Positions 1-64,000 of a stretch of DNA of 64,000 nucleotides are shown here, one piece after another; within the stretch, counting starts at the first letter, position 1, and each line of letters opens with the position of its first letter. The stretch comes from Sphingomonas lacunae (GTDB lineage: Bacteria; Pseudomonadota; Alphaproteobacteria; Sphingomonadales; Sphingomonadaceae), in NCBI RefSeq assembly GCF_012979535.1, contig NZ_CP053015.1, positions 1,054,001 through 1,118,000 of the forward strand, read 5' to 3'. Below the pieces are notes generated by a model. The model worked only from the letters and a program-made list of their open reading frames with translations, did no database searches and had not been told where the DNA came from. A program made the position numbers and the translations under genes.

Positions 1-2
1 CC

Positions 3-329
3 AGGCAAGAATTTGCCGCGGCCAGCCAGGCAATGGCTGATCGTGCCGGCCTGAAACTGTCGGCGGTAAGCGTTGGCGATCCACGCAGCCGGTGGGGCAG
101 TTGCACATCGACCGGGCGTATCCGCTATAACTGGCGGCTGGTCATGGCGCCTGATCATGTGCGGCTGGCGATTGTTGCGCACGAAGTGGCGCATCTGGCG
201 CATCTCAATCATGGACCGGCCTTTTATGATCTCGTCCACAGCTTGTGCGGGGATGCGCACGACCGCTCACGCGAGTGGCTCAGGCATCACGGATCGGATC
301 TTCACCGCTGGCGGTTTGACGGGGTTTGA
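3..329 (+). CDS. YgjP-type (DUF45) metallopeptidase, C-terminal part
   Basis: The reading frame is open to the left edge, so only the C-terminal ~108 residues are present. It carries the hallmarks of the YgjP/DUF45 zinc metallopeptidase family: an RSRWGSC segment, then NWRL, then the HExxH motif HEVAH followed by HLNHG, which supplies the third likely zinc ligand, and FYDLV. An ATG lies at 33 in the same frame but is inside the conserved domain and is not the start. The family is widespread and its substrates are poorly defined. It ends 16 bases before the stop of the convergent penicillin-binding protein gene. Confidence 0.85.
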   Translation, partial: RQEFAAASQAMADRAGLKLSAVSVGDPRSRWGSCTSTGRIRYNWRLVMAPDHVRLAIVAHEVAHLAHLNHGPAFYDLVHSLCGDAHDRSREWLRHHGSDLHRWRFDGV

Positions 330-345
330 GCGGGCGGGTGGGGGC

Positions 346-2445
346 CTACGGCCCGCCTTGACCCGATCCCCGCTGGCCGGTGGCACGATTGCCATTGTCA
401 CCACCGCTGCCAGTGACTTCGTCGATCCAGCGTCGGTCCAACCGCGGCTTGTCTGCAGTGTCCGGGCCGGGGCCATCTCCAGGTGTATCTCTCGGCTGAG
501 GGCCCGGTTGAGCGGGATCCAGCTCGATTGGCTGGCCGTTCTCGTCGACAAACTGCGCTTCGAGTGACGGGTCGCCATAATAAGCTTCCTCGTCACTTTC
601 GAGCTGCCACTGGGGGAGCTCCACTTGCGTGGTGAACTCCTCAACCGGACGGTTGGCCACCGCGACACGCATGAAATCAGCGAAAGCGCGGGCAGGCGCG
701 GCGCCGCCCTGTAATCCCGTGACCGGCCGGGCATCATCACGCCCCATCCACACACCTGTGGTCAGCCCGCTCGAAAAACCGAGGAACCAGCCATCCTTGT
801 TGCTGCTGGTTGTACCGGTCTTGCCGGCAACCGGGCGACCGATCTGGGCCGCCCGACCGGTGCCAGTGTTGACGGCGGTCTGTAACAGATCGGTGATTCC
901 GGCGGCCACCCAGGCATCGACCAGTATGTTTTGCGGTGGCGGCGCACGCTCATACAAGGTGCGGCCCTCGGCAGTGGATACTTTGGTGATCCCGTAAGGC
1001 TGGATCGACTTGCCCCCGGCCGATACGGCGGCAAAGGCGGCGGTCAGGTCGATGACCCGGACATCCGCGGTCCCCAGCACCATCGATGGCTGCGTGTTCA
1101 GTTCGGAGGTGATACCAAAGCGGCGGGCCATGTTGGCTACGGTCGAATAGCCTATCGAATCACCCAATTTGGCAGCTACCGTGTTCACCGAATAGGCAAA
1201 GGCGGTGCGCAGATCGATCGTGCCGGAAAAACGGCCATTGCTGTTTCGCGGGGTCCAGCCATTGATCGTCACCGGCTCGTCGACGACCTCGTCATCGACC
1301 TTGTAGCCGGACTCGAGCGCCGCCATGTACACGAACAATTTCCACGCGGAGCCGGGCTGACGCTCTGCCTTGGTTGCGCGATTGTAATTGGAACTCACAT
1401 AATCGCGCCCACCGACCATCGCACGCACCGCACCATCGCGATCAAGGGCCACCAGCGCGGCTTGGGCCCCTTCGGGGGTGTTGGACTGGATAGAGGCCGT
1501 GGCGGTGCGCTGCATATCAAGATCAAGCGTTGTCCATACGTCGAGCGGCTCAACACTCTCGTCGATCAATGCATCCAGTTGCGGGATGGCCCAATCGGTG
1601 AAGTAACGGGCGCTGTTCTGGTTGGGTTCAGAGGCCAGCCGCACTTCGGCAGGCGCCGCTGAGGCGCGCTGCGCCGGGGTGATCACACCGGCATCCACCA
1701 TCACGTCCAGAACAACATTGGCCCGACCAACCGCCGCCTGGGCATCGGCTGTCGGTGAATAGCGGGACGGCGCCTTGACCAGGCCGGCGATGATGGCCGC
1801 TTCTGACAGGCTCAATTCTTCGGCACCATGGCCAAAGAAGGTACGTGAAGCCGCATCCACGCCATAGCTGCCGCCGCCGAAATAGACCTTGTTCAGATAA
1901 AGTTCGAGGATTTCGTCCTTTGAGAACTTCCACTCTAGGGCCATGGCGAGAATGGCTTCGCGGGCTTTGCGGGCCATCGAATAATTGTTCGACAGAAAGA
2001 CGTTGCGGGCCAATTGCTGGCTGATGGTCGATGCGCCCTGCAAGCGACGACCGGTGCCGCGCCGTTCAAAGGCGACCTTGACGGATCGGGCAAGGCCAAT
2101 CGGGTCAACGCCAAAATGGTAGCGGAAGCGGCGGTCTTCGACCGCGACCATGGCATCGCGCATCACGGCCGGCGTTTCAGACACTTTCAGCCAGCGACCG
2201 TAATTGGGGCCGATCGAGACGATAACCGTGCCGTTGACGTCGCGAAGCCGGATGGTCTGCGCGGTGGGGGAGCGGCGAAGCTCCTCGAAGCTCGGCAGGT
2301 TCCTGACCGCTGCTGCCACGGCGACAGCGACGCCCAGCGCAACCAGCAATGCCAGAATCAGACCATAAGTGATGGTCTTGCCAAGGATGCGCCGAAACCG
2401 GCCTTGCGTCGGCTCAGGCGCCGATGACCTTGATGAGCGTGCCAT
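346..2445 (-). CDS. Class A penicillin-binding protein 1A (bifunctional transglycosylase/transpeptidase)
   Basis: This 699-residue inner-membrane enzyme polymerises and crosslinks peptidoglycan. A cytoplasmic tail precedes one membrane helix at about residues 27-47. The GT51 glycosyltransferase domain follows, with the catalytic Glu in AVEDRRFRYH (E103) and the GASTISQQLARN motif (137-148). The transpeptidase domain shows S366-A-W-K369, S419-V-N and K542-T-G, so all three active-site motifs are intact. The last ~60 residues are rich in Pro, Gly and Asp and look disordered. The ATG at 2445 is followed directly by a basic N-terminus. It lies downstream of msrB on the same strand after an 83-base gap, so it may have its own promoter. 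Confidence 0.95.
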   Translation of the reverse strand: MARSSRSSAPEPTQGRFRRILGKTITYGLILALLVALGVAVAVAAAVRNLPSFEELRRSPTAQTIRLRDVNGTVIVSIGPNYGRWLKVSETPAVMRDAMVAVEDRRFRYHFGVDPIGLARSVKVAFERRGTGRRLQGASTISQQLARNVFLSNNYSMARKAREAILAMALEWKFSKDEILELYLNKVYFGGGSYGVDAASRTFFGHGAEELSLSEAAIIAGLVKAPSRYSPTADAQAAVGRANVVLDVMVDAGVITPAQRASAAPAEVRLASEPNQNSARYFTDWAIPQLDALIDESVEPLDVWTTLDLDMQRTATASIQSNTPEGAQAALVALDRDGAVRAMVGGRDYVSSNYNRATKAERQPGSAWKLFVYMAALESGYKVDDEVVDEPVTINGWTPRNSNGRFSGTIDLRTAFAYSVNTVAAKLGDSIGYSTVANMARRFGITSELNTQPSMVLGTADVRVIDLTAAFAAVSAGGKSIQPYGITKVSTAEGRTLYERAPPPQNILVDAWVAAGITDLLQTAVNTGTGRAAQIGRPVAGKTGTTSSNKDGWFLGFSSGLTTGVWMGRDDARPVTGLQGGAAPARAFADFMRVAVANRPVEEFTTQVELPQWQLESDEEAYYGDPSLEAQFVDENGQPIELDPAQPGPQPRDTPGDGPGPDTADKPRLDRRWIDEVTGSGGDNGNRATGQRGSGQGGP

Positions 2446-2528
2446 GCGGACGCCTGATTAAATCGCCGAGGGCGCGGCGACAAGCGGTTTCACCGGCGTC
2501 TCTCCGCCATGGCACCGGTCGTGGCGTC

Positions 2529-2939
2529 TCAGCGCGACGAGTCCGCATCGCGATCCTCAAAGCCCAGTGCGACGCTGTTCATGCAAAAACGCAGGCCGGT
2601 GGGATTGGGGCCATCGGGGAAGACATGGCCAAGATGGCCGTCGCAGCGCGCGCAGCGCACCTCGTCACGGATCATGCCATGGCTGGTATCGCGATGAATG
2701 GTAACGACATCTTCAGACAGGGCGGCCCAGAAGCTCGGCCAGCCGGAACCGCTTTCATATTTGGTTTCGCTGTCAAACAGGGCGGCGCCGCAACCCGCGC
2801 AGACATAATGGCCATCGCCCTTGTGCAGGTTGAAATGGCCGGCAAAGGCGCGTTCGGTGCCATGCTGGCGCAGCACATGATATTGCTCAGGGGTCAGGCG
2901 TGCACGCCATTCGTCGTCGGTGAGGTCGAGTTTGTCCAT
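2529..2939 (-). CDS. msrB: Peptide-methionine (R)-S-oxide reductase MsrB
   Basis: A 136-residue enzyme that reduces methionine-R-sulfoxide in damaged proteins. The two CxxC pairs that bind the structural zinc are visible as CAGC and CARC. The catalytic signature [11 protein letters not shown] contains the nucleophilic cysteine, and SGSGWPSFW and GHVFPDGP are family blocks. There is no signal peptide, so it should be cytoplasmic. It begins 31 bases after the stop of the FAD-oxidoreductase gene and could be the last gene of the polyketide synthase operon, though no clear ribosome site precedes its ATG. Confidence 0.96.
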
Positions 2940-2970
2940 GACGCTATCATGGCCTTGAATCCCCGGCCTT

Positions 2971-4074
2971 TCAAGCGTTGCCAGGCACCCGGGTGCCGCG
3001 CGCCAGCACCCCGGTCAACATCGGCAGCTGTTGCAGCAGGGCAACTCCGGCACCGTTCCAGCGAGGATGTTCGGCCAGTGCCCAGATAATCCGGGCCAGC
3101 GTCATGGGCGGGGCGAGTCGGCGCGCCATGCGCCGTTGCCAATCGGCAGACCTGTCCCCCTGACGCCATGAGGCCACGGCCGACGACGCTGTGGACAGGG
3201 CGATACCCATGCCCTCCCCCGCCAGTGACGGGATCACCGCCGCCTGATCGCCCAGATGCCACAGGCCATCGGGTCCGCTCGAACGGCGCCAGCCATAGGG
3301 AATGGCGGCAATGGCATCAATCGGCCCGACCGGATCGGCAGCCGCCAACCGCTCACCCAGGGGGCCATTGGACGCACCCCATTGGGCTATCAGCACCTCG
3401 GGCTTTCCTCCTGCTTCGCTGAGCCGGGATTTGTGGACGGCCAGACACAGGTTGGCCGTGCCATCTTCTTGCCGAACCAATCCGGCATAACCACGGTCAA
3501 ACAGGAACAGCTCGACCGCCTCACCCACCAACATCGCTATCTGCCTGGTTGCGCTGAGACGCAGGCGCAGGCCCACAACAGGGTCGGCCGCCACTTTGGC
3601 GGGAGGATGTCGTTGATGGCCCGCCACGCCATATTTGCCATGAGCGACGAACAGATCAGCCGGCTTCAGTGTGGCACCGTCCGACAACATCACCGCATCC
3701 GGGCCATAGGTGCGAACACTGATGCCCCGCTCGACCGAGGCACCGGCCGCCAGCGCCTGGTCAAGCAAGGCCGTATCCAGCGCCCGGCGGGAGAGGCCCA
3801 TACCGCGCTGGGGCAGGGGCGCGCGGGCCATCCGCCGGCCGGCAAACAGGCGGACTTCATTGACCGGCTGACCGCCAAGCAGTTGTGGTGACAGCCCGAG
3901 CCGTTCGAGTGCGGCCAACGATTGCCAGGACAGGAAGCCTCCGCAAATGGCGTCCCCGATCTCGCGGTTACGTTCGATGATCAGTGGTCTTTGGCCGGCG
4001 CGGGCCAGGTCGATGGCCGCCGCGGCGCCGGCAATCCCGCTGCCAATGATCAACAGGGGCAACGTCCCCGTCAT
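2971..4074 (-). CDS. FAD-dependent oxidoreductase (UbiH / geranylgeranyl-reductase-like) of the type III PKS operon
   Basis: A predicted flavoprotein of 367 residues. The N-terminus has a Rossmann GSGIAG motif (11-16) and an acidic IIERN segment. A second FAD-contact block ([17 protein letters not shown]) lies in the C-terminal half, as in UbiH and geranylgeranyl-reductase-like monooxygenases and reductases. The frame continues open to 4434, but the ATG at 4074 is the sensible start because it overlaps the stop of the methyltransferase gene as ATGA. I infer that it oxidises or reduces the methylated polyketide made by its two operon partners. The exact reaction cannot be read from sequence. 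Confidence 0.85.
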
Positions 4075-4787
4075 CGGCGGATGCGCTCGACACACAGCCG
4101 CCATGGGAACCAGCGCCGGACCCGCGCTTCCCGGATTCCGGCTTGCGCCAGGATCGACTGCCATTCGCCAACCCGGAAACTGCGCGCGATCGACAGTTGC
4201 CCGTCGCGCCGGACGATCGGGTCCACCCACAGCAGGCTGGCAAGCAGGGGATAGCCGACAAAGGGCAGGCGCTGGCGATGGAGATCGTTGATCAGCCAGC
4301 CTAATCGCGCTTCGCCTTCCATGAAATGGAGGAAGCAAAGCCGCTCCGCTTCGGTCATGTGGTGGGTCACCAGACTTGAAATCACTATGTCCCAGCCTTG
4401 CCCGGCGAGTGCCTGATAATCGCCGGTAACCCACCGGATCGGCAGGTGCGGATCGCTGGCCGCGCGGGCCGCCATTTCGCTGCGCGGGTTCAGATCGACG
4501 CCGACCAGATCGACTGGCCGGCCATGCACGCGGGCCATTGCCGCGATGGCGCGCAGCATGTCGCCCTGCCCGAAACCGACGTCAAGCAACCGTAGCGGCC
4601 TGGTGTCATCGGCAGTCAGGTTCATGATATGTTTGATGAAAATCAGGGTCGGGCGCTGGGCCATTGTTACAAGATTGATTCTTGCCAGATCATTCAGGAC
4701 CCGGACATAGCGTTCATCAGGCAGGTCGAGCGCGTCCATTTCCTCTTCGCGGATCACAGGCCTGTCCAACGCGGTGAAGGGGTTCAC
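4071..4787 (-). CDS. SAM-dependent class I methyltransferase of the type III PKS operon
   Basis: A 238-residue predicted methyltransferase. Motif I is LLDVGFGQGDML, followed by the acidic post-I strand DLVGVDLNP and a motif IV-like WDIVISSLVTHHM. The start is a GTG at 4787 that overlaps the stop of the polyketide synthase gene as GTGA. The longer open frame to 4922 lies inside the synthase gene and has no methyltransferase features. The C-terminal end overlaps the next gene by four bases. It probably methylates the polyketide product or a precursor; the substrate is inferred only from context. Confidence 0.85.
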   Translation of the reverse strand: MNPFTALDRPVIREEEMDALDLPDERYVRVLNDLARINLVTMAQRPTLIFIKHIMNLTADDTRPLRLLDVGFGQGDMLRAIAAMARVHGRPVDLVGVDLNPRSEMAARAASDPHLPIRWVTGDYQALAGQGWDIVISSLVTHHMTEAERLCFLHFMEGEARLGWLINDLHRQRLPFVGYPLLASLLWVDPIVRRDGQLSIARSFRVGEWQSILAQAGIREARVRRWFPWRLCVERIRR

Positions 4788-5854
4788 GGGATGAAGTCCA
4801 GCCGTATCGCTTCGGCTGCCAGTCCCGGCCCGAACGCCAGTGCCAGCCCCGGCCCGCTGGCCGCGTCCCGCCGCAGCCGCTCGATGACAAACAGGACAGT
4901 TGCCGATGACATATTGCCGCATTCGGCCAGCACAGCGCGGCTTGCGGCCAGAGCCTGTGGCGGCAAGGCCAACGCCCGTTCAACGGCGTCCAGAATGGAT
5001 CGTCCGCCGGCGTGGATGGCAAGGTGCGTTGGCGCGTCGTTGCCAAACAGCGCGGTCTGGGTCGATCCGTCGTGCAGGGCTGCCTCTATGCGGGCCGGGA
5101 CTTCGCCCGACAGCCGCATGACAAAACCCTGCTCGCCAATGTCCCAGCGAATCAACTCGTCCGACTGTGGCAAGGCGAGGCTGATGCCGTCTCCCAACAT
5201 CACACCGGGGCCGGATCGCCCGTCGATGATCCCCGCTGCGGCACCATCGCTGAATTGCAACATTGCCAGCAAGGGTTCGATCGCGTCCGTATCTTCCAGA
5301 TGCAACGTTGACAGCTCGACACTGACCATCAGCACCACAGCATCAGGTTGGGAGCGCACGATATGGCGTGCCGCACGCAGCGCGGTGACGCCCGCATAAC
5401 AGCCCATGAAGCCGATCAGCAGTCGTTCGACAGACGGCGCCAGATGCAAATGCCGGGCGATGATCTGGTCAATGCCGGGCGCGACAAAACCGGTACAGCT
5501 GGCGACCACGATATGCGTCACCTCGGCGGGATCAAAGTTCAGTTTCTCAATGGCTTGCATCGCCAGTTCGGGTGCCAGCCGGGCATAGAGAGCCATGCGT
5601 TCGGATGTCCCGGGTGCATGTTTGCCGGCATAGAATCCTTCGTGATCGACCGGCGACCCGCCGTTCTTTCCGGGAGGCAGCACCGACCAGCGATGATCAA
5701 TGGCTGACCGGTCGGCCATGCGTTCAAACAGACGCCGGGTGCGCGGGTCGGCAATCCGGTTGGCAGCCCAGCGAATGAACGCATGATGGATGTCCTGGCT
5801 CGGGCGGGCACAGGCCAGCGCGCGCAGCCTCGCTGTCCCGCTCATCGCTTGCAA
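4784..5854 (-). CDS. Type III polyketide synthase (chalcone/stilbene synthase superfamily)
   Basis: This 356-residue thiolase-fold enzyme extends an acyl-CoA starter with malonyl-CoA units and cyclises the chain, usually to pyrones or resorcinols in bacteria. The catalytic triad is complete: C120 in VVASCTGFVAPG, H281 in AIHAGGRS and N314 in ECGNMSSATV. It is the first gene of a three-gene minus-strand operon whose members overlap by four bases each, so their translation is probably coupled. A second possible start, MSGTARL, lies three codons in. The product (alkylpyrone, alkylresorcinol or other) cannot be told from the sequence. Confidence 0.93.
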   Translation of the reverse strand: MQAMSGTARLRALACARPSQDIHHAFIRWAANRIADPRTRRLFERMADRSAIDHRWSVLPPGKNGGSPVDHEGFYAGKHAPGTSERMALYARLAPELAMQAIEKLNFDPAEVTHIVVASCTGFVAPGIDQIIARHLHLAPSVERLLIGFMGCYAGVTALRAARHIVRSQPDAVVLMVSVELSTLHLEDTDAIEPLLAMLQFSDGAAAGIIDGRSGPGVMLGDGISLALPQSDELIRWDIGEQGFVMRLSGEVPARIEAALHDGSTQTALFGNDAPTHLAIHAGGRSILDAVERALALPPQALAASRAVLAECGNMSSATVLFVIERLRRDAASGPGLALAFGPGLAAEAIRLDFIP

Positions 5855-5912
5855 CTATAGGAAATGGCGGACAATATACCCTTCCTTTACCATGTCGGCG
5901 CCAGATGGAACC

Positions 5913-6461
5913 ATGGTGACATACCGTCCCTTTGCCCTTGTGCTGCTGGCACTTGGCTTGCTTGCGGCCCTTTCTCCCTCGGAGATTTCGGCGCAATGCC
6001 TGCTGTGCACTGACAGGGACACTGGTAGCACGGTCACGGACAACAGGGCCAGCAATGATGAGGATCGCATCCCGCTGAGGGTCACCGTCGTTGCGGATCT
6101 TGATTTCCCGCTGCTGGTCAGTGACGGTCGAGGCGGCAGCATAACGCTCGATCCTTCTTCCGGGCAAAGCCGGGCTGACGGTACGGTTTCGACCATGGGC
6201 GGTTCGGGATTTTCCGGCCGGGCCGTCGTCGAGGGGTCACCCGGCCGCACCATCCGTATCGATTTGCCGCAAGAGGTGCGGCTCAGTTCGACAGGCGGCG
6301 GTGAGGTGCGGATCACGAATATTGTCAGTTCCCTGCCCCCCCGTGCGCGGCTGGGCCCGGACGGCAGGCTGGAATTCTCATTCGGCGGGCGGCTTGAGCT
6401 CGATGGCCGGGCCGATGGCGACTTTCGCGGACGTATTCCGATCACCGTCAGCTATGAATAG
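5913..6461 (+). CDS. Secreted DUF4402 domain protein
   Basis: A 182-residue protein starting with a typical Sec signal peptide (VTYRPF, then a run of Leu/Ala ending near EISAQ). A CLLC pair follows directly after cleavage. The rest matches the DUF4402 pattern of alternating beta strands, with a late FSFGGRLELDGRADGDFRGRI block and an ending in ITVSYE. Such proteins are often fimbrial or surface-associated in alphaproteobacteria; the function here is unknown. An in-frame ATG at 5892 is an alternative start; I prefer 5913 because it opens the signal peptide directly. It is divergent from the polyketide synthase with 58 bases between starts. Confidence 0.75.
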   Translation: MVTYRPFALVLLALGLLAALSPSEISAQCLLCTDRDTGSTVTDNRASNDEDRIPLRVTVVADLDFPLLVSDGRGGSITLDPSSGQSRADGTVSTMGGSGFSGRAVVEGSPGRTIRIDLPQEVRLSSTGGGEVRITNIVSSLPPRARLGPDGRLEFSFGGRLELDGRADGDFRGRIPITVSYE

Positions 6462-6475
6462 CGTTGTGTAGCCAG

Positions 6476-7510
6476 TCAGCGTGCACTCGCCGCGGCCCGC
6501 GCAATATCCGTCAAGGCGTGGCGAAGCAGCAGGGTTTCTGCATTCATCGGCGCCTTGAGTTCACGTTCCAGCTGGTGCAACCGTTCGATGAGCCGGGCGA
6601 GGCGGGGACTGTCCCATTTGCCTAGCTGGCGGGTAATGCCTTCCTTTTCTTTCCAGAAAATGGCCTTGCCCTGCGCCTCGACCACCTGCCGCGGTGACTG
6701 CCCTGCATCGACCTGACTGCGTAAACGGGCGAGCAGGTGGGCGCGTGTCGCAAGAGACCGGACCAGCCGGATATCCGCGACGCCGGTTGCCGCCAGGGTG
6801 ATGAAGAGATCAGGCAGATCCGCCACCTTGCCTTCAAACAGCAGATTGACGGCGGCGCCCACATCCTCCTCTGGCAGGTCGGCGCCGATCGCCCGCCAGG
6901 CCTCGATGCCCACCTCGACACGCCCACCGGGTTGCGCATCGACAAACAGGGCCAGCTTGGTAACTTCCTGAGCCATCAGGCCCTGGTCACCACCTGTTGC
7001 CGAGGCAATTGCCCGCGCCACGTCGCGGGACAGCAGCATCCCCTGTTCCGTTGCCAGCTCTTCGGCAATCCGGCCTGCCTCATCGGCGCTCGGGGCATAA
7101 GCGATGACAGCGATGGCGGCCGGGTCCTTTTCCGCCAGCTTGACCAGCCTTGATTTGGCGGTCAGCGATCCGCCGATCACCACCACCGGATTGCCGGCTG
7201 CAGGCGCGGCCAGCAGATTTTCGATTGCCGGCAGCACATCATCCCCACCACCGGAAAAGAGGGTGACGCAAATCCAGCGCTGTCCGCCGAACATGCTGAT
7301 CGATGCCGCCTCATCCGCCAGCAGCGCGGGATCATCCTTTAGCTTGGCCGGGGTGAAATCGATTCGCTCCGCCTCCTTGCCGACGGCCCGGGCGATGGTT
7401 GCCATTAGCGAGCGGGACAACGACTCGTCGGGTCCAGCCAATACATAGAGGCGGATGGCGGGGTTGAGCGTTGCCAGCGTTCGCGCCGCGCCCTGCGCCT
7501 TGAGCAGCAT
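6476..7510 (-). CDS. holA: DNA polymerase III subunit delta
   Basis: A 344-residue HolA-type clamp-loader subunit that opens the beta clamp. The conserved opening KAQGAARTLATLNPAIRLYV leads into the GPDESLSR region. The downstream AAA-like helical region and the C-terminal helical collar domain match alphaproteobacterial HolA in length and order. Its ATG overlaps the lptE stop by one base (TGATG), so it is the last gene of the leuS-lptE-holA unit and is probably translated by reinitiation. Confidence 0.93.
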   Translation of the reverse strand: MLLKAQGAARTLATLNPAIRLYVLAGPDESLSRSLMATIARAVGKEAERIDFTPAKLKDDPALLADEAASISMFGGQRWICVTLFSGGGDDVLPAIENLLAAPAAGNPVVVIGGSLTAKSRLVKLAEKDPAAIAVIAYAPSADEAGRIAEELATEQGMLLSRDVARAIASATGGDQGLMAQEVTKLALFVDAQPGGRVEVGIEAWRAIGADLPEEDVGAAVNLLFEGKVADLPDLFITLAATGVADIRLVRSLATRAHLLARLRSQVDAGQSPRQVVEAQGKAIFWKEKEGITRQLGKWDSPRLARLIERLHQLERELKAPMNAETLLLRHALTDIARAAASAR

Positions 7511-8031
7511 CAGTTGGCGGCAGGCTGGGCCGCGCGATTGCGGGCATAGACAGCGACGCGGGCGACTATCTGGTCAGCCACCGCCTCTGATAAACGCTCC
7601 AGCGCGGTGCGCTCGGCGGCGATGGTGGCATATTCGCTTCCCACCACATCCAGGCCGGTGTCCGATCCGGCGGTATCGTCGATCAACGTTGAACCATTGC
7701 TGGTATCAACCAATTGCCAGCGGGCACGCAACGTCCGCCGTTCCCGCGTTACCGAATCGTCGGCGCGCACGCCAAAGCCGGCAATCTCGTCACTCAGCCG
7801 CACATCGATGCGATAGCGGGTCGCCGTTCCATCGCCCGCCGCGCGCAGCCTGTCGCGCAGCGCGCCGCGCACCAGCCAGCCGGCCTCTCCCTCGATCGGG
7901 GCGACCGACACCGACGAAAGGGTGCTGCCGACAGCGCCGCCGGTGCCGCCCGCATAAAGCGGCTGCAATCCGCAGCCGGCCAGCAGCGGCGCGGCAAGCA
8001 GCGAAAGGGTGAGGGCGGCGGAGCGTATCAT
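7510..8031 (-). CDS. lptE: LPS assembly lipoprotein LptE
   Basis: A 173-residue outer-membrane lipoprotein that plugs LptD and helps place lipopolysaccharide on the cell surface. The signal peptide ends in a lipobox, LLAGC, with the lipidated cysteine at residue 20, followed by GLQPLYAGG, which is the conserved LptE opening. The gene starts four bases inside leuS (ATGA overlap) and runs into holA, an order common in Alphaproteobacteria. The rest of the Lpt bridge (lptA, lptB, lptC) lies in this window at 25.6-27.8 kb. Confidence 0.9.
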
Positions 8032-10556
8032 GCGACGATATTGACCAGCCTGCCGGGAACGACAATCACTCTTTTCACCGCAGCCCCGTCAAGCGCCCGC
8101 TGGACATTCGCCGATGCCAGCGCCAACGCCTCAAGGTCAGCCTGGGCAATATCCTTCGCGACAGTAAGCGTATCGCGCAATTTGCCCATCACCTGCACCG
8201 CGACCGTTACTTCATCATCGACCAGCAGTGCCGGGTCGGCCACTGGCCAAGCGGCGTCGGCAATCAACCCGTCCTCACCCCACCGCGCCCAGATTTCCTC
8301 GGCAATATGCGGCAACATTGGCGACACCAGCAGCACAATCGTGCGTGCCGCATCGTCCCGGCTGGCACCGGCTTTGGCCTTTTCAATGGCATTGGCCAGC
8401 GCGTAGAGCCGCGCGACCGCCTTGTTGAAGGCGAGCGCGTCGATGTCGGTAGTGACGCCGGCAATCGTCTTGTGGGTCAGCTTGTCGAGCGCGATGTCGC
8501 GCTCACCGCCGGTCCGCTCGGCCGTGGCAAGGCGCCACAGCCGCTGGACGAAGCGCCAGCATCCCTCAATTCCACTCTCCGACCATTCAAGGTCGCGCTC
8601 GGGCGGCGAGTCCGACAGCATGAACCAGCGCACCGCATCGGCGCCATATTGGTCGATGATGCCATCGGGATCGACGACATTCTTCTTGGACTTCGACATC
8701 TTGATGACCCGACCGACGTCGACCGGTTGGCCGTCGCTGCGCAAGGTGGCACCATGGCCGGTGCGCTCCACCTCTTCGGGGGTGAACCACAGCGGGGCAA
8801 TGCCCTCACCCTGATCACGACTATAGGTTTCGTGGGTCACCATGCCTTGCGTGAACAGGTTGGCGAACGGCTCCTTCACATCGATCAGGCCGATATGCGC
8901 CAGCGCCCGTGTCCAGAACCGGGCATAGAGCAGGTGCAAAATCGCATGCTCGATACCGCCGATATATTGGCCGACCGGCAACCAGCGGCGGATTTCCTCC
9001 GGGTCGAACGGCTTGTCCTTGGGCTGGCTGGCAAAGCGCAGGAAATACCAGCTCGAATCGACAAAGGTGTCGAGCGTGTCGGTCTCGCGTCGTGCTGCCG
9101 CACCGCAGGACGGACAGTCGACATGTTTCCAGGCCGGATGCCGGTCGAGCGGATTGCCCGGCACGTCAAATGTCACATCCTCAGGGAGGGTTACCGGCAA
9201 CTGGTCCTTGGGTACCGGTACCACGCCGCAGGCATCGCAATGGATCACCGGAATGGGTGTGCCCCAATAACGTTGCCTGCTGACGCCCCAGTCGCGCAGA
9301 CGCCAGACGGTCTTGCCCTCACCCCAGCCTTCCTGCTCGGCCTTGGCAACCACGGCCGATTTGGCGCTGGCAATGTCCATGCCATCGAGGAAGTGCGAGT
9401 TCACGATGCGGCCGGGACCGGTATAGGCTTCATCGCCGATGAAATGCGGGTCGGTCTCGTCCCCGTCGGCGACGACGCGGATCACCGGCAGATCATATTT
9501 GCGGGCGAAATCAATGTCGCGCTGGTCATGGGCCGGGCAACCAAAGATGGCGCCCGTACCATAGTCCATCAGCACATAATTGACGACCCACACCGGCAGG
9601 TGCCAGTCTGGATCCAGCGGATGCTCGACGCTGAGCCCGGTATTGAAGCCCAGCTTTTCGGCCGTGTCGAGTTCAGCCTGCGCCGTGCCACTGGCGCGGC
9701 AGGTGGTTATGAACTCGGCGAGTTCGGGCGCATTCGCCGCAAGCTGCTCGGCAAGCGGATGATCGGGCGCAATGGCGACAAAGCTGGCACCGAACAGCGT
9801 GTCGGGCCGGGTGGTGAAAACAGCGATGCTGTCTTGCGACGCCGGGAATTTGAACCGGAACTCCAGCCCCTGCGACTTGCCGATCCAGTTTTCCTGCATC
9901 AGCTTGACCTTGTCGGGCCACTGGTCGAGCGTACCGAGGCCATCGAGCAGTTCGTCGGCAAAATCGGTGATCTTGAGGAACCACTGGCTCAGCTTGCGCC
10001 GTTCAACCGTCGCGCCCGAACGCCAGCCCTTGCCATCGATCACCTGTTCATTGGCCAGCACGGTCATGTCGACCGGGTCCCAATTGACGAAGCTTTCCTT
10101 GCGGGTCACGAGCCCCGCCGCCATCAGGTCGAGAAACAGCGCCTGTTCATGGCCATAATAGTCGGGTTCACAGGTGGCGAGCTCCCGGCTCCAGTCGATC
10201 GACAGGCCCAGCCGCTTCAGCTGCGCCTTCATCGCTGCAATATTGCTCCGGGTCCAGCCACCGGGATGGACGCCCTTTTCCATCGCGGCATTTTCGGCCG
10301 GCATGCCGAATGCATCCCATCCCATCGGGTGCAACACGGCGTGTCCGGTCATGCCCTTGTAGCGGGCAATCACATCGCCCATCGTATAGTTGCGGACATG
10401 GCCCATATGGATGCGGCCGGATGGATAGGGAAACATTTCCAGCACATAGGCTGCTGGCCGGTCCGGGAAGCGATCAGCGCGGAAGGACTGTTCTTTTTCC
10501 CAAGTGGCCTGCCATTTGCCATCGGCGGCGAGCGGGTTGAACCGCTGGTCGGTCAT
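8028..10556 (-). CDS. leuS: Leucyl-tRNA synthetase
   Basis: An 842-residue class I aminoacyl-tRNA synthetase. The HIGH box appears as HMGH near residue 50 within [15 protein letters not shown]. The KMSKS box is exact (KMSKSKKN) in the C-terminal half, and a CP1 editing domain with [10 protein letters not shown] is present. The frame is open 23 codons further up, but the ATG at 10556 is preceded by GGGAAG at good spacing and opens with the conserved [10 protein letters not shown]. It is the first gene of an overlapping trio with lptE and holA. A very long open frame on the opposite strand is only its shadow. Confidence 0.97.
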
Positions 10557-10644
10557 GTCATTCTTCCCATGCTTTGTCCGGTGCATTGCGGCATGGGGCC
10601 CTTGTCCCGGCCGGTCACCGTGCATCTGCTTCGTTCAAATGGGT

Positions 10645-10698
10645 CGGGCCAGTCGGGCAATGGACCGGCACATGGCCTGATCCACGCCCACTGGCCCG
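10645..10698. repeat. Inverted repeat upstream of leuS
   Basis: CGGGCCAGT at 10645-10653 is matched by its exact reverse complement ACTGGCCCG at 10690-10698. The 36-base spacer makes a simple terminator unlikely. The repeat lies in the 189-base gap between the DUF3576 gene and leuS, where a leuS promoter or leader would be. Confidence 0.4.
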
Positions 10699-10745
10699 TT
10701 GAAGTCACCTGATGCACCCGTCAGGCCGGGCGCAACACACCAGGT

Positions 10746-11225
10746 TCACTCCCCGGCGATCGCCGTACGGCGCAGGTCGCGAGCCTTGGTAAGGATGATT
10801 TCCTCGATCCGTTGCACTGTGGCTGCCTGCAACGGCGCGTCGACCCAGTTTCCAGCCTGGGCCACCTGGCGCGAACCCGACACGCGCAGCGCATCGGCAC
10901 GCAAGTCACGGTCGAGGATGGCAACCGTCAGCTTGACGCGCTCGCCCGGATTCTGCGGATTGGCGTACCAGTCGGTGACGATCACGCCGCCATTGGCATC
11001 GGCTTGCAGCAGTGGTGCAAAGGACAGGGCGTCGAGGCTGGCGCGCCACAGATAGGCGTTGACGCCAATTGTCGTAACATTGGATGCGGCGAGGTCGGCG
11101 CGCGGACGCTCCTGCCCACCGCCGCAGCCGGCAAGAGCCAGCGCAGCGGCAAGCGGGGCGGCCATCGCAAGGCGCCGCAGCGCGGCTGTACGACGGGAAA
11201 GCACGGATTGGGGCAGAATGGGCAT
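10746..11225 (-). CDS. DUF3576 domain lipoprotein
   Basis: A 159-residue envelope protein. A basic N-terminus and hydrophobic stretch end in the lipobox LALAGC, followed by a Gly/Gln-rich linker. The domain with NAYLWRASLDALSF and VIVTDWY, ending in IEEIILTKARDLR, matches DUF3576, which is common upstream of leuS in alphaproteobacteria. No enzymatic motif is visible. It is separated from leuS by 189 bases, so co-transcription is possible but not shown. Confidence 0.85.
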   Translation of the reverse strand: MPILPQSVLSRRTAALRRLAMAAPLAAALALAGCGGGQERPRADLAASNVTTIGVNAYLWRASLDALSFAPLLQADANGGVIVTDWYANPQNPGERVKLTVAILDRDLRADALRVSGSRQVAQAGNWVDAPLQAATVQRIEEIILTKARDLRRTAIAGE

Positions 11226-11527
11226 GGCTTCGGCTGTCTTCCTTCAGCACGATGGTCCGGACAGGCAGGGCGCGGGTGCACCCGGCGCACAGCCGGTCGG
11301 TCAGGGGCTTCTAGCGAGCCTGCGGGCTGGCCGCAAGCCGCGCGGAGCCGGGCACCTTGGGCCTGGCACCGGCAATGCTTTGCACCGAAGCGGTACGCCG
11401 GCAACAAGTTGCCGGGGAAACCACTGTGCATAACATGCAACACATGCACTAAATCCATGCGTCAGTGCTGGCATTCCGTTGTGGAATGGTGATATGACGG
11501 TGTCCCGACAGGAGAGAATGACCGGTC
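11226..11527. other. Divergent intergenic region with candidate operator
   Basis: This 302-base stretch separates the DUF3576 lipoprotein gene (leftward) from a small outer-membrane-like gene (rightward), so it must hold both promoters. The half nearest the rightward gene is less GC-rich. It contains GTGCAT (11426-11431) matched by ATGCAC (11444-11449), with further TGCA repeats between them. No reading frame in it looks coding and I see no RNA gene. Confidence 0.5.
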
Positions 11528-12244
11528 ATGATGTCCGATCGCACCTTTGCCGCCCTTGGCCTGACTGCCCTCGTCGCAGTCGGTCTTGCAGCGACTCCTG
11601 CGATCAGCGCTATCAGCCACAGCGCTACCGACCGTGCAGAGGCCTTGTCCGCGCTGGTGGGGCGCTTCACGCCTGCAACCGGCGACCCTGTTCTGCTTCA
11701 GAGATACGCCAATCTGCCGGATGAAGCGCGCCGCAATTTCCGGTTCACGCCTGCCATGTCGCGCAGCGAGAATCGCGCTGTAACGCTGGTCGTGCGCGCC
11801 CGGCCGACGACGATGACGAGCGCTGCCGCATCCTCGACCGGCGAATCGGCCCGCCCGGCCCAGCCTATTGCCATCGCTCCGGTCACCTACCGACTCGGCT
11901 CGGCGGTGGGATACACATCGTTCGCCAGTTCAACGGCTTCGCGCGAATCGGTTGATATTGCGACTCTGCCGCAGGCGCGTCAGCCGGTCGATCCGACAAT
12001 TCGCCCGTCGCGCTTTGGCGCTGACATGCGACTCGACAGCCGCTCGCTGCCCGGCGCCTCAGAGCGTGCGCTGGATCCTGATCGCGCCTATTCGGTTGAT
12101 GTGACTGGCAGCTATCGCCTGTCGCGCAATGTCGATCTGACGGCTGGTGTCCGCCTCCAGCGTGAGAATGACCGTCTCGCGCCTCTGACCGATCAGCGTC
12201 AGGACAGCCAGGCTGTCTATGTCGGAACCCAGTTCCGCTTCTGA
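11528..12244 (+). CDS. Putative small outer-membrane beta-barrel protein
   Basis: I do not recognise a named family. The 238-residue product has a signal peptide (FAALGLTALVAVGLAATPAISA), a middle region rich in Ser, Thr, Ala and Arg, and a C-terminal part with alternating beta strands (YSVDVTGSYRLSRNVDLTAGVRLQ). It ends in VGTQFRF; a terminal Phe after alternating hydrophobics is the usual outer-membrane insertion signal. AGGAG lies about 11 bases before the ATG, and a second ATG follows directly. It is probably an outer-membrane or envelope protein. Confidence 0.65.
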   Translation: MMSDRTFAALGLTALVAVGLAATPAISAISHSATDRAEALSALVGRFTPATGDPVLLQRYANLPDEARRNFRFTPAMSRSENRAVTLVVRARPTTMTSAAASSTGESARPAQPIAIAPVTYRLGSAVGYTSFASSTASRESVDIATLPQARQPVDPTIRPSRFGADMRLDSRSLPGASERALDPDRAYSVDVTGSYRLSRNVDLTAGVRLQRENDRLAPLTDQRQDSQAVYVGTQFRF

Positions 12245-12300
12245 TTTTCAGGCAAGTCCCGACACAGTGTCGAACGGGATGATGTCCGTGCGGACCTGAC

Positions 12301-12900
12301 TCACGCCGGATCGACCTGCCAGCCATCGATCGCCGCCCATCCATTGGCGCCATGGCGGCGCAGGGTCCGGTGTGACCGGGCTGTCATCCCGCCCAGCGCG
12401 ATGACGTGGGTATCCTTGCGCAGCCGGGCTGCCAGGCGGGCAAAGCCCCGCACGCCCAATGTCACCGCGCCCGGATGGGACCGGGTCGCCCACACCGGGG
12501 AAATAAGGCACAGGCTGACCTTGGTCCTGAGTGCTCGGGCTGCCTGGCGTTCATCATGCACGGGCATTGATTCGATGCCGTTTCGACACGGCTGCGGCAG
12601 CCGCGTCACAGCACCGCCGCGATGACGACCGTCAAAGCCCGCCGCCCGGGCATCGGCGATCAGCAGCACATGCCGCTTGGCCCGTCCTGCCCGGCGGATG
12701 CTGCGGATCAGGGCCGCCCGGCCATCGGCCTCCATCGCATAGGGGCGGACAATCACGCCGGACCGTGGTGGCATGGCCGCAACGATACGCGGCATCGCTG
12801 ATCCCAGCCGCCGGTCGGTCATCAGCCAGCAGAACGGCATCGGCGTTCGACGCCGGACAGGCTGGTCAGCGGAGGCAAGCGGGGACTGGCGCGGCAGCAT
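12301..12900 (-). CDS. ThiE/TenI-superfamily protein
   Basis: A 199-residue TIM-barrel protein of the thiamine phosphate synthase / TenI superfamily. It has the opening WLMTDRR, a SPVWATRSHPG block resembling the TenI active-site loop, and VIALGGMT near the phosphate-binding end. The usual ThiE QLR-type substrate motif after strand 2 is replaced by VIVRPYAM, so true thiamine phosphate synthase activity is doubtful. TenI-like aromatase or a lost function is possible. The start at 12900 has a GAAAGG upstream; the frame is open to 12933 but would overlap the divergent gene. Confidence 0.7.
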   Translation of the reverse strand: MLPRQSPLASADQPVRRRTPMPFCWLMTDRRLGSAMPRIVAAMPPRSGVIVRPYAMEADGRAALIRSIRRAGRAKRHVLLIADARAAGFDGRHRGGAVTRLPQPCRNGIESMPVHDERQAARALRTKVSLCLISPVWATRSHPGAVTLGVRGFARLAARLRKDTHVIALGGMTARSHRTLRRHGANGWAAIDGWQVDPA

Positions 12901-12923
12901 GGCCCTTTCTATAGCGCCAGACC

Positions 12924-13619
12924 ATGACTGCACCAGCCACGCCTACCGCGAACGTGACCGACCCGGCACGCGTCCGTCTCGAAACGATCAGCAGCGGCAT
13001 TGCCCGCGCCTGTGCCGATGCGCGTCGATCTCCAGCTGATATTACCCTCATCGCCGTTTCCAAGACGCAAGCGGCTGACTCGATCATGCCGCTGATCGAG
13101 GCAGGTCATCGCGTCTTTGGAGAAAATCGAGTCCAGGAAACAGCTTCCAAATGGCCACCTTTGCGCGAACTGGTACCGGATCTCGAACTTCATCTGGTCG
13201 GCCAGTTACAGAGTAACAAGGCAGAAGAGGCGGTGCGGCTGTTCGATGTCATCCATTCGCTGGACCGGCCCAGCCTGCTCCATGCCCTCGCACGTGCGAT
13301 GGACAAGGTCGGCCGGCACCTGCCCTGCTTCATTCAGGTCAACCTTGCCGGGGAAGAACAGAAGGGCGGTTGTGCGCCGGCTGAACTACCCGCCTTGCTC
13401 GACGCCGCCCGTCTCGCCAATGTGCCGGTGATTGGCTTGATGACCGTTCCGCCGGTCGATCGCGAGCCCGCACCATGGTTTGCCCTGCTCGCGAAGATCG
13501 CCGATGACCATGGTCTTGCCGGTCTGTCGATGGGCATGTCGGATGATTATCCGACAGCCGTGCGCATTGGCGCCACGCATATCCGGGTTGGCACAGCCCT
13601 GTTCGGGCAGCGCAACTGA
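12924..13619 (+). CDS. YggS/YBL036C-family PLP-binding protein
   Basis: A 231-residue single-domain PLP protein thought to keep free pyridoxal phosphate in balance. The PLP lysine lies in LIAVSKTQ. The family blocks FGENRVQE, HLVGQLQSNK, SLDRP, GLMTVPP and SMGMSDDY are all present, and the ending IRVGTALFG is typical. Its start is only 23 bases from the divergent TenI/ThiE-like gene. A strong terminator follows. Confidence 0.93.
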   Translation: MTAPATPTANVTDPARVRLETISSGIARACADARRSPADITLIAVSKTQAADSIMPLIEAGHRVFGENRVQETASKWPPLRELVPDLELHLVGQLQSNKAEEAVRLFDVIHSLDRPSLLHALARAMDKVGRHLPCFIQVNLAGEEQKGGCAPAELPALLDAARLANVPVIGLMTVPPVDREPAPWFALLAKIADDHGLAGLSMGMSDDYPTAVRIGATHIRVGTALFGQRN

Positions 13620-13639
13620 TCGTCCGGTAACGTCCATGA

Positions 13640-13674
13640 AAAAGGGCCCGCCTTGGCGAGCCCTTTTCCTTTTT
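13640..13674 (+). terminator. Rho-independent terminator after the yggS-type gene
   Basis: AAAAGGGC (13640-13647) pairs with GCCCTTTT (13660-13667), with an inner CGCC/GGCG pair, a TT loop and a single mismatch. A T-rich tract follows to 13674. The A-run before the stem lets it also work for the convergent TonB receptor gene. Confidence 0.88.
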
Positions 13675-13713
13675 GCCGTCGATGGGTCACCGGTTGCCCG
13701 GCGACCGACCCGA

Positions 13714-16458
13714 TCAGAAGCGCGTACGGACCGTCAGGCCATAGGTGCGCGGTTCGGCGAGGAACATCGAGAAGATCTGGCGACCACCCGGATATTGCGG
13801 ATCGACGAACGGAGCCGCGGTCGCACCAGCCTGGAACGGCGTGTTGAACGCCACCTGAGCATAATCGACGTTGAACAGGTTCTGGGCCCACAGCTCGACC
13901 GACCAGCGATCGTCCGGACCACGCAGGCCGACGCGTGCGTTGATCACGGTGAACGCATCCTGTTCCTTTTGCGGGAACAGGTCAGACCCGGTGTTGAAGT
14001 CGCTGGTCATGCGGCCATCGATATAGACCAGACCCGAAAGTCCGCTCGAACCGATTTCCGGGGTCCAGGTGATGGAACCCGTGGTCACCAGTTCCGGCGC
14101 GTTCGACAGATTGTCGCCCGGCAGCTTGCGCAGGGCCGGATCGAGCGGTGCACCGTTGCCGGTACCCACCAGATTGTTGCGATAGCTGGTGTTGGCATAG
14201 GTCAGGCCGGCGGCGACGCGGAAGTTGCGGGCCGGGACCAGCGAGGCCTCGACTTCAACGCCCTGCGAACGGACACCATAAGTGACGTCGCCAGCGGCAC
14301 AAGCACCGGTGGCGGCGCTGGTGTCGCGGTCAGCACCGCCCAGGTTGGTGGCGCAACCATTGACATTCTGCACCAGGAAGACGGTGCCGTTGAAGGTGTT
14401 CAGCTGGAAGTCGCTGAAGTCCTGACGGAAGCCAGTGACGGTCAGGCTGAACGGACCGGTCGAATATTTGGCACCGATTTCATAGGCATCGACGGTTTCG
14501 GCATCGAATTCCAGATTGCGGACCAGATTCTGGGCGCCGCCCACCGAAGCGAAGCTGGCGATCGGCGACTTGAGGGCCGAACGGTCAAGGTTGAAACCGC
14601 CCGCCTTGTAGCCATGCGAATAGCTCGCATAGACCATCAGGTCGTCGGTCGGACGCCACGACAGGTTGAACGTGCCACTGAACTCGTCTTCGGTGCGACG
14701 GTTGTTGATCGTCACGCCGTTGAGTTCGGCGGTCGAGTTGCCCTGGCAGGACAGGCCGATGATGCCGCCGGCCAGAGCCGCGAGACCGGGATTGGTCAGG
14801 AAGCCCGACAGCGCCGCCTGGTTGGCGGTGCAAACGGTGTTGTCATTGCCAAAGCGCGCATCCAGCGTCTTGCGCTCGCTGGTGTAACGCAGGCCCAGCG
14901 TCACGTCGAACGTGTCGGTCACGTGGAAGATATTGTGCGTGAACAGGGCCCAGTTGCGGCTGTTCTGTTCATAGCGGTCAATCGTCGAACCGACATTGCT
15001 CATGCCGTCAAGCCGCGTCAGGCTGGCCAGAATGGCCGGGGCCGCCGCGCCAAAGGCACCAGTGATGGTGGCCTGGCCAACGCCCGGGATGATGCACGAC
15101 GGGCTGGTCGGCGAATAGAGGCCGTTGAGGCCGCTGCCCGAAATCAGGCGGCACGCGGCAAAGCGGCCATATTCGCTGCCGAAGCGCAGATTGTCCTGAA
15201 GCGTCAGGTCTTCATTGGCGAAATAGCCGCCGATCAACCAATCGAGCTTGCCGTCAAAGGCTTCGCCCTTCAGGCGCAGTTCCTGGCTGAACGTCTGGAA
15301 CTGGCGGAACGCATCATCGCTCGGTGCACGATAGAGGATATCGACCGCGCTATAGTCCACGTCGCCGCCCTGACCGCTCTTGTAGTCGCGATAGGCGGTG
15401 ATCGACGTCAGCGTCACGCCGCCGAACTCGATATTGGCCTCGAGGCTGACACCGCCGTCGGTGGTTTCACCGGCAAAGCTGCGGCCGCGGGTCACCCAGA
15501 TGTCACGGCTGTAGCCCTGGTTGAAGCCCGAGAGCGGCTGGCCAAGATCACGCAACACGTTGATGATGTTGTTGCCGGTCGTCGAATTGAGCGGCGTCGC
15601 GACATTGTTGAGGTTGCCGATGTAGGGATTGACCGACTGGTCGACATAAACGGCGCCGCAGCAGCTTTCGGTGCGGCGGGTATAGTCACCGATCAGGCGG
15701 AAGCTCAGCGTGTCAGACGGTTCGAACAGGAACTGGCCGCGCACGAAGAAGCGGTCGCGGTCATTGACGTCAGTGCCGTTGCGCACATCGTTGAGGAAGC
15801 CGTCACGCTGGACATAGACGCCGTCAAGACGGGCGGCGAGGGTTTCGCTCAGCGGGCCGGTGATCGATCCGGCCAGGCGGATGAAGTCATAATTGCCATA
15901 GGTGGCTTCGAAATTGCCACCAAGCTGGAATTCGGGCTTCTTCGAGAAGATGCTGATGACGCCGGCCGACGCGTTGCGGCCACCCAGCGTGCCCTGCGGA
16001 CCACGCAGCACTTCGACACGGTCGATTTCGCCCAGTTCGTTGAGGCCGATGCCCGAACGCGAACGATAGACGCCATCGATGATGACCGCGACCGAGCTTT
16101 CCAGGCCGGGGTTGTCACCCACGGTGCCGATACCGCGGATACGGGCCGAACCATTGGCTTCCGAACCCGTCGACGAGACGAGCAGCGACGGGGCCACCTG
16201 GTTCAGCTGGCGGATGTCATTGGCGCCGCTGTTCTGCAGCGTGACGGCCGAAACGGCCGAAACGGCGACCGGAACGTCTGAAAGCAGCTGGGCGCGGCCC
16301 TGCGCGACGACGACGATGTCGCCCGTGTTTTCCGCTTCTTCGCTGGTCGCTTCATCCTGCGGGTTGGCATCCTGCGCCATGGCGGGGCTCGCAATGGCGG
16401 CAACGCTCGCAGACAGGAGCAGCGCGCCGAACAGGGCGCGCGACTGGGGGGTACGCAT
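13714..16458 (-). CDS. TonB-dependent outer-membrane receptor
   Basis: A 914-residue receptor importing a scarce nutrient through the outer membrane using TonB energy. The start at 16458 has GAGGAGAG at ideal spacing and opens a clean signal peptide ending in SPAMAQ. A TonB-box-like GDIVVVAQ follows, then the plug domain (DVPVAVSAV, IRGIGT) and a 22-strand barrel ending in a terminal Phe (VRTRF). The type resembles the large sphingomonad receptor group that includes sugar, flavonoid and siderophore receptors; the ligand is unknown. The neighbours give no hint of substrate. Confidence 0.94.
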   Translation of the reverse strand: MRTPQSRALFGALLLSASVAAIASPAMAQDANPQDEATSEEAENTGDIVVVAQGRAQLLSDVPVAVSAVSAVTLQNSGANDIRQLNQVAPSLLVSSTGSEANGSARIRGIGTVGDNPGLESSVAVIIDGVYRSRSGIGLNELGEIDRVEVLRGPQGTLGGRNASAGVISIFSKKPEFQLGGNFEATYGNYDFIRLAGSITGPLSETLAARLDGVYVQRDGFLNDVRNGTDVNDRDRFFVRGQFLFEPSDTLSFRLIGDYTRRTESCCGAVYVDQSVNPYIGNLNNVATPLNSTTGNNIINVLRDLGQPLSGFNQGYSRDIWVTRGRSFAGETTDGGVSLEANIEFGGVTLTSITAYRDYKSGQGGDVDYSAVDILYRAPSDDAFRQFQTFSQELRLKGEAFDGKLDWLIGGYFANEDLTLQDNLRFGSEYGRFAACRLISGSGLNGLYSPTSPSCIIPGVGQATITGAFGAAAPAILASLTRLDGMSNVGSTIDRYEQNSRNWALFTHNIFHVTDTFDVTLGLRYTSERKTLDARFGNDNTVCTANQAALSGFLTNPGLAALAGGIIGLSCQGNSTAELNGVTINNRRTEDEFSGTFNLSWRPTDDLMVYASYSHGYKAGGFNLDRSALKSPIASFASVGGAQNLVRNLEFDAETVDAYEIGAKYSTGPFSLTVTGFRQDFSDFQLNTFNGTVFLVQNVNGCATNLGGADRDTSAATGACAAGDVTYGVRSQGVEVEASLVPARNFRVAAGLTYANTSYRNNLVGTGNGAPLDPALRKLPGDNLSNAPELVTTGSITWTPEIGSSGLSGLVYIDGRMTSDFNTGSDLFPQKEQDAFTVINARVGLRGPDDRWSVELWAQNLFNVDYAQVAFNTPFQAGATAAPFVDPQYPGGRQIFSMFLAEPRTYGLTVRTRF

Positions 16459-16630
16459 GGGACTCTCCTCATCCTCAAAAATGCCGGACACAGGCACGCT
16501 GGGTGGCCGTTTCCGATCAAACCGCTTTTATGAAAAATCGCCGGAAACTGCCAATGCCGACTGGCCTTGCCTGCCCCGATTTGCCGGGGTGTGCGGCATC
16601 CATGCCACAGTTGACAGCTTGACTGCCGCA

Positions 16631-17344
16631 TCATCCGGACGTCTGGCGCCGACTCCGGATGGGTCTGTCTGGCCTGTCATCGGCCAGCGGCACCCGCAAT
16701 AGCCGATGCCGGGTGGCCACCAAAGCCTCGCCACCCTGCGGAAACAGCGCCATAATTGCCGGCGAACGCACGTCCAGCCCGCCGGTCAGGGCACCAAAGG
16801 CTGGCAGGATGATGCGGTTCGACCCGATGACCGCACACGGGCGGGACATGGTCCGCATCGCCGTGGCAATCCGCACCTTGGGATGAAAATGACCGGACAG
16901 TTCGGGCATTGGCTCGTCCGGTCTTGCCTCATGCCTCAGGATCAGCCCGTTCACATCGGCTTCCTCCATCCGATCCCCAGGCATGGTGGCGGCGGCATCA
17001 TGGTTGCCTGCAATCCAGACCAGCCGCCGCCCGCGGGCGATGGCATCGATCAACCCCCGGGATTCGGCGTCCAGCCGCTCTGGACCGACCGCGTCGTGAA
17101 AATTATCCCCCAATGCCCAAAGTTCGCGGGCGTCACAGGAATCGGCGATCGCCGCCAGCCGGGTCAGGGTGGCCCGGCTGTCGAACGGCGGCAGCATTTG
17201 TCCGGTGGCGGCAAACCAGCTCGCTTTTTCCAGGTGCAGGTCGGCCACCAGCAATGCACGGCGTGAAGGCCAGAACAGCGCCCGCTCGGGCAGCAGGCGA
17301 AACTGCTGGCCGGCAAATTCGAACAAGGACATGGGCGTGCTCAT
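16631..17344 (-). CDS. pdeM: Ligase-associated DNA damage response endonuclease PdeM
   Basis: A 237-residue calcineurin-like metallophosphoesterase of the ligase-associated DNA repair system. All metal-binding motifs are visible: D-L-H at 35-37, GDNFH at 79-83, GNHD at 113-116 and GHFHPK at 151-156. The partners (helicase, exonuclease and ligase) are at 19.8-23.3 kb and 30.7-32.3 kb rather than adjacent. The ATG at 17344 is chosen because the frame further up begins only with TTG. A second ATG lies four codons on. Confidence 0.9.
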   Translation of the reverse strand: MSTPMSLFEFAGQQFRLLPERALFWPSRRALLVADLHLEKASWFAATGQMLPPFDSRATLTRLAAIADSCDARELWALGDNFHDAVGPERLDAESRGLIDAIARGRRLVWIAGNHDAAATMPGDRMEEADVNGLILRHEARPDEPMPELSGHFHPKVRIATAMRTMSRPCAVIGSNRIILPAFGALTGGLDVRSPAIMALFPQGGEALVATRHRLLRVPLADDRPDRPIRSRRQTSG

Positions 17345-17392
17345 AAGCGCCGGCGGCAACCGCCGGCAAGGGGGGGGGCAGCGGTTTGCCAG

Positions 17393-18430
17393 TCAGCGCG
17401 CTGGCACCAGTCCGCGCAGATCGAGCGGCTGGCTTCGCGATCTTGCGCGCGCGCCACCGGGCAGGTCAAACGTCACCCGGCGATTGGCAAAATCGACCCC
17501 GACCCGGTCGAACATCTGCAAACTGTCCATGCCGAGCAACAATGCCGGTCGCTCCTCGAGGCCGAGCACCGCAAAGACCGGGGAGTCGGCATAGGCCACC
17601 GGCACATTGTTGAGGTCGATGCCGGCGATGCTGATCACGTCGATACTGCCCATTTCCACCGCCAGCTGTGCCCCGGTGACGCTGGTCAGTTGCCCGTCGG
17701 TCAACCGGTTGCCGCGGCGCCCGGCCTGCACCAGACGCCTCAGGGCCCGGTTGCCGACGCTGGACTGCCCGCCGGTATCAATCACCAGATCGACCCTGCG
17801 CCCGTTATAGGTCGCGCTCGACAGGATCATGCGCCCGGCTTCACGCCGGGCCGTCACGACAATGGCGTCGCTGTCAAATTCCGGTTGGCGCTCACGCCTC
17901 CGGGTCCGCTGCGATTCCAGTATGTCGATCTGCCTGGTGGTGAAATCGATCACCAGCCGGTGGTTTTCCAGGCTGTCGATACCGATCAGGCCCGGCCCGC
18001 CGATGGCCGCCTGACCAAAGGCCGGCACAATCAGGCTACCGAGCTGAAGATGGTTGAGGTGAACCGAATCGATATGGAACAGATCGGCCATGGTGGCTTC
18101 GGCAATGCCGACGACCCGCGCCTGTCCCGCACTGGCCAGACCCAGCCGCGCGGCCAGCTCGCGCGAGACCACAGTGCGCTCCGCGCCAGTGTCGACGATG
18201 AAGCCGAATGGCCCCTGCCCCCCGACCCGGACCGGCAAGGTCAGCCGGTTATAGCGGTCCTCCCGCATCATCTCCACTAGCAGCGGCGCCTCTGCCGTCG
18301 TTTCCAGCGGATCTGCCGGTGCATGGACATGCGGCGGCGAATTGGCGAACGAGGCGGCCGGCGCCAACAGGCTGGCGATCATCGCCAGGGCAAGGCCTCG
18401 CAAGCGGAACCGCGATATGGCGTCTGCCAT
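17393..18430 (-). CDS. Secreted tandem retropepsin-like aspartic protease
   Basis: A 345-residue exported protein. A signal peptide (LALAMIASLLAPAASFA) precedes two retropepsin-like lobes. The first has the motif FIVDTGAERTVVS (Asp80), the second LVIDTGGQSSV (Asp218), so both halves keep the catalytic DTG. A charged linker (QRTRRRERQ) lies between them. Retropepsins are normally homodimers; two lobes in one chain could form a single-chain enzyme. The start at 18430 has GGAG seven bases upstream; an ATG at 18433 is equally possible. Confidence 0.85.
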   Translation of the reverse strand: MADAISRFRLRGLALAMIASLLAPAASFANSPPHVHAPADPLETTAEAPLLVEMMREDRYNRLTLPVRVGGQGPFGFIVDTGAERTVVSRELAARLGLASAGQARVVGIAEATMADLFHIDSVHLNHLQLGSLIVPAFGQAAIGGPGLIGIDSLENHRLVIDFTTRQIDILESQRTRRRERQPEFDSDAIVVTARREAGRMILSSATYNGRRVDLVIDTGGQSSVGNRALRRLVQAGRRGNRLTDGQLTSVTGAQLAVEMGSIDVISIAGIDLNNVPVAYADSPVFAVLGLEERPALLLGMDSLQMFDRVGVDFANRRVTFDLPGGARARSRSQPLDLRGLVPAR

Positions 18431-18564
18431 CATTGCTCTCCTCGGCGTGCCGGCCATTCTGGTCCGCGCGGGAGTGCGCGTCGGCCGGCTTCACCGTCTG
18501 AGGGACAATCTAGGGTCGCGAAGGACAAGCGGCAAGCGGGACGACAAGGCGATTGGCCAACGGT

Positions 18565-19791
18565 TCAACGGCGTGCCGCTGTCGCCTCCACCTGCCGCAT
18601 CACCCGCAGGATATTGCCGCTCCAGATCTTGCCGACATCCTCTTCGCTATAGCCCCGTGCCAACAGGGCGGCGGTGATGCGCGGCAGGGCGGCGACATCA
18701 TCCAGCCCGGCAACGCCGCCGCCGCCATCCCAGTCGGCACCAATCCCGCAGTGGTCGACGCCGACAACCTCCAGACAATGGAACAAAGCCCGCATGAACA
18801 GGTCGAAATCGCCCTCATTGACCCGCTCGGTCCGGTCAAGCGAAGCCCAGTCCGCCGCCAGCCTGCGCTGCTGCTCCGGGGTCAGATGTTCAATGTCGTC
18901 AAACTGGTCATACAGCGGCGCGCGTGCCGCGCTGTTGTTGAATCGGGAGAGAAAGACGCTGTTGATGTGGATCACCCCGCCCTGTGCAGCGACTTCGCGC
19001 GCCAGTGCGTCATCAACATTGCGGCGATGGTCAAAAATCGCCTTGAACCCGGAATGGGAGAGGATCACCGGTGTGGAGGAAAGCGCCATCATCTCCCGCA
19101 ACGCCGCGTCGGACGAATGGCTGCCGTCAATCACCATGCCCAGCCGGTTCATCTCGGCCACCCACTGCCGCCCGAGCGGTGAGAGGCCGCCCCAGCGGTT
19201 CTGCCCGGTCGCACTGTCGGCAAACTGGTTGTCGCGACTGTGGACCGGTCCGGCCATGCGCACGCCCCGCGCATACCAGTCGGCCAGTCCCGCGACGGAT
19301 TCGCCCAGCGGATAGCTGTTTTCAATGCTGATGTAGCTGATCCGCCGGCCGGTTGCGGCAATCCGCGCGGCATCGTCCGCCCTTGTGGCCAATGTCATCG
19401 CTTCGCGCTGTTCGCGCAATATCCGCTCAACCGATGCCAGGCGGCTCTCGGCATGGCGGGCCGCGGCGGCATAGCCTGCGGCATCGACCGGCCCTTGCGA
19501 GGTATAGACGACGAAAAATCCGCCATCGAGGCCGCCTTCACGCATGCGCGGAATATCGACATGGGTCAGGTGGCTGGCAAATGTCTGCCGTTCGGCAATC
19601 GACCAACCCGGCCGATTGAAATGCATGGGCGTGTCGAGATGTGTGTCGAGCGCCAGCACCCGCTCATGGACCGCCGCCGGGTCGTTGGACAGGGGGGTCG
19701 GCGCGGGTGACGTGGCTGGCGCACAGGCGGCCATGGTCAGAAGGGCGGGCAGGATCAGCGCGGGCAACGCATGGCGGGTCAGACGTGTCAT
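18565..19791 (-). CDS. M19-family (renal dipeptidase-like) membrane dipeptidase lipoprotein
   Basis: A 408-residue zinc dipeptidase. The signal peptide ends in a lipobox-like LTMAAC. The catalytic domain shows the H-x-D metal motif LALDTHLDTPMHF, the bridging Glu region SIENSYPLGE, DGSHSSD, LSHSGFKAIFDH and RRNVDD, all M19 signatures. It should hydrolyse dipeptides, often with D-residues, in the periplasm. The ATG at 19791 is chosen because it opens the signal peptide. It lies between two DNA repair genes on the same strand, with no obvious functional link. Confidence 0.92.
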   Translation of the reverse strand: MTRLTRHALPALILPALLTMAACAPATSPAPTPLSNDPAAVHERVLALDTHLDTPMHFNRPGWSIAERQTFASHLTHVDIPRMREGGLDGGFFVVYTSQGPVDAAGYAAAARHAESRLASVERILREQREAMTLATRADDAARIAATGRRISYISIENSYPLGESVAGLADWYARGVRMAGPVHSRDNQFADSATGQNRWGGLSPLGRQWVAEMNRLGMVIDGSHSSDAALREMMALSSTPVILSHSGFKAIFDHRRNVDDALAREVAAQGGVIHINSVFLSRFNNSAARAPLYDQFDDIEHLTPEQQRRLAADWASLDRTERVNEGDFDLFMRALFHCLEVVGVDHCGIGADWDGGGGVAGLDDVAALPRITAALLARGYSEEDVGKIWSGNILRVMRQVEATAARR

Positions 19792-19832
19792 GCCGGACAG
19801 CCTAATGCAGCCCGGCGCAGGGTGCAAATCCC

Positions 19833-22295
19833 CTAAGCCATCGCCCGCTCGACCAGTGCGGCCTCCATGTCGAGCAACGCCTCTTCGGTCGCTTCGGTGC
19901 TGACACCTTCGCGGCCGATGATGGTCAGGACCGGGACGGCAAGCGGACTGAGGCGCGACAGTTGCTCATGCACCATCGTCGGCCCGGCACGTTCGATGAG
20001 GTCACCCAATCGTCCGACATCGGTCAATCGCGCCCGGGCATCGGCCCAAGCCGCCTCGATCAGCAGATGGTCGGGCTGGTAGCGCATCAGCACGTCAAAG
20101 ATGAGGTCGGTGGAAAAGGTGACCTGACGCCCGGTCTTGCGCTGGCCAGGATGCTGGCGCTCGATCAGCCCGCCGATCACCGCCACTTCCCGGAACGCGC
20201 GTTTGAGCAGATGCGATTGTTCGACCCATTCGACAAATTCGTCGGCCATGATTGTCGCGGTCAACAGCTCGGCCGGCCGCTCGACCGGCTTCACGCTCCA
20301 GATTGCGAGGGCATAATCGGTCGCCTGAAAACCGAGCGGTTGCAGCCCGGCCCGCTCCATCCGCTTGGTCAGCAGCATGCCCAGCGCCTGATGCGCATTC
20401 CACCCCTCGAACGGGTAGAGCAGCCAGTAGTGACGCCCTTCATGGGGGAAGGTTTCGACCAGCAGCTGGTCGGGGCGCGGCAGGCGGCTTTTCCACATCT
20501 GCATGCGCAGCCATTCGGCGACATCATCGGGAAAACCGCGCCACTCATCGGGGTCGGCAATCATCCGCCGTACCCGCTCGGCAAGATTGGTGGTCAGTGC
20601 CATGCGCGCGCCCATATAGGCGGGAATGCGCGCCGATTTGCTGGTTGCCCGGACCAAGAGGTCGCTATCCCTGATTCCTTCCACTTCCAGCGCGATGCCC
20701 GCGAACTGGAATGTGTCGCCCGGGACCAGGGTCGAGGCGAAATATTCCTCTACCGTGCCCAGCTTGCGGCCATTTTTGAAGCGGACGGTGAGCGCCGGTG
20801 CCTCGACGATGATGCCGGCATTCAACCGGTGCTGTTGGACAAATTTCGGCCCGGCGATGCGCCACTGTCCCGGCCCCGCCGGCGCCAGGCGGCGGAACCG
20901 GTCATAGGCCTTGAGCGCATAACCGCCATCGCGGACGAACCCCAGCGTCCGGTCGAACGTCGCCCGGTCGAGTGTGGCATAGGGCAGGGCGCTGCGCACT
21001 TCGGCGAACAGCGCGTCCTCGTTGAACGGCCCGCTGCACGCCACCGCGGTGATATGCTGCGCCAGCACGTCGAGGCTGCCGGGGCGGAATAGATCGGCGT
21101 CGCGTTCCCCCGCCTCGATCGCATCGAGCGCGGCGCGGGTTTCGAGCCATTCAAAGCGGTTACCCGGCACCACCATCGCCCTGGACGGTTCGTCGAGCCG
21201 GTGATTGGCCCGGCCGATGCGCTGGATCAGCCGGCTTGCGCCCTTGGGGGCCCCCATCTGGATGACGCAGTCGACATTGCCCCAATCAAGCCCGAGGTCG
21301 AGGCTTGCCGTCGCCACCAGCGCCCGGATGCGCCCGTCGGCCATCGCCTCCTCGACCTTGCGCCGGGCCTCAAGGCTCAGGCTGCCATGGTGGATGCCGA
21401 TGGGCAGACCCTTGTCATTGGCCTTCCACAGCTCCGAAAAGATCAGTTCGGCTAGGCCGCGCGTGTTGACGAAGACGATGGTCGTCCCATGCGCCTCGAT
21501 CGCCTCCATCACTGCGGGTATCGCATATTTGCCCGAATGGCCCGACCAGGGAACCCGGCCTTCGGGCAGCAGGATGCCGATTTCGGGATCGGCCCCCGCC
21601 TCGCCCACGACCAGCCGCACCGCTTCAATATCCCCACCAGGCGCAAGCCAGCCTCGCCAGTTGTCGGGATCTGCAACTGTGGCGGACAGGGCGACCCGGC
21701 GCAGCGCAGGGCGCATGGCCTGCAATCGCGCCATGCATAATTGCAACAAGTCGCCGCGCTTGCCGGTACCGAATGCGTGAACCTCGTCGATGACTATGCA
21801 GGCAAGGCCCGAAAAAAGGTGCGCCGCATCCTCATGGCTCAACATCAGGCTCAGCGATTCAGGTGTCGTCAGCAAAATGTCGGGCGGGTTGCTTTTTTGT
21901 CGCGCCCTTCGGTCTGCCGGCGTGTCGCCAGTGCGCGTTTCGACCCGGATGGACAGGCCCATTTCCTCGATCGGCATCAACAAGTTGCGCCGAACATCGG
22001 TGGCCAGCGCCTTGAGCGGGCTGATGTAGAGCGTGTGGACCCGCCCGCTGCCTCCGCCCCGATGTAGTTCGATCAGGCTAGGCAGGAATCCCGCGAGCGT
22101 CTTGCCCGCCCCGGTTGCTGCGACCAACAGGGCATGACGGCCAGTCGCGCCCGCCTCGATCATCCCGCGCTGATGTGCGCGCAGGCGCCAGCCGCGCCGG
22201 ACCAGCCAGTCGGCGAAGACCGGCGGCAGCAGGTCATGGTCACCGGATTCGACCGATGGCTGGGGCAGGGTGGATTCGCCGCTCACAGCCGCCAT
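19833..22295 (-). CDS. Ligase-associated DNA damage response DEXH-box helicase (Lhr-Core type)
   Basis: An 820-residue superfamily 2 helicase. Motif I is AATGAGKT (59-66), motif II is DEVH (170-173), motif III is ALSATVADP and motif VI is QRIGRANHR. A winged-helix and C-terminal Lhr-Core region follow. It lacks the long C-terminal extension of full Lhr, as expected for the ligase-associated form, which in Pseudomonas is a 3'-5' translocase. It is divergent from the exonuclease gene, with only nine bases between the two start codons and no obvious ribosome site of its own. Confidence 0.95.
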   Translation of the reverse strand: MAAVSGESTLPQPSVESGDHDLLPPVFADWLVRRGWRLRAHQRGMIEAGATGRHALLVAATGAGKTLAGFLPSLIELHRGGGSGRVHTLYISPLKALATDVRRNLLMPIEEMGLSIRVETRTGDTPADRRARQKSNPPDILLTTPESLSLMLSHEDAAHLFSGLACIVIDEVHAFGTGKRGDLLQLCMARLQAMRPALRRVALSATVADPDNWRGWLAPGGDIEAVRLVVGEAGADPEIGILLPEGRVPWSGHSGKYAIPAVMEAIEAHGTTIVFVNTRGLAELIFSELWKANDKGLPIGIHHGSLSLEARRKVEEAMADGRIRALVATASLDLGLDWGNVDCVIQMGAPKGASRLIQRIGRANHRLDEPSRAMVVPGNRFEWLETRAALDAIEAGERDADLFRPGSLDVLAQHITAVACSGPFNEDALFAEVRSALPYATLDRATFDRTLGFVRDGGYALKAYDRFRRLAPAGPGQWRIAGPKFVQQHRLNAGIIVEAPALTVRFKNGRKLGTVEEYFASTLVPGDTFQFAGIALEVEGIRDSDLLVRATSKSARIPAYMGARMALTTNLAERVRRMIADPDEWRGFPDDVAEWLRMQMWKSRLPRPDQLLVETFPHEGRHYWLLYPFEGWNAHQALGMLLTKRMERAGLQPLGFQATDYALAIWSVKPVERPAELLTATIMADEFVEWVEQSHLLKRAFREVAVIGGLIERQHPGQRKTGRQVTFSTDLIFDVLMRYQPDHLLIEAAWADARARLTDVGRLGDLIERAGPTMVHEQLSRLSPLAVPVLTIIGREGVSTEATEEALLDMEAALVERAMA

Positions 22296-22304
22296 ATAGG
22301 CAAG

Positions 22305-23342
22305 ATGGACGCGCTTGCTCAGCCCCTCTCTCCGTCACGGCTCGGCCGCTGGATCGAACCGCGCCGCCAGGGCATCTATGTTCCTGCCGCCGATGTCTGG
22401 ATTGACCCGTCCATTCCTGTCCCTCGTGCGCTCGTCACCCACGGCCATGCCGATCATGCCCGTGGCGGCCATGGCGCGGTTTGGGCAACACCGGAAACGC
22501 TGGCGATCATGGCGGTCCGCTATGGGGATCAGGTCGCCGGGCACAGCCAGCCGATCCGTTATGGCCAACCACTTGGTCTCGGCGGTGGCGTCACGGCTTC
22601 CTTCCATCCTGCCGGCCATGTGCTCGGCTCGGCCCAGATATGCCTTGAAAAGGATGGGGAGCGGATTGTCGTTTCGGGCGATTACAAGCGGCGTGCCGAC
22701 CCGACCTGCACCCCTTTTGAAGTTGTTCCCTGTGACGTCTTCATCACCGAGGCGACCTTTGGCCTGCCCGTCTTCCGCCATCCGCCGACTCAGGACGAGG
22801 TTGCCAAATTGCTGGCCGCCCGTGCCGCCAATCCTGACCGCTGCATCCTTGTTGGCGCCTATGCGCTCGGCAAGGCGCAGCGGCTGATTGGCGAGTTGCG
22901 TGCCGGCGGATATGGCCGCGCGCTGTTTCTTCATGGTGCACTGGTTCGCCTGTGTGACCTCTACCGCGAACATGGCGTGGATCTCGGCGAGTTGCGCCTG
23001 GTGTCAGAGGTGAAAAAGGCGGATCTTGCCGGAGAAATCATCCTCGCTCCGCCCTCTGCACTGGCCGACCGCTGGTCGCGCAGCCTGCCCGACCCAGTCA
23101 CCGCCATGGCGTCAGGCTGGATGCGGGTGCGTGGCCGGGCGCGGCAACGCAATGTCGAACTGCCGCTGATCCTCTCCGATCATGCCGATTGGGACGAACT
23201 GCTCGATACCATCCGCGATGTCGGTCCGCGCGAAGTCTGGGTCACCCACGGGCGCGAGGAGGCGCTGGTGCACTGGTGCCAGACGCACCAGATCAGGGCC
23301 CGCGCGCTCCACCTCGCCCATTATGACGATGAGGATGACTGA
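22305..23342 (+). CDS. Ligase-associated DNA damage response exonuclease (Snm1/CPSF-like MBL nuclease)
   Basis: A 345-residue metallo-beta-lactamase-fold nuclease. The metal motif THGHADH (45-51), the GHVLGSAQI block, VSGDYKRRAD and LSDHADWDEL are the hallmarks of the mRNA 3'-end-processing-factor-like exonucleases of this repair system. The frame extends up to 22134 inside the helicase gene on the other strand. The ATG at 22305 with AGGCAAG before it is the likely start because the preceding residues do not match the family. Confidence 0.93.
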   Translation: MDALAQPLSPSRLGRWIEPRRQGIYVPAADVWIDPSIPVPRALVTHGHADHARGGHGAVWATPETLAIMAVRYGDQVAGHSQPIRYGQPLGLGGGVTASFHPAGHVLGSAQICLEKDGERIVVSGDYKRRADPTCTPFEVVPCDVFITEATFGLPVFRHPPTQDEVAKLLAARAANPDRCILVGAYALGKAQRLIGELRAGGYGRALFLHGALVRLCDLYREHGVDLGELRLVSEVKKADLAGEIILAPPSALADRWSRSLPDPVTAMASGWMRVRGRARQRNVELPLILSDHADWDELLDTIRDVGPREVWVTHGREEALVHWCQTHQIRARALHLAHYDDEDD

Positions 23343-23345
23343 TCC

Positions 23346-24029
23346 CTATGGGGCTGGCGGCGCAGGTTGAGGCGCCACCCGCCGGGCTGATGTTATCCGC
23401 ACCGGCTCGGCAAGCATCTGTCCGCGCATCACGCCTTCGCCTGCATTGGGGTCGGTTGGCAGCGCCATGATCGCGCGGATCAGGTCCATCCCCTCGACCA
23501 CCCGGCCGAATGCCGCAAAGCCATCAGGGTCTCCGCCGCTGCCCGCCGGCTGCGCGTCCAGACTGACCAGATCTCCGACTGTGATAAAGAAATCTCCGGT
23601 GCCGGTGCCGGGGGCCAGCCGGGCCAGGCTTATTGCGCCATCCGTGTGTGACAGGCCGGTCTGGCTGGTGGGTTCATGGGCCACCGGGCGAAGCGTACGT
23701 TGCGGCATCCCCCGCGTGCCCATCTGCACCAGCCCATAGCCCTGCCCCAGGTTCATCGCCCGATAAAATGTCGTGCCGTCCAGTCGGCGCTGGTCGACAT
23801 AGCGTAGGAAATTGGCGGTGGTCAGAGGCGCGCGCTGTGTTTCCAGTTCGATGATGATGGTCCCCAGGCTGGTGGTCAGCGCCACTCTGGGCAGGCTGGG
23901 CGCGGGCGTCGGCGCGGCAGGCTGAGCTAGCGGCGGCGCGGGCGGCGGCGTGCCTGTCTGTGCCGACACAGGGGATGCGCTCAGCAGCATGAAGGTCGAA
24001 AGGGCGGTGAGCGGGAATCGCATGGTCAT
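23346..24029 (-). CDS. Periplasmic cyclophilin-type peptidyl-prolyl isomerase
   Basis: A 227-residue exported cyclophilin that speeds proline isomerisation in periplasmic proteins. The signal peptide ends near SPVSAQ and is followed by a Pro/Ala-rich linker of about 25 residues. The domain blocks ITTSLG-like LTTSLGTIIIELE, ANFLRYVDQRRLDGTTFYR, GDFFITVGD and GFAAFGRVVEGMD are typical. The stop is four bases from that of the convergent exonuclease gene. Either of two ATGs, at 24029 or 24023, could start it. Confidence 0.9.
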   Translation of the reverse strand: MTMRFPLTALSTFMLLSASPVSAQTGTPPPAPPLAQPAAPTPAPSLPRVALTTSLGTIIIELETQRAPLTTANFLRYVDQRRLDGTTFYRAMNLGQGYGLVQMGTRGMPQRTLRPVAHEPTSQTGLSHTDGAISLARLAPGTGTGDFFITVGDLVSLDAQPAGSGGDPDGFAAFGRVVEGMDLIRAIMALPTDPNAGEGVMRGQMLAEPVRITSARRVAPQPAPPAP

Positions 24030-24082
24030 GCCGACAGGATTAGCCCGCCGCACCTGAACCGCAAGTTTCTCCTGCGCCCTGC

Positions 24083-25603
24083 CTATCCAGCCAGTGCCTT
24101 GGCCCGCCGCCGCTGCACGCTCGACCCGATGCCCATGGCCTCCCGATACTTGGCCACGGTCCGCCGGGCGATGTCGCACCCTTCCTTGCCGAGCAGTTCG
24201 ACCAGCGTGTCGTCAGACAATATCGCCTTGGCGCTTTCTCCGTCGATCAGTGCCTTGATCCTGCTCTTGATCGCCTCGGCGGACATGCCGCCTTCGCCAT
24301 CGGCCGAGGCGATGCCGCTGGAGAAGAAATATTTCAGCTCATACATGCCGCGCGAGCAGGACAGATATTTGTTGCTGGTCACCCGGCTGACGGTCGATTC
24401 GTGCATGGAAATCGCCTCGGCCACCTGCCGCAGCGTCAGCGGTTTGAGCGCCGATACCCCATGCAGGAAAAACCCCTCCTGCTGTTTGACGATTTCGCGC
24501 GCGACCTTGATGATCGTCTGTTGGCGTTGGTCGAGCGCCTTCACCAGCCAGTTGGCGCTGGCCAGGCAATCCGCCAGCCAGGCTTTGCCGTCCCTGGCGC
24601 CGGGGCCCTTGCCTGCACCCGCCGCCAGTTCGGCATAATATTGCCGGTTGACCAGAACGCGGGGCAATGTCGCATTGTTGATTTCGATCGCCCAGCCTTC
24701 GCTGGTCTGGCGGACGAACAGGTCGGGGACCACCGGCGTCGCATCCGATGCTGCAAAACGCAGGCCAGGCTTTGGGTCGTAGCCGCGCAGCTCGCGGATC
24801 ATGTCGGCCCAATCTTCCTCATCCACCCCGCACATCCGGCGCAGTTGTGCCGACTGGCCCTTGGCCAGCATGTCGAGATTGTCGATCAAGCGCGCCATTG
24901 CAGGGTCATAACGGTCGGCCTCGCGCGCCTGTATGGCAATACATTCGGACAGCGACCGTGCGCCCACACCTGCCGGGTCAAAATGCTGCACTGTGCCCAA
25001 AACGCTTTCAACATGCCCGCGCCCCACCTCCAGCCGCAGCGCCAGCTCATTGAGGTCGGCATCCAGATATCCTGAATCCTCGACGGATTCGATCAGCGCG
25101 ACGGCAATGGCATGGTCGATGCCGGACAGGCTCTGGCCCGCCTGTGCCAGCAAATGATCCCGTAATGTCGTCTCGGCACAACGGAAACTGTCAAAATCAA
25201 TCGCTTCGCCGGCCTCGCCTGCCCCCGCTTCGCCAATGCCGGAAAAACCCGGGCCTTCGGCATTGTCCGGACCTTCCGCGGCCGCCACCGGTTCCCATGC
25301 CGAATCAGCGGGCGAATCATGGTGGAATGTTTCGCTGCTGAAATCGACGTCCAGCTCTCCCGGCGCGGCGCCCATGCCACTTTCGAACAGGCGGTCGGTG
25401 GCTTCGGCGCGGTCGCTGGTCGGCGTTGCACTTGTCTCACCGCTCTCGCCGCTGTCGAGCAGAGGATTTTTGGCGAGTTCCTCGGCCAAAACCCCTTCCA
25501 GTTCGAGGTTGGACAGCGCCAACAGCTTGATCGCCTGCTGCAATTGAGGCGTCATCACCAGCGATTGCGTCTGTCTCAGATCGAGGCGGGGAGCCAGCGC
25601 CAT
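24083..25603 (-). CDS. rpoN: RNA polymerase sigma-54 factor RpoN
   Basis: A 506-residue sigma-54. Region I is the glutamine-rich LRQTQSLVMTPQLQQAIKLLALSNLEL at the N-terminus. An acidic region II (about residues 60-125) follows. The core-binding domain, the helix-turn-helix and the RpoN box ARRTVAKYRE near the C-terminus are all present. The ATG at 25603 fits the conserved start; the longer frame enters lptB. It begins eight bases after the lptB stop, as in many proteobacterial lptB-rpoN operons. It would drive nitrogen, flagellar or stress genes with enhancer-binding activators, none of which are in this window. Confidence 0.96.
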   Translation of the reverse strand: MALAPRLDLRQTQSLVMTPQLQQAIKLLALSNLELEGVLAEELAKNPLLDSGESGETSATPTSDRAEATDRLFESGMGAAPGELDVDFSSETFHHDSPADSAWEPVAAAEGPDNAEGPGFSGIGEAGAGEAGEAIDFDSFRCAETTLRDHLLAQAGQSLSGIDHAIAVALIESVEDSGYLDADLNELALRLEVGRGHVESVLGTVQHFDPAGVGARSLSECIAIQAREADRYDPAMARLIDNLDMLAKGQSAQLRRMCGVDEEDWADMIRELRGYDPKPGLRFAASDATPVVPDLFVRQTSEGWAIEINNATLPRVLVNRQYYAELAAGAGKGPGARDGKAWLADCLASANWLVKALDQRQQTIIKVAREIVKQQEGFFLHGVSALKPLTLRQVAEAISMHESTVSRVTSNKYLSCSRGMYELKYFFSSGIASADGEGGMSAEAIKSRIKALIDGESAKAILSDDTLVELLGKEGCDIARRTVAKYREAMGIGSSVQRRRAKALAG

Positions 25604-25611
25604 GGTCTGCC

Positions 25612-26403
25612 CTAGAGCGAAAAGCCTTCGCCGAGATACAATCGGCGGACATCGGGATCGGCAACAAGTTCCTGTGGACTGCCGGCAAACAGCACCGACC
25701 CGCCATAGATGATGCACGCACGATCAACGATATCGAGTGTTTCGCGCACATTATGGTCGGTGATCAACACGCCGATGTCCCGGGTTTTCAACTCCTTCAC
25801 CAGATCCCGAATGTCGGAAATGGAAATGGGGTCGATACCGGCGAATGGCTCATCGAGCAGCATGATCGATGGGTCAGCAGCCAGGGCCCTGGCAATTTCG
25901 CAGCGCCGCCGCTCGCCACCCGAAAGCGCCATGGCCGGGGAGGTGCGCAGCCGGGTCAGCCCGAACTCGTCGAGCAGCTGGTCAAGCCGTGCAGCCCGCG
26001 CATTCTTGTCCGGTTCGACCAGTTCAAGAACCGCGGCAATATTCTGTTCGACTGTCATGCCGCGGAAAATCGAGGTTTCCTGGGGCAAATAGCCCAGGCC
26101 AAGAATCGCGCGGCGGTACATCGGCAGCGGCGTAATGTCCGACCCGTCGAGCATGATGCGGCCCGAATCGGGTTTGACCAGGCCCATGATTGAATAAAAA
26201 CAGGTGGTCTTGCCCGCGCCATTGGGGCCGAGCAGGCCGACGACCTCACCCCGCGCCACCGAGAGCGAAACGTCAGACAGCACCGATCGCTTGTCATAGC
26301 TTTTGGCCAGGGAAACGACAGAAAGCCCCCGTCCCGGGATCGCCGAACCGGCGGTGGAATCTGGCTGGCCCTTGGGGGCTTCAGGGTCGGCGAGTGCGGT
26401 CAT
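25612..26403 (-). CDS. lptB: LPS export ABC transporter ATP-binding protein LptB
   Basis: A 263-residue ATPase powering lipopolysaccharide extraction from the inner membrane. Walker A is GPNGAGKT (59-66), the Q-loop is YLPQETSIFRG, the signature is LSGGERRR and Walker B is IMLLDEPFAGID. An extra ~25 residues precede the ABC domain, longer than most LptB proteins. The ATG at 26403 has only a weak ribosome site, and further in-frame starts exist up to 26508. Unusually, a 156-base gap separates it from lptA. Confidence 0.95.
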   Translation of the reverse strand: MTALADPEAPKGQPDSTAGSAIPGRGLSVVSLAKSYDKRSVLSDVSLSVARGEVVGLLGPNGAGKTTCFYSIMGLVKPDSGRIMLDGSDITPLPMYRRAILGLGYLPQETSIFRGMTVEQNIAAVLELVEPDKNARAARLDQLLDEFGLTRLRTSPAMALSGGERRRCEIARALAADPSIMLLDEPFAGIDPISISDIRDLVKELKTRDIGVLITDHNVRETLDIVDRACIIYGGSVLFAGSPQELVADPDVRRLYLGEGFSL

Positions 26404-26559
26404 GGGCCATCCAATTGCAACGGCAGTGGTTATCAAATGCTCACTGACGGCAAGCATTGGGTCCAATTTGGCAGGATGCTTGCATGGAAACAAGCTGGAC
26501 CGGCGCAAATCGTCGCTTTTCGGCGATCTGTCGCCCGTCGGCCAGTCCGGTTCCGCCGG

Positions 26560-27150
26560 TCAGTTGCGTTCCGGCACCGTAAAGCGGCCGGTGACTCGCC
26601 CGCCATTGTCGCCGGCGGTCCCTGCTCCGACCGTATCACTGGCAACGCCTCGAGCGTCCCCGTCAACCGTCGCCCGTCCGCTTGTCAGGTCGATTACCAG
26701 CCGTCCGCCAGACAGGCGGTTGCCGCCCTGGTTGAGTTCGACGCCGCCCACCAGGGTGATCAGCCGACGGTCGAGATCATAGACGGCCGCATTGCCGCGT
26801 GCGCTGTCCGCGCCTTTGGTTACGGTCACGCCCCCGACCGCGTCGATGCGGTTGACATCGACGCCGCTGCTGTCGGCATAGGCGACGGTCATCCGCTGCG
26901 CGGTCAGGGTCAGGCCGGCCTGACGGACAACGACATTGCCAGCGATGACAATGCGGTCCGCGCGCGATTGCACCTCGATCGAATCCGCTGCGAAATCCAC
27001 CGGCGCCGCGCTGTTGTGATTGATCAGCGCCTGCGCTGCGGCCTTGTCGCCCCAGGAACCTGCGGTGATCACACCCGCCATCAGGACAAAGCCGGTCACC
27101 CCGCTGGCCAGCATGGTGGTGAACTGGCCGCGAAACAGCCTCGACATCAT
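26560..27150 (-). CDS. lptA: Lipopolysaccharide transport periplasmic protein LptA
   Basis: A 196-residue OstA-like protein forming the periplasmic bridge for lipopolysaccharide. A signal-anchor-like hydrophobic segment (VTGFVLMAGVITAGSW) precedes the jellyroll repeats. The conserved blocks DFAADSIEVQSRADRIVIAGNVVV and LTAQRMTVAYAD are visible in part. GGAGAA lies five bases before the ATG at 27150; the frame above it opens only with a TTG overlapping lptC. It is 20 bases downstream of the lptC stop. Confidence 0.9.
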   Translation of the reverse strand: MMSRLFRGQFTTMLASGVTGFVLMAGVITAGSWGDKAAAQALINHNSAAPVDFAADSIEVQSRADRIVIAGNVVVRQAGLTLTAQRMTVAYADSSGVDVNRIDAVGGVTVTKGADSARGNAAVYDLDRRLITLVGGVELNQGGNRLSGGRLVIDLTSGRATVDGDARGVASDTVGAGTAGDNGGRVTGRFTVPERN

Positions 27151-27170
27151 CGTTTCTCCGGTCGGGCGCC

Positions 27171-27809
27171 TCAACGGACGACCCCTTGGTTGATCCGCAG
27201 CCGGGCGTTGCCGCTCAACCGGACGGTGCGTCCGACCAGATCGGCACTGATCCGGTCGGCGCTGAAATTGCCTATCGGCAACTGGCCGGTCACCGGTTCC
27301 CCACTGCTCAGCCTGCGGGTGGTCAGGTCAATGGAGACACTGCCGGTCTCCAGCCGATACCCATCGGCGGCAGTAAAGGCCATCCGGCCATCGACCATCA
27401 CCATCTCGCGTGTCGGGTCATAGCGGCCTGCGGTCGCGGTGAGCCGTGCCGGACCGTCGTCCATCATGATGTCGCCGATCAGCCCGCGCATTCGAACCAC
27501 CGGATCCGCGGAGCTTCGCTGTACTGCGCTGACGGCCGACAAGTTGAACGGGCGGCCCAGCTTGTCGGTGCCGCGATAGCGCGCTTCCTTGACCTCGATT
27601 CGCTGGTCGGTGACCTCGATCCTGTTCTTCGCGAGCAGGAAGCTGATTTCGCCTCGATGACTGAACGGCGCGAACAGCAAGACCGCTGCCAGAGCGCCTA
27701 CCGCCAGCGGCAGGCCGATCTGCAATGCGCGCACCAACCGGTCATGCGAACTGCCGACCGCTGCCCACAGGCGGCGCTTGTTGCGTTCGGCGTCGGCCAG
27801 CTGGGACAT
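27171..27809 (-). CDS. lptC: LPS export ABC transporter periplasmic protein LptC
   Basis: A 212-residue LptC with one membrane anchor (GLPLAVGALAAVLLFAPF, about 32-49) and a periplasmic jellyroll domain. It joins the LptB2FG complex to LptA. The order rnd-lptC-lptA-lptB-rpoN with gaps of 13, 20 and 8 bases on either side of the lptA-lptB gap suggests one transcription unit. LptF and LptG are not in this window. Confidence 0.9.
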   Translation of the reverse strand: MSQLADAERNKRRLWAAVGSSHDRLVRALQIGLPLAVGALAAVLLFAPFSHRGEISFLLAKNRIEVTDQRIEVKEARYRGTDKLGRPFNLSAVSAVQRSSADPVVRMRGLIGDIMMDDGPARLTATAGRYDPTREMVMVDGRMAFTAADGYRLETGSVSIDLTTRRLSSGEPVTGQLPIGNFSADRISADLVGRTVRLSGNARLRINQGVVR

Positions 27810-27822
27810 GGGTCAGCCCGCC

Positions 27823-28440
27823 TCAGCCATGCGCAAAAATGTCGATGTCCGGCCAGCCGGCCAGGTCGATCCGCGCGCGCATCGGCAGGAAGTCGAAACA
27901 GGCCTGCGCCATGGCGGTCCGGCCCTCGCGGGCCAGCCGCACGTCAAACGCTTCTTTCAGGGCATGCAGATAGCGCACGTCGCTGGCGGCATAGTCGCGT
28001 TGCGCCTCGCTGATCTCGGGCGCCCCCCAATCGCTGGACTGCTGCTGCTTGGACAATTCCTGGCCCAGCATTTCGCGGCACAATTCCTTCAGACCGTGGC
28101 GGTCGGTATAGGTCCGCACCAGTCTGGAGGCGATCTTGGTGCAATAGACCGGCCCGGCCTCGACGCCCAGATATCGTTCGATCGACGCCAGGTCGAACCG
28201 CGCGAAATGATAGATTTTCAGTCGAGCCGGGTCGGCCAGCACGGCTTTCAGATTGGGGGCGGCAAAATCACTGTCCGGCGCGAATCGCACCAGATGCTGG
28301 TCCGGACCGCCATCGCTGATCTGGACCAAGCACAAACGATCACGACCGGGCATCAGCCCCATCGTTTCGGTATCAACAGCGACAGGTCCGGGGGCGAGCA
28401 CGCCCTGCGGCAGGTCTTCTTCATGGAAATGCACGGTCAT
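27823..28440 (-). CDS. Ribonuclease D-like 3'-5' exonuclease
   Basis: A 205-residue DEDD exonuclease, only the nuclease domain. The first acidic motif is AVDTETMG (Asp23, Glu25). The later motif Y-A-A-S-D-V-R-Y-L is the DEDDy tyrosine block. The HRDC domains of full RNase D are missing, which is normal for the short alphaproteobacterial form found before lptC. It probably trims tRNA or other small RNA 3' ends. Confidence 0.92.
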   Translation of the reverse strand: MTVHFHEEDLPQGVLAPGPVAVDTETMGLMPGRDRLCLVQISDGGPDQHLVRFAPDSDFAAPNLKAVLADPARLKIYHFARFDLASIERYLGVEAGPVYCTKIASRLVRTYTDRHGLKELCREMLGQELSKQQQSSDWGAPEISEAQRDYAASDVRYLHALKEAFDVRLAREGRTAMAQACFDFLPMRARIDLAGWPDIDIFAHG

Positions 28441-28685
28441 GACCGGCCCTTAGGCCAAGTGGGCCCGCGCCTCAATGCCCGATCATGGGGCAATGACAGG
28501 CCGTTGCGTTGGCGCAACAACTGGCCATCACCTGTTGCCCCCGCGCTTTTTTGTTAGCTGTTGCATATTTTTGGGTTATGGTGGGGTGGGCATGGAAGTA
28601 ATTTCCTGACTCGTGGCGCCGCATACTGGTCCGTTCGGGGTGGTCTGCCAGTTTAGCAGGACGGAATTTGAGTGTTGATTGGCGC
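28441..28685 (+). other. Intergenic leader region upstream of the cold-shock gene
   Basis: A 245-base gap between divergent rnd and the RGG cold-shock gene. An AT-rich block (about 28548-28580) is a likely promoter area in this GC-rich sequence. The ~100 bases that follow would give a long leader, as is common for cold-shock genes. I do not see a convincing -35/-10 pair. AGGACGG near 28660 precedes an in-frame TTG at 28668, an alternative start. Confidence 0.4.
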
Positions 28686-29501
28686 ATGAGTTTTGATCGG
28701 GAACGCCGCGGTGGTGGCGGCAATGGCAGCAAGCGTGGCGGACGTGGCCGGCGCGACGACTTCGGACAGGATTTCTACGGCGGTGGCGGTTTTGGCGAAC
28801 CCCCGCGCGGCGGTGGCTTTGGCGACCGCGACCGTGGCTTTGGCGGCGGCGATCGTGGCGGCTTCGGCGGTGGTGATCGTGGCGGTGGCTTCGGCGGAGG
28901 ACGCCCCGGCGGCGGTGGCTTCGGTGGCGGCGACCGTGGCGGTTTTGGCGGCGGTGATCGTGGCGGCGGTGGCGGTTTCAGCCGCGGCCCGCGCCCGCAG
29001 ATGCCGGCCCAGGTTGTTGGCGAAGGCACTGGCGTCGTAAAGTTCTTCAACAAGGACAAGGGCTTCGGTTTCGTCGCCCGTGACGATGGCGGTGAGGACG
29101 TGTTCGTTCATATCAGCGCTGTGGAACAGGCCGGTCTCGAAGGCCTCGCTTCGGGTCAGACGCTGGCCTTTACCCTGGTTGATCGCAATGGTCGCATCTC
29201 GGCCATTGATCTCAAGATCACCGGTGAACAGCTTCCGCTCGACGCCCCTGCCGAACGGCCGCAGCGCGCCCGTCGCCAGCTGACCGGCGAACGCGCATCG
29301 GGTGAGGTGAAGTTCTTCAACGGGTCAAAAGGCTTCGGCTTTATCAAGCGTGACGATGGCGGGGCGGATTGCTTCGTCCACATCAGCGCGGTTGAACGCG
29401 CCGGCATTCACAGCCTCAACGAGGGCGACCGGCTCGAATTTGACATCGAAGTCGATGATCGCGGCAAGTATAGCGCGGTCAATCTCGCTGCGTCGAACTG
29501 A
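28686..29501 (+). CDS. RGG-tailed tandem cold-shock domain protein
   Basis: A 271-residue nucleic-acid-binding protein. Residues 1-105 are almost wholly Gly, Arg, Asp and Phe, with repeated GGGDRGGFGGG units (RGG type). Two cold-shock domains follow. The first has RNP1 KGFGFV (125-130) and RNP2 VFVHIS (139-144); the second has KGFGFI (215-220) and CFVHIS (229-234). The linker is basic. It probably binds single-stranded RNA or DNA and could condense through the RGG tail. The ATG at 28686 is the family-like start (SFDRERRGG). A strong terminator follows. Confidence 0.9.
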   Translation: MSFDRERRGGGGNGSKRGGRGRRDDFGQDFYGGGGFGEPPRGGGFGDRDRGFGGGDRGGFGGGDRGGGFGGGRPGGGGFGGGDRGGFGGGDRGGGGGFSRGPRPQMPAQVVGEGTGVVKFFNKDKGFGFVARDDGGEDVFVHISAVEQAGLEGLASGQTLAFTLVDRNGRISAIDLKITGEQLPLDAPAERPQRARRQLTGERASGEVKFFNGSKGFGFIKRDDGGADCFVHISAVERAGIHSLNEGDRLEFDIEVDDRGKYSAVNLAASN

Positions 29502-29520
29502 CACGGCCTGATCAATTCAC

Positions 29521-29558
29521 AAAAGGCCCGGGCGCTCAGCAAGCGTCCGGGCCTTTTT
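29521..29558 (+). terminator. Rho-independent terminator after the cold-shock gene
   Basis: GGCCCGG..GCGCT pairs with AGCG..CCGGGCC around a short loop, with AAAA before and TTTTTT after the stem. It lies about 20 bases beyond the stop and is strong. The A-run makes it possibly two-way. Confidence 0.9.
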
Positions 29559-29593
29559 GATTGGGCCGTGCTGGCCCTGCTTGACCGGGAAAC

Positions 29594-29627
29594 GCCCCGG
29601 CACCCGCTTTTGCGGGGCCGGGGCCCG
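29594..29627 (-). terminator. Terminator-like hairpin after the PPC-repeat gene
   Basis: On the minus strand, GCCCCGGC and CCCGC pair with GCGGG and GCCGGGGC around an AAAA loop with one bulged base. Only a short GTTTCCC follows, so the T-run is weak, but the stem is very stable and lies ten bases past the stop. Confidence 0.6.
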
Positions 29628-29634
29628 TCTCACA

Positions 29635-30564
29635 TCAATGGGCATGCCCTTCCTGGCCGTCCGTCGCTGCATCGGCCGCGGTTTCGGGCGGCGCGTCGGC
29701 CGCGATCAGCGTGTAATGGCCCGTATCGCTCGACAACGGGCTGACGCGGATCAATATGGTTCCCGTCGTCTTGAACTTGACGCGCAGGCGGCTGTTGAGC
29801 CCGTCATCCTCGCCACCGCCATCATCGTTGGATGACATGACGGCAAAGCCCAGCGGTGAATCCACCCCGGCTTCGAGGAAGGCATCAAACTCTTCCGAAT
29901 CAAGACTCAGCAACACTTCCTGCCCGGCGGTGCCGCTGAAGGAATAGAGGTGGTAGGGGCGCGACGACTCGATGATGGACGTCCCCATTTCGCTGTCAAA
30001 GCCCTCACCCCACATCGGTTCCACTGCTTCTTCGATCACCGCGTCATTGGCGGTGAGTTCGCCCTCGACCTTTTGGCCCAGCGCAAGGGTGATGGGTGCC
30101 GGCGGCGGCGGCAGCGCTGGCAGTGCGGTCAGCGTCAGGTTGAACTTGCCAACGCCGGTGTCTCCCAGCGACCGGGCGCGGATCACATAGGTGCCCGTTT
30201 CGGGCAGGCGGGCGACAAGCCTGCTGTTGAGGCCGTCCTCAGCGCCGGCACCGTCGTCGTTGGAGCCCATCGGGACAAAGGTGCAGCCATCCATCTTGCC
30301 AATCTCGACCATGGAATCGAAATCATCGGCGCTCTGGGTGATCTGGACGCGTTGGCCGGCTTGCCCCTGGAAGCGATAGCTGCGCACTTCCGGTCCGTCA
30401 GGTGTGCAATTGGTACTGGTCGATGCGGCCGCAAGCGTCCCTTCGACCGACTGGCCAAATGTGATGGTGGCCGGCGCTGCGGTGCGGCCGCGCTGGGCCA
30501 TGGCGGGGGAGGCGATGGCAATGGCTGCCACGCCGAGGGCGAGAAATGTCCTGGTACCGATCAT
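29635..30564 (-). CDS. Secreted protein with two PPC-like domains
   Basis: A 309-residue exported protein. A signal peptide ends at SPAMAQ. Two repeats of the bacterial pre-peptidase C-terminal (PPC) beta-sandwich follow, at about residues 30-150 and 160-295. Each has a LGQ/FGQ-x-VEGxL opening, a VQI/VLLSLDS-type strand, a SNDDG-GxxDGLNSRL core and TGTYVIRA/TGTILIRV. It ends in a short His-containing tail (GQEGHAH). There is no protease domain, so it may be a carbohydrate- or surface-binding protein. The start has GGGGAC before the ATG. Confidence 0.8.
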   Translation of the reverse strand: MIGTRTFLALGVAAIAIASPAMAQRGRTAAPATITFGQSVEGTLAAASTSTNCTPDGPEVRSYRFQGQAGQRVQITQSADDFDSMVEIGKMDGCTFVPMGSNDDGAGAEDGLNSRLVARLPETGTYVIRARSLGDTGVGKFNLTLTALPALPPPPAPITLALGQKVEGELTANDAVIEEAVEPMWGEGFDSEMGTSIIESSRPYHLYSFSGTAGQEVLLSLDSEEFDAFLEAGVDSPLGFAVMSSNDDGGGEDDGLNSRLRVKFKTTGTILIRVSPLSSDTGHYTLIAADAPPETAADAATDGQEGHAH

Positions 30565-30717
30565 GCTGAGTCCCCTGTCTTCTGACCGGATGGCAAAACG
30601 CCAGGCTTGGGCCGGTCGTCCCCTTTGCTAAGGCCATAATCCTTGCTGCACCCTGACTGACAGCAGATGCCTGTGCGGGATAGTAAAAAATTCCCGGTTG
30701 GTGTCGCGCGGGTCCGC

Positions 30718-32331
30718 TCAGCCGGTGCCAGGCCCGTCGATCATCGCCATCAATGTCGCGACATGGTCGGCTTCTGCCGCAGGCTTGTCCCGCCGGATGC
30801 GGGCAATGCGGGGAAAACGCATGGCCAGGCCGGATTTGTGCCGTCGCGACGCGTGGATCGAATCAAAGGCCACCTCCAGCACCAGCGAGCGGTCCACTTC
30901 GCGCACCGGTCCATAGCGGGCGACCGTATGGTCCCGCACATATTTGTCGAGCCAGCGCAGTTCCTCGTCGGTGAAACCCGAATAGGCCTTGCCCACCGGC
31001 AGCAAGTCGCCGTCCGACCCGGGATCCCCCGACCAGCAACCGAAGGTGAAGTCGCTGTAATAGCTGGACCGCTTGCCGCTGCCGCGCTGGGCGTACATCA
31101 ATACGCAATCGGCGCGCAGCGGATCGCGCTTCCATTTGTACCACAGGCCAACGCGCCGTCCCGGCACATAAGGCGAATCCCGCCGTTTCAGCATAACGCC
31201 CTCGATGGCCGAATCGCGGGCCCCGTCGCGGATTGCCGACAGCGCGTCAAAATCCGCCGCCTCTATGATCGCCGACAGGTCAAACCGGTGAGGGGGCAGT
31301 TCGGCCATCAACGCTTCCAGCCTGTCCCGCCGCCGATGCCAGGGCAGCGCACGCAAATCGTCGCCCTGATGATCGAGCACATCATAAAGGCGGACAAAAG
31401 CGGGGGAATCGCGCAGCATGGCCGCGCTTACACTCTTGCGGCCAAGCCGCTGCTGCAAGGCATTGAAACTGGCCGCGCCCCCTGCGCTGCCGCCCTGCAC
31501 CTCGCCGCGCACCAGCAATTCCCCGTCGAGCACGGCGTCGATGGCGAAGTCGCCAGCCACATCGGGAAAGGCGGCGGTAATGTCATCGCCGCCCCGGCTG
31601 TAGAGCCGCGTCTCCCCGCCACAATGGACCAGCTGCACCCTGATGCCATCCCATTTCCATTCGGCGACATATTCGGAAAGATCCACGCTGCCGTCTTCCA
31701 GCGGATGGGCCAGCATGAAGGGGCGGAATGTCGGACGTCCGCGCAGGTCAGGGGCCCCACCGCGGCCCTCGGCCCAGTCAAACAGTTCGGCATAGGGCGG
31801 TGCCAGCCCGTGCCAGACCTGTTCAATGGCATCGACCTCCAGCCCGAATGCCTCCGCCACCGCTGTGCGCGCCAGCCGCCCCGATACGCCGACGCGCAAG
31901 GCCCCGGTGGCCAGTTTGAGCAGGGCAAAGCGGCCACCACTGTCGAGTCGGTCGAGCATGGCTGCCAGCACAGCCGGCCCCTCGCCACGTTTGAGCGCGG
32001 CCAGCCGTTCAACAGTCGCGGAGAGGGACAAGGTCTCCTCCTCCGGGACTGTCTCGCCAGGCTCAGGCCACATCAGCGCCACCGTTTCGGCTGTGTCGCC
32101 GACATAATCGCGGCTCATGCGGAACAACAGCGGGTCGACGCGTTCCTCGATCATCGCGCGAATGGACGCCGGCTTGACGGCGGGCAGGTTGACCTCCCCT
32201 GTCAGCGCCGCCAGCGCCCAGCCCCGGTCGGGATCCGCCGTCCCCTTCAGATAATCGCCGATCAGCCGCAACTTGGCGTTGCGGGACCGTGTATAGGTCA
32301 GGCGGTCAATCAGCTCGGCAAAGGCGCGCAT
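30718..32331 (-). CDS. Cisplatin damage response ATP-dependent DNA ligase (ligase-associated repair system)
   Basis: A 537-residue ATP-dependent DNA ligase. The N-terminal DNA-binding domain (about 1-200) precedes the nucleotidyltransferase domain, whose motif I lysine is K226 in EWKWDGIR. DGELL (motif III), EGVMLKRRDSPY (motif IV) and LWYKWKRD (motif V) follow, with an OB-fold at the end. This is the ligase of the Lhr-Core/exonuclease/PdeM repair system. It lies 7.4 kb from the exonuclease gene rather than next to it. The cell would also have a main NAD-dependent ligase elsewhere. Confidence 0.94.
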   Translation of the reverse strand: MRAFAELIDRLTYTRSRNAKLRLIGDYLKGTADPDRGWALAALTGEVNLPAVKPASIRAMIEERVDPLLFRMSRDYVGDTAETVALMWPEPGETVPEEETLSLSATVERLAALKRGEGPAVLAAMLDRLDSGGRFALLKLATGALRVGVSGRLARTAVAEAFGLEVDAIEQVWHGLAPPYAELFDWAEGRGGAPDLRGRPTFRPFMLAHPLEDGSVDLSEYVAEWKWDGIRVQLVHCGGETRLYSRGGDDITAAFPDVAGDFAIDAVLDGELLVRGEVQGGSAGGAASFNALQQRLGRKSVSAAMLRDSPAFVRLYDVLDHQGDDLRALPWHRRRDRLEALMAELPPHRFDLSAIIEAADFDALSAIRDGARDSAIEGVMLKRRDSPYVPGRRVGLWYKWKRDPLRADCVLMYAQRGSGKRSSYYSDFTFGCWSGDPGSDGDLLPVGKAYSGFTDEELRWLDKYVRDHTVARYGPVREVDRSLVLEVAFDSIHASRRHKSGLAMRFPRIARIRRDKPAAEADHVATLMAMIDGPGTG

Positions 32332-32379
32332 ACGCCTGTCCTAACAGAAATTGGCGGCTGATGGTCCCCTTTCGCGGCT

Positions 32380-32949
32380 TCAGCCGATCAGATCCCACAG
32401 CGCCCATCCACCCAGCAGGGCGAACAGCACGGCCGTCGCCGTCCGCATCCAGTGGAGCGGCACCAGCCGTGTCATCCGTTCGCCCAGGAACACGGCCGGC
32501 ACATTGGCCAGCATCATCCCCAATGTCGTGCCGATCGCGACCAGCAGCACATCCTGATATTGCGCGCCGAGCGCGACGGTGGCGATCTGTGTCTTGTCAC
32601 CCATTTCGGCAGCGAAAAAGGCGATGGTGGTGGTCAGGAACGCACCCCGCGCCGTCCCGTTGACGCCGGTGTCCGCCTCGTCAATCTTGTCGGGGATCAG
32701 CGTCCAGGCCGCCATGGCCAGAAAGCCGATCGCCACAGCAAAGCGGAACCACCATCCTTCGAGCAGACCCGCCACTGCCGATCCGGCCCAGGCCGCCAAC
32801 GCGTGATTGACGATGGTGGCGGCAAATATGCCGGCAATGATTGGCATGGGTTGGCGGAAACGCACCGCCAACAGGATGGCGAGCAGCATCGTCTTGTCGC
32901 CGATTTCGGCAAAGGTGACGAGCAGGGTGGAGGCAAGCACGATCGACAT
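32380..32949 (-). CDS. TMEM165/GDT1 (UPF0016) family manganese exporter
   Basis: A 189-residue six-helix membrane protein. Both copies of the cation-binding signature are intact: EIGDKT at 15-20 and EMGDKT at 115-120, in the two inverted three-helix halves. Bacterial and eukaryotic members move Mn2+ (or Ca2+) out of the cytoplasm in exchange for protons. A Mn-riboswitch-like element sits directly upstream, which supports manganese export. It lies 48 bases before the ligase gene on the same strand. Confidence 0.93.
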   Translation of the reverse strand: MSIVLASTLLVTFAEIGDKTMLLAILLAVRFRQPMPIIAGIFAATIVNHALAAWAGSAVAGLLEGWWFRFAVAIGFLAMAAWTLIPDKIDEADTGVNGTARGAFLTTTIAFFAAEMGDKTQIATVALGAQYQDVLLVAIGTTLGMMLANVPAVFLGERMTRLVPLHWMRTATAVLFALLGGWALWDLIG

Positions 32950-33027
32950 GAGCAGATTCCCGGCCGGGCGGATTTGACACGATAACGATCAACCCACCCC
33001 GCCCGGCATGGCGGAGGGCCGTCGTCA

Positions 33028-33139
33028 TCGGTCTCGCCCGACAGGTCATGGTGACCCGCCTGATTGCGCCATGGCCTCTCGGCCAAGCATGTTGACGCAC
33101 ATCACCGCAATGTTGCGGTCGGCTACTCCCCGGTAGACA
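33028..33139 (-). promoter_or_regulatory. yybP-ykoY-like manganese riboswitch
   Basis: Read on the minus strand this stretch holds the conserved pieces of the yybP-ykoY family in order. First comes CCGGGGAGTAGCC (GGGGAGTAG loop), then a GC-rich hairpin, CGTCAACATGCTTGG, and finally GGGCGAGACCG. The first and last stretches can pair to close the structure. It ends about 80 bases before the GDT1-type gene start. Known members sense Mn2+ and turn on manganese exporters of the MntP and UPF0016 families, which fits the neighbour. Exact edges are approximate. Confidence 0.82.
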
Positions 33140-33190
33140 GATGGGCCGCTAGGCCAGCACTCGTGCCGGGTCAAGCCTTGCGGCCTCTCC

Positions 33191-33754
33191 CTACAGCCGT
33201 CCCAATGCCGACAGGGCAACGATCAGGCCGATCAGCAGGAACAGCACACCGGCCACCCAGCGGATCCGCTGGATAGCCTTCACGCTCAACAAGCCGGGCG
33301 GCATCATCATGGCCGCCAGCGCCGAGGCCCCAAGCCCTGCCACGCCGCCAAAGCCGGCGAGCGCCGCATCGCCCGTGCGCGCGGCAGTAGCCAATATGAT
33401 GAAGGGTGCGCTGTCGCCGATCAGGGCGGCGAGCAACAGGATGGTGGCAGTCACAGGCCCTTTCGCCCCGGCCAGCATTTTGTCGCTGGCTGCCTTTGTC
33501 GGCCAGCACAGACCCGCTCCGGCTGACAATATCGCCAGCGCAAGGAACAGCAGCATGCCGGGCCCGCGAATCTGCAGGGCCATCTGACCGCCAAATATGG
33601 CCGACGCAGCCACCGCGACCAGCGTCGAGACCGCCAGCGCGCTCCCCAGCTGTACGGCCGGCAGCCGTCCCGCCATGCCATGCGCCAGCATCCACCAGCG
33701 CCCGCCAATGGCACCGATGGCACTGGCCAGCAGGCAAATCATGATTGCGTCCAT
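33191..33754 (-). CDS. Degenerate GDT1-like membrane protein
   Basis: A 187-residue six-helix membrane protein of the same size and layout as the GDT1 exporter next to it. The two signature places align but have lost the acidic and other key residues: AIGGRW at 15-20 in place of EIGDKT, and LIGDSA at 111-116 in place of EMGDKT. It therefore probably does not bind the metal in the usual way. Its job is unknown. It lies upstream of the riboswitch, outside the switch-controlled transcript, and 36 bases after the small Hpt-like gene. Confidence 0.7.
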   Translation of the reverse strand: MDAIMICLLASAIGAIGGRWWMLAHGMAGRLPAVQLGSALAVSTLVAVAASAIFGGQMALQIRGPGMLLFLALAILSAGAGLCWPTKAASDKMLAGAKGPVTATILLLAALIGDSAPFIILATAARTGDAALAGFGGVAGLGASALAAMMMPPGLLSVKAIQRIRWVAGVLFLLIGLIVALSALGRL

Positions 33755-33790
33755 GGTGGTGCGGTGCTCCGCTCTGGCCGTCGTCGTGCC

Positions 33791-34114
33791 TCAGTGGCCG
33801 ACGCGCAGCGCGACCGACGCCAGCAAGGCCGCTTGTGCCGGTGAACGCATCGGCTCCAATGTCACCGCATCGTCCATGGCATCGAGCCAGATCAGCAATG
33901 TCGCCGGTGCCGTATCGCGGCCGAGCGCTGATTCGAGCCGTCCGGCGAGACTGGCTACCGTCGCAAAGCCATAGGTGCTGGCTATTGTCCGGATGGTGTC
34001 GACACCTTCGACCAGTTCGACGCGGCTGAGCCGACCCTTGTCGCGGGCCAGGGACGCGATTCGCCCGTGCAGTTCCTGCCTTATCCGGCTGGCCCTTGCC
34101 TCGGTCATCGCCAT
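33791..34114 (-). CDS. Small helical protein resembling an Hpt domain
   Basis: A 107-residue soluble, mostly helical protein. The segment VDTIRTIASTYGFATVASLA followed by GRLESA resembles the phosphotransfer helix of Hpt domains (AHxLKGSAxxLG...LE), but the phosphorylated His is replaced by Asp. I could not assign a family. GGGAGA lies about seven bases before the ATG at 34114. A CtrA-box-like site lies about 125 bases upstream. It probably shares a transcript with the degenerate GDT1-like gene. Confidence 0.6.
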   Translation of the reverse strand: MAMTEARASRIRQELHGRIASLARDKGRLSRVELVEGVDTIRTIASTYGFATVASLAGRLESALGRDTAPATLLIWLDAMDDAVTLEPMRSPAQAALLASVALRVGH

Positions 34115-34237
34115 AGCCTGTCTCCCGCCTGCTGGGGCCCGCTGGTTGCTCACCGGCCCGGTTGGCGGGCGCTGTGCCCCTGGCTGCAACGCCCGCCGTC
34201 CGGTCCCTGTTGATCCCTGCATCATGCGCCCGCATGG

Positions 34238-34252
34238 TTAAGGGCGCGCTAA
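34238..34252. promoter_or_regulatory. CtrA-box-like site
   Basis: TTAA-N7-CTAA at 34238-34252, one base from the TTAA-N7-TTAA consensus of the alphaproteobacterial cell-cycle regulator CtrA. It lies upstream of the small Hpt-like gene (leftward) and of rpmG (rightward). Confidence 0.4.
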
Positions 34253-34330
34253 TGGCGTGCGGCGAGCGGTATGTCGGCGACTCTGCGCTTGACAAGGCGC
34301 CGCTTTTTGCCCAATTGCGCCGCGACATGC

Positions 34331-34360
34331 GGGCGGCTTCGCGGCTGCCCTTTTTCTTTT
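34331..34360 (+). terminator. Terminator-like hairpin in the rpmG leader
   Basis: GGGCGGC (34331-34337) pairs with GCTGCCC (34344-34350) through one G-T pair, followed by TTTTTCTTTT. It lies 27 bases before the rpmG start on the same strand. A TTGACA at 34289-34294 could be the -35 element of a promoter just before it. Confidence 0.6.
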
Positions 34361-34386
34361 GATATCGACTGGACAGGATACGGGTC

Positions 34387-34554
34387 ATGGCAAAGCCGAC
34401 CACCGTCAAGATCAAGCTTGTCAGCACCGCTGACACCGGCTTTTTCTATGTGACCAAGAAGAACCCGCGCACCAAGACCGAGAAGCTCTCCTTCTCGAAG
34501 TACGATCCCGTCGTGCGCAAGCATGTCGAGTTCAAGGAAGCCAAGATCAAGTGA
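34387..34554 (+). CDS. rpmG: 50S ribosomal protein L33
   Basis: A 55-residue ribosomal protein with the typical opening [21 protein letters not shown] and the [19 protein letters not shown] core. There are no cysteines, so it is the zinc-independent form. ACAGGAT precedes the ATG. It lies alone, away from other ribosomal genes, as rpmG often does. Confidence 0.96.
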
Positions 34555-34679
34555 TCCATGCCGGGGCGGCAGTGCTGCCTTGAGCGTCACTTGATTCGCA
34601 TGCTGCCAGATGGCGCAGAATCGCACCGGCGATCCTGCGCCTTCTTCGCGTGCGGTGCTGATGCCAATTGGGGGTGGGC

Positions 34680-35285
34680 ATGTCGGGCAAGGCGGTAATT
34701 TTCGATGTCGGGCGGGTGCTGTTCCACTGGGACCTGCGCCACCTGTTCGGGCAGCTGATAGCCGATCCGGCCGAGCTTGAATGGTTCGTCACCCACGTGA
34801 TCAGCCCCGAATGGCATTTCCAGCATGATGCCGGGCGCGATCTTGATTCGATGCTGGCCGAGCGCATTGCCGAATTCCCCGGTCACGCCCCGCTGATCCA
34901 TGCCTATCGCGCCCGCTTCAACGAGACGATTCCCGGACCGGTCGAGGGGATGCACGATCTGGTGCACGACCTGCACCAGGTGGGCGTGCCGCTGTACATC
35001 ATCAGCAATTTCGGCGCCGAATTCTGGGACGCGTTCCGTCCCACCCAGCCGATCTTCGACCTGTTCGACGATCTGCTGATCTCCGGGCGGGAGAAACTGA
35101 TCAAGCCCGACCCCGCCATCTACCGGCTGGCGCTCGACCGCTTCGGTCTGACACCTGAGCAGGCGCTGTTCATCGATGATGTGCCCGCCAATATTGCCGG
35201 GGCGCAGAGTGTCGGCATTGCCGGCCATGTCTTTCGTGATGCCGATGGTGCGCGCGACTGGTTGCGTGGCTTTGGCCTCCCCTAG
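34680..35285 (+). CDS. HAD-superfamily hydrolase (HAD-IA, phosphatase-like)
   Basis: A 201-residue HAD enzyme. Motif I is FDVGRVL, where the second Asp of DxD is a Gly as in the YihX glucose-1-phosphatase group. Motif II is IISN, motif III KPDPAIY and motif IV FIDDVPANI. A helical cap lies between motifs I and II. It should be a small phosphatase or haloacid-type hydrolase of unknown substrate. GGGGGTGGG lies just upstream of the ATG at 34680. Confidence 0.88.
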   Translation: MSGKAVIFDVGRVLFHWDLRHLFGQLIADPAELEWFVTHVISPEWHFQHDAGRDLDSMLAERIAEFPGHAPLIHAYRARFNETIPGPVEGMHDLVHDLHQVGVPLYIISNFGAEFWDAFRPTQPIFDLFDDLLISGREKLIKPDPAIYRLALDRFGLTPEQALFIDDVPANIAGAQSVGIAGHVFRDADGARDWLRGFGLP

Positions 35286-35300
35286 GTGCTGCCGCCGGGT

Positions 35301-37409
35301 TTATTCCACGCCCAGCTCGGTCAGGATGAACGCCATTTCCTCGGCATCCTCCTTCAATGATTCGAACCGGCCCGATTTGCCGCCATGCCCCGCGCCCATG
35401 TTGGTCTTGAGGATCAGTGTGGCGTCATTGGTGCGCGTCGCGCGCAGCTTCGCCACCCATTTCGCCGGCTCCCAATAGGTGACGCGCGGGTCGTTGAGGC
35501 CGGCGGTGACCATCAGCGGCGGATAGGCCTGGGCTGACACCTGATCATAGGGGCTGTAGCTGGCGATCAGGTCATAGGCGGCGACATCCTCGATCGGATT
35601 GCCCCATTCGGGCCATTCGCCCGGCGTCAGTGGCAGGCTGGCGTCGAGCATGGTGTTGAGCACATCGACGAACGGCACATGCGCGACCGCCGCGCCCCAC
35701 AGTTGTGGTGCCATGTTGATCGCGGCGCCGACCAGCTCGCCACCGGCGCTGCCGCCGGCAATCGAGATGCGCCCCGGCCGCGTCACGCCCCGGTCCACCA
35801 GCGCCTCGGCAATGTCGATGAAGTCGTGGAAGGTATTGGTCCGCTGGGTCAGCTTGCCTGACTGGTACCAGTGACGGCCCAGATCATCGCCGCCGCGGAT
35901 ATGGGCGATGGCATAGACAAAACCCCGGTCGAGCAGGCTGAGCCGGTTGGTCGAGAAACCGGGCGGGATGGCAATGCCATAGGCGCCATAGCCATAGAGG
36001 TGGAGCGGCCGGTCTTGTGGCAGGGCGCCCTCGGCTTCGCCCGCCCGCTTCCAGACGAGGCTGACCGGGACAGCGGTGCCATCGCGCGCGGTGACCATCA
36101 ACCGGGTGGTCGCATAGAGGCTGGCCTCATAGCCCGAGGGCACCTCCTGCACCTTGCGCACGGTCAGGCTGCGGGCCTTGACGTCATAGTCATAGACGGT
36201 GCCGGGGGTGACCATCGATTCATAGCCGAGCCGCAACGTGCCGGTGCACCATTCGGGATTTTCGCTGAGGCCCGCGTCATAGCTGGCTTCGGGGAAGGCG
36301 ATGCGCTCGACGCGGGCGGGGTCATCATAATAGCGGACCTCGATCTGATCGAGGCCATCCTCGCGCCCCTCGACGACATAGAAGTCGGCAAAGGTCGTCA
36401 CGTCGGTCATGTAGAATCGGTCCGACCCCTCAATGAGGCCGGTCCACTTGCCCGGATCGGCGAGCGGCGCGGTGGCGAGGCGGAAATTGGGGTGGCTATC
36501 GTTGGTGTGGATGAACAGCGTCTCGCCATGATCCTCCACCGCATATTCGACGCCCTTGCGCCGCGCGGCGACGAGGATCGGCTCGGCCAAAGGATTGTCG
36601 GCAGGCAGCAGCCGCACCTCGCTTGTCTCATGGTCGCCGGTGGTGATCACGAGGAACCGCTCGGACTGGGTCACCCCAACATCGACGCGGAACCCCTCAT
36701 CGGCCTCGCGGAACAGCTCGATATCCTCGGCAGGATCGCTGCCCACCCAGTGCAGGCGCGCATTGTCGGTCCGCCACTGCGCATTGGCAAGACCATAGAG
36801 TAGCCCGCGCGAATCGGCCGTCCAGGCAAGTGAGGACAGCGTGCTGGGGATGGTGTCGGGTAACAGATCACCGCTGGCGAGGTCGCGCAGATGGACGGTA
36901 AAGCGCTCCGACCCGTCGGTGTCGGTCGAATAGGCGAGGGTGCGGCCATCGGGGCTGACGGCAAAGGCCCCCAGCCGGAAATAGTCATGCCCCTCGGCCA
37001 GCGCAGGCTCGTCAAGGATGCACTCATGCCCCGACCCCTCGGGCGCATCGGCCGGACGGCGCCACCAGGTGCGATATTGCGCGCCCTCGGCAAATTCGCG
37101 CCAGTAAAGCCAGTCGCCCTCACGCGCCGGGACTGATCGGTCCTCTTCCTTGATGCGCCCTTTCAGCTCTTCATACAGCCGGTCGAGCAGCGGCTGGTGC
37201 GGTGCCATATGCGCCTCAAACCAGCGGTTCTCCGCCTCCAGATGCGCCAGCACCTCGGTATCCTTGACCTCGGGATAGCCGGGATCACGCAGCCAGGCAT
37301 AATCATCGCTGAGCGTGCGGCCATGGTGGCTGGCGCTGTGCGGCTTGCGGGCGGCGATGGGGGCAGAGGCGGGGGCGGAAGCGGGCGTCGTTTCGGTCAT
37401 GCTTGCCAT
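35301..37409 (-). CDS. S9A-family oligopeptidase (oligopeptidase B / protease II)
   Basis: A 702-residue cytoplasmic serine peptidase. An N-terminal beta-propeller (about 80-420) limits access to an alpha/beta hydrolase domain. The nucleophile motif is GGSAGGELVG, followed by GLNDPRV with the acid and GAGHGGKSGR with the His. It should cut short peptides after basic residues. There are two near starts at 37409 and 37400, neither with a clear ribosome site. No signal peptide is present. Confidence 0.93.
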   Translation of the reverse strand: MASMTETTPASAPASAPIAARKPHSASHHGRTLSDDYAWLRDPGYPEVKDTEVLAHLEAENRWFEAHMAPHQPLLDRLYEELKGRIKEEDRSVPAREGDWLYWREFAEGAQYRTWWRRPADAPEGSGHECILDEPALAEGHDYFRLGAFAVSPDGRTLAYSTDTDGSERFTVHLRDLASGDLLPDTIPSTLSSLAWTADSRGLLYGLANAQWRTDNARLHWVGSDPAEDIELFREADEGFRVDVGVTQSERFLVITTGDHETSEVRLLPADNPLAEPILVAARRKGVEYAVEDHGETLFIHTNDSHPNFRLATAPLADPGKWTGLIEGSDRFYMTDVTTFADFYVVEGREDGLDQIEVRYYDDPARVERIAFPEASYDAGLSENPEWCTGTLRLGYESMVTPGTVYDYDVKARSLTVRKVQEVPSGYEASLYATTRLMVTARDGTAVPVSLVWKRAGEAEGALPQDRPLHLYGYGAYGIAIPPGFSTNRLSLLDRGFVYAIAHIRGGDDLGRHWYQSGKLTQRTNTFHDFIDIAEALVDRGVTRPGRISIAGGSAGGELVGAAINMAPQLWGAAVAHVPFVDVLNTMLDASLPLTPGEWPEWGNPIEDVAAYDLIASYSPYDQVSAQAYPPLMVTAGLNDPRVTYWEPAKWVAKLRATRTNDATLILKTNMGAGHGGKSGRFESLKEDAEEMAFILTELGVE

Positions 37410-37460
37410 GTAGGCGATTGGCCGACAGAAGGAAGGGGAAAGCGGGAGGCAGGGGACCGG

Positions 37461-38720
37461 ATGATGCGCAGGATAGGGATTGGGCTGGCCTCGGCCTTGC
37501 TTGCCAGCGTGACGACTGTGGCACAGGCGCAGGATAGCCTGCCTTCCGCGCCCGTGGCGCCCCCTGCCTCACCGGCCCCGCCCTGTGCCGGAGCGATCAT
37601 CCGTGCCGTCGATGGCACTGTCCATTGCCTCACCTTCGAAACCCGGCCGATGATCCGCCTCGCAGGATCGGCCCAGCGCTGGGTTGCCGGCGCGTTGCTT
37701 GACTGGATCCGCTGGCCAAGGGCGCTCAATGCCCCGGCAGACTGGATCAGCGAGAGCGAGCCGGCTGTGCAGCAATGGCTGGCCGACCCGGCCCGGCGCA
37801 GCCGTGGGATTACCTATCTGCTCGACGTGGGTCCCGACGGTGGCGTGCGCGGCTGCACCATCCAGCGCCACACAGGCTTTGCCGAAGCACCCTCACCAGC
37901 CCACGCCAGCCTGTGCGACACCTTGCGGCGCACGGTGCGGCTTCGCCACGCGCTGGATGCCAATGGCCAGCCTGTTGCCTCGGCCTTCGAGGTCACGGTC
38001 GATTTTGCCATGGCGATGGTTCAGGCGGGCGGGCCGCCGCAGCCCCTGATCACCGAACTGCAACTGTCGCCGGCCCCGCCCCCACCCCCGCCGGCGGTGC
38101 CGCAATGGCCACCGTCATGGGCCCAGTTGCCAACTGCGGTGACCATCCCCCTCGCTCAAGGCGGAACGACGGCCTTTGCACCCCACACGCCGGGGTGGAC
38201 GGGCGTGCTGGTCACCTCGGGCCCGGATGGGGTGCGCTCATGCCAGATCGTTCGCCCCTCCGCCGATCCCCGTTTCGACCGGCGTGCCTGTCAGGCCGCT
38301 TCGCGGCGCGGTGCCCTGAGCTATGACTGGCCGACCAGCGGGCGGGTGTATCCGATGCGCACCCCGATTCACTTTGTGCCGGTCGATGGACGGCCCCACG
38401 CCATCATGCCGGTTGCCCGGGGTGTTGTCGGCGCCGCTATCCCTTCCGAAGTCCTGCAAATGCTGGCGGATCGTGCTGCCGCCGCCGCGACCGGACAACC
38501 CGCGCCGGATCTCGCTGCCCTGCGCCTGTCGGCCGGCTTTGACCGGACGGGCCGCGCCACCCGCTGCGAAGTGGTGGAAACGAGCGGCAATGATGCCGCT
38601 GATGTGGCGGCCTGCACGGCCTTGCGTTCGGCGCAAGGCATCCTGCCCGGCCATGACATTTTTGGCTGGCCGGTCGAGAGCACGACCTATGGCCTGTCGC
38701 TGGCCCGCGCAGCCCCCTAG
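37461..38720 (+). CDS. Secreted protein with three TonB-C-like repeats
   Basis: A 419-residue exported protein. A signal peptide (GIGLASALLASVTTVAQA) precedes three repeats resembling the TonB C-terminal fold, at about residues 105-185, 230-300 and 340-415. Each carries the pattern of a GPDG/GFDRTG turn, a CxI/CEV strand, a conserved Cys later on and a final strand. A Pro-rich linker lies between the first two. There is no membrane helix, unlike a true TonB. AGGGG lies at good distance from the first of two adjacent ATGs. Function unknown. Confidence 0.7.
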   Translation: MMRRIGIGLASALLASVTTVAQAQDSLPSAPVAPPASPAPPCAGAIIRAVDGTVHCLTFETRPMIRLAGSAQRWVAGALLDWIRWPRALNAPADWISESEPAVQQWLADPARRSRGITYLLDVGPDGGVRGCTIQRHTGFAEAPSPAHASLCDTLRRTVRLRHALDANGQPVASAFEVTVDFAMAMVQAGGPPQPLITELQLSPAPPPPPPAVPQWPPSWAQLPTAVTIPLAQGGTTAFAPHTPGWTGVLVTSGPDGVRSCQIVRPSADPRFDRRACQAASRRGALSYDWPTSGRVYPMRTPIHFVPVDGRPHAIMPVARGVVGAAIPSEVLQMLADRAAAAATGQPAPDLAALRLSAGFDRTGRATRCEVVETSGNDAADVAACTALRSAQGILPGHDIFGWPVESTTYGLSLARAAP

Positions 38721-38752
38721 CGAGGGCGGGGCGCTGGTCCTATAGTGCGGCC

Positions 38753-40609
38753 ATGACTGAACAAAGTGATACGCTGCTGAGCGCCGCCGCCCGTCCCGAC
38801 CACCCCGCCCATGCGCGCACCGCCGCGTTGAGGGCCGAGCTGGCAAAGGCCGGGATTGACGGCTTTGTCGTGCCGATCTCCGACGAGCATATGAGCGAAT
38901 ATGTCGGCGCCTATGCGCAGCGACTATGCTGGCTGACCGGCTTCAATGGCTCGGCCGGGACGGCGGTGGTGCTGACCGATCCGGCCAAGGGCGCCGCCAT
39001 CGCCATTGATGGCCGCTATGAACTGCAGGTGCGCGATCAGGTGCCAGCGGGGCTCTATGACTATGTCGACACCCCCGGAAAGACGCTGTCGGGCTGGCTC
39101 GCCGGCCACGCGGGTGAGGGCGCGCGGATCGGCTATGACGCCTGGCTGCATGGCGAACAGTGGGTCAAGGCGATGAGCGACGCGCTGAAGCCCGTCGGCG
39201 CCACCATGGTGCCGGTCGACTCCAACCCGGTCGATGCCGTCTGGACCGACCGTCCGCGGCCGAGCGATGCCCCGCTGCGGGTTCAGCCCGATGTCGTGGC
39301 CGGACAGGGTTCTGCCGACAAGCGGGCCAAGGTTGGCGAGTGGCTGAAGGAGAAAAAACTCGACGCCACGGTCATCACCGCGCTCGATTCGGTGGCATGG
39401 CTGTTCAACGTGCGCGGGGCGGATGTCAGCCGCACACCGGTGCCGCTGTCCTTCGCGATTGTTCATGCCGACGGCACGGCGCAGCTGTTCGTCGATGATG
39501 TGAAGCTGCCGCCCGAGGTGAAAGCGCATCTTGGCAATGCCGTGCGCGTCGCCCCCTATGGTGAGATCATCCACGGGCTCGACGCACTGGCCGGCAAGAA
39601 GGTCGCGGTCGATCCTGAACGCACGGTGCAGGCGATCATCGCCCGGCTGGAGGCGGCGGGCGCCCAGATTGAACGGCTCCGTGACCCGACGATCCTGCCC
39701 AAGGCGGTGAAGAATAGTGTCGAACTCGACGGCATGCGCGCCGCGCACGTCCGCGACGGCGGTGCGCTCAGCCGCTTCCTGCGCTGGGCGTCGCTGGAAG
39801 CACCCAAGGGCGGGATCGACGAGATCAAGGCGGCCACCCAGCTGGAGGCGTTCCGCCGCGAAACCGGCGAACTGATCGACCTGTCCTTTGACTCCATTTC
39901 GGGCGCCGGGCCCAATGGCGCGCTGATGCATTATCGCGTCAGCGAGGAGACCAACCGGCCACTCGAGAATGGATCGCTCTATCTGATCGATTCGGGCGGC
40001 CAATATATTGACGGTACGACCGACGTGACGCGCACCATCGCCATCGGCACGCCGAGTGAGGAAATGCGCCGCCGCTTCACCCAGGTGCTTAAGGGGCATA
40101 TCGCGCTGGCCACTGCCGTTTTCCCGGCAGGCACGCGGGGCAGCCAGCTCGACACGCTGGCACGCATGCACCTGTGGGCCGATGGGGTCGATTATGCCCA
40201 TGGCACCGGCCATGGCGTCGGCCAGTTCCTGTCGGTCCATGAAGGGCCGCAGCGGATCGGCAAGTCGGCCGGCGGGCAGGCGGGAACCGAGGAAGTGCTG
40301 CAGGCCGGCATGGTCCTGTCGAACGAGCCAGGTTATTACAAGCCCGGCCATTATGGCATCCGCATCGAAAATCTGGTCATCGTCGTCGAGCGCGAGGTCG
40401 CCGGGGCAGAGCACAGGATGCTGGGCTTTGAAACCATCACCTTTGCCCCCATCGACCGCAACCTGATCGACCTTGAGATGCTGTCGGGCCCTGAACAGCG
40501 TTGGGTCGATACCTATCATGCCGAAGTGCTGACCAGGGTCGGACCGTTGGTCAATGCGGAGGAGCGCGCCTGGCTCGAAGCGGTCTGCGCGCCGCTTGGC
40601 AGCGCCTGA
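38753..40609 (+). CDS. Aminopeptidase P family (M24B) Xaa-Pro peptidase
   Basis: A 618-residue metallopeptidase cutting N-terminal residues before proline. Two creatinase-like N-terminal domains precede the pita-bread catalytic domain. The metal ligands are seen in LIDSGGQYIDGTTDVTRT (two Asp), GTGHGVGQFLSVHEGP (His) and later Glu residues in NEPGYY and FETITF. The length matches the three-domain plant/animal-like form. It ends 16 bases before the thioesterase gene. Confidence 0.95.
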   Translation: MTEQSDTLLSAAARPDHPAHARTAALRAELAKAGIDGFVVPISDEHMSEYVGAYAQRLCWLTGFNGSAGTAVVLTDPAKGAAIAIDGRYELQVRDQVPAGLYDYVDTPGKTLSGWLAGHAGEGARIGYDAWLHGEQWVKAMSDALKPVGATMVPVDSNPVDAVWTDRPRPSDAPLRVQPDVVAGQGSADKRAKVGEWLKEKKLDATVITALDSVAWLFNVRGADVSRTPVPLSFAIVHADGTAQLFVDDVKLPPEVKAHLGNAVRVAPYGEIIHGLDALAGKKVAVDPERTVQAIIARLEAAGAQIERLRDPTILPKAVKNSVELDGMRAAHVRDGGALSRFLRWASLEAPKGGIDEIKAATQLEAFRRETGELIDLSFDSISGAGPNGALMHYRVSEETNRPLENGSLYLIDSGGQYIDGTTDVTRTIAIGTPSEEMRRRFTQVLKGHIALATAVFPAGTRGSQLDTLARMHLWADGVDYAHGTGHGVGQFLSVHEGPQRIGKSAGGQAGTEEVLQAGMVLSNEPGYYKPGHYGIRIENLVIVVEREVAGAEHRMLGFETITFAPIDRNLIDLEMLSGPEQRWVDTYHAEVLTRVGPLVNAEERAWLEAVCAPLGSA

Positions 40610-40625
40610 GCGGAACCCGCTGCTG

Positions 40626-41114
40626 ATGAACCGTAATTGGTGGCAGGTCCCGGAAGACCGCTTTGCCAGCCACACGCCGACGCGTGTGCGCTATAATGAG
40701 ATCGACCATCAGGGGATCGTCTTCAACGGCAATTACCTGATCTATGCTGACATTGGCGTGACCGAATTGTTCCGGGCGCTGGGTGAAGGGACGCCCGGCC
40801 CCTTCTTCGCGCAATATGGCACCGACATTGTCATGGTGAATGCGGAGATTGACTATCACGCCTCGGCGCGGCTCGACGAAATGATCGTCGTCGCGGCGCG
40901 GGTGGCGCGCTTTGGCAGGACCAGCTTCACCATCCATGTCGGCCTGTTCCGCGATGACGGGCAGGGCGGGCGGGAAAGGCTCACCGACATGGCGCTGACC
41001 TACGCCCATGTCGAACAGGATCTGTCCAAGGCGGTGCCGCTGCCCGCCAGCTTCATTGCCGATGTCCGTTCCTTCCAGCCTGACCCGCCCGAACAGGCGG
41101 CCGCCAGGGGATAG
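40626..41114 (+). CDS. Hotdog-fold acyl-CoA thioesterase (4HBT/YbgC-like)
   Basis: A 162-residue thioesterase. The opening strand VRYNEIDHQGIVFNGNYL has the catalytic Asp of the YbgC/4HBT class in NEIDHQG, followed by the hotdog helix and strands (DYHASARLDEMIVVAARVA). The substrate is unknown. It follows the aminopeptidase by 16 bases. A longer frame from 40554 overlaps that gene and is not used. Confidence 0.88.
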   Translation: MNRNWWQVPEDRFASHTPTRVRYNEIDHQGIVFNGNYLIYADIGVTELFRALGEGTPGPFFAQYGTDIVMVNAEIDYHASARLDEMIVVAARVARFGRTSFTIHVGLFRDDGQGGRERLTDMALTYAHVEQDLSKAVPLPASFIADVRSFQPDPPEQAAARG

Positions 41115-41186
41115 GGCCTGTCGCCAGGCCCTGTGGCTGGCATGCCCTTGGCCACCAGAACCGCTCTACTCTTCCCGCGCGATAGA

Positions 41187-41220
41187 CAAAAAAAGGGCCG
41201 CCCGGAGGCAGCCCTTAAGG
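41187..41220 (-). terminator. Terminator for the phosphomannomutase gene
   Basis: On the minus strand, AAGGGC...GCCCTT form a stem, followed by TTTTTTT (the A-run at 41187-41194). It lies about 120 bases after the gene's stop, beyond two more hairpins at 41235-41252 and 41304-41324. Confidence 0.8.
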
Positions 41221-41340
41221 AGGATTGGGAGAGAGTGCCTCGAAAGGCACCCCCTTTATGGGTAGGCGCGGCTTATGCTGCAACTGCGAAAGGAACAAGG
41301 AGGGTTGCATTTTTTGCAACCATCTGGCCAATGGCAAGGG

Positions 41341-42723
41341 TCAGTGGCCTGCCTGTGCTGTACGATCAACGCCGCTCAGCGCCAGCTGCCGGTCAATCTC
41401 GGTAACCAGCCGCTGCAGGCCTGCCTCATCGCCAGCCTCCGCCCGCGCAACCAGCACATCCTGGGTGTTGGATGCACGCAATAACCACCAGCCATCGGCG
41501 GTCATGACGCGTGCACCATCGGTGCGGTCAACCTTCGCGCCATCGGCAGACAGGCGATCAAGCACTTCATCGATCACCGCGAACTTGCGGCTCTCGTCGA
41601 CCTGGAACCGCAGTTCGGGGGTGTTGACCATCGGCTGCATGGCGCCACGGGACTGGGTGACAGAACGCCCCAATTTCCCCACGGATTCAATTAGCTGCAC
41701 TGCAGCATAAAGGGCGTCGTCAAAGCCGTAATATTTGTGGGCAAAAAAGATGTGGCCGCTCATCTCGCCTGCCAGCGGGGAGTGCACCTCTTTCATCTTC
41801 GCCTTGATCAGGCTGTGGCCGGTCTTCCACATCAGCGGCGTGCCACCCAGCGCCTCGACCTTGTCGAACAGGGATTGGCTGGCCTTCACATCGGCAATGA
41901 TGGTCGCCCCCGGTGCCTCTTTCAGCACCATTTCGGCGTAAATCTGCAGCAACTGGTCGCCCCAGATGATGCGGCCTTCACCGTCAATCGCACCGATCCG
42001 GTCGCCATCACCATCAAAGGCAACACCGAAATCGAGTCGGTTGTCGGCGACAAGCTTGCGCAGGTCGACCAGATTCTTCTCCTCGGTCGGATCGGGATGG
42101 TGGTTGGGAAAATGCCCGTCAACGTCAGTATAGAGCGTCAAATGCTCCCCCGGCAGGCGCGCGACGAGCGCTTCTACCACCGGCCCGGCGGCTCCATTGC
42201 CGGCATCCCATCCGATTCGCAGCGGCGGGCCACTGAAGCCCTGCACCAGCCGGTCGACATAGGCATCGAACACCGCGACCTGTTCGACCTGCCCGGATCC
42301 GCTGTCCCAGTCGCCCGCCGCTGCCATGCTGCCGATTGTCCGGATCTGCTCACCATAAAAAGGTGCGCCATGCGCCACGAATTTGAAGCCGTTATAGTCG
42401 GGGGGATTATGGCTGCCGGTTATCTGTATGCCGCCATCGGCTGACAGGTGGTATGTCGCAAAATAGAGCATCGGCGTCGCCGACGGGCCTATGGCCAGCA
42501 CGGTGCAACCGGTGGAAACCAGCCCGGCGGTCAGGGCCTCGGCCAGCATCGGTGACGACAGGCGCCCATCATAACCCACGGCCACCCGGCTGCCACCGGC
42601 GCGGCGGATCATCGTGCCGAAACTGCGGCCAATGGCATTGGCATCGGCGGCGCTCAGGGTCTGGTCGATAATGCCGCGAATGTCATATTCACGCAGCATG
42701 GTCGGGTCGAATTCATGGGTCAT
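41341..42723 (-). CDS. Phosphomannomutase/phosphoglucomutase
   Basis: A 460-residue alpha-D-phosphohexomutase that makes sugar phosphates for lipopolysaccharide and exopolysaccharide. The phosphoserine loop is TGSHNP (Ser104), the magnesium loop is FDGDGDR, the sugar-binding loop is GEMSGH and the phosphate-binding loop RxSNT is at the end (LRASNT). The start at 42723 is preceded by AGGACC. It lies 29 bases after mipZ on the same strand. Confidence 0.94.
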
Positions 42724-42752
42724 GGTCGCTGGTCCTGCTGAATTGGCCGAAA

Positions 42753-43565
42753 TCAAACGGCGCGGTCTGTCGTCGCCTGACGACGGGAGGCGATGGCCGC
42801 GGTGTCGGGCAGCGCCAGTCCGGCCAGCATCTCCCGCAATTCCTGCCTGGCGGCAATGTGGCTGGTGCCCAGTTCACCCAGCTGCCCCTTGTCGAGCAAG
42901 GTCAGGCCGGCGGGGAAAAGTTCGCGAAAGATGACGCGTTCGGACAGGCCGGGGACAATGCGGAAACCGACCCGCCGCGACAATTCGCTCATCGCGTCGC
43001 CGACCCGGCGCTTGTTGCGCGCTTCCAGGTGCTGGATGCGGTTGCGCAAAACGACCCAGTCGATCGTGCCGCCGTCAATCTGCGCACGGGTCTTGCGCGC
43101 GTTCCAGATCAGCTCGGCATAAAAACTTGGGCGGGCGAGGCGGAAACTTTCTGCATCGACCTGGCCGATCAGGTCGAAATCGACGAAACTGTCGTTCATC
43201 GGCGTGACCAGCGTGTGCGCCAGCGTGGCCATATATCGCGCCAGCGTATCGTCACGGCCCGGTGTGTCGACCACCAGGAAATCGACGCCGTCGATCAGCT
43301 CTAGCACCTTTTCCTGCAACGCTTCCACCGGCGCGTCGCCCAGCACGCCGAATCGCGGGATAGGCAGCTGGGCATTGCGCCGCTGAGCGGTGTTGGTGCG
43401 ATTCTCGAGATAGCGGTAAAAGGTGCGCTGGCGATGGTCGAGGTCGAGCCCGGCCACCCGTGCGCCCATGGATGCCAGCGCCACGGCGACATGCACGGCA
43501 CAGGTCGATTTGCCGGTGCCGCCCTTTTCATTCGCAAAGACAATGATGTGTGGATTGGATGACAC
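42753..43565 (-). CDS. mipZ: Division plane positioning ATPase MipZ
   Basis: A 270-residue ParA/MinD-type ATPase. In Caulobacter and relatives it binds ParB near the origin and blocks FtsZ at the poles so that cells divide at midcell. The deviant Walker A is KGGTGKST (14-21), followed by [30 protein letters not shown] and [13 protein letters not shown], all typical of MipZ. The start codon is GTG at 43565. It is divergent from panC and lies upstream of the phosphohexomutase gene. Confidence 0.94.
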
Positions 43566-43650
43566 AGTCTGCCCGGTCTCTCACATTAGGGGCTGGCGCG
43601 GCCAGCAATGCGGTTGCTACTGGCACGGCTCTAATCACAGGGACGGCACC

Positions 43651-44490
43651 ATGCAAACCATCCGTACGCTCGGCGCGTTGCGCGCCGCCACTGCAGCCTG
43701 GCGCAAGGCGGGCGAGCGAATCGCGCTGGTGCCGACCATGGGCGCGCTTCACGACGGCCATATGACGCTGGTGCGCGAGGCCCGGCGCCTCGCGGATCGG
43801 GTAATTGTCTCGATCTTCGTCAACCCGATGCAGTTCGGTCCCAATGAGGATCTGGATGCCTACCCCCGGCGAGAGGCGGCCGATGCGGCCTTGCTGGTTG
43901 CCGAATCGGTTGATCTGTTGTGGGCGCCCGATGCTGCGGTGATGTATCCACAGGGCCATGCCTCCCGAATCAGCGTCGCCGGGCTCGATGCGCCGCTGTG
44001 TGGTGCCGCGCGCCCCGGCCATTTCGACGGGGTCTCCACCGTCGTCGCCAAATTGTTCAACCAGACGGCCCCCGATCTCGCCCTGTTCGGTGAAAAGGAC
44101 TGGCAACAGCTTGCCATCATCCGTCGCATGGCGCTGGATCTCGATTTTGATCTGGACATCGTCGGTGTCCCGACCGTGCGGGAGGCCGACGGCCTCGCCC
44201 TGTCGTCCCGCAACGCCTATCTGACCGCAGAGGAACGGGCGGCCGCTTCGGCCCTGCCGCGGACCATGGCCCAGGCGGCCACCGCGATCAGTGGTGGCGA
44301 ATCGGTGGCCGCCGCCCTCGACACTGCCCGTCAAGCACTGCTCGCGGCCGGCTTTGCCAGCGTCGATTATCTCGAACTGCGCGATGCCGACTCTCTCGCG
44401 GCGCTTGATTCACCGTGCGACACTGCCCGCCTGTTCGTCGCCGCGCGGCTCGGCAAGGCCCGTCTGATCGACAATATTCCATTGAATTGA
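43651..44490 (+). CDS. panC: Pantoate-beta-alanine ligase
   Basis: A 279-residue cytidylyltransferase-fold enzyme joining pantoate and beta-alanine, the last step of vitamin B5 synthesis. The HIGH-like loop is MGALHDGHMTLV (His34, His37), followed by VNPMQFGPNEDL, GEKDWQQ and LSSRNAYL. The length matches the family. The ATG at 43651 opens with the usual QTIRTLGALR. No other pan gene is nearby. Confidence 0.96.
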   Translation: MQTIRTLGALRAATAAWRKAGERIALVPTMGALHDGHMTLVREARRLADRVIVSIFVNPMQFGPNEDLDAYPRREAADAALLVAESVDLLWAPDAAVMYPQGHASRISVAGLDAPLCGAARPGHFDGVSTVVAKLFNQTAPDLALFGEKDWQQLAIIRRMALDLDFDLDIVGVPTVREADGLALSSRNAYLTAEERAAASALPRTMAQAATAISGGESVAAALDTARQALLAAGFASVDYLELRDADSLAALDSPCDTARLFVAARLGKARLIDNIPLN

Positions 44491-44529
44491 CACAGCTTTG
44501 GACAATTTATTGATCTGGTAACGAACGCG

Positions 44530-44544
44530 TTAACCATTTGTTGA
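44530..44544 (+). promoter_or_regulatory. CtrA-box-like site upstream of the Sel1-like gene
   Basis: TTAACCATTTGTTGA reads TTAA-N7-TTGA, one base from the CtrA consensus, and contains the classic TTAACCAT half. It lies 58 bases before the ATG of the Sel1-like gene. That is a typical place for CtrA to bind at promoters in alphaproteobacteria. Confidence 0.6.
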
Positions 44545-44601
44545 CCCTGTTGGGGTGAATTTCCGTTCCGGAGCAAACACGCTCCGTAATGGGGAAGACC
44601 A

Positions 44602-44910
44602 ATGGGAACCAAACTTTCAACCGCCAGCCAGCTGTTCGACAGTCATCTCGCCGCCGCCTCGCGGGGCAGCGCCGAAGCCTATTTCGAACTGGGCGTCGCC
44701 TATTCGACCGGCACCGACGGTTGCGAAGTCAACATGATCGAGGCGCATAAATGGTTCAACCTTGCCGCCCTGTCGGGTGTGCGTGAAGGCGGCCTGTTGC
44801 GCGCCGAAGTCGCTGCCGAGATGGACCGCGAGGAAATCGCCGAAGCCCAGCGCCAGGCCCGCGCCTGGATCGCGGCGATGAGCGGCAACAACCTGCGCAG
44901 CGCCGCCTGA
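44602..44910 (+). CDS. Sel1-repeat-like small protein
   Basis: A 102-residue protein with a single Sel1-type helical repeat: AYFELGVAYSTGTDGCEVN then AHKWFNLAALSGV, followed by a charged helix. There is no signal peptide or membrane span. Sel1 repeats usually mediate protein contacts. The ribosome site is GGGGAAG. A CtrA-box-like site lies upstream, hinting at cell-cycle control. The gene is otherwise unnamed to me. Confidence 0.75.
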   Translation: MGTKLSTASQLFDSHLAAASRGSAEAYFELGVAYSTGTDGCEVNMIEAHKWFNLAALSGVREGGLLRAEVAAEMDREEIAEAQRQARAWIAAMSGNNLRSAA

Positions 44911-44922
44911 CCCAATCGCCGG

Positions 44923-46074
44923 TCAGCCGTCGCCGCGCCTGAACGGTGCATGCCCGGCCAGCCACTGGCTCTCCTGCTCGACCGCCGCGATCTCCCGCTC
45001 GAGGAAATCAGCCACTGCCGCACGAAAACCGGGGTGCGGAATGAAATGCGCCGACCAGGTCGGCACCGGTTCATACCCTCTGGCCAGCTTGTGCTGCCCC
45101 TGCGCCCCCGCCTCGACCCGTCCGAGGCCGCGTGCCAGCGCAAAATCGATCGCCTGATAATAGCATAGCTCGAAATGCAGGCAGGGGATGTCGGCCAGGC
45201 ACCCCCAATAGCGCCCATACAGCGCATCCGTCCCGATCAGGTTGAGCGCCGCCGCCACCGGCCTCCCCGTGTCGCGTTCATGCGCGACCACCAACAGCAC
45301 CCGGTCCGCCATCCGTTCGCCCAAAAGGGCAAAGGCCTCGCGCGTCCAATAGGGCGTGCCCCATTTGCGCGCGCCAGTGTCCTGGTAACAGGCCCACATC
45401 ACGTCCCAATGCTCGGGCCGGATGGCATCGCCGGTCAGCGCCTCGATGCGCACCGCCGCCTGCGCCGTGGCGCGTTCCTTGCGCAGATCCTTGCGCTTGC
45501 GTGAGGACAGGGCGGCGAGAAAGCCGTCGAAATCGCCATAGCCGCGGTCAAACCAGTGGAACTGGCTGTCGCGCCGGATCAGCCAGCCGGCCGCGCGGAA
45601 CGCGTCAAGCTGATCCTCTGTTACAAAGGTCGCATGGGCTGACGACAGGCCATTTTGCGTCACCACCGCTTCCAGCGCGCCGATCAGTGCCGGGACATGC
45701 GCCGCGTCACGGGTCAGCAGCCGCCGCCCCGGCACCGGGGTAAAAGGCACCGCCACCTGCAATTTCGGATAATAATCGCCGCCCGCCCGCCGCCAGGCAT
45801 CAGCCCAGCCATGGTCGAACACATATTCGCCCTGGCTGTGTGCCTTGAGATAGGCCGGCGCAGCGGCCGCCAGCCTCCCGTCCGGCCCGTCGATACAGAC
45901 AGGCGCGCTTTGCCAGCCCGTCCCCGGCCCGACGCTGCCCGATTCCTCAAGCAGCGTCAGAAAGGCATGGCTCAGAAACGGATCGTCACCGCCGGCCAGC
46001 GAATCCCACGCGTCGGCCGGCACAGCGGCCACACCGGAGGCTATGCGGGCAATGACGGGGTCGGATTCGGCCAT
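44923..46074 (-). CDS. FemAB-like (DUF482) GNAT-fold acyltransferase
   Basis: A 383-residue protein of the PF04339-type FemAB-like group, with two GNAT-like halves. Key blocks are SLAGGDDPFLSHAFL, VFDHGWADAWRRAGG, YYPKLQVAVPFTPVPG, SSRKRKDLRKER and GAQGQHKLARGYEPVPTWSAHF. It may transfer amino-acyl or other groups, but no bacterial role is well known. It lies 41 bases from the RidA gene, both minus strand. Confidence 0.88.
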   Translation of the reverse strand: MAESDPVIARIASGVAAVPADAWDSLAGGDDPFLSHAFLTLLEESGSVGPGTGWQSAPVCIDGPDGRLAAAAPAYLKAHSQGEYVFDHGWADAWRRAGGDYYPKLQVAVPFTPVPGRRLLTRDAAHVPALIGALEAVVTQNGLSSAHATFVTEDQLDAFRAAGWLIRRDSQFHWFDRGYGDFDGFLAALSSRKRKDLRKERATAQAAVRIEALTGDAIRPEHWDVMWACYQDTGARKWGTPYWTREAFALLGERMADRVLLVVAHERDTGRPVAAALNLIGTDALYGRYWGCLADIPCLHFELCYYQAIDFALARGLGRVEAGAQGQHKLARGYEPVPTWSAHFIPHPGFRAAVADFLEREIAAVEQESQWLAGHAPFRRGDG

Positions 46075-46115
46075 GGAGTCGATATGGGCCCTGCCACTGC
46101 GGCGCGAAAGGGGTG

Positions 46116-46580
46116 TCAGTCCCTGATCGCGATCACCGCGTCCACCTCAACCGCCGCACCGCGCGGCAGGGCGGGCACGCCAACGGCACTGCGCGCATGG
46201 CGACCGGCATCACCAAAGGCCAGCAACATCAGCTCCGACGCGCCATTGGCGACGAGCGGCTGATCGGTGAAATCGGGGGTAGAGGTAACGAACACGCCCA
46301 GCTTCACGATCCGCTCGACGCGCGAAAGGTCGCCCAGCGCTGCCTTCATCTGGGCAATCAGCATCAGGCCGCACAGCTCCGCCGCTGCCTTGCCTGCCTC
46401 GACATCCATTGTCTCGCCCACCCGGCCGGTGACAACCGCGCCATCCTTGAAGCTGACCTGACCCGAGATGTGGAGCAGCTTGCCGACCTGCACCGTCGGC
46501 ACATAGGCGGCGATCGGCGCAGCGGCCTGGGGAATGGCATGGCCGGCTTCGGCCAGCCGGGCTTCGGGTGTCTGGGTCAT
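46116..46580 (-). CDS. RidA family enamine/imine deaminase
   Basis: A 154-residue protein of the YjgF/RidA group that hydrolyses reactive enamines from PLP enzymes. The family opening is changed to AYVPTVQVGKLLHISGQ. The later SAVGVPALPRGAAVEVDAVIA contains the conserved Arg and closing Glu. It belongs to the longer alphaproteobacterial type. CAGGAGA precedes the ATG by a good distance. The next gene upstream ends 27 bases away. Confidence 0.92.
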   Translation of the reverse strand: MTQTPEARLAEAGHAIPQAAAPIAAYVPTVQVGKLLHISGQVSFKDGAVVTGRVGETMDVEAGKAAAELCGLMLIAQMKAALGDLSRVERIVKLGVFVTSTPDFTDQPLVANGASELMLLAFGDAGRHARSAVGVPALPRGAAVEVDAVIAIRD

Positions 46581-46607
46581 GATGGTCTCCTGAAAGGGGT
46601 GAACGGG

Positions 46608-47270
46608 TCAGGCAGGGTCGGCGGCTGGCTCGTGGCGGGCAATGGCGGGGGCCGGAACGGCCTCGGTCAAGCGGTCGAACAACCAGCTTTCGGCGCTCGC
46701 CCAATCGTCGATCCGGGCGTGGGCGCGCTTGGCGGTGGGAATCTTGGGGGCAATCACCGGTTCGCCGACCATGTGCAACCGCCACACATCGGGGATGACC
46801 GACGCCACCGAACTGTGATGCTGCGGCAAATCGTCGATGAATATGGTGACGCTCGGCTGCATTTCGGCGATCAGCGCCGCGACAGGCTCGCCCTTGGGGC
46901 CGCGATTGCCGATGACACGGTGGTTGAGCCCGATGTCGGCAAGCTGGGCGATGCGGCGGTCCTGATGGTCCGGGCCGACATTGGTGAGGATGACGATGTC
47001 GGCTATGCCGGCCAGCCGGTTCATAGCCTCGACCGCGCCTGCGATTGCCGTCTGGCGGTGCATCTCGTGGCGGAAAAAACCGTCGAGCAGCGGCCATACT
47101 TCGGCCGCCTCCAGCGGGGTGCCACAGGCACGGCGCTTCAGCGCATTGCCGAATGTCGCATCTTCCAGTTTGAACTCAATGTCATGGTCATCGGCGAGCC
47201 AGGCACCGAATGGCACGACCATGTGCATGAGCACTTCGTCACAATCACTGATGATCAGGGGACGGGGCAT
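46608..47270 (-). CDS. HAD family hydrolase
   Basis: A 220-residue HAD protein. Motif I is ISDCDEVL (Asp-x-Asp), motif II is ILTNVG, motif III lies around GNRGPKGEP and motif IV is FIDDLPQH. A helical cap lies between motifs I and II. It could be a phosphatase of unknown substrate. It starts three bases after the DUF3572 stop and looks co-transcribed with it, an order common in alphaproteobacteria near divK. Confidence 0.85.
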   Translation of the reverse strand: MPRPLIISDCDEVLMHMVVPFGAWLADDHDIEFKLEDATFGNALKRRACGTPLEAAEVWPLLDGFFRHEMHRQTAIAGAVEAMNRLAGIADIVILTNVGPDHQDRRIAQLADIGLNHRVIGNRGPKGEPVAALIAEMQPSVTIFIDDLPQHHSSVASVIPDVWRLHMVGEPVIAPKIPTAKRAHARIDDWASAESWLFDRLTEAVPAPAIARHEPAADPA

Positions 47271-47273
47271 GGA

Positions 47274-47555
47274 TTATCCTGTCAGTCGGCCCGCCGCCGC
47301 GGCTAGCGTGGCAGGGGCAAGGGAAAGGGCATCGGCACAGGCGATCAGGTCGGGCTCATGGTCGGCGAGAAATTGCCCCACCGCAGCCAATATTGCCGGT
47401 TCGGTAGCCCGTGCCCGCAATTCGCCGACATCAATGCCGGTCAGCGCCAGGAAACGGTGCGCCCGGTCATCCTCCGCGCACACCCAGGCCAGCGCGCCGA
47501 GCAGCACCACGGACGCGTCCGTCTCACTCGTCTTGCCCCTGTCATCCGACAGCAT
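47274..47555 (-). CDS. DUF3572 family protein
   Basis: A 93-residue helical protein with the DUF3572 pattern ASVVLLGALAWVCAEDD, RFLALTGIDVGELR and FLADHEPDLIACA. The role is unknown. It is nearly always found next to divK in alphaproteobacteria, divergent here with 108 bases between starts. It is followed after three bases by a HAD gene. Confidence 0.88.
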   Translation of the reverse strand: MLSDDRGKTSETDASVVLLGALAWVCAEDDRAHRFLALTGIDVGELRARATEPAILAAVGQFLADHEPDLIACADALSLAPATLAAAAGRLTG

Positions 47556-47663
47556 GATGGCGGTTCACCCAATCTGTTTGTTTCCCGTCCGTCCTTGGCC
47601 TATGAGGCGCCCGTGGGCAAGGGTGTGGGGACCCGCCTGACTGTGCAGGGAGCGGGAAAGCAT

Positions 47664-48032
47664 ATGGGCGGCGGCAAAACGGTGCTGGTGGTCGAGGATA
47701 ATGAACTCAACCTGCGGCTGTTCTGCGATTTGTTGACTGCCCATGGCTATGGCGCCGAGCCGGTGCGCGACGGGCGCGATGTCATGGCCCGCGCCACGGC
47801 CGTGCGCCCGCATCTCATCATCATGGACATCCAGTTGCCGCATGTCAGCGGCATGGACCTGATTGCCGCGGTAAAGGCTGATCCTTTGCTCAATGCGACG
47901 CCGATCCTTGCCGTTACCGCCTATGCCGGGCGGGATGATGAACAACGCATCCGCGACGCCGGGGCCGAAGCCTATATCTCCAAACCCATTTCGGTCATCC
48001 GCTTCATAGAGGCTGTCAGCGCGCTGATCTGA
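47664..48032 (+). CDS. divK: Single-domain response regulator DivK
   Basis: A 122-residue receiver domain with no output domain. The acidic pair is ED at 11-12, the phosphorylated Asp is D55 in LIIMDIQLP, the Thr is T85 and the Lys is K107 in YISKPIS. The close match to the receiver pattern of DivK and the divergent DUF3572 neighbour point to the cell-fate regulator that acts on the DivJ/PleC-CtrA pathway. GGGAGCGGGAAAG lies before the ATG. Confidence 0.9.
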   Translation: MGGGKTVLVVEDNELNLRLFCDLLTAHGYGAEPVRDGRDVMARATAVRPHLIIMDIQLPHVSGMDLIAAVKADPLLNATPILAVTAYAGRDDEQRIRDAGAEAYISKPISVIRFIEAVSALI

Positions 48033-48161
48033 ACTGGCGCTTCATTGTGCGTCGGGGCCGACCGACCTCACCCGTTCCCAAACCGTGACAGTTCAGGCGA
48101 ACGTCCACGTCAAAACCGCCCCCGGGTTACCCCGACGGCGGTTGAAACCTCACCACATCGA

Positions 48162-48177
48162 CGGGGCCGTGGCCCCG
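48162..48177 (-). terminator. Perfect GC hairpin after rpmJ
   Basis: CGGGGCC pairs with GGCCCCG around a two-base turn, just past the rpmJ stop. There is no T-run, so a true intrinsic terminator is uncertain. Confidence 0.4.
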
Positions 48178-48182
48178 GCCCG

Positions 48183-48308
48183 TCAGCCCTGGCGGGCCTT
48201 GAAACGGCGGTTGGTCTTGTTGATCACATAGGTGCGGCCGCGACGACGGATCACGCGGTTGTCCCGGTGCCGGTCCTTGAGCGACTTCAGGCTGTTGCGG
48301 ATCTTCAT
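48183..48308 (-). CDS. rpmJ: 50S ribosomal protein L36
   Basis: A 41-residue ribosomal protein ([19 protein letters not shown], then [21 protein letters not shown]). The zinc-binding cysteines of the classic L36 are absent, so it is the zinc-free form normal in many alphaproteobacteria. The frame extends to 48383 but the ATG at 48308 opens the family sequence. It stands alone, away from the other ribosomal genes. Confidence 0.95.
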
Positions 48309-48569
48309 GTCTCTGGCTTTCGCTTGAAAAACTTGTTGATGTGCCTCCTGCGGCCGGCGATTGCGGTCACCCATGCGCGACAACAGGATATTGGCGAAGG
48401 CGCGCCACTATGGCCTGGGCCCGGCAAAGTCAACCGGACTCTGGCCTGCATGGCCATGAACATGTGTTTTTGCCGGTTCCGCCGTTCATTGCCGGGCCAG
48501 CTGTAAAGCCTTAGGTTGCTCCTGCGCCGCCCGGCTGGCGGATCGCACCGGTTCAGAAAGAAAGTCGCC
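48309..48569. other. Intergenic region between rpmJ and the DUF4136 gene
   Basis: A 261-base gap with divergent genes on each side, so it holds both promoters. I see no reading frame, RNA gene or clear hairpin in it. Confidence 0.4.
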
Positions 48570-49208
48570 ATGCGTAGCACCGCCTTTTTCACCCTGCCCT
48601 TGCTGGCTGCCACACTTGGCGGCTGTGCGACCGCCCTGCCACCGATCGAAGCGACCCGGTTTCACCGTGTTGATTCGCCGGCAATCGCGCCCGGCACCTA
48701 TGTCTTTGTTGCCCAGGGCAATGCGGCTGGTGATGCTGCCGGTGACGCGGGTTCCGGTCTGGCCAGCAGGGGCTATGAAATTGCCGTGGCGCGCCAGCTT
48801 GATCGGCTCGGCCTGCGGAATGGCGGCGCCGCTGCCTCCGATCAGGCCGACTATCAGGTCAGCCTGCGCGTCTCGCGTGACCGGGGACCGGCTGATGCCT
48901 CGGCCAATGGCACCGGAGTCAGCGTCGGGGTCGGGGGCGGGACCGGCGGCTATCATTCGGGGGTTGGTGTCGGGGTCGGGCTCGATCTGACGCGGTTGCT
49001 CGCCGACCGGCGCGATGTGGTGACCACGCGGCTGGCGGTGCAAATCACCCGTCGCGGAGATTCGCTCCCCCTGTGGGAAGGGCGGGCGCAAAGCGTTGCC
49101 CGGGCCGGCTCACCGGCGGCCCAGGCAGACCTTGATGCGGACAAATTGGCGACCGCGCTGTTCCGGGACTTCCCCGGTCGCTCCGGGGAAACTATCACTG
49201 TCCCATGA
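48570..49208 (+). CDS. DUF4136 domain lipoprotein
   Basis: A 212-residue envelope lipoprotein. The signal peptide ends in the lipobox TLGGC. The fold fits DUF4136: [16 protein letters not shown], a helix with [25 protein letters not shown], a Gly-rich loop (GVGVGVG) and a closing [15 protein letters not shown]-type helix. Function unknown. Its stop overlaps the start of the M14 peptidase gene as ATGA, so the two are translationally coupled. Confidence 0.85.
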
Positions 49209-50335
49209 CCATCCACATCAGTTCAGCCTTTGACTCGGGCAATATCGTCGTTGACGCCATTGCCGGTCACACTGCCACCCTGTCGATCCGCAAGGATCAG
49301 GACAGTGACTTTTACCAATGGTTCCATTTCCGGCTGGTCGCACCGGCAGGGGAAACGGTGACCTTGCGCATCACCGGCCTTGCCGGTTCGGCCTATCCGG
49401 ATGGCTGGCCTGGCTATCGCGCCCGGGTCAGCACCGACCGGCAGGATTGGCGGCTGGCTGATACCAGCTATGATGCCACAGAGGATGGTGGAACGCTGAC
49501 CATCCGCTACGATAGCGACGGGGCGCCTGCCTGGTTCGCCTATTTCGCGCCCTATTCGATGGAACGCCATCATGATCTGGTGGCAGAGGCGGCCTCGGCG
49601 CCCGGCGTCACCTATCGCCTGCTCGGCCACAGCCTTGATGGCCAGCCGATCGACTGCCTCGAACTGGGGGAGGGGGACCGGCAGGTCTGGCTCTACGCGC
49701 GCCAGCATCCCGGGGAATCGATGGCCGAATGGTGGATGGAGGGTGCGCTCGCCATGCTCACCGACGAATCGGACCCGCATGCCCGGCTGCTGCGGCAGAA
49801 ATGCCGCTTCCACATCGTCCCCAACATGAATCCCGATGGCTCGCGGCGCGGGCATTTGCGCACCAATGCGGTCGGCATCAATCTCAACCGCGAATGGGCG
49901 ACGCCGAGCAACGACAAGAGCCCCGAAGTGCTGTGCGTGCGCAATGCGATGGATGAAAGCGGCGTCGACATTGCCATGGACATCCACGGGGATGAGGCGA
50001 TCCCGGCCGTGTTCATCGCCGGCTATGAGGGTATTCCGGGCCTGATCGACGCGCATCGGGCGCGCTTGCACCGCTACACACAGCGGCTGGCGGCGCGTAC
50101 GCCTGATTTTCAGACCGCAAAAGGCTATCCCGTTTCGCCGCCGGGTACCGGTAATCTCGCCATGTCGACTAACCAGCTCGCGCACCGCTTTGGCGCGATG
50201 GCGCTGACGCTCGAAATGCCGTTCAAGGACCATGACGATCTGGCCGATCCGCGCGCCGGTTGGAGCCCCGAACGCTCGATGCAGCTCGCCCGCGATTGCC
50301 TTGCGACATTGGCGGAGCTGATCGACGAGGTGTGA
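49205..50335 (+). CDS. M14-family (cytosolic carboxypeptidase-like) zinc carboxypeptidase
   Basis: A 376-residue peptidase. An N-terminal beta domain (1-120, [18 protein letters not shown]) precedes the catalytic domain. The zinc motif is HPGES (168-172), followed by [20 protein letters not shown], a zinc His in DIHGDE and the catalytic Glu in LTLEMPFKD. This layout is that of the CCP/AGBL branch of M14, known in animals for removing glutamates from tubulin; bacterial substrates are unknown. No signal peptide is visible. It starts four bases inside the DUF4136 gene. Confidence 0.92.
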
Positions 50336-50363
50336 AGGGGGCTAGCGCAAGGGGATGGGGCAA

Positions 50364-50825
50364 ATGCGCATCATCGAAGACGATCTTTCAGGGGCGGCGA
50401 TCCGCGCCCTGCTCGACGTGCATTTTGCCGGCATGCTCGCCAACTCCCCGCCGGACAGCTGCCATTTTCTCGACGTCGAGGGGCTGAAGGCACCGGGCGT
50501 CACCTTCTGGTCGATCTGGGATGGCGATGACCTCGCCGGCATGGGAGCCCTCAAAAGGCATGATGCCGTGCTGGGGGAGGTCAAGTCGATGCGAACGCAT
50601 GACGCTTTCCAGCGGCGCGGGGTGGGCGCGGCGATGCTCACCCACATTGTCGCCACGGCGCGGGCCGAAGGGCTTGGGCAGCTCAGTCTCGAAACCGGCT
50701 CATCGCCCGCCTTCGATGCCGCCCACGCCCTCTACCAGCGTTTCGGCTTCTCTTATTGCGAACCGTTCGCGGATTATCGGCCCGATCCGTTCAGTCGCTT
50801 CATGACATTGAAACTGGGCGATTAA
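50364..50825 (+). CDS. GNAT family N-acetyltransferase
   Basis: A 153-residue GNAT enzyme. The acetyl-CoA-binding motif A is HDAFQRRGVGAAML (Q/RxxGxG/A), followed by ETGSSPAFDAAHALYQRFGFSYC-type helix. The substrate is unknown. Of two in-frame ATGs (50355 and 50364), the second has AAGGGG at better spacing. It follows the M14 peptidase by 28 bases. Confidence 0.88.
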   Translation: MRIIEDDLSGAAIRALLDVHFAGMLANSPPDSCHFLDVEGLKAPGVTFWSIWDGDDLAGMGALKRHDAVLGEVKSMRTHDAFQRRGVGAAMLTHIVATARAEGLGQLSLETGSSPAFDAAHALYQRFGFSYCEPFADYRPDPFSRFMTLKLGD

Positions 50826-50941
50826 ATTTTGGGTGGACTCGCGAATACCCACTCTAACTGGCCGTACACTTCACCCCGCCCTTGCGCCCTGCCCGCCCCC
50901 GCCCTAATCGCCGCGGCACATCCCCGAAACGGAGTCCCGCC

Positions 50942-51628
50942 ATGCCCCAGCTTGTCCTCATCCGCCACGGCCAGTCGCAGTGGAATCTGGAAAACCGCTT
51001 CACCGGCTGGTGGGATGTCGACGTCACCGAAAAGGGCGTCGAGGAAGCCCGCGCCGCCGGCCGCCTGATGCGCGACAAGGGTCTCGATTTCGATTGCTGC
51101 TTCACCAGCCTGCAAACCCGCGCCATCAAGACGCTGAACCTCGCGCTGGAGGAAATGGGCCGCTTATGGCTGCCGGTCGAAAAGGACTGGCGCCTCAATG
51201 AACGCCACTATGGCGGACTTACCGGCCTCGACAAGGCAGAGACCGCAGCCAAGCATGGCGACGATCAGGTAAAGATCTGGCGCCGCAGCTTCGACATCCC
51301 GCCGCCGCCGCTTGAACCGGGCAGCGCATTCGATCTCAGCAAGGACCGCCGCTATGCCGGCATCGCCATCCCATCGACCGAAAGCCTCAAGGACACGATC
51401 GCCCGGGTCCTGCCCTATTGGCAAAGCCGCATCGTCCCGGAACTGCAGGCCGGCAAGCGCGTGCTGATCTCCGCCCATGGCAACAGTCTGCGCGCGCTGG
51501 TCAAGCATCTCTCGAACATCGCCGATGCCGACATCACCGGCCTCGAGATCCCCACAGGGCAGCCAATTGTTTATGACCTCGCCAACGACCTGTCGGCCAA
51601 TGACCGCTATTATCTGTCGGAACGCTGA
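50942..51628 (+). CDS. gpmA: 2,3-bisphosphoglycerate-dependent phosphoglycerate mutase
   Basis: A 228-residue glycolytic enzyme. The phosphohistidine motif is [10 protein letters not shown] (His9). [26 protein letters not shown] and [15 protein letters not shown] are classic blocks. The ATG at 50942 has ACGGAG upstream; the longer frame from 50882 has no family match. It converges with the second TonB receptor, stops being five bases apart. Confidence 0.96.
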
Positions 51629-51633
51629 CCGGG

Positions 51634-53724
51634 CTAAAAGGTGCCGCTGATGGTCAGCACGCCGATCAGGTGAATGCGACGGGTCTGAATCTCGCTGAAA
51701 TCAATAGGCCCGTCGCGCCGGTCAACATAGAAATCCCGGCGGATATAATCCTCGCCGTTGAGCACATTGCGCAGGCCCAGCCGAACCGTGAAGCCGGCGA
51801 CATTCTTATGCTCGACAAACACTGTCGCGATCGGTTGATCGAGATATGTTTCAAACAGCTGGTCGAGTCGAAACGTCCGGGCTTTCAACTCTTCGGATAG
51901 GGATCCGCCCCATGCGATGTCGGTTCCGGGGATGTCGTGCCTGATATCGACGCTCCAGCGTCTCACCAGATCCTGGCTGATCCGCCGGAAGGTGCCGGTA
52001 ATGGGATCGCGGACACGCGAGTCGCGAAATTCGCTGCTGGCGTTGATCCGTCCGCCCCGCCACCCGATCGTGTCCAGCAGCAATGTCCCCCGCGCGATCA
52101 TTCCCCATCGCCGCGCTGTCGGCAGATTGCCGATACTCTCTTCGGTGGCATTGACCGGAATGCGGTCAACAATGTCACTGATCGCTTCGCCATAGCCACC
52201 AAGGGTGACTGAACCTGCGCTGCCGAACGATCTGACCAGTTGGCCTTCGAAGCGCCAACTTTGCTCAGGTACCAACGCAGTGTTGCCGGCATTGGTTACC
52301 CCATTGATCAGGTCAACGGCGGCACTGAAATCGAGAAAGTCGAGTTGGCCCACCTGTCGTTCGAGGCTCGCGTTGAACGTCAGGCGCGGACTCATTGTCC
52401 ACGACAGGGTAGCTGAACCCTTCGGCCGCCAGAACTGCCGAGACAGTCCGCCGGCACCCGTTTGCCGTATTTCGCTAAACTCCGCGCCAATCAGCGTTTG
52501 CAGGGAAACGTGCTCATTCAGCCGCCAACCGCGAGTCAGTGAGATGTTGCTGCGCCATTCGTCGACAAAGATATTGCCACCGCGAAGAATGGTCCGCGAA
52601 TAGCTGCCATCGGGACGCAAGGTTCCGACAGCAGAAGAAACCTCCAGAAAATTATAGGCACCCTCGAACGCGGCTTGCCACTTTTCTTCGTCCTCGCCCC
52701 AAACAAATTCGGCACGCAGAACGCTCTCGCCGTCGCGGGCTGTCCGTTCATAAAGGGTCCCGGTCGCCACTGCACCCAGCAGTGACTGGCGCGCGCGCGA
52801 GGTCGCCATAAGTGGCCCATGGGCGTAGCGCTGCAACCCTATAAGCTTGAGTCGGCCCGGGCCGACCGGAAATTCGTAATCTGCTCCAGCTTCGACGTTC
52901 CAGCTATTGTCGGTTTGACGAAATGTCTCCTCGACCAAGGGCTCGGGGGGCAGCGGCGTGGCGATGCCATCGAAAGCAACTCTGAAATCATAACGCTCTG
53001 CCGACAGGCTTGCGTTGAAAACCGATCCTGCTGCAGACTCCCGGTGAATGGTTCCTGCCAACCTCGGGCTGTCGATGAAGAACACATCGCGCTGCCAGCG
53101 AGACAAAAGCAGCTGGCCATTGCCGTCGAGGACCAGTTCGGGGCCTTGGCCACCGCGCCGGGACGCGTCATTGTTTGACAGGCTGAGTGTGAAGTCAGTC
53201 GTTCCCAGCCGACCGCTTGCCGACATGGATGCGCTCGTCCATTGATCCGGGATATTCCGGCGGTTCTGCAGCTCCCAGCGAAATTGTACACTGATTTGCT
53301 GGTTTCGGACGATCACATTGGCCACTCGGCCACTCAATCCGGGAATGCCGAGTCGCGCTCCGTCTGTGACCTCGATTCTTTCAACGGCATCGGCCGCGAT
53401 CTGGCCCAGTGTTGTGCGGGCGTCATTGCTCTTTCCCGCGACCCGCTGGCCGTTAATCAGGACATTTTGGCTGGCCTCTCCAAGTCCCCGATCATCTCTC
53501 GTTTCCGAAAGAGAGAAATCTGGGATCTTGTCGACAATATCCAGAGCAGTGCGAGGGGCAAAACGCGCAAATTCTGAAGGCAAATAGACTATGGTGTCGG
53601 CCGTTCCGACACTGGCAGCCGCACTGTCGGAGTGTTGCGCCGAAGCACCAACCGGGTCCAGAACGGACAGAAACGCAACGCCAGCGATACAGGGGGTGCT
53701 TCGCGCTTTTGTCCAGAACGTCAT
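51634..53724 (-). CDS. TonB-dependent receptor-like outer-membrane protein
   Basis: A 696-residue receptor. The signal peptide ends near GASAQ. The plug domain is short and recognisable (APRTALDIVDKIPDF, QNVLINGQRV, IERIEVTDGARLGIPG-type block VERIEVTDGAR). A barrel follows with a terminal Phe (TISGTF). There is no clear TonB box and no partner gene hints at its ligand. GAGAG precedes the ATG at 53724. The region's base composition looks somewhat lower in GC than its neighbours. Confidence 0.85.
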   Translation of the reverse strand: MTFWTKARSTPCIAGVAFLSVLDPVGASAQHSDSAAASVGTADTIVYLPSEFARFAPRTALDIVDKIPDFSLSETRDDRGLGEASQNVLINGQRVAGKSNDARTTLGQIAADAVERIEVTDGARLGIPGLSGRVANVIVRNQQISVQFRWELQNRRNIPDQWTSASMSASGRLGTTDFTLSLSNNDASRRGGQGPELVLDGNGQLLLSRWQRDVFFIDSPRLAGTIHRESAAGSVFNASLSAERYDFRVAFDGIATPLPPEPLVEETFRQTDNSWNVEAGADYEFPVGPGRLKLIGLQRYAHGPLMATSRARQSLLGAVATGTLYERTARDGESVLRAEFVWGEDEEKWQAAFEGAYNFLEVSSAVGTLRPDGSYSRTILRGGNIFVDEWRSNISLTRGWRLNEHVSLQTLIGAEFSEIRQTGAGGLSRQFWRPKGSATLSWTMSPRLTFNASLERQVGQLDFLDFSAAVDLINGVTNAGNTALVPEQSWRFEGQLVRSFGSAGSVTLGGYGEAISDIVDRIPVNATEESIGNLPTARRWGMIARGTLLLDTIGWRGGRINASSEFRDSRVRDPITGTFRRISQDLVRRWSVDIRHDIPGTDIAWGGSLSEELKARTFRLDQLFETYLDQPIATVFVEHKNVAGFTVRLGLRNVLNGEDYIRRDFYVDRRDGPIDFSEIQTRRIHLIGVLTISGTF

Positions 53725-53806
53725 GATGCTCTCATAGGCGCCCAAAGGTTACCGTCAAATAATCGACAACATGCTGTGAGCACTTATTCAGTCCATTGTG
53801 GCGCAA

Positions 53807-53828
53807 TTGACACGAATAGTTTCGTCAA
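53807..53828. repeat. Inverted repeat upstream of the second TonB receptor
   Basis: TTGACACGAA at 53807-53816 faces TTCGTCAA at 53821-53828; the arms match over eight bases with a two-base insert. It lies about 85 bases upstream of the receptor start and overlaps the dapD stop. It could be an operator or a structured transcript end. Confidence 0.4.
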
Positions 53829-54664
53829 TCGCGCAACAGGTCATTGATTGCAGTCTTGGCTCGAGTTTGAGCATCGACCCGTTTTACGATAACCGCGCAT
53901 GACAGGGCCGGGCCGGCACTCCCATCCGGCAGAGGCTTGCCGGGGATCGAACCCGGAACGACAACCGAGTAAGCTGGCACGCGACCGATGAAGACTTCTC
54001 CAGTCGTCCGGTCAATGATTTTGCTGGTCGATGAAATGAATACGCCCATGGCCAGAACAGCACCGCGTTCCACCCGGACTCCTTCCACCACTTCCGATCG
54101 GGCGCCAATGAAACAGTCATCTTCGATGATTACTGGCTCGGCTTGCAGGGGCTCCAAAACGCCGCCGATGCCCACACCTCCCGAAAGATGGACGTTGGCA
54201 CCTATTTGTGCGCAGCTGCCGACGGTAGCCCAAGTGTCGACCATCGTGTTCTCGCCAACATGTGCGCCGATGTTGACAAAACTCGGCATCAGGACAACCC
54301 CTTTGCCGATATGGGCACCCTGCCGCACGATGGCGCCGGGCACTGCGCGAAAGCCCGCGGCACGAAACTGTTGATCAGTCCAATGGCTGAATTTGGAAGG
54401 AACCTTGTCGAACCAGTTAGCGTGATCCGGGCCTTCTATGACCCGATTGTCGTTAAGCCGGAATGACAGTAGGACGGCCTTCTTAAGCCATTGGTGGACC
54501 TGCCAGGAACCGTCTTCCCGTGCCTCTGCGACCCTCGCCCTGCCGGAATCCAGAAGCGCGAGCGCTTCCGCCACAGCTGCGCGCACCGGGCCGGACGTGG
54601 AAGGATTGATGGCAGCTCGATCCTCCCAAGCGGCTTCAACAATGGCCTTGATATCCTCGCTCAT
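53825..54664 (-). CDS. dapD: 2,3,4,5-tetrahydropyridine-2,6-dicarboxylate N-succinyltransferase
   Basis: A 279-residue left-handed beta-helix acyltransferase of the lysine/diaminopimelate pathway. The N-terminal helical domain (VEAAWEDRA) leads to hexapeptide repeats ([19 protein letters not shown] and so on), with the family signature RGVEVERGAV-like [19 protein letters not shown] region. The product feeds peptidoglycan and lysine synthesis. Two ATGs lie together at 54667 and 54664; GAGGAAAG favours the second. The next gene upstream is 34 bases away. Confidence 0.95.
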
Positions 54665-54698
54665 CATCTTTCCTCGTTCTCATTAAGGCCGCAAACGC

Positions 54699-55385
54699 TC
54701 AGCAGCCGGTGATGGCACGGAGCCAGTCATGCAGGTTGTTGATGTGGTGATCGACATGGGCCGGATCATGGTCCCTGTTGCCAGCCTCGCTTCCGTTATC
54801 GAGCCAGACTGTCGTGATACCCAAAGCATGAGCAGGTCGCAGATTTCGGGACATGTCGTCGACAAACAATGTGTTCGTCGGCTGCATATCAGGGATAAGC
54901 CGAAACAGATGCCCATAGGCGTCCTGTTCGGGTTTGGGCGAATAGTCAGTTGCCCTGATGTCGACAATAGATTGGAAGAGGTCATCAATGCCGATTCGCG
55001 TCAATATTCGCGTAGCGTAACTGGCGTCGGCATTTGTGAAGATGTGGCGTGACCCCGGGAGTTTTGACAGCGTTTCGCGCAAAACAGCGTCAGGTTCGAG
55101 ATTTGCCAAGTCAATGTCATGAACAAATTCAAGGAAGTCATCGGCAGCCACACCATGATGACGCATCATTCCTGCCAGAGTGGTGCCATGATCATGAAAA
55201 TAGCGCTTTTGGATTGTCCGGGCCTCTGTGGCGTCGCATCCGACAATTTGCATGATGAAGGCGCCCATCCGCACGTCAATCTGCGCGAAAATTCCAAGCT
55301 TGGGTGAATACAGCGTGTTGTCGAGATCAAAGATCCAGCAGTCGATATGCTGCGACAGCAGGCTGACGTCGAGAAGCGATGGCAT
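54699..55385 (-). CDS. Pyrimidine 5'-nucleotidase (HAD family)
   Basis: A 228-residue HAD enzyme. Motif I is IFDLDNTLY, motif II is IFTNAD, motif III SPKPEQDAY and motif IV LFVDDMSRN. The whole pattern fits the Sdt1/Phm8-type pyrimidine 5'-nucleotidases that often sit beside dapD in alphaproteobacteria. It is divergent from the subtilisin-like autotransporter gene. Confidence 0.9.
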   Translation of the reverse strand: MPSLLDVSLLSQHIDCWIFDLDNTLYSPKLGIFAQIDVRMGAFIMQIVGCDATEARTIQKRYFHDHGTTLAGMMRHHGVAADDFLEFVHDIDLANLEPDAVLRETLSKLPGSRHIFTNADASYATRILTRIGIDDLFQSIVDIRATDYSPKPEQDAYGHLFRLIPDMQPTNTLFVDDMSRNLRPAHALGITTVWLDNGSEAGNRDHDPAHVDHHINNLHDWLRAITGC

Positions 55386-55516
55386 CGGCGGCTTTAGTCA
55401 TGAAAATGCTTGCGCTGCAAGCCTCTGCTAACCCTTTGTTGACAGGCTGTGGTCCATCGCATGGCCGGGGATCAAGTGTGCCGATCATCTCGGCAGAGGC
55501 ATGGCAGGACATGGGC

Positions 55517-57928
55517 ATGACAGCCAGATTCAGGCCCAATGGGCAGGAGAGGCGGCGCTTTTTCAATGGCACCTTGCCAATAGGCGCCTTGTTGCTCGGT
55601 GGTTGCGGCGGTGCTGGCCAAACGGCGCCCTCCGTTATCGCGGCTCCGCCGCCCCCAGCCGTGTCGACGCCCGCTCCGACGCCGACGCCGCCTTCCGTGC
55701 CGGTCGAAAATTTCAATACCCAGGAGTATCTCCGGTCTGATGGCGCGAATTATCATGACGCCAGTATCGCTTGGGGCCGCGGTGTCAGTGGTGCAGGCGT
55801 GACAGTGGCGATCATTGACTCAGGCATTGATGCCGACAGTCCCGAGTTTGCCGGGCGCTTGCATCCCATGTCTGCAGATGTTGCCGGCGGCGCGAGAGGT
55901 TTTGATGATGTCGGCAGTGACGGGCATGGGACCAATGTTGCACAGTTACTCTTGGGGGCGAGAAATGATCGAGGCACTGTCGGCATAGCCTGGGGCGCCA
56001 CATTGCTGGCTTTGCGCGCCGATCGGCCGGGCAGCTGTCTGGATGGTAGTGCGTCTGGACGCGACCGCGGATGCCGCTTTTCTGACGTAGCAATCGCAGC
56101 CGGCCTGGACCGCGCCGTTTCGGCCGGCACGCGGATAGTCAATATTTCGCTTGGTGGAGGGGCGCCCACATCGGTCCTTCTCGATGCCGTTGACAGGGCT
56201 ACGGCTGCAGGGGTGCTCATTATTGTGTCCGCGGGCAATAATGGCGAGAGCACTGATCCGGCAGTTGACCCGTCCAATCCCGACCCGTTTGCCAGAGCCG
56301 TGCTGCAAGCGGGTAACGGACTGGTCATTGTCGCAGGCGCGAACAGTGAAACGGGCGCAATCTCCAGTTTCTCCAATCGTGCCGGCGCCAGTGCTTCAAA
56401 CTATCTTCTCGCGCTGGGGGACCGGCTGTGTTGTGATTATGACAATGGCGATCTGCGCCGGGAGGTGACGACCGATGGCAGCTTTGTCTTTGTGGTCAGT
56501 GGCACATCCTATTCGGCCCCGCAGATTGCCGGCGCTGCTACGCTGCTGGCCCAGGCCTTTCCCAATCTCAGCGGCAAGCAGATTGTCGATCTTTTGTTGA
56601 CTACGGCCACGGATGTCGGGCCGCTTGGAACCGACAGTGTTAACGGGCGCGGTATCCTCAATATTCCCAGGGCCTTTGCCCCACAGGGTGCGACGACATT
56701 GGCGGGCACATCAATTGCTCTTCCGGCAGACAGGCTGCTTGGCGGTTATTCCGGAGCCATGGGTGATGCGGCCGTGCGTGACGCTGCGCCTGCCGTGATG
56801 CTCGACGGATATCAGAGAGCGTATGAACTCCATCTCAATCGCCTAATGGCCATGCCGATGAATGGCCGACCTGCCTTGTTTCCCGCTCTGGCTGCAAGGG
56901 GTCGCGATTTTTCCGCCGGCGGTTCCGCTGTCGCCTTTTCCGTTTCGGTGGATCCTGGGCGCGGCCATGCTGATCTGATGCCGCTTCACGTTGGTCCCGA
57001 CCAACGCCACGAAGCGCGCCTGCTCGCTGGCAGCATGATCATGCGCCTGTCTTCCGTGGCCAGCGTTGGCCTCTCGGCCAATCGGAGCGTCGATGCGCTG
57101 ACTGCCATGATGGGCGGGCGCGATGGTAACGCCTTTGTCGTGGCCGATCCCGCCTACTCTGCCCGTCTCCTGGGCTTCCGCAGTGTCACTGGCTCGGCAG
57201 TGCGCGTTGCGGTGGCGCCGGGATCGACACTCGCCGTGTCGGCGGAACAGGGCGACGTGGATGCTTTGCTGCGCGCCAGGCGACAGCATGATCCGGCGAT
57301 GCTGGATCGGCAGTCACGCTATGCCTTGTGGTCGTTTGGCGTGGATCGAACTGTTGTGGTCGGGTCCTCACAATGGGAAGGGCGGCTGACGGCCACGATG
57401 CTGACGGAGAACGCCAGTTTGCTTGGCGCTCGCTGGTCGGCGCTTTTGGGTGGCGCCGGTGCGCGGAGCGTGCTGATCGATGGCCATGCAAGGGTGGAAC
57501 TGGGTCAGCGCTCGCGCATCGACCTGCAATGGCGCGAAGGGTGGACCCATGCGCGCTCGGCGGGTCTGGTCGCGGGAAGTTCGCCGATCCGCACCCGTGC
57601 GTGGGCGCTGGATGTCGCGCAACGGGACCTGTTGGTCGCTGGCGACCATTTGGCGCTGCGGGTGGCGCAGCCTCTCCGCGTTGAGGCCGGCGGCTTGTTG
57701 CTCGATGTGCCGACCGGCTATGATTATGCGACATTGATGGCCACCCACGGGCGCGTCACTATGCCACTGGCGCCGGTCGGGCGGGAGCATGTTGTCGAAG
57801 CCGCGTGGACGGTTCCTGCCTGGGGCGGTGTGCTGACACTGAACGGATTCTGGCGCGACGAGCCGGGGCATGTTCAGGCGGCGGGCGACGATCTGGGCGC
57901 AGCGGTTCGGTTTGCGCTGGGCTTTTGA
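55517..57928 (+). CDS. S8 (subtilisin-like) autotransporter protease with lipobox
   Basis: An 803-residue surface protease. The N-terminus has a twin-arginine-like ERRRFFNG followed by a lipobox ending in C30 (LLLGGC). The subtilase domain has the complete triad: Asp101 in IIDSGID, His137 in DGHGTN and Ser331 in SGTSYSAPQ. A linker of about 100 residues and a C-terminal beta-barrel ending in ALGF follow. The layout resembles the lipid-anchored proteases NalP and SphB1. The ATG at 55517 has AGGA eight bases upstream; 55511 is also possible. Confidence 0.88.
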   Translation: MTARFRPNGQERRRFFNGTLPIGALLLGGCGGAGQTAPSVIAAPPPPAVSTPAPTPTPPSVPVENFNTQEYLRSDGANYHDASIAWGRGVSGAGVTVAIIDSGIDADSPEFAGRLHPMSADVAGGARGFDDVGSDGHGTNVAQLLLGARNDRGTVGIAWGATLLALRADRPGSCLDGSASGRDRGCRFSDVAIAAGLDRAVSAGTRIVNISLGGGAPTSVLLDAVDRATAAGVLIIVSAGNNGESTDPAVDPSNPDPFARAVLQAGNGLVIVAGANSETGAISSFSNRAGASASNYLLALGDRLCCDYDNGDLRREVTTDGSFVFVVSGTSYSAPQIAGAATLLAQAFPNLSGKQIVDLLLTTATDVGPLGTDSVNGRGILNIPRAFAPQGATTLAGTSIALPADRLLGGYSGAMGDAAVRDAAPAVMLDGYQRAYELHLNRLMAMPMNGRPALFPALAARGRDFSAGGSAVAFSVSVDPGRGHADLMPLHVGPDQRHEARLLAGSMIMRLSSVASVGLSANRSVDALTAMMGGRDGNAFVVADPAYSARLLGFRSVTGSAVRVAVAPGSTLAVSAEQGDVDALLRARRQHDPAMLDRQSRYALWSFGVDRTVVVGSSQWEGRLTATMLTENASLLGARWSALLGGAGARSVLIDGHARVELGQRSRIDLQWREGWTHARSAGLVAGSSPIRTRAWALDVAQRDLLVAGDHLALRVAQPLRVEAGGLLLDVPTGYDYATLMATHGRVTMPLAPVGREHVVEAAWTVPAWGGVLTLNGFWRDEPGHVQAAGDDLGAAVRFALGF

Positions 57929-58059
57929 TGTTTTGACAGGCGGTGACGGCTTTGCCACTCTGGTCGCGACAGCGGGCAGGTAGATGGCGAGGTAGAGCGG
58001 CTATTCGGCTCCGCAGCAGCCTCTACCAGACCCTGCCGAATGAGGGTGAGGGGGAAGCC

Positions 58060-58950
58060 ATGCCGAGTGTAAGTGCCAGACTTTTTGGGAGTTTTTTGCG
58101 GCTTACGGGCTATGTCAGCAAGAATTTCAACGGCGGCCCGGATATGCCCAAGGTGATCGCGGCGGCGCGGGCCCTGCCTGTGCCATCACCGACCGCCAAA
58201 CACCGTTCCCGCATTGATGTGCGCGAAGAGAATTTCAACGGCCTGCCGATGTTTCACCTGTCACCCAGGGGCGGGGCGACGCCCAAGGGGCATATGCTGT
58301 TCTGGCATGGCGGCGGCTATGTTTTTGCCATCAGCCCCTTCCACTGGAATGCCCTGGTCAACATTGTCGAACGGCACGGCGTGGCAATCACTGTGCCCTA
58401 TTATCCGCTCGCCCCTGAACATGATGCGCTGGAAACGACGGCTCATGCCATGGCGGTCTATCGGCACTATCTGGATCAGGTGCCAGGTCCGTTCGTCATG
58501 GGCGGCGATTCGGCGGGTGGCGGCCTGACGGCAGTGACAGCGATGGCGGCGCGCGACGCCGGCCTGCGCTTGCCTGCCGCGCTCAGCCTGATCTGTCCCT
58601 GGCTCGATGCCGAGGCGCCCCATGCCGAACAGGCCGAAATAGAGAAGCGTGACGCCATTTTGCGCATCCGCGGCATTCGTGACGCCGGCAAGCTCTATGC
58701 CCGCGATCTGCCGCCGAGCGATCCGCGCGTTTCCCCGATCCACGGCAATTGGGACGGATTGCCGCCGATGCAGGTGTTTGCCGGGGGCGATGACATATTG
58801 GTCATGGATTCGCGCAGCCTCAAGGCGAAGCTGCCCGGTATCAGCCTCGACGAGCGCGCCGGTATGATCCACGATTGGCCGATCTTCTTTTTCCCCGAGG
58901 CGAAACAGGCACAGGATGCCATCGGCGCCCATGTCGCTGCCGCCCGCTAG
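58060..58950 (+). CDS. Hormone-sensitive-lipase family alpha/beta hydrolase
   Basis: A 296-residue esterase. The oxyanion motif is HGGG (83-86), the nucleophile is Ser151 in GGDSAGGG, the Asp lies in GGDDILVMD and the His in MIHDWPIF. These are the family IV (HSL) motifs. It has no signal peptide. GAGGGGGAAG precedes the ATG at 58060 at good spacing; the longer frame from 57943 has no match. It is followed by the str operon after a 270-base gap. Confidence 0.92.
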   Translation: MPSVSARLFGSFLRLTGYVSKNFNGGPDMPKVIAAARALPVPSPTAKHRSRIDVREENFNGLPMFHLSPRGGATPKGHMLFWHGGGYVFAISPFHWNALVNIVERHGVAITVPYYPLAPEHDALETTAHAMAVYRHYLDQVPGPFVMGGDSAGGGLTAVTAMAARDAGLRLPAALSLICPWLDAEAPHAEQAEIEKRDAILRIRGIRDAGKLYARDLPPSDPRVSPIHGNWDGLPPMQVFAGGDDILVMDSRSLKAKLPGISLDERAGMIHDWPIFFFPEAKQAQDAIGAHVAAAR

Positions 58951-59220
58951 GGGGACGGCAAGCGGCAGGCCCGGTTTCGACCGCAACCATTGACGGCGGG
59001 CGCGTCTGGCGCTAGGGGCGCGCTCGTCCGAAAGACTTGGGGTCGCTGGTTTGTCCGGCGGATTCGCGGATTTCGGGCAAACACATATTGCCTGAACACT
59101 GTTTGAATCGGTGATCGGTCCGGGGGCGTTCGCGCCATCCGGCACTTTTCGCGTTCATGGGACAAGCGTCCGATGGGCAAGCCGCTGATGCAGAGTAACC
59201 AGCTATTAGGTGAAGACTTC
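58951..59220 (+). other. Leader/promoter region of the str operon
   Basis: A 270-base gap before rpsL. It holds a small GGCG-TTCG-CGCC hairpin at 59125-59136 but no clear promoter match. I see no other gene in it. It must contain the main str operon promoter. Confidence 0.4.
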
Positions 59221-59592
59221 ATGCCTACGATTAACCAGCTTGTCCGCAAGGGCCGGGTTTTGCAGAAGACGAAATCCAAGGTCCCGGCGATGGAAGCGAA
59301 CCCGCAAAAGCGCGGCGTTTGCACCCGCGTTTACACGACGACCCCGAAGAAGCCGAACTCGGCTCTCCGCAAGGTGGCCAAGGTCCGTCTGACCAACAGC
59401 CGCGAGGTCATCACCTACATCCCCGGCGAAGGCCACAACCTGCAGGAGCACAGCGTCGTGCTCATCCGCGGCGGCCGTGTGCGCGACCTTCCGGGCGTGC
59501 GCTACCATGTGCTGCGCGGCGTGCTCGACACGCAGGGCGTCAAGGACCGCAAGCAGAGCCGTTCGAAGTACGGCGCGAAGCGTCCCAAGTAA
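59221..59592 (+). CDS. rpsL: 30S ribosomal protein S12
   Basis: A 123-residue protein at the decoding centre. The family core [12 protein letters not shown] keeps Lys43. The block [14 protein letters not shown] has Arg88 where most bacteria have Lys; changes at this place are known to give streptomycin resistance. The ATG at 59221 opens with the conserved [10 protein letters not shown]. It is the first gene of the str operon and is followed by rpsG after 24 bases. Confidence 0.97.
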
Positions 59593-59616
59593 TCGGCCGG
59601 GATAAGGAGACCTACC

Positions 59617-60087
59617 ATGGCACGTCGTCGTCGTCCCGAACGTCGGGAAATTCTGCCGGATCCCCGTTTCGGGGATGTGGTTCTGACCAAATTCATGAAC
59701 AGCGTGATGTATGACGGCAAGAAAGCCGTCGCTGAAGCCATCGTCTATGGCGCGCTGGAAACCGTTGAAGCCAAGGCGAAGAAGGAGCCGCTCGGCGTGT
59801 TCCATGACGCGCTGAACAATGTGAAGCCGGGCATTGAAGTGCGCAGCCGCCGCGTCGGTGGTGCGACCTATCAGGTGCCGGTCGAAGTCCGCCATGAGCG
59901 GGCTCAGGCCCTGGCCATCCGCTGGCTGATCACCGCCGCGCGCAACCGCAGCGAGCCGACCATGGCCGGCCGTCTGTCGGGCGAAATCCTCGACGCTTCG
60001 AACAACCGCGGCAACGCCGTCAAGAAGCGCGAAGATACGCACCGCATGGCCGAAGCCAACCGCGCCTTCAGCCACTATCGCTGGTAA
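59617..60087 (+). CDS. rpsG: 30S ribosomal protein S7
   Basis: A 156-residue protein that starts assembly of the small-subunit head. The start [19 protein letters not shown], the [20 protein letters not shown] core and the ending AFSHYRW are typical. AAGGAGA lies before the ATG. It is the second gene of the operon; 134 bases separate it from fusA. Confidence 0.97.
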
Positions 60088-60221
60088 GCGCGTTCCGGTT
60101 TTCCCCTTCCGCCACAATGACTGTCACCGGATTGTCATGACTGGCTGGAAGGGGCGACCGAACCCCTTCATTCGCACCGCCGCCCCCGGCACAGCACCGG
60201 ACCGGCACAGGAGTAAAGACC

Positions 60222-62315
<2,094 letters not shown>

Positions 62316-62367
62316 TCGGACAAGAGTGATTAAGGGCGGCGCCTGATTCAGACAGGCGCTCGTCCGA
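62316..62367 (+). repeat. Nested hairpin between fusA and tuf
   Basis: GCGCCTG (62339-62345) pairs with CAGGCGC (62353-62359), and TCGGAC (62316-62321) pairs with GTCCGA (62362-62367) as an outer stem. There is no T-run after it. It fills most of the 89-base fusA-tuf gap and ends about 37 bases before the tuf start. Confidence 0.5.
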
Positions 62368-62404
62368 CTGATGAAACAACCCTTCGTTTTTGAGGAAGTG
62401 AACA

Positions 62405-63595
62405 ATGGCCAAGGCTAAATTTGAGCGGACGAAGCCGCACTGCAACATTGGTACCATCGGTCACGTCGACCATGGCAAGACCTCGCTGACCGCTGCGATC
62501 ACCAAGGTGCTCGCCGAAACCGGTGGCGCCACCTTCGTTGACTATGCCAACATCGACAAGGCTCCCGAAGAGCGTGAACGCGGCATCACCATTTCGACCG
62601 CCCACGTCGAATATGAAACCGAAGCGCGCCACTATGCGCACGTCGACTGCCCGGGTCACGCTGACTATGTGAAGAACATGATCACCGGTGCTGCCCAGAT
62701 GGACGGCGCGATTCTCGTCGTTTCGGCCACCGACGGCCCGATGCCGCAGACCAAGGAGCACATCCTGCTCGCCAAGCAGGTCGGCGTGCCGACCATGGTC
62801 GTCTTCATGAACAAGGTTGACCTGGTCGACGACCCCGAAATCCTCGAGCTGGTCGAGCTGGAAATCCGTGAAGAACTGTCGAAGCGCGATTTCGACGGCG
62901 ACAATATTCCGATCATCAAGGGTTCGGCCGTGGCTGCCCTCGATGGTTCGAACGACACCATCGGTCGTGAAGCCATTCTCGAACTGATGCGCGCTGTCGA
63001 CACCTGGATCCCGCAGCCGGAGCGTCCGATCGATCAGCCGTTCCTGATGCCGATCGAAGACGTGTTCTCGATCTCGGGCCGTGGTACCGTTGTCACCGGC
63101 CGTGTCGAAACCGGCGTCATCAACGTTGGTGAAGAAGTCGAAATCGTCGGCATCAAGGACACCGTCAAGACGACCTGCACCGGCGTCGAAATGTTCCGCA
63201 AGCTGCTCGACCGCGGTGAAGCCGGCGACAACATCGGCGCGCTGCTGCGTGGCACCAAGCGTGAAGACGTTGAGCGTGGCCAGGTTCTCGCCAAGCCGGG
63301 TTCGATCACCCCGCACACCGAGTTCTCGGCCGAAGTCTATGTCCTGTCGAAGGACGAAGGCGGCCGTCACACGCCGTTCTTCAACAACTACCGCCCGCAG
63401 TTCTACTTCCGCACGACCGACGTGACGGGCGAAGTGATCCTGCCGGAAGGCACCGAAATGATCATGCCTGGCGACAATGTCACCATCGGCGTGAAGCTGA
63501 TCGCTCCGATCGCCATGGACCAGGGTCTGCGCTTCGCCATCCGCGAAGGTGGCCGGACCGTCGGCGCAGGGGTTGTCGGCACGATCACGAAGTAA
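62405..63595 (+). CDS. tuf: Elongation factor Tu
   Basis: A 396-residue GTPase bringing aminoacyl-tRNA to the ribosome. G1 is [10 protein letters not shown]2 is RGITIST, G3 is DCPGHADY and G4 is NKVD. All three domains are complete. GAGGAAG lies upstream of the ATG. It is the last gene of the str operon; a terminator-like hairpin follows. Confidence 0.98.
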
Positions 63596-63610
63596 TATAG
63601 GCACGCCAAC

Positions 63611-63647
63611 GCCGCCCGGGTCAGGTGATTCGGGCGGCTTGGTATTT
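63611..63647 (+). terminator. Terminator-like hairpin after tuf
   Basis: GCCGCCCG (63611-63618) pairs with CGGGCGGC (63631-63638), followed by TTGGTATTTT. The T-rich run is imperfect. If it works, rpsJ needs its own promoter in the ~100 bases that follow. Confidence 0.65.
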
Positions 63648-63754
63648 TGCCAAACAGTTGGAATTGACGGGGTGTCCCGCAGCAGGCTTCGGCCTCTTCG
63701 GGTGGCCCCGTTCGGCTCTTTCGCATCGGTAAACGGGATTATTTGGGTAACACC

Positions 63755-64000
63755 ATGGACACGCAGAATATCCGCATTCGCCTCAAGGCCTTCGACCATC
63801 GCGTCCTTGACCAGGCCACCAACGAAATTGCGGAAACCGCCCGCCGCACCGGCGCGCTGATTCGCGGTCCGATCCCTCTGCCGACGCGCATTGAAAAGTT
63901 CACCGTGAACCGCGGCCCGCATGTCGACAAGAAGTCGCGCGAGCAGTTTGAGGTTCGCACCCACAAGCGGCTGCTCGACATCGTGCAGCCGACGCCGCAG
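63755..64000 (+). CDS. rpsJ: 30S ribosomal protein S10, N-terminal part
   Basis: The first 82 residues of S10 (normally about 103) are present before the window ends. The start [20 protein letters not shown] and the core [38 protein letters not shown]-type pattern are unmistakable in part. It would be the first gene of the S10 ribosomal operon following str. No strong ribosome site is seen before the ATG. Confidence 0.95.

Follow-up and report, generated by a model that had tools for sequence, protein, structure and literature searches.

A yybP-ykoY manganese riboswitch before a GDT1-type exporter gene in a sphingomonad-like genome, with a probable P1/X/Y switching platform

Riboswitches of the yybP-ykoY family, whose ligand was reportedly identified by a 2015 paper, hold their metal site in conserved loop pieces of the aptamer. 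Among the proteins met in connection with them is YrbG, which belongs to the Na/Ca-exchanger family. The accessible part of a review (PMC7380456) gives E-x-G-D-[KR]-[ST], in one or two copies, as the defining motif of GDT1/UPF0016 proteins and places a UPF0016 member under yybP-ykoY in 328 of the 333 screened strains having one. In Vibrio, according to the available text of PMC13274385, mneA is Mn-induced with no coverage drop at the riboswitch, and yrbG of V. vulnificus is under the same element. The accessible sections of PMC6754395 (X. oryzae) and PMC11087558 describe stabilisation by Mn2+ of the switch helix P1.1 against an invading downstream hairpin, and those of PMC11647493 an Mn2+-activated riboswitch at E. 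coli mntP that restores transcription-translation coupling and partly relieves Rho-dependent termination. The riboswitch-GDT1 pairing is already well known in many bacteria, and the riboswitch described here adds no new principle.

We analysed a stretch of 64,000 nucleotides (the window), in which, very probably, an ordinary yybP-ykoY Mn2+ riboswitch controls a GDT1-type Mn2+ exporter, with Mn2+ raising output through switching among helix P1 and two downstream hairpins, X and Y. As far as the accessible text of PMC13274385 and PMC7380456 goes, the locus shares the aptamer family, the exporter family and their order with the Vibrio mneA-type units, whereas the leader here has the exporter on one side and a divergent GDT1 paralogue lacking the motifs on the other, and the exporter is followed by a DNA ligase gene. 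As at E. coli mntP, in the part of PMC11647493 available, a riboswitch of the same family precedes an exporter, the E. coli one being on with Mn2+; the gene here, however, is GDT1 rather than MntP, and the X/Y platform was found by comparison. Like the transcriptional yybP-ykoY riboswitches, as the excerpts of PMC6754395 and PMC11087558 present them, it has a P1 (P1.1) switch helix whose 3' strand is invaded by a downstream hairpin; unlike them, X in the window has no U-tract, and the ribosome site is preceded by another, mutually exclusive hairpin, Y. A literature search on sphingomonad manganese riboswitches, covering titles and abstract openings, gave no paper on this case among those listed.

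An Rfam scan of the window gave RF00080 (yybP-ykoY) as the sole family exceeding its cut-off. The original prediction had claimed a manganese riboswitch at 33139-33028 and proposed a covariance-model search, which was clearly passed: the match, at 33144-32966 on the minus strand, covers the full model (1-177) and scores 57.9 bits (E 1.1e-12) against a gathering score of 45 bits, confirming the riboswitch. Over the whole genome (2.98 Mb) there was a single RF00080 match at E <= 0.001 (E 1.3e-14). The 3' end of the match (32966) extends into the expression platform, and the aptamer ends set by P1, 33138-33024, agree closely with the predicted limits. The aptamer and its parts are as follows.

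33024..33138, minus strand: Mn2+ riboswitch aptamer, P1 to P1 (RF00080, yybP-ykoY; 57.9 bits, E 1.1e-12)
33130..33138, minus strand: P1 5' strand, pairing with 33024-33031 (leader alignment)
33131-33122, minus strand: conserved piece GGGGAGTAGC (read in the window sequence)
33096-33089, minus strand: conserved piece GTCAACAT (read in the window sequence)
33037-33030, minus strand: conserved piece GCGAGACC (read in the window sequence)
33024..33031, minus strand: P1 3' strand, common to P1 and hairpin X (leader alignment and covariation)

The three conserved pieces had been predicted in this order on the minus strand; all were found, and they align with the Rfam consensus of the conserved loops L1 and L3, whose pieces contain the metal site (PMC6754395, accessible part). 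P1 forms six of its eight consensus pairs in the window, with two mismatches.

Downstream of the aptamer lies the exporter gene.

32380..32949, minus strand: GDT1/UPF0016 (TMEM165-type) exporter, 189 aa, with EIGDKT and EMGDKT (PF01169, 138.7 bits)

Its protein matches PF01169 far above the cut-off of 27 and in two stretches, as a two-repeat protein does. Both E-x-G-D-K-T signatures are intact, as had been noted beforehand (FAEIGDKT and AAEMGDKT, each fitting E-x-G-D-[KR]-[ST]), and the start codon at 32949 stands 74 bases after P1, near the distance of about 80 bases predicted for a UPF0016 gene. Both genome-wide PF01169 matches fall within 32380-32949, so that no second PF01169 gene was found in the genome; its best named GDT1 relatives, among the matches listed, are from Rhizorhabdus and Sphingomonas, at 72-74% identity. 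The covariance match and the GDT1 gene with intact motifs downstream support the interpretation that the element senses manganese, and the occurrence of RF00080 before MntP Mn2+ exporters in the same bacterial family fits it.

RF00080 was present in 56 of 149 genomes of that family (own genome included), above the cut-off in 34 and as sub-cut-off matches only in 22; of 118 genomes sampled from the order, 19 had it. The family scan gave 57 RF00080 loci, 51 of which were recovered by the pattern GGGG[AG]GTAGC plus GTCAACA. A GDT1 frame with E-x-G-D-K-[ST] stood behind the element in 43 of the 57, all of them pattern-recovered, at 166-234 bases from GGGG to the GDT1 start. A GDT1 homologue occurred in five of the six loci missed by the pattern; eight loci held MntP (four) or a Na/Ca-exchanger-family gene (four), with Pfam confirming two of each, and one (L059) was left outside these gene classes. 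Across the 43 GDT1 leaders (window included) that make up our alignment, GC-AGACC is invariant, and so are GGGGAGTAGC and GTCAACA, whose invariance is no test because the leaders were chosen by a pattern demanding both.

A crude motif search of the best 80 named GDT1 loci found the full pattern in 41, the aptamer without the 3' pattern in eight and neither in 31. When 17 of those 31 pattern-free loci were rescanned with Rfam at cut-off, RF00080 was present in two and absent in 15, and the notion of a riboswitch before every GDT1 was dropped on this account; the survey neither confirms nor refutes the figure of 328/333, because the Rfam cut-off misses weaker members. As a separate observation, in the four loci with a Na/Ca-exchanger-family gene (L005, L017, L022 and L042; PF01699 confirmed for L005 and L042) that gene is preceded by the same Mn2+ riboswitch and a similar X/Y platform, a context which suggests an Mn2+ exporter within the Na/Ca-exchanger family.

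Two promoter-like elements directly precede the aptamer.

33169..33174, minus strand: -35-like element TTGACC (read from sequence; leader comparison)
33147..33152, minus strand: -10-like element CTAGCG (leader comparison)

The enrichment of such elements is descriptive, because the positions were picked after viewing the sequences: of 51 leaders, the window's among them, 14 have TTGAC at -50 to -31 ahead of GGGG, as compared with 1.0% of random 20-base stretches; YTA stands at -24 to -16 in 35/51 as compared with 4.2%, and TTG at -46 to -39 together with YTA in 30/51 as compared with 0.34%. A strict sigma-70 scan found no site. From the positions of TTGACC and CTAGCG, the transcript is expected to start near 33140, about where the 5' strand of P1 begins. 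Because promoter-like elements directly precede the aptamer in many leaders, it is less likely that the riboswitch lies within the upstream gene's transcript.

Between the aptamer and the exporter, comparison of the 43 leaders revealed two hairpins.

32980..33030, minus strand: hairpin X, outer pair 33030-32980 (covariation and local fold)
32963..33007, minus strand: hairpin Y, 33007-32999 with 32971-32963 (covariation)
32958..32961, minus strand: ribosome-binding site GGGA (read from sequence)

GGGA lies 8 bases before the ATG and one base after hairpin Y. The strand 33024-33030 is needed by both P1 and X, and both covary, so that P1 is a switch helix contested by a downstream structure; in addition, the 5' strand of Y falls within the top of X. 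From this sharing of strands we conclude that P1 plus Y on the one hand and X on the other should be mutually exclusive. Both hairpins are paired in the window, where the first 70 platform bases fold locally at -32.2 kcal/mol, and X, including its base, was recovered by local folding in 38 of the 43 leaders.

The firm part of the covariation evidence is the two-sided changes, which the alignment places at 9 of the 13 pairs of the X basal stem and at 6 of the 10 pairs of Y (91.8% of cells paired). The summary figures overstate independence, because the structures were read off the same, mutually related sequences: P1 (8 pairs) plus Y (10 pairs) had 92.9% of cells paired, two-sided changes at 10 pairs as compared with 3.1 in shuffles, and a covariation score of 0.182 against 0.130, reached by 0/500 shuffles (1/500 on further pair types) and falling to 0.090 or less in shifted registers; the X basal stem plus Y had two-sided changes at 15 pairs against 8.4 in shuffles and a score of 0.328 against 0.203, again with 0/500 shuffles as high and shifted registers at 0.102 or less.

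Among the best 80 named GDT1 loci, the P1 3' strand had a downstream partner of at least 8/9 pairs in 34 of 41 readable aptamers, a count to be read against shuffles that do as well in 5-20% of trials for several loci and in 45% for L178. By eye, X also folds in some members of other families within the order, of Caulobacter and of Burkholderiales, and Y is present in most of the structures predicted after the 3' strand of P1 was taken out, L122 being one in which it is absent. A pseudoknot between X and Y was judged unlikely, because just six bases join the long X to the Y 3' strand in L122 (by eye), and the two are treated as exclusive hairpins.

If X acted as a classical intrinsic terminator without Mn2+, with P1 preventing its formation, control would be by termination in the leader. 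X does pair with the 3' strand of P1, which is how the terminator behaves in the riboswitch of PMC6754395 (accessible part), and 5 or 6 T occur in the 8 bases after X in 6 of 38 relatives (L003, L008, L011, L014, L033 and L055). In the window, however, a scan of 32300-33800 found no terminator-like sites, and the hairpin is followed not by a T-run but by TGTCAAAT, with 3 T in 8 bases; the mean over the 38 sequences is just 3.0/8, and X in L146 and L202 likewise folds without a T-run behind it. We rejected an intrinsic terminator in this leader on the scan, and consider classical intrinsic termination doubtful as the mode of control.

We favour instead an arrangement built on what can be read in the DNA, namely the aptamer, the promoter-like elements, the exporter and the competition of P1 and X for one strand. 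Mn2+ binding would lock P1, and the locked helix would keep hairpin X from invading; hairpin Y would form in its place, and exporter output would rise. X would most likely be the Mn2+-free, off state, because it matches the P1.1-invading hairpin of characterised riboswitches. Our best guess is that X would keep the gene off through poor translation coupled with Rho-assisted termination, like that reported for E. coli mntP, a route favoured because X is without a proper U-tract.

By analogy with the characterised family members (PMC6754395, PMC11647493 and PMC13274385), we infer that excess Mn2+ switches the exporter on; this direction is taken from family precedent, since equilibrium folding does not fix it. 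When the aptamer and the platform up to the start codon were folded, forcing P1, as compared with keeping the P1 5' strand unpaired, reduced the openness of the ribosome site in 28 of 39 leaders and increased it in four, contrary to an on-switch that works on translation. With the aptamer omitted and 20 coding bases added, mean openness was 0.19 in the P1 state and 0.23 otherwise (lower in 14/39, higher in 7/39), and in 24 named loci folded with this second set-up it was 0.23 in both states (lower in five, higher in five). Ribosome-site openness, which pointed the wrong way in the first set-up and nearly vanished as an effect in the second, was dropped as evidence, and we conclude that the direction cannot be read from these predicted equilibrium folds.

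Read literally, P1/X/Y could be a conserved non-terminator platform of proteobacterial Mn2+ riboswitches, with a logic not worked out so far, that might run in reverse, the hairpin next to the ribosome site being favoured by Mn2+ and GDT1 being most translated at low Mn2+; to this we give little chance. That the Mn2+ state, P1 plus Y, conceals the ribosome site here and lowers exporter translation is very improbable: Y directly abuts that site, openness fell in the 28 of 39 leaders, and folds of L123 and L202, from other lineages, pair into the ribosome site when the P1 3' strand is left out, but the effect is nearly gone with coding sequence in and aptamer out, characterised family members, as far as the accessible texts describe them, rise with Mn2+, and an exporter switched off by its own substrate makes little sense. 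A decayed or accidental aptamer that senses no manganese is scarcely credible, for despite the two P1 mismatches the 57.9 bits are among the top scores of the family sample, the window has both X and Y paired, and L125, a different species of the genus, shows the arrangement paralogue-riboswitch-GDT1-ligase as well.

The exporter is flanked by two further genes on the same strand.

30718..32331, minus strand: cisplatin-response ATP-dependent DNA ligase (TIGR04120, 782 bits; cut-off 400)
33191..33754, minus strand: divergent GDT1-like paralogue without metal motifs (AIGGRW / LIGDSA; PF01169, 17.7 bits, and profile comparison)

The ligase gene begins 48 bases past the end of the exporter; the two may be co-transcribed, the scan of 32300-33800 having shown no terminator-like site, and the ligase would then be under manganese control; a ligase also stands behind GDT1 in L018, L055 and L125. 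On the plus strand, a frame at 28668-29501 contains a glycine/arginine-rich stretch and, by eye, two stretches resembling cold-shock domains (KFFNxxKGFGF).

The upstream gene falls under the PF01169 cut-off (17.7 against 27 bits) and reads AIGGRW and LIGDSA, lacking E-x-G-D-[KR]-[ST]. Judged by profile comparison only, it is probably a remote GDT1 relative: 16 chosen subfamily members compared with 10 canonical GDT1 gave a probability of 98.1 (E 1.3e-13), and 12 of the 16 touch PF01169 at E <= 0.1. A search with the gene as query hit 69 of 149 genomes, some of the hits being canonical GDT1. We took as the subfamily 62 loci (33191-33754, L004, L058, L060-L090, L092-L109 and L111-L120), in which strict E-x-G-D-[KR]-[ST] occurs in both places in 11, in one place in four and in neither in 47. 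The subfamily looks conserved, because the 16 chosen members have a common consensus, G-x-R-D / G-D-A-x-R-F, which disfavours a plain decaying pseudogene; the window copy deviates from it (GGRW, GDSAPF). Before the upstream gene, at 33794-34225, lies a frame of 144 aa that matches no Pfam family and has the same position in other loci.

A Dps-type gene lay within the fetched stretch in 52 of the 62 subfamily loci. The arrangement reads subfamily gene, dps, riboswitch-GDT1 in L004 and L058, dps, riboswitch-GDT1, ligase in L055, and subfamily gene, dps, ligase in L070 and L080; the gene order of the window fits such arrangements minus dps, and the sole ferritin-domain match of the genome is elsewhere. 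Within the genus, L125 has the window's own order, and two other genomes, G042 and G122, carry the subfamily gene with dps, apart from the riboswitch. A literature search for UPF0016 or TMEM165 with Dps returned no title about such a pair.

With this locus a sphingomonad-like genome provides a clean unit of Mn2+ detoxification that can be tested, and comparison has given a structure for an expression platform that lacks a terminator. Beyond the ordinary pairing, the switching hairpins and the odd neighbouring gene are worth noting: a motif-less GDT1 relative that adjoins dps in many relatives may hint that a membrane protein is linked to metal storage in a way not yet described.
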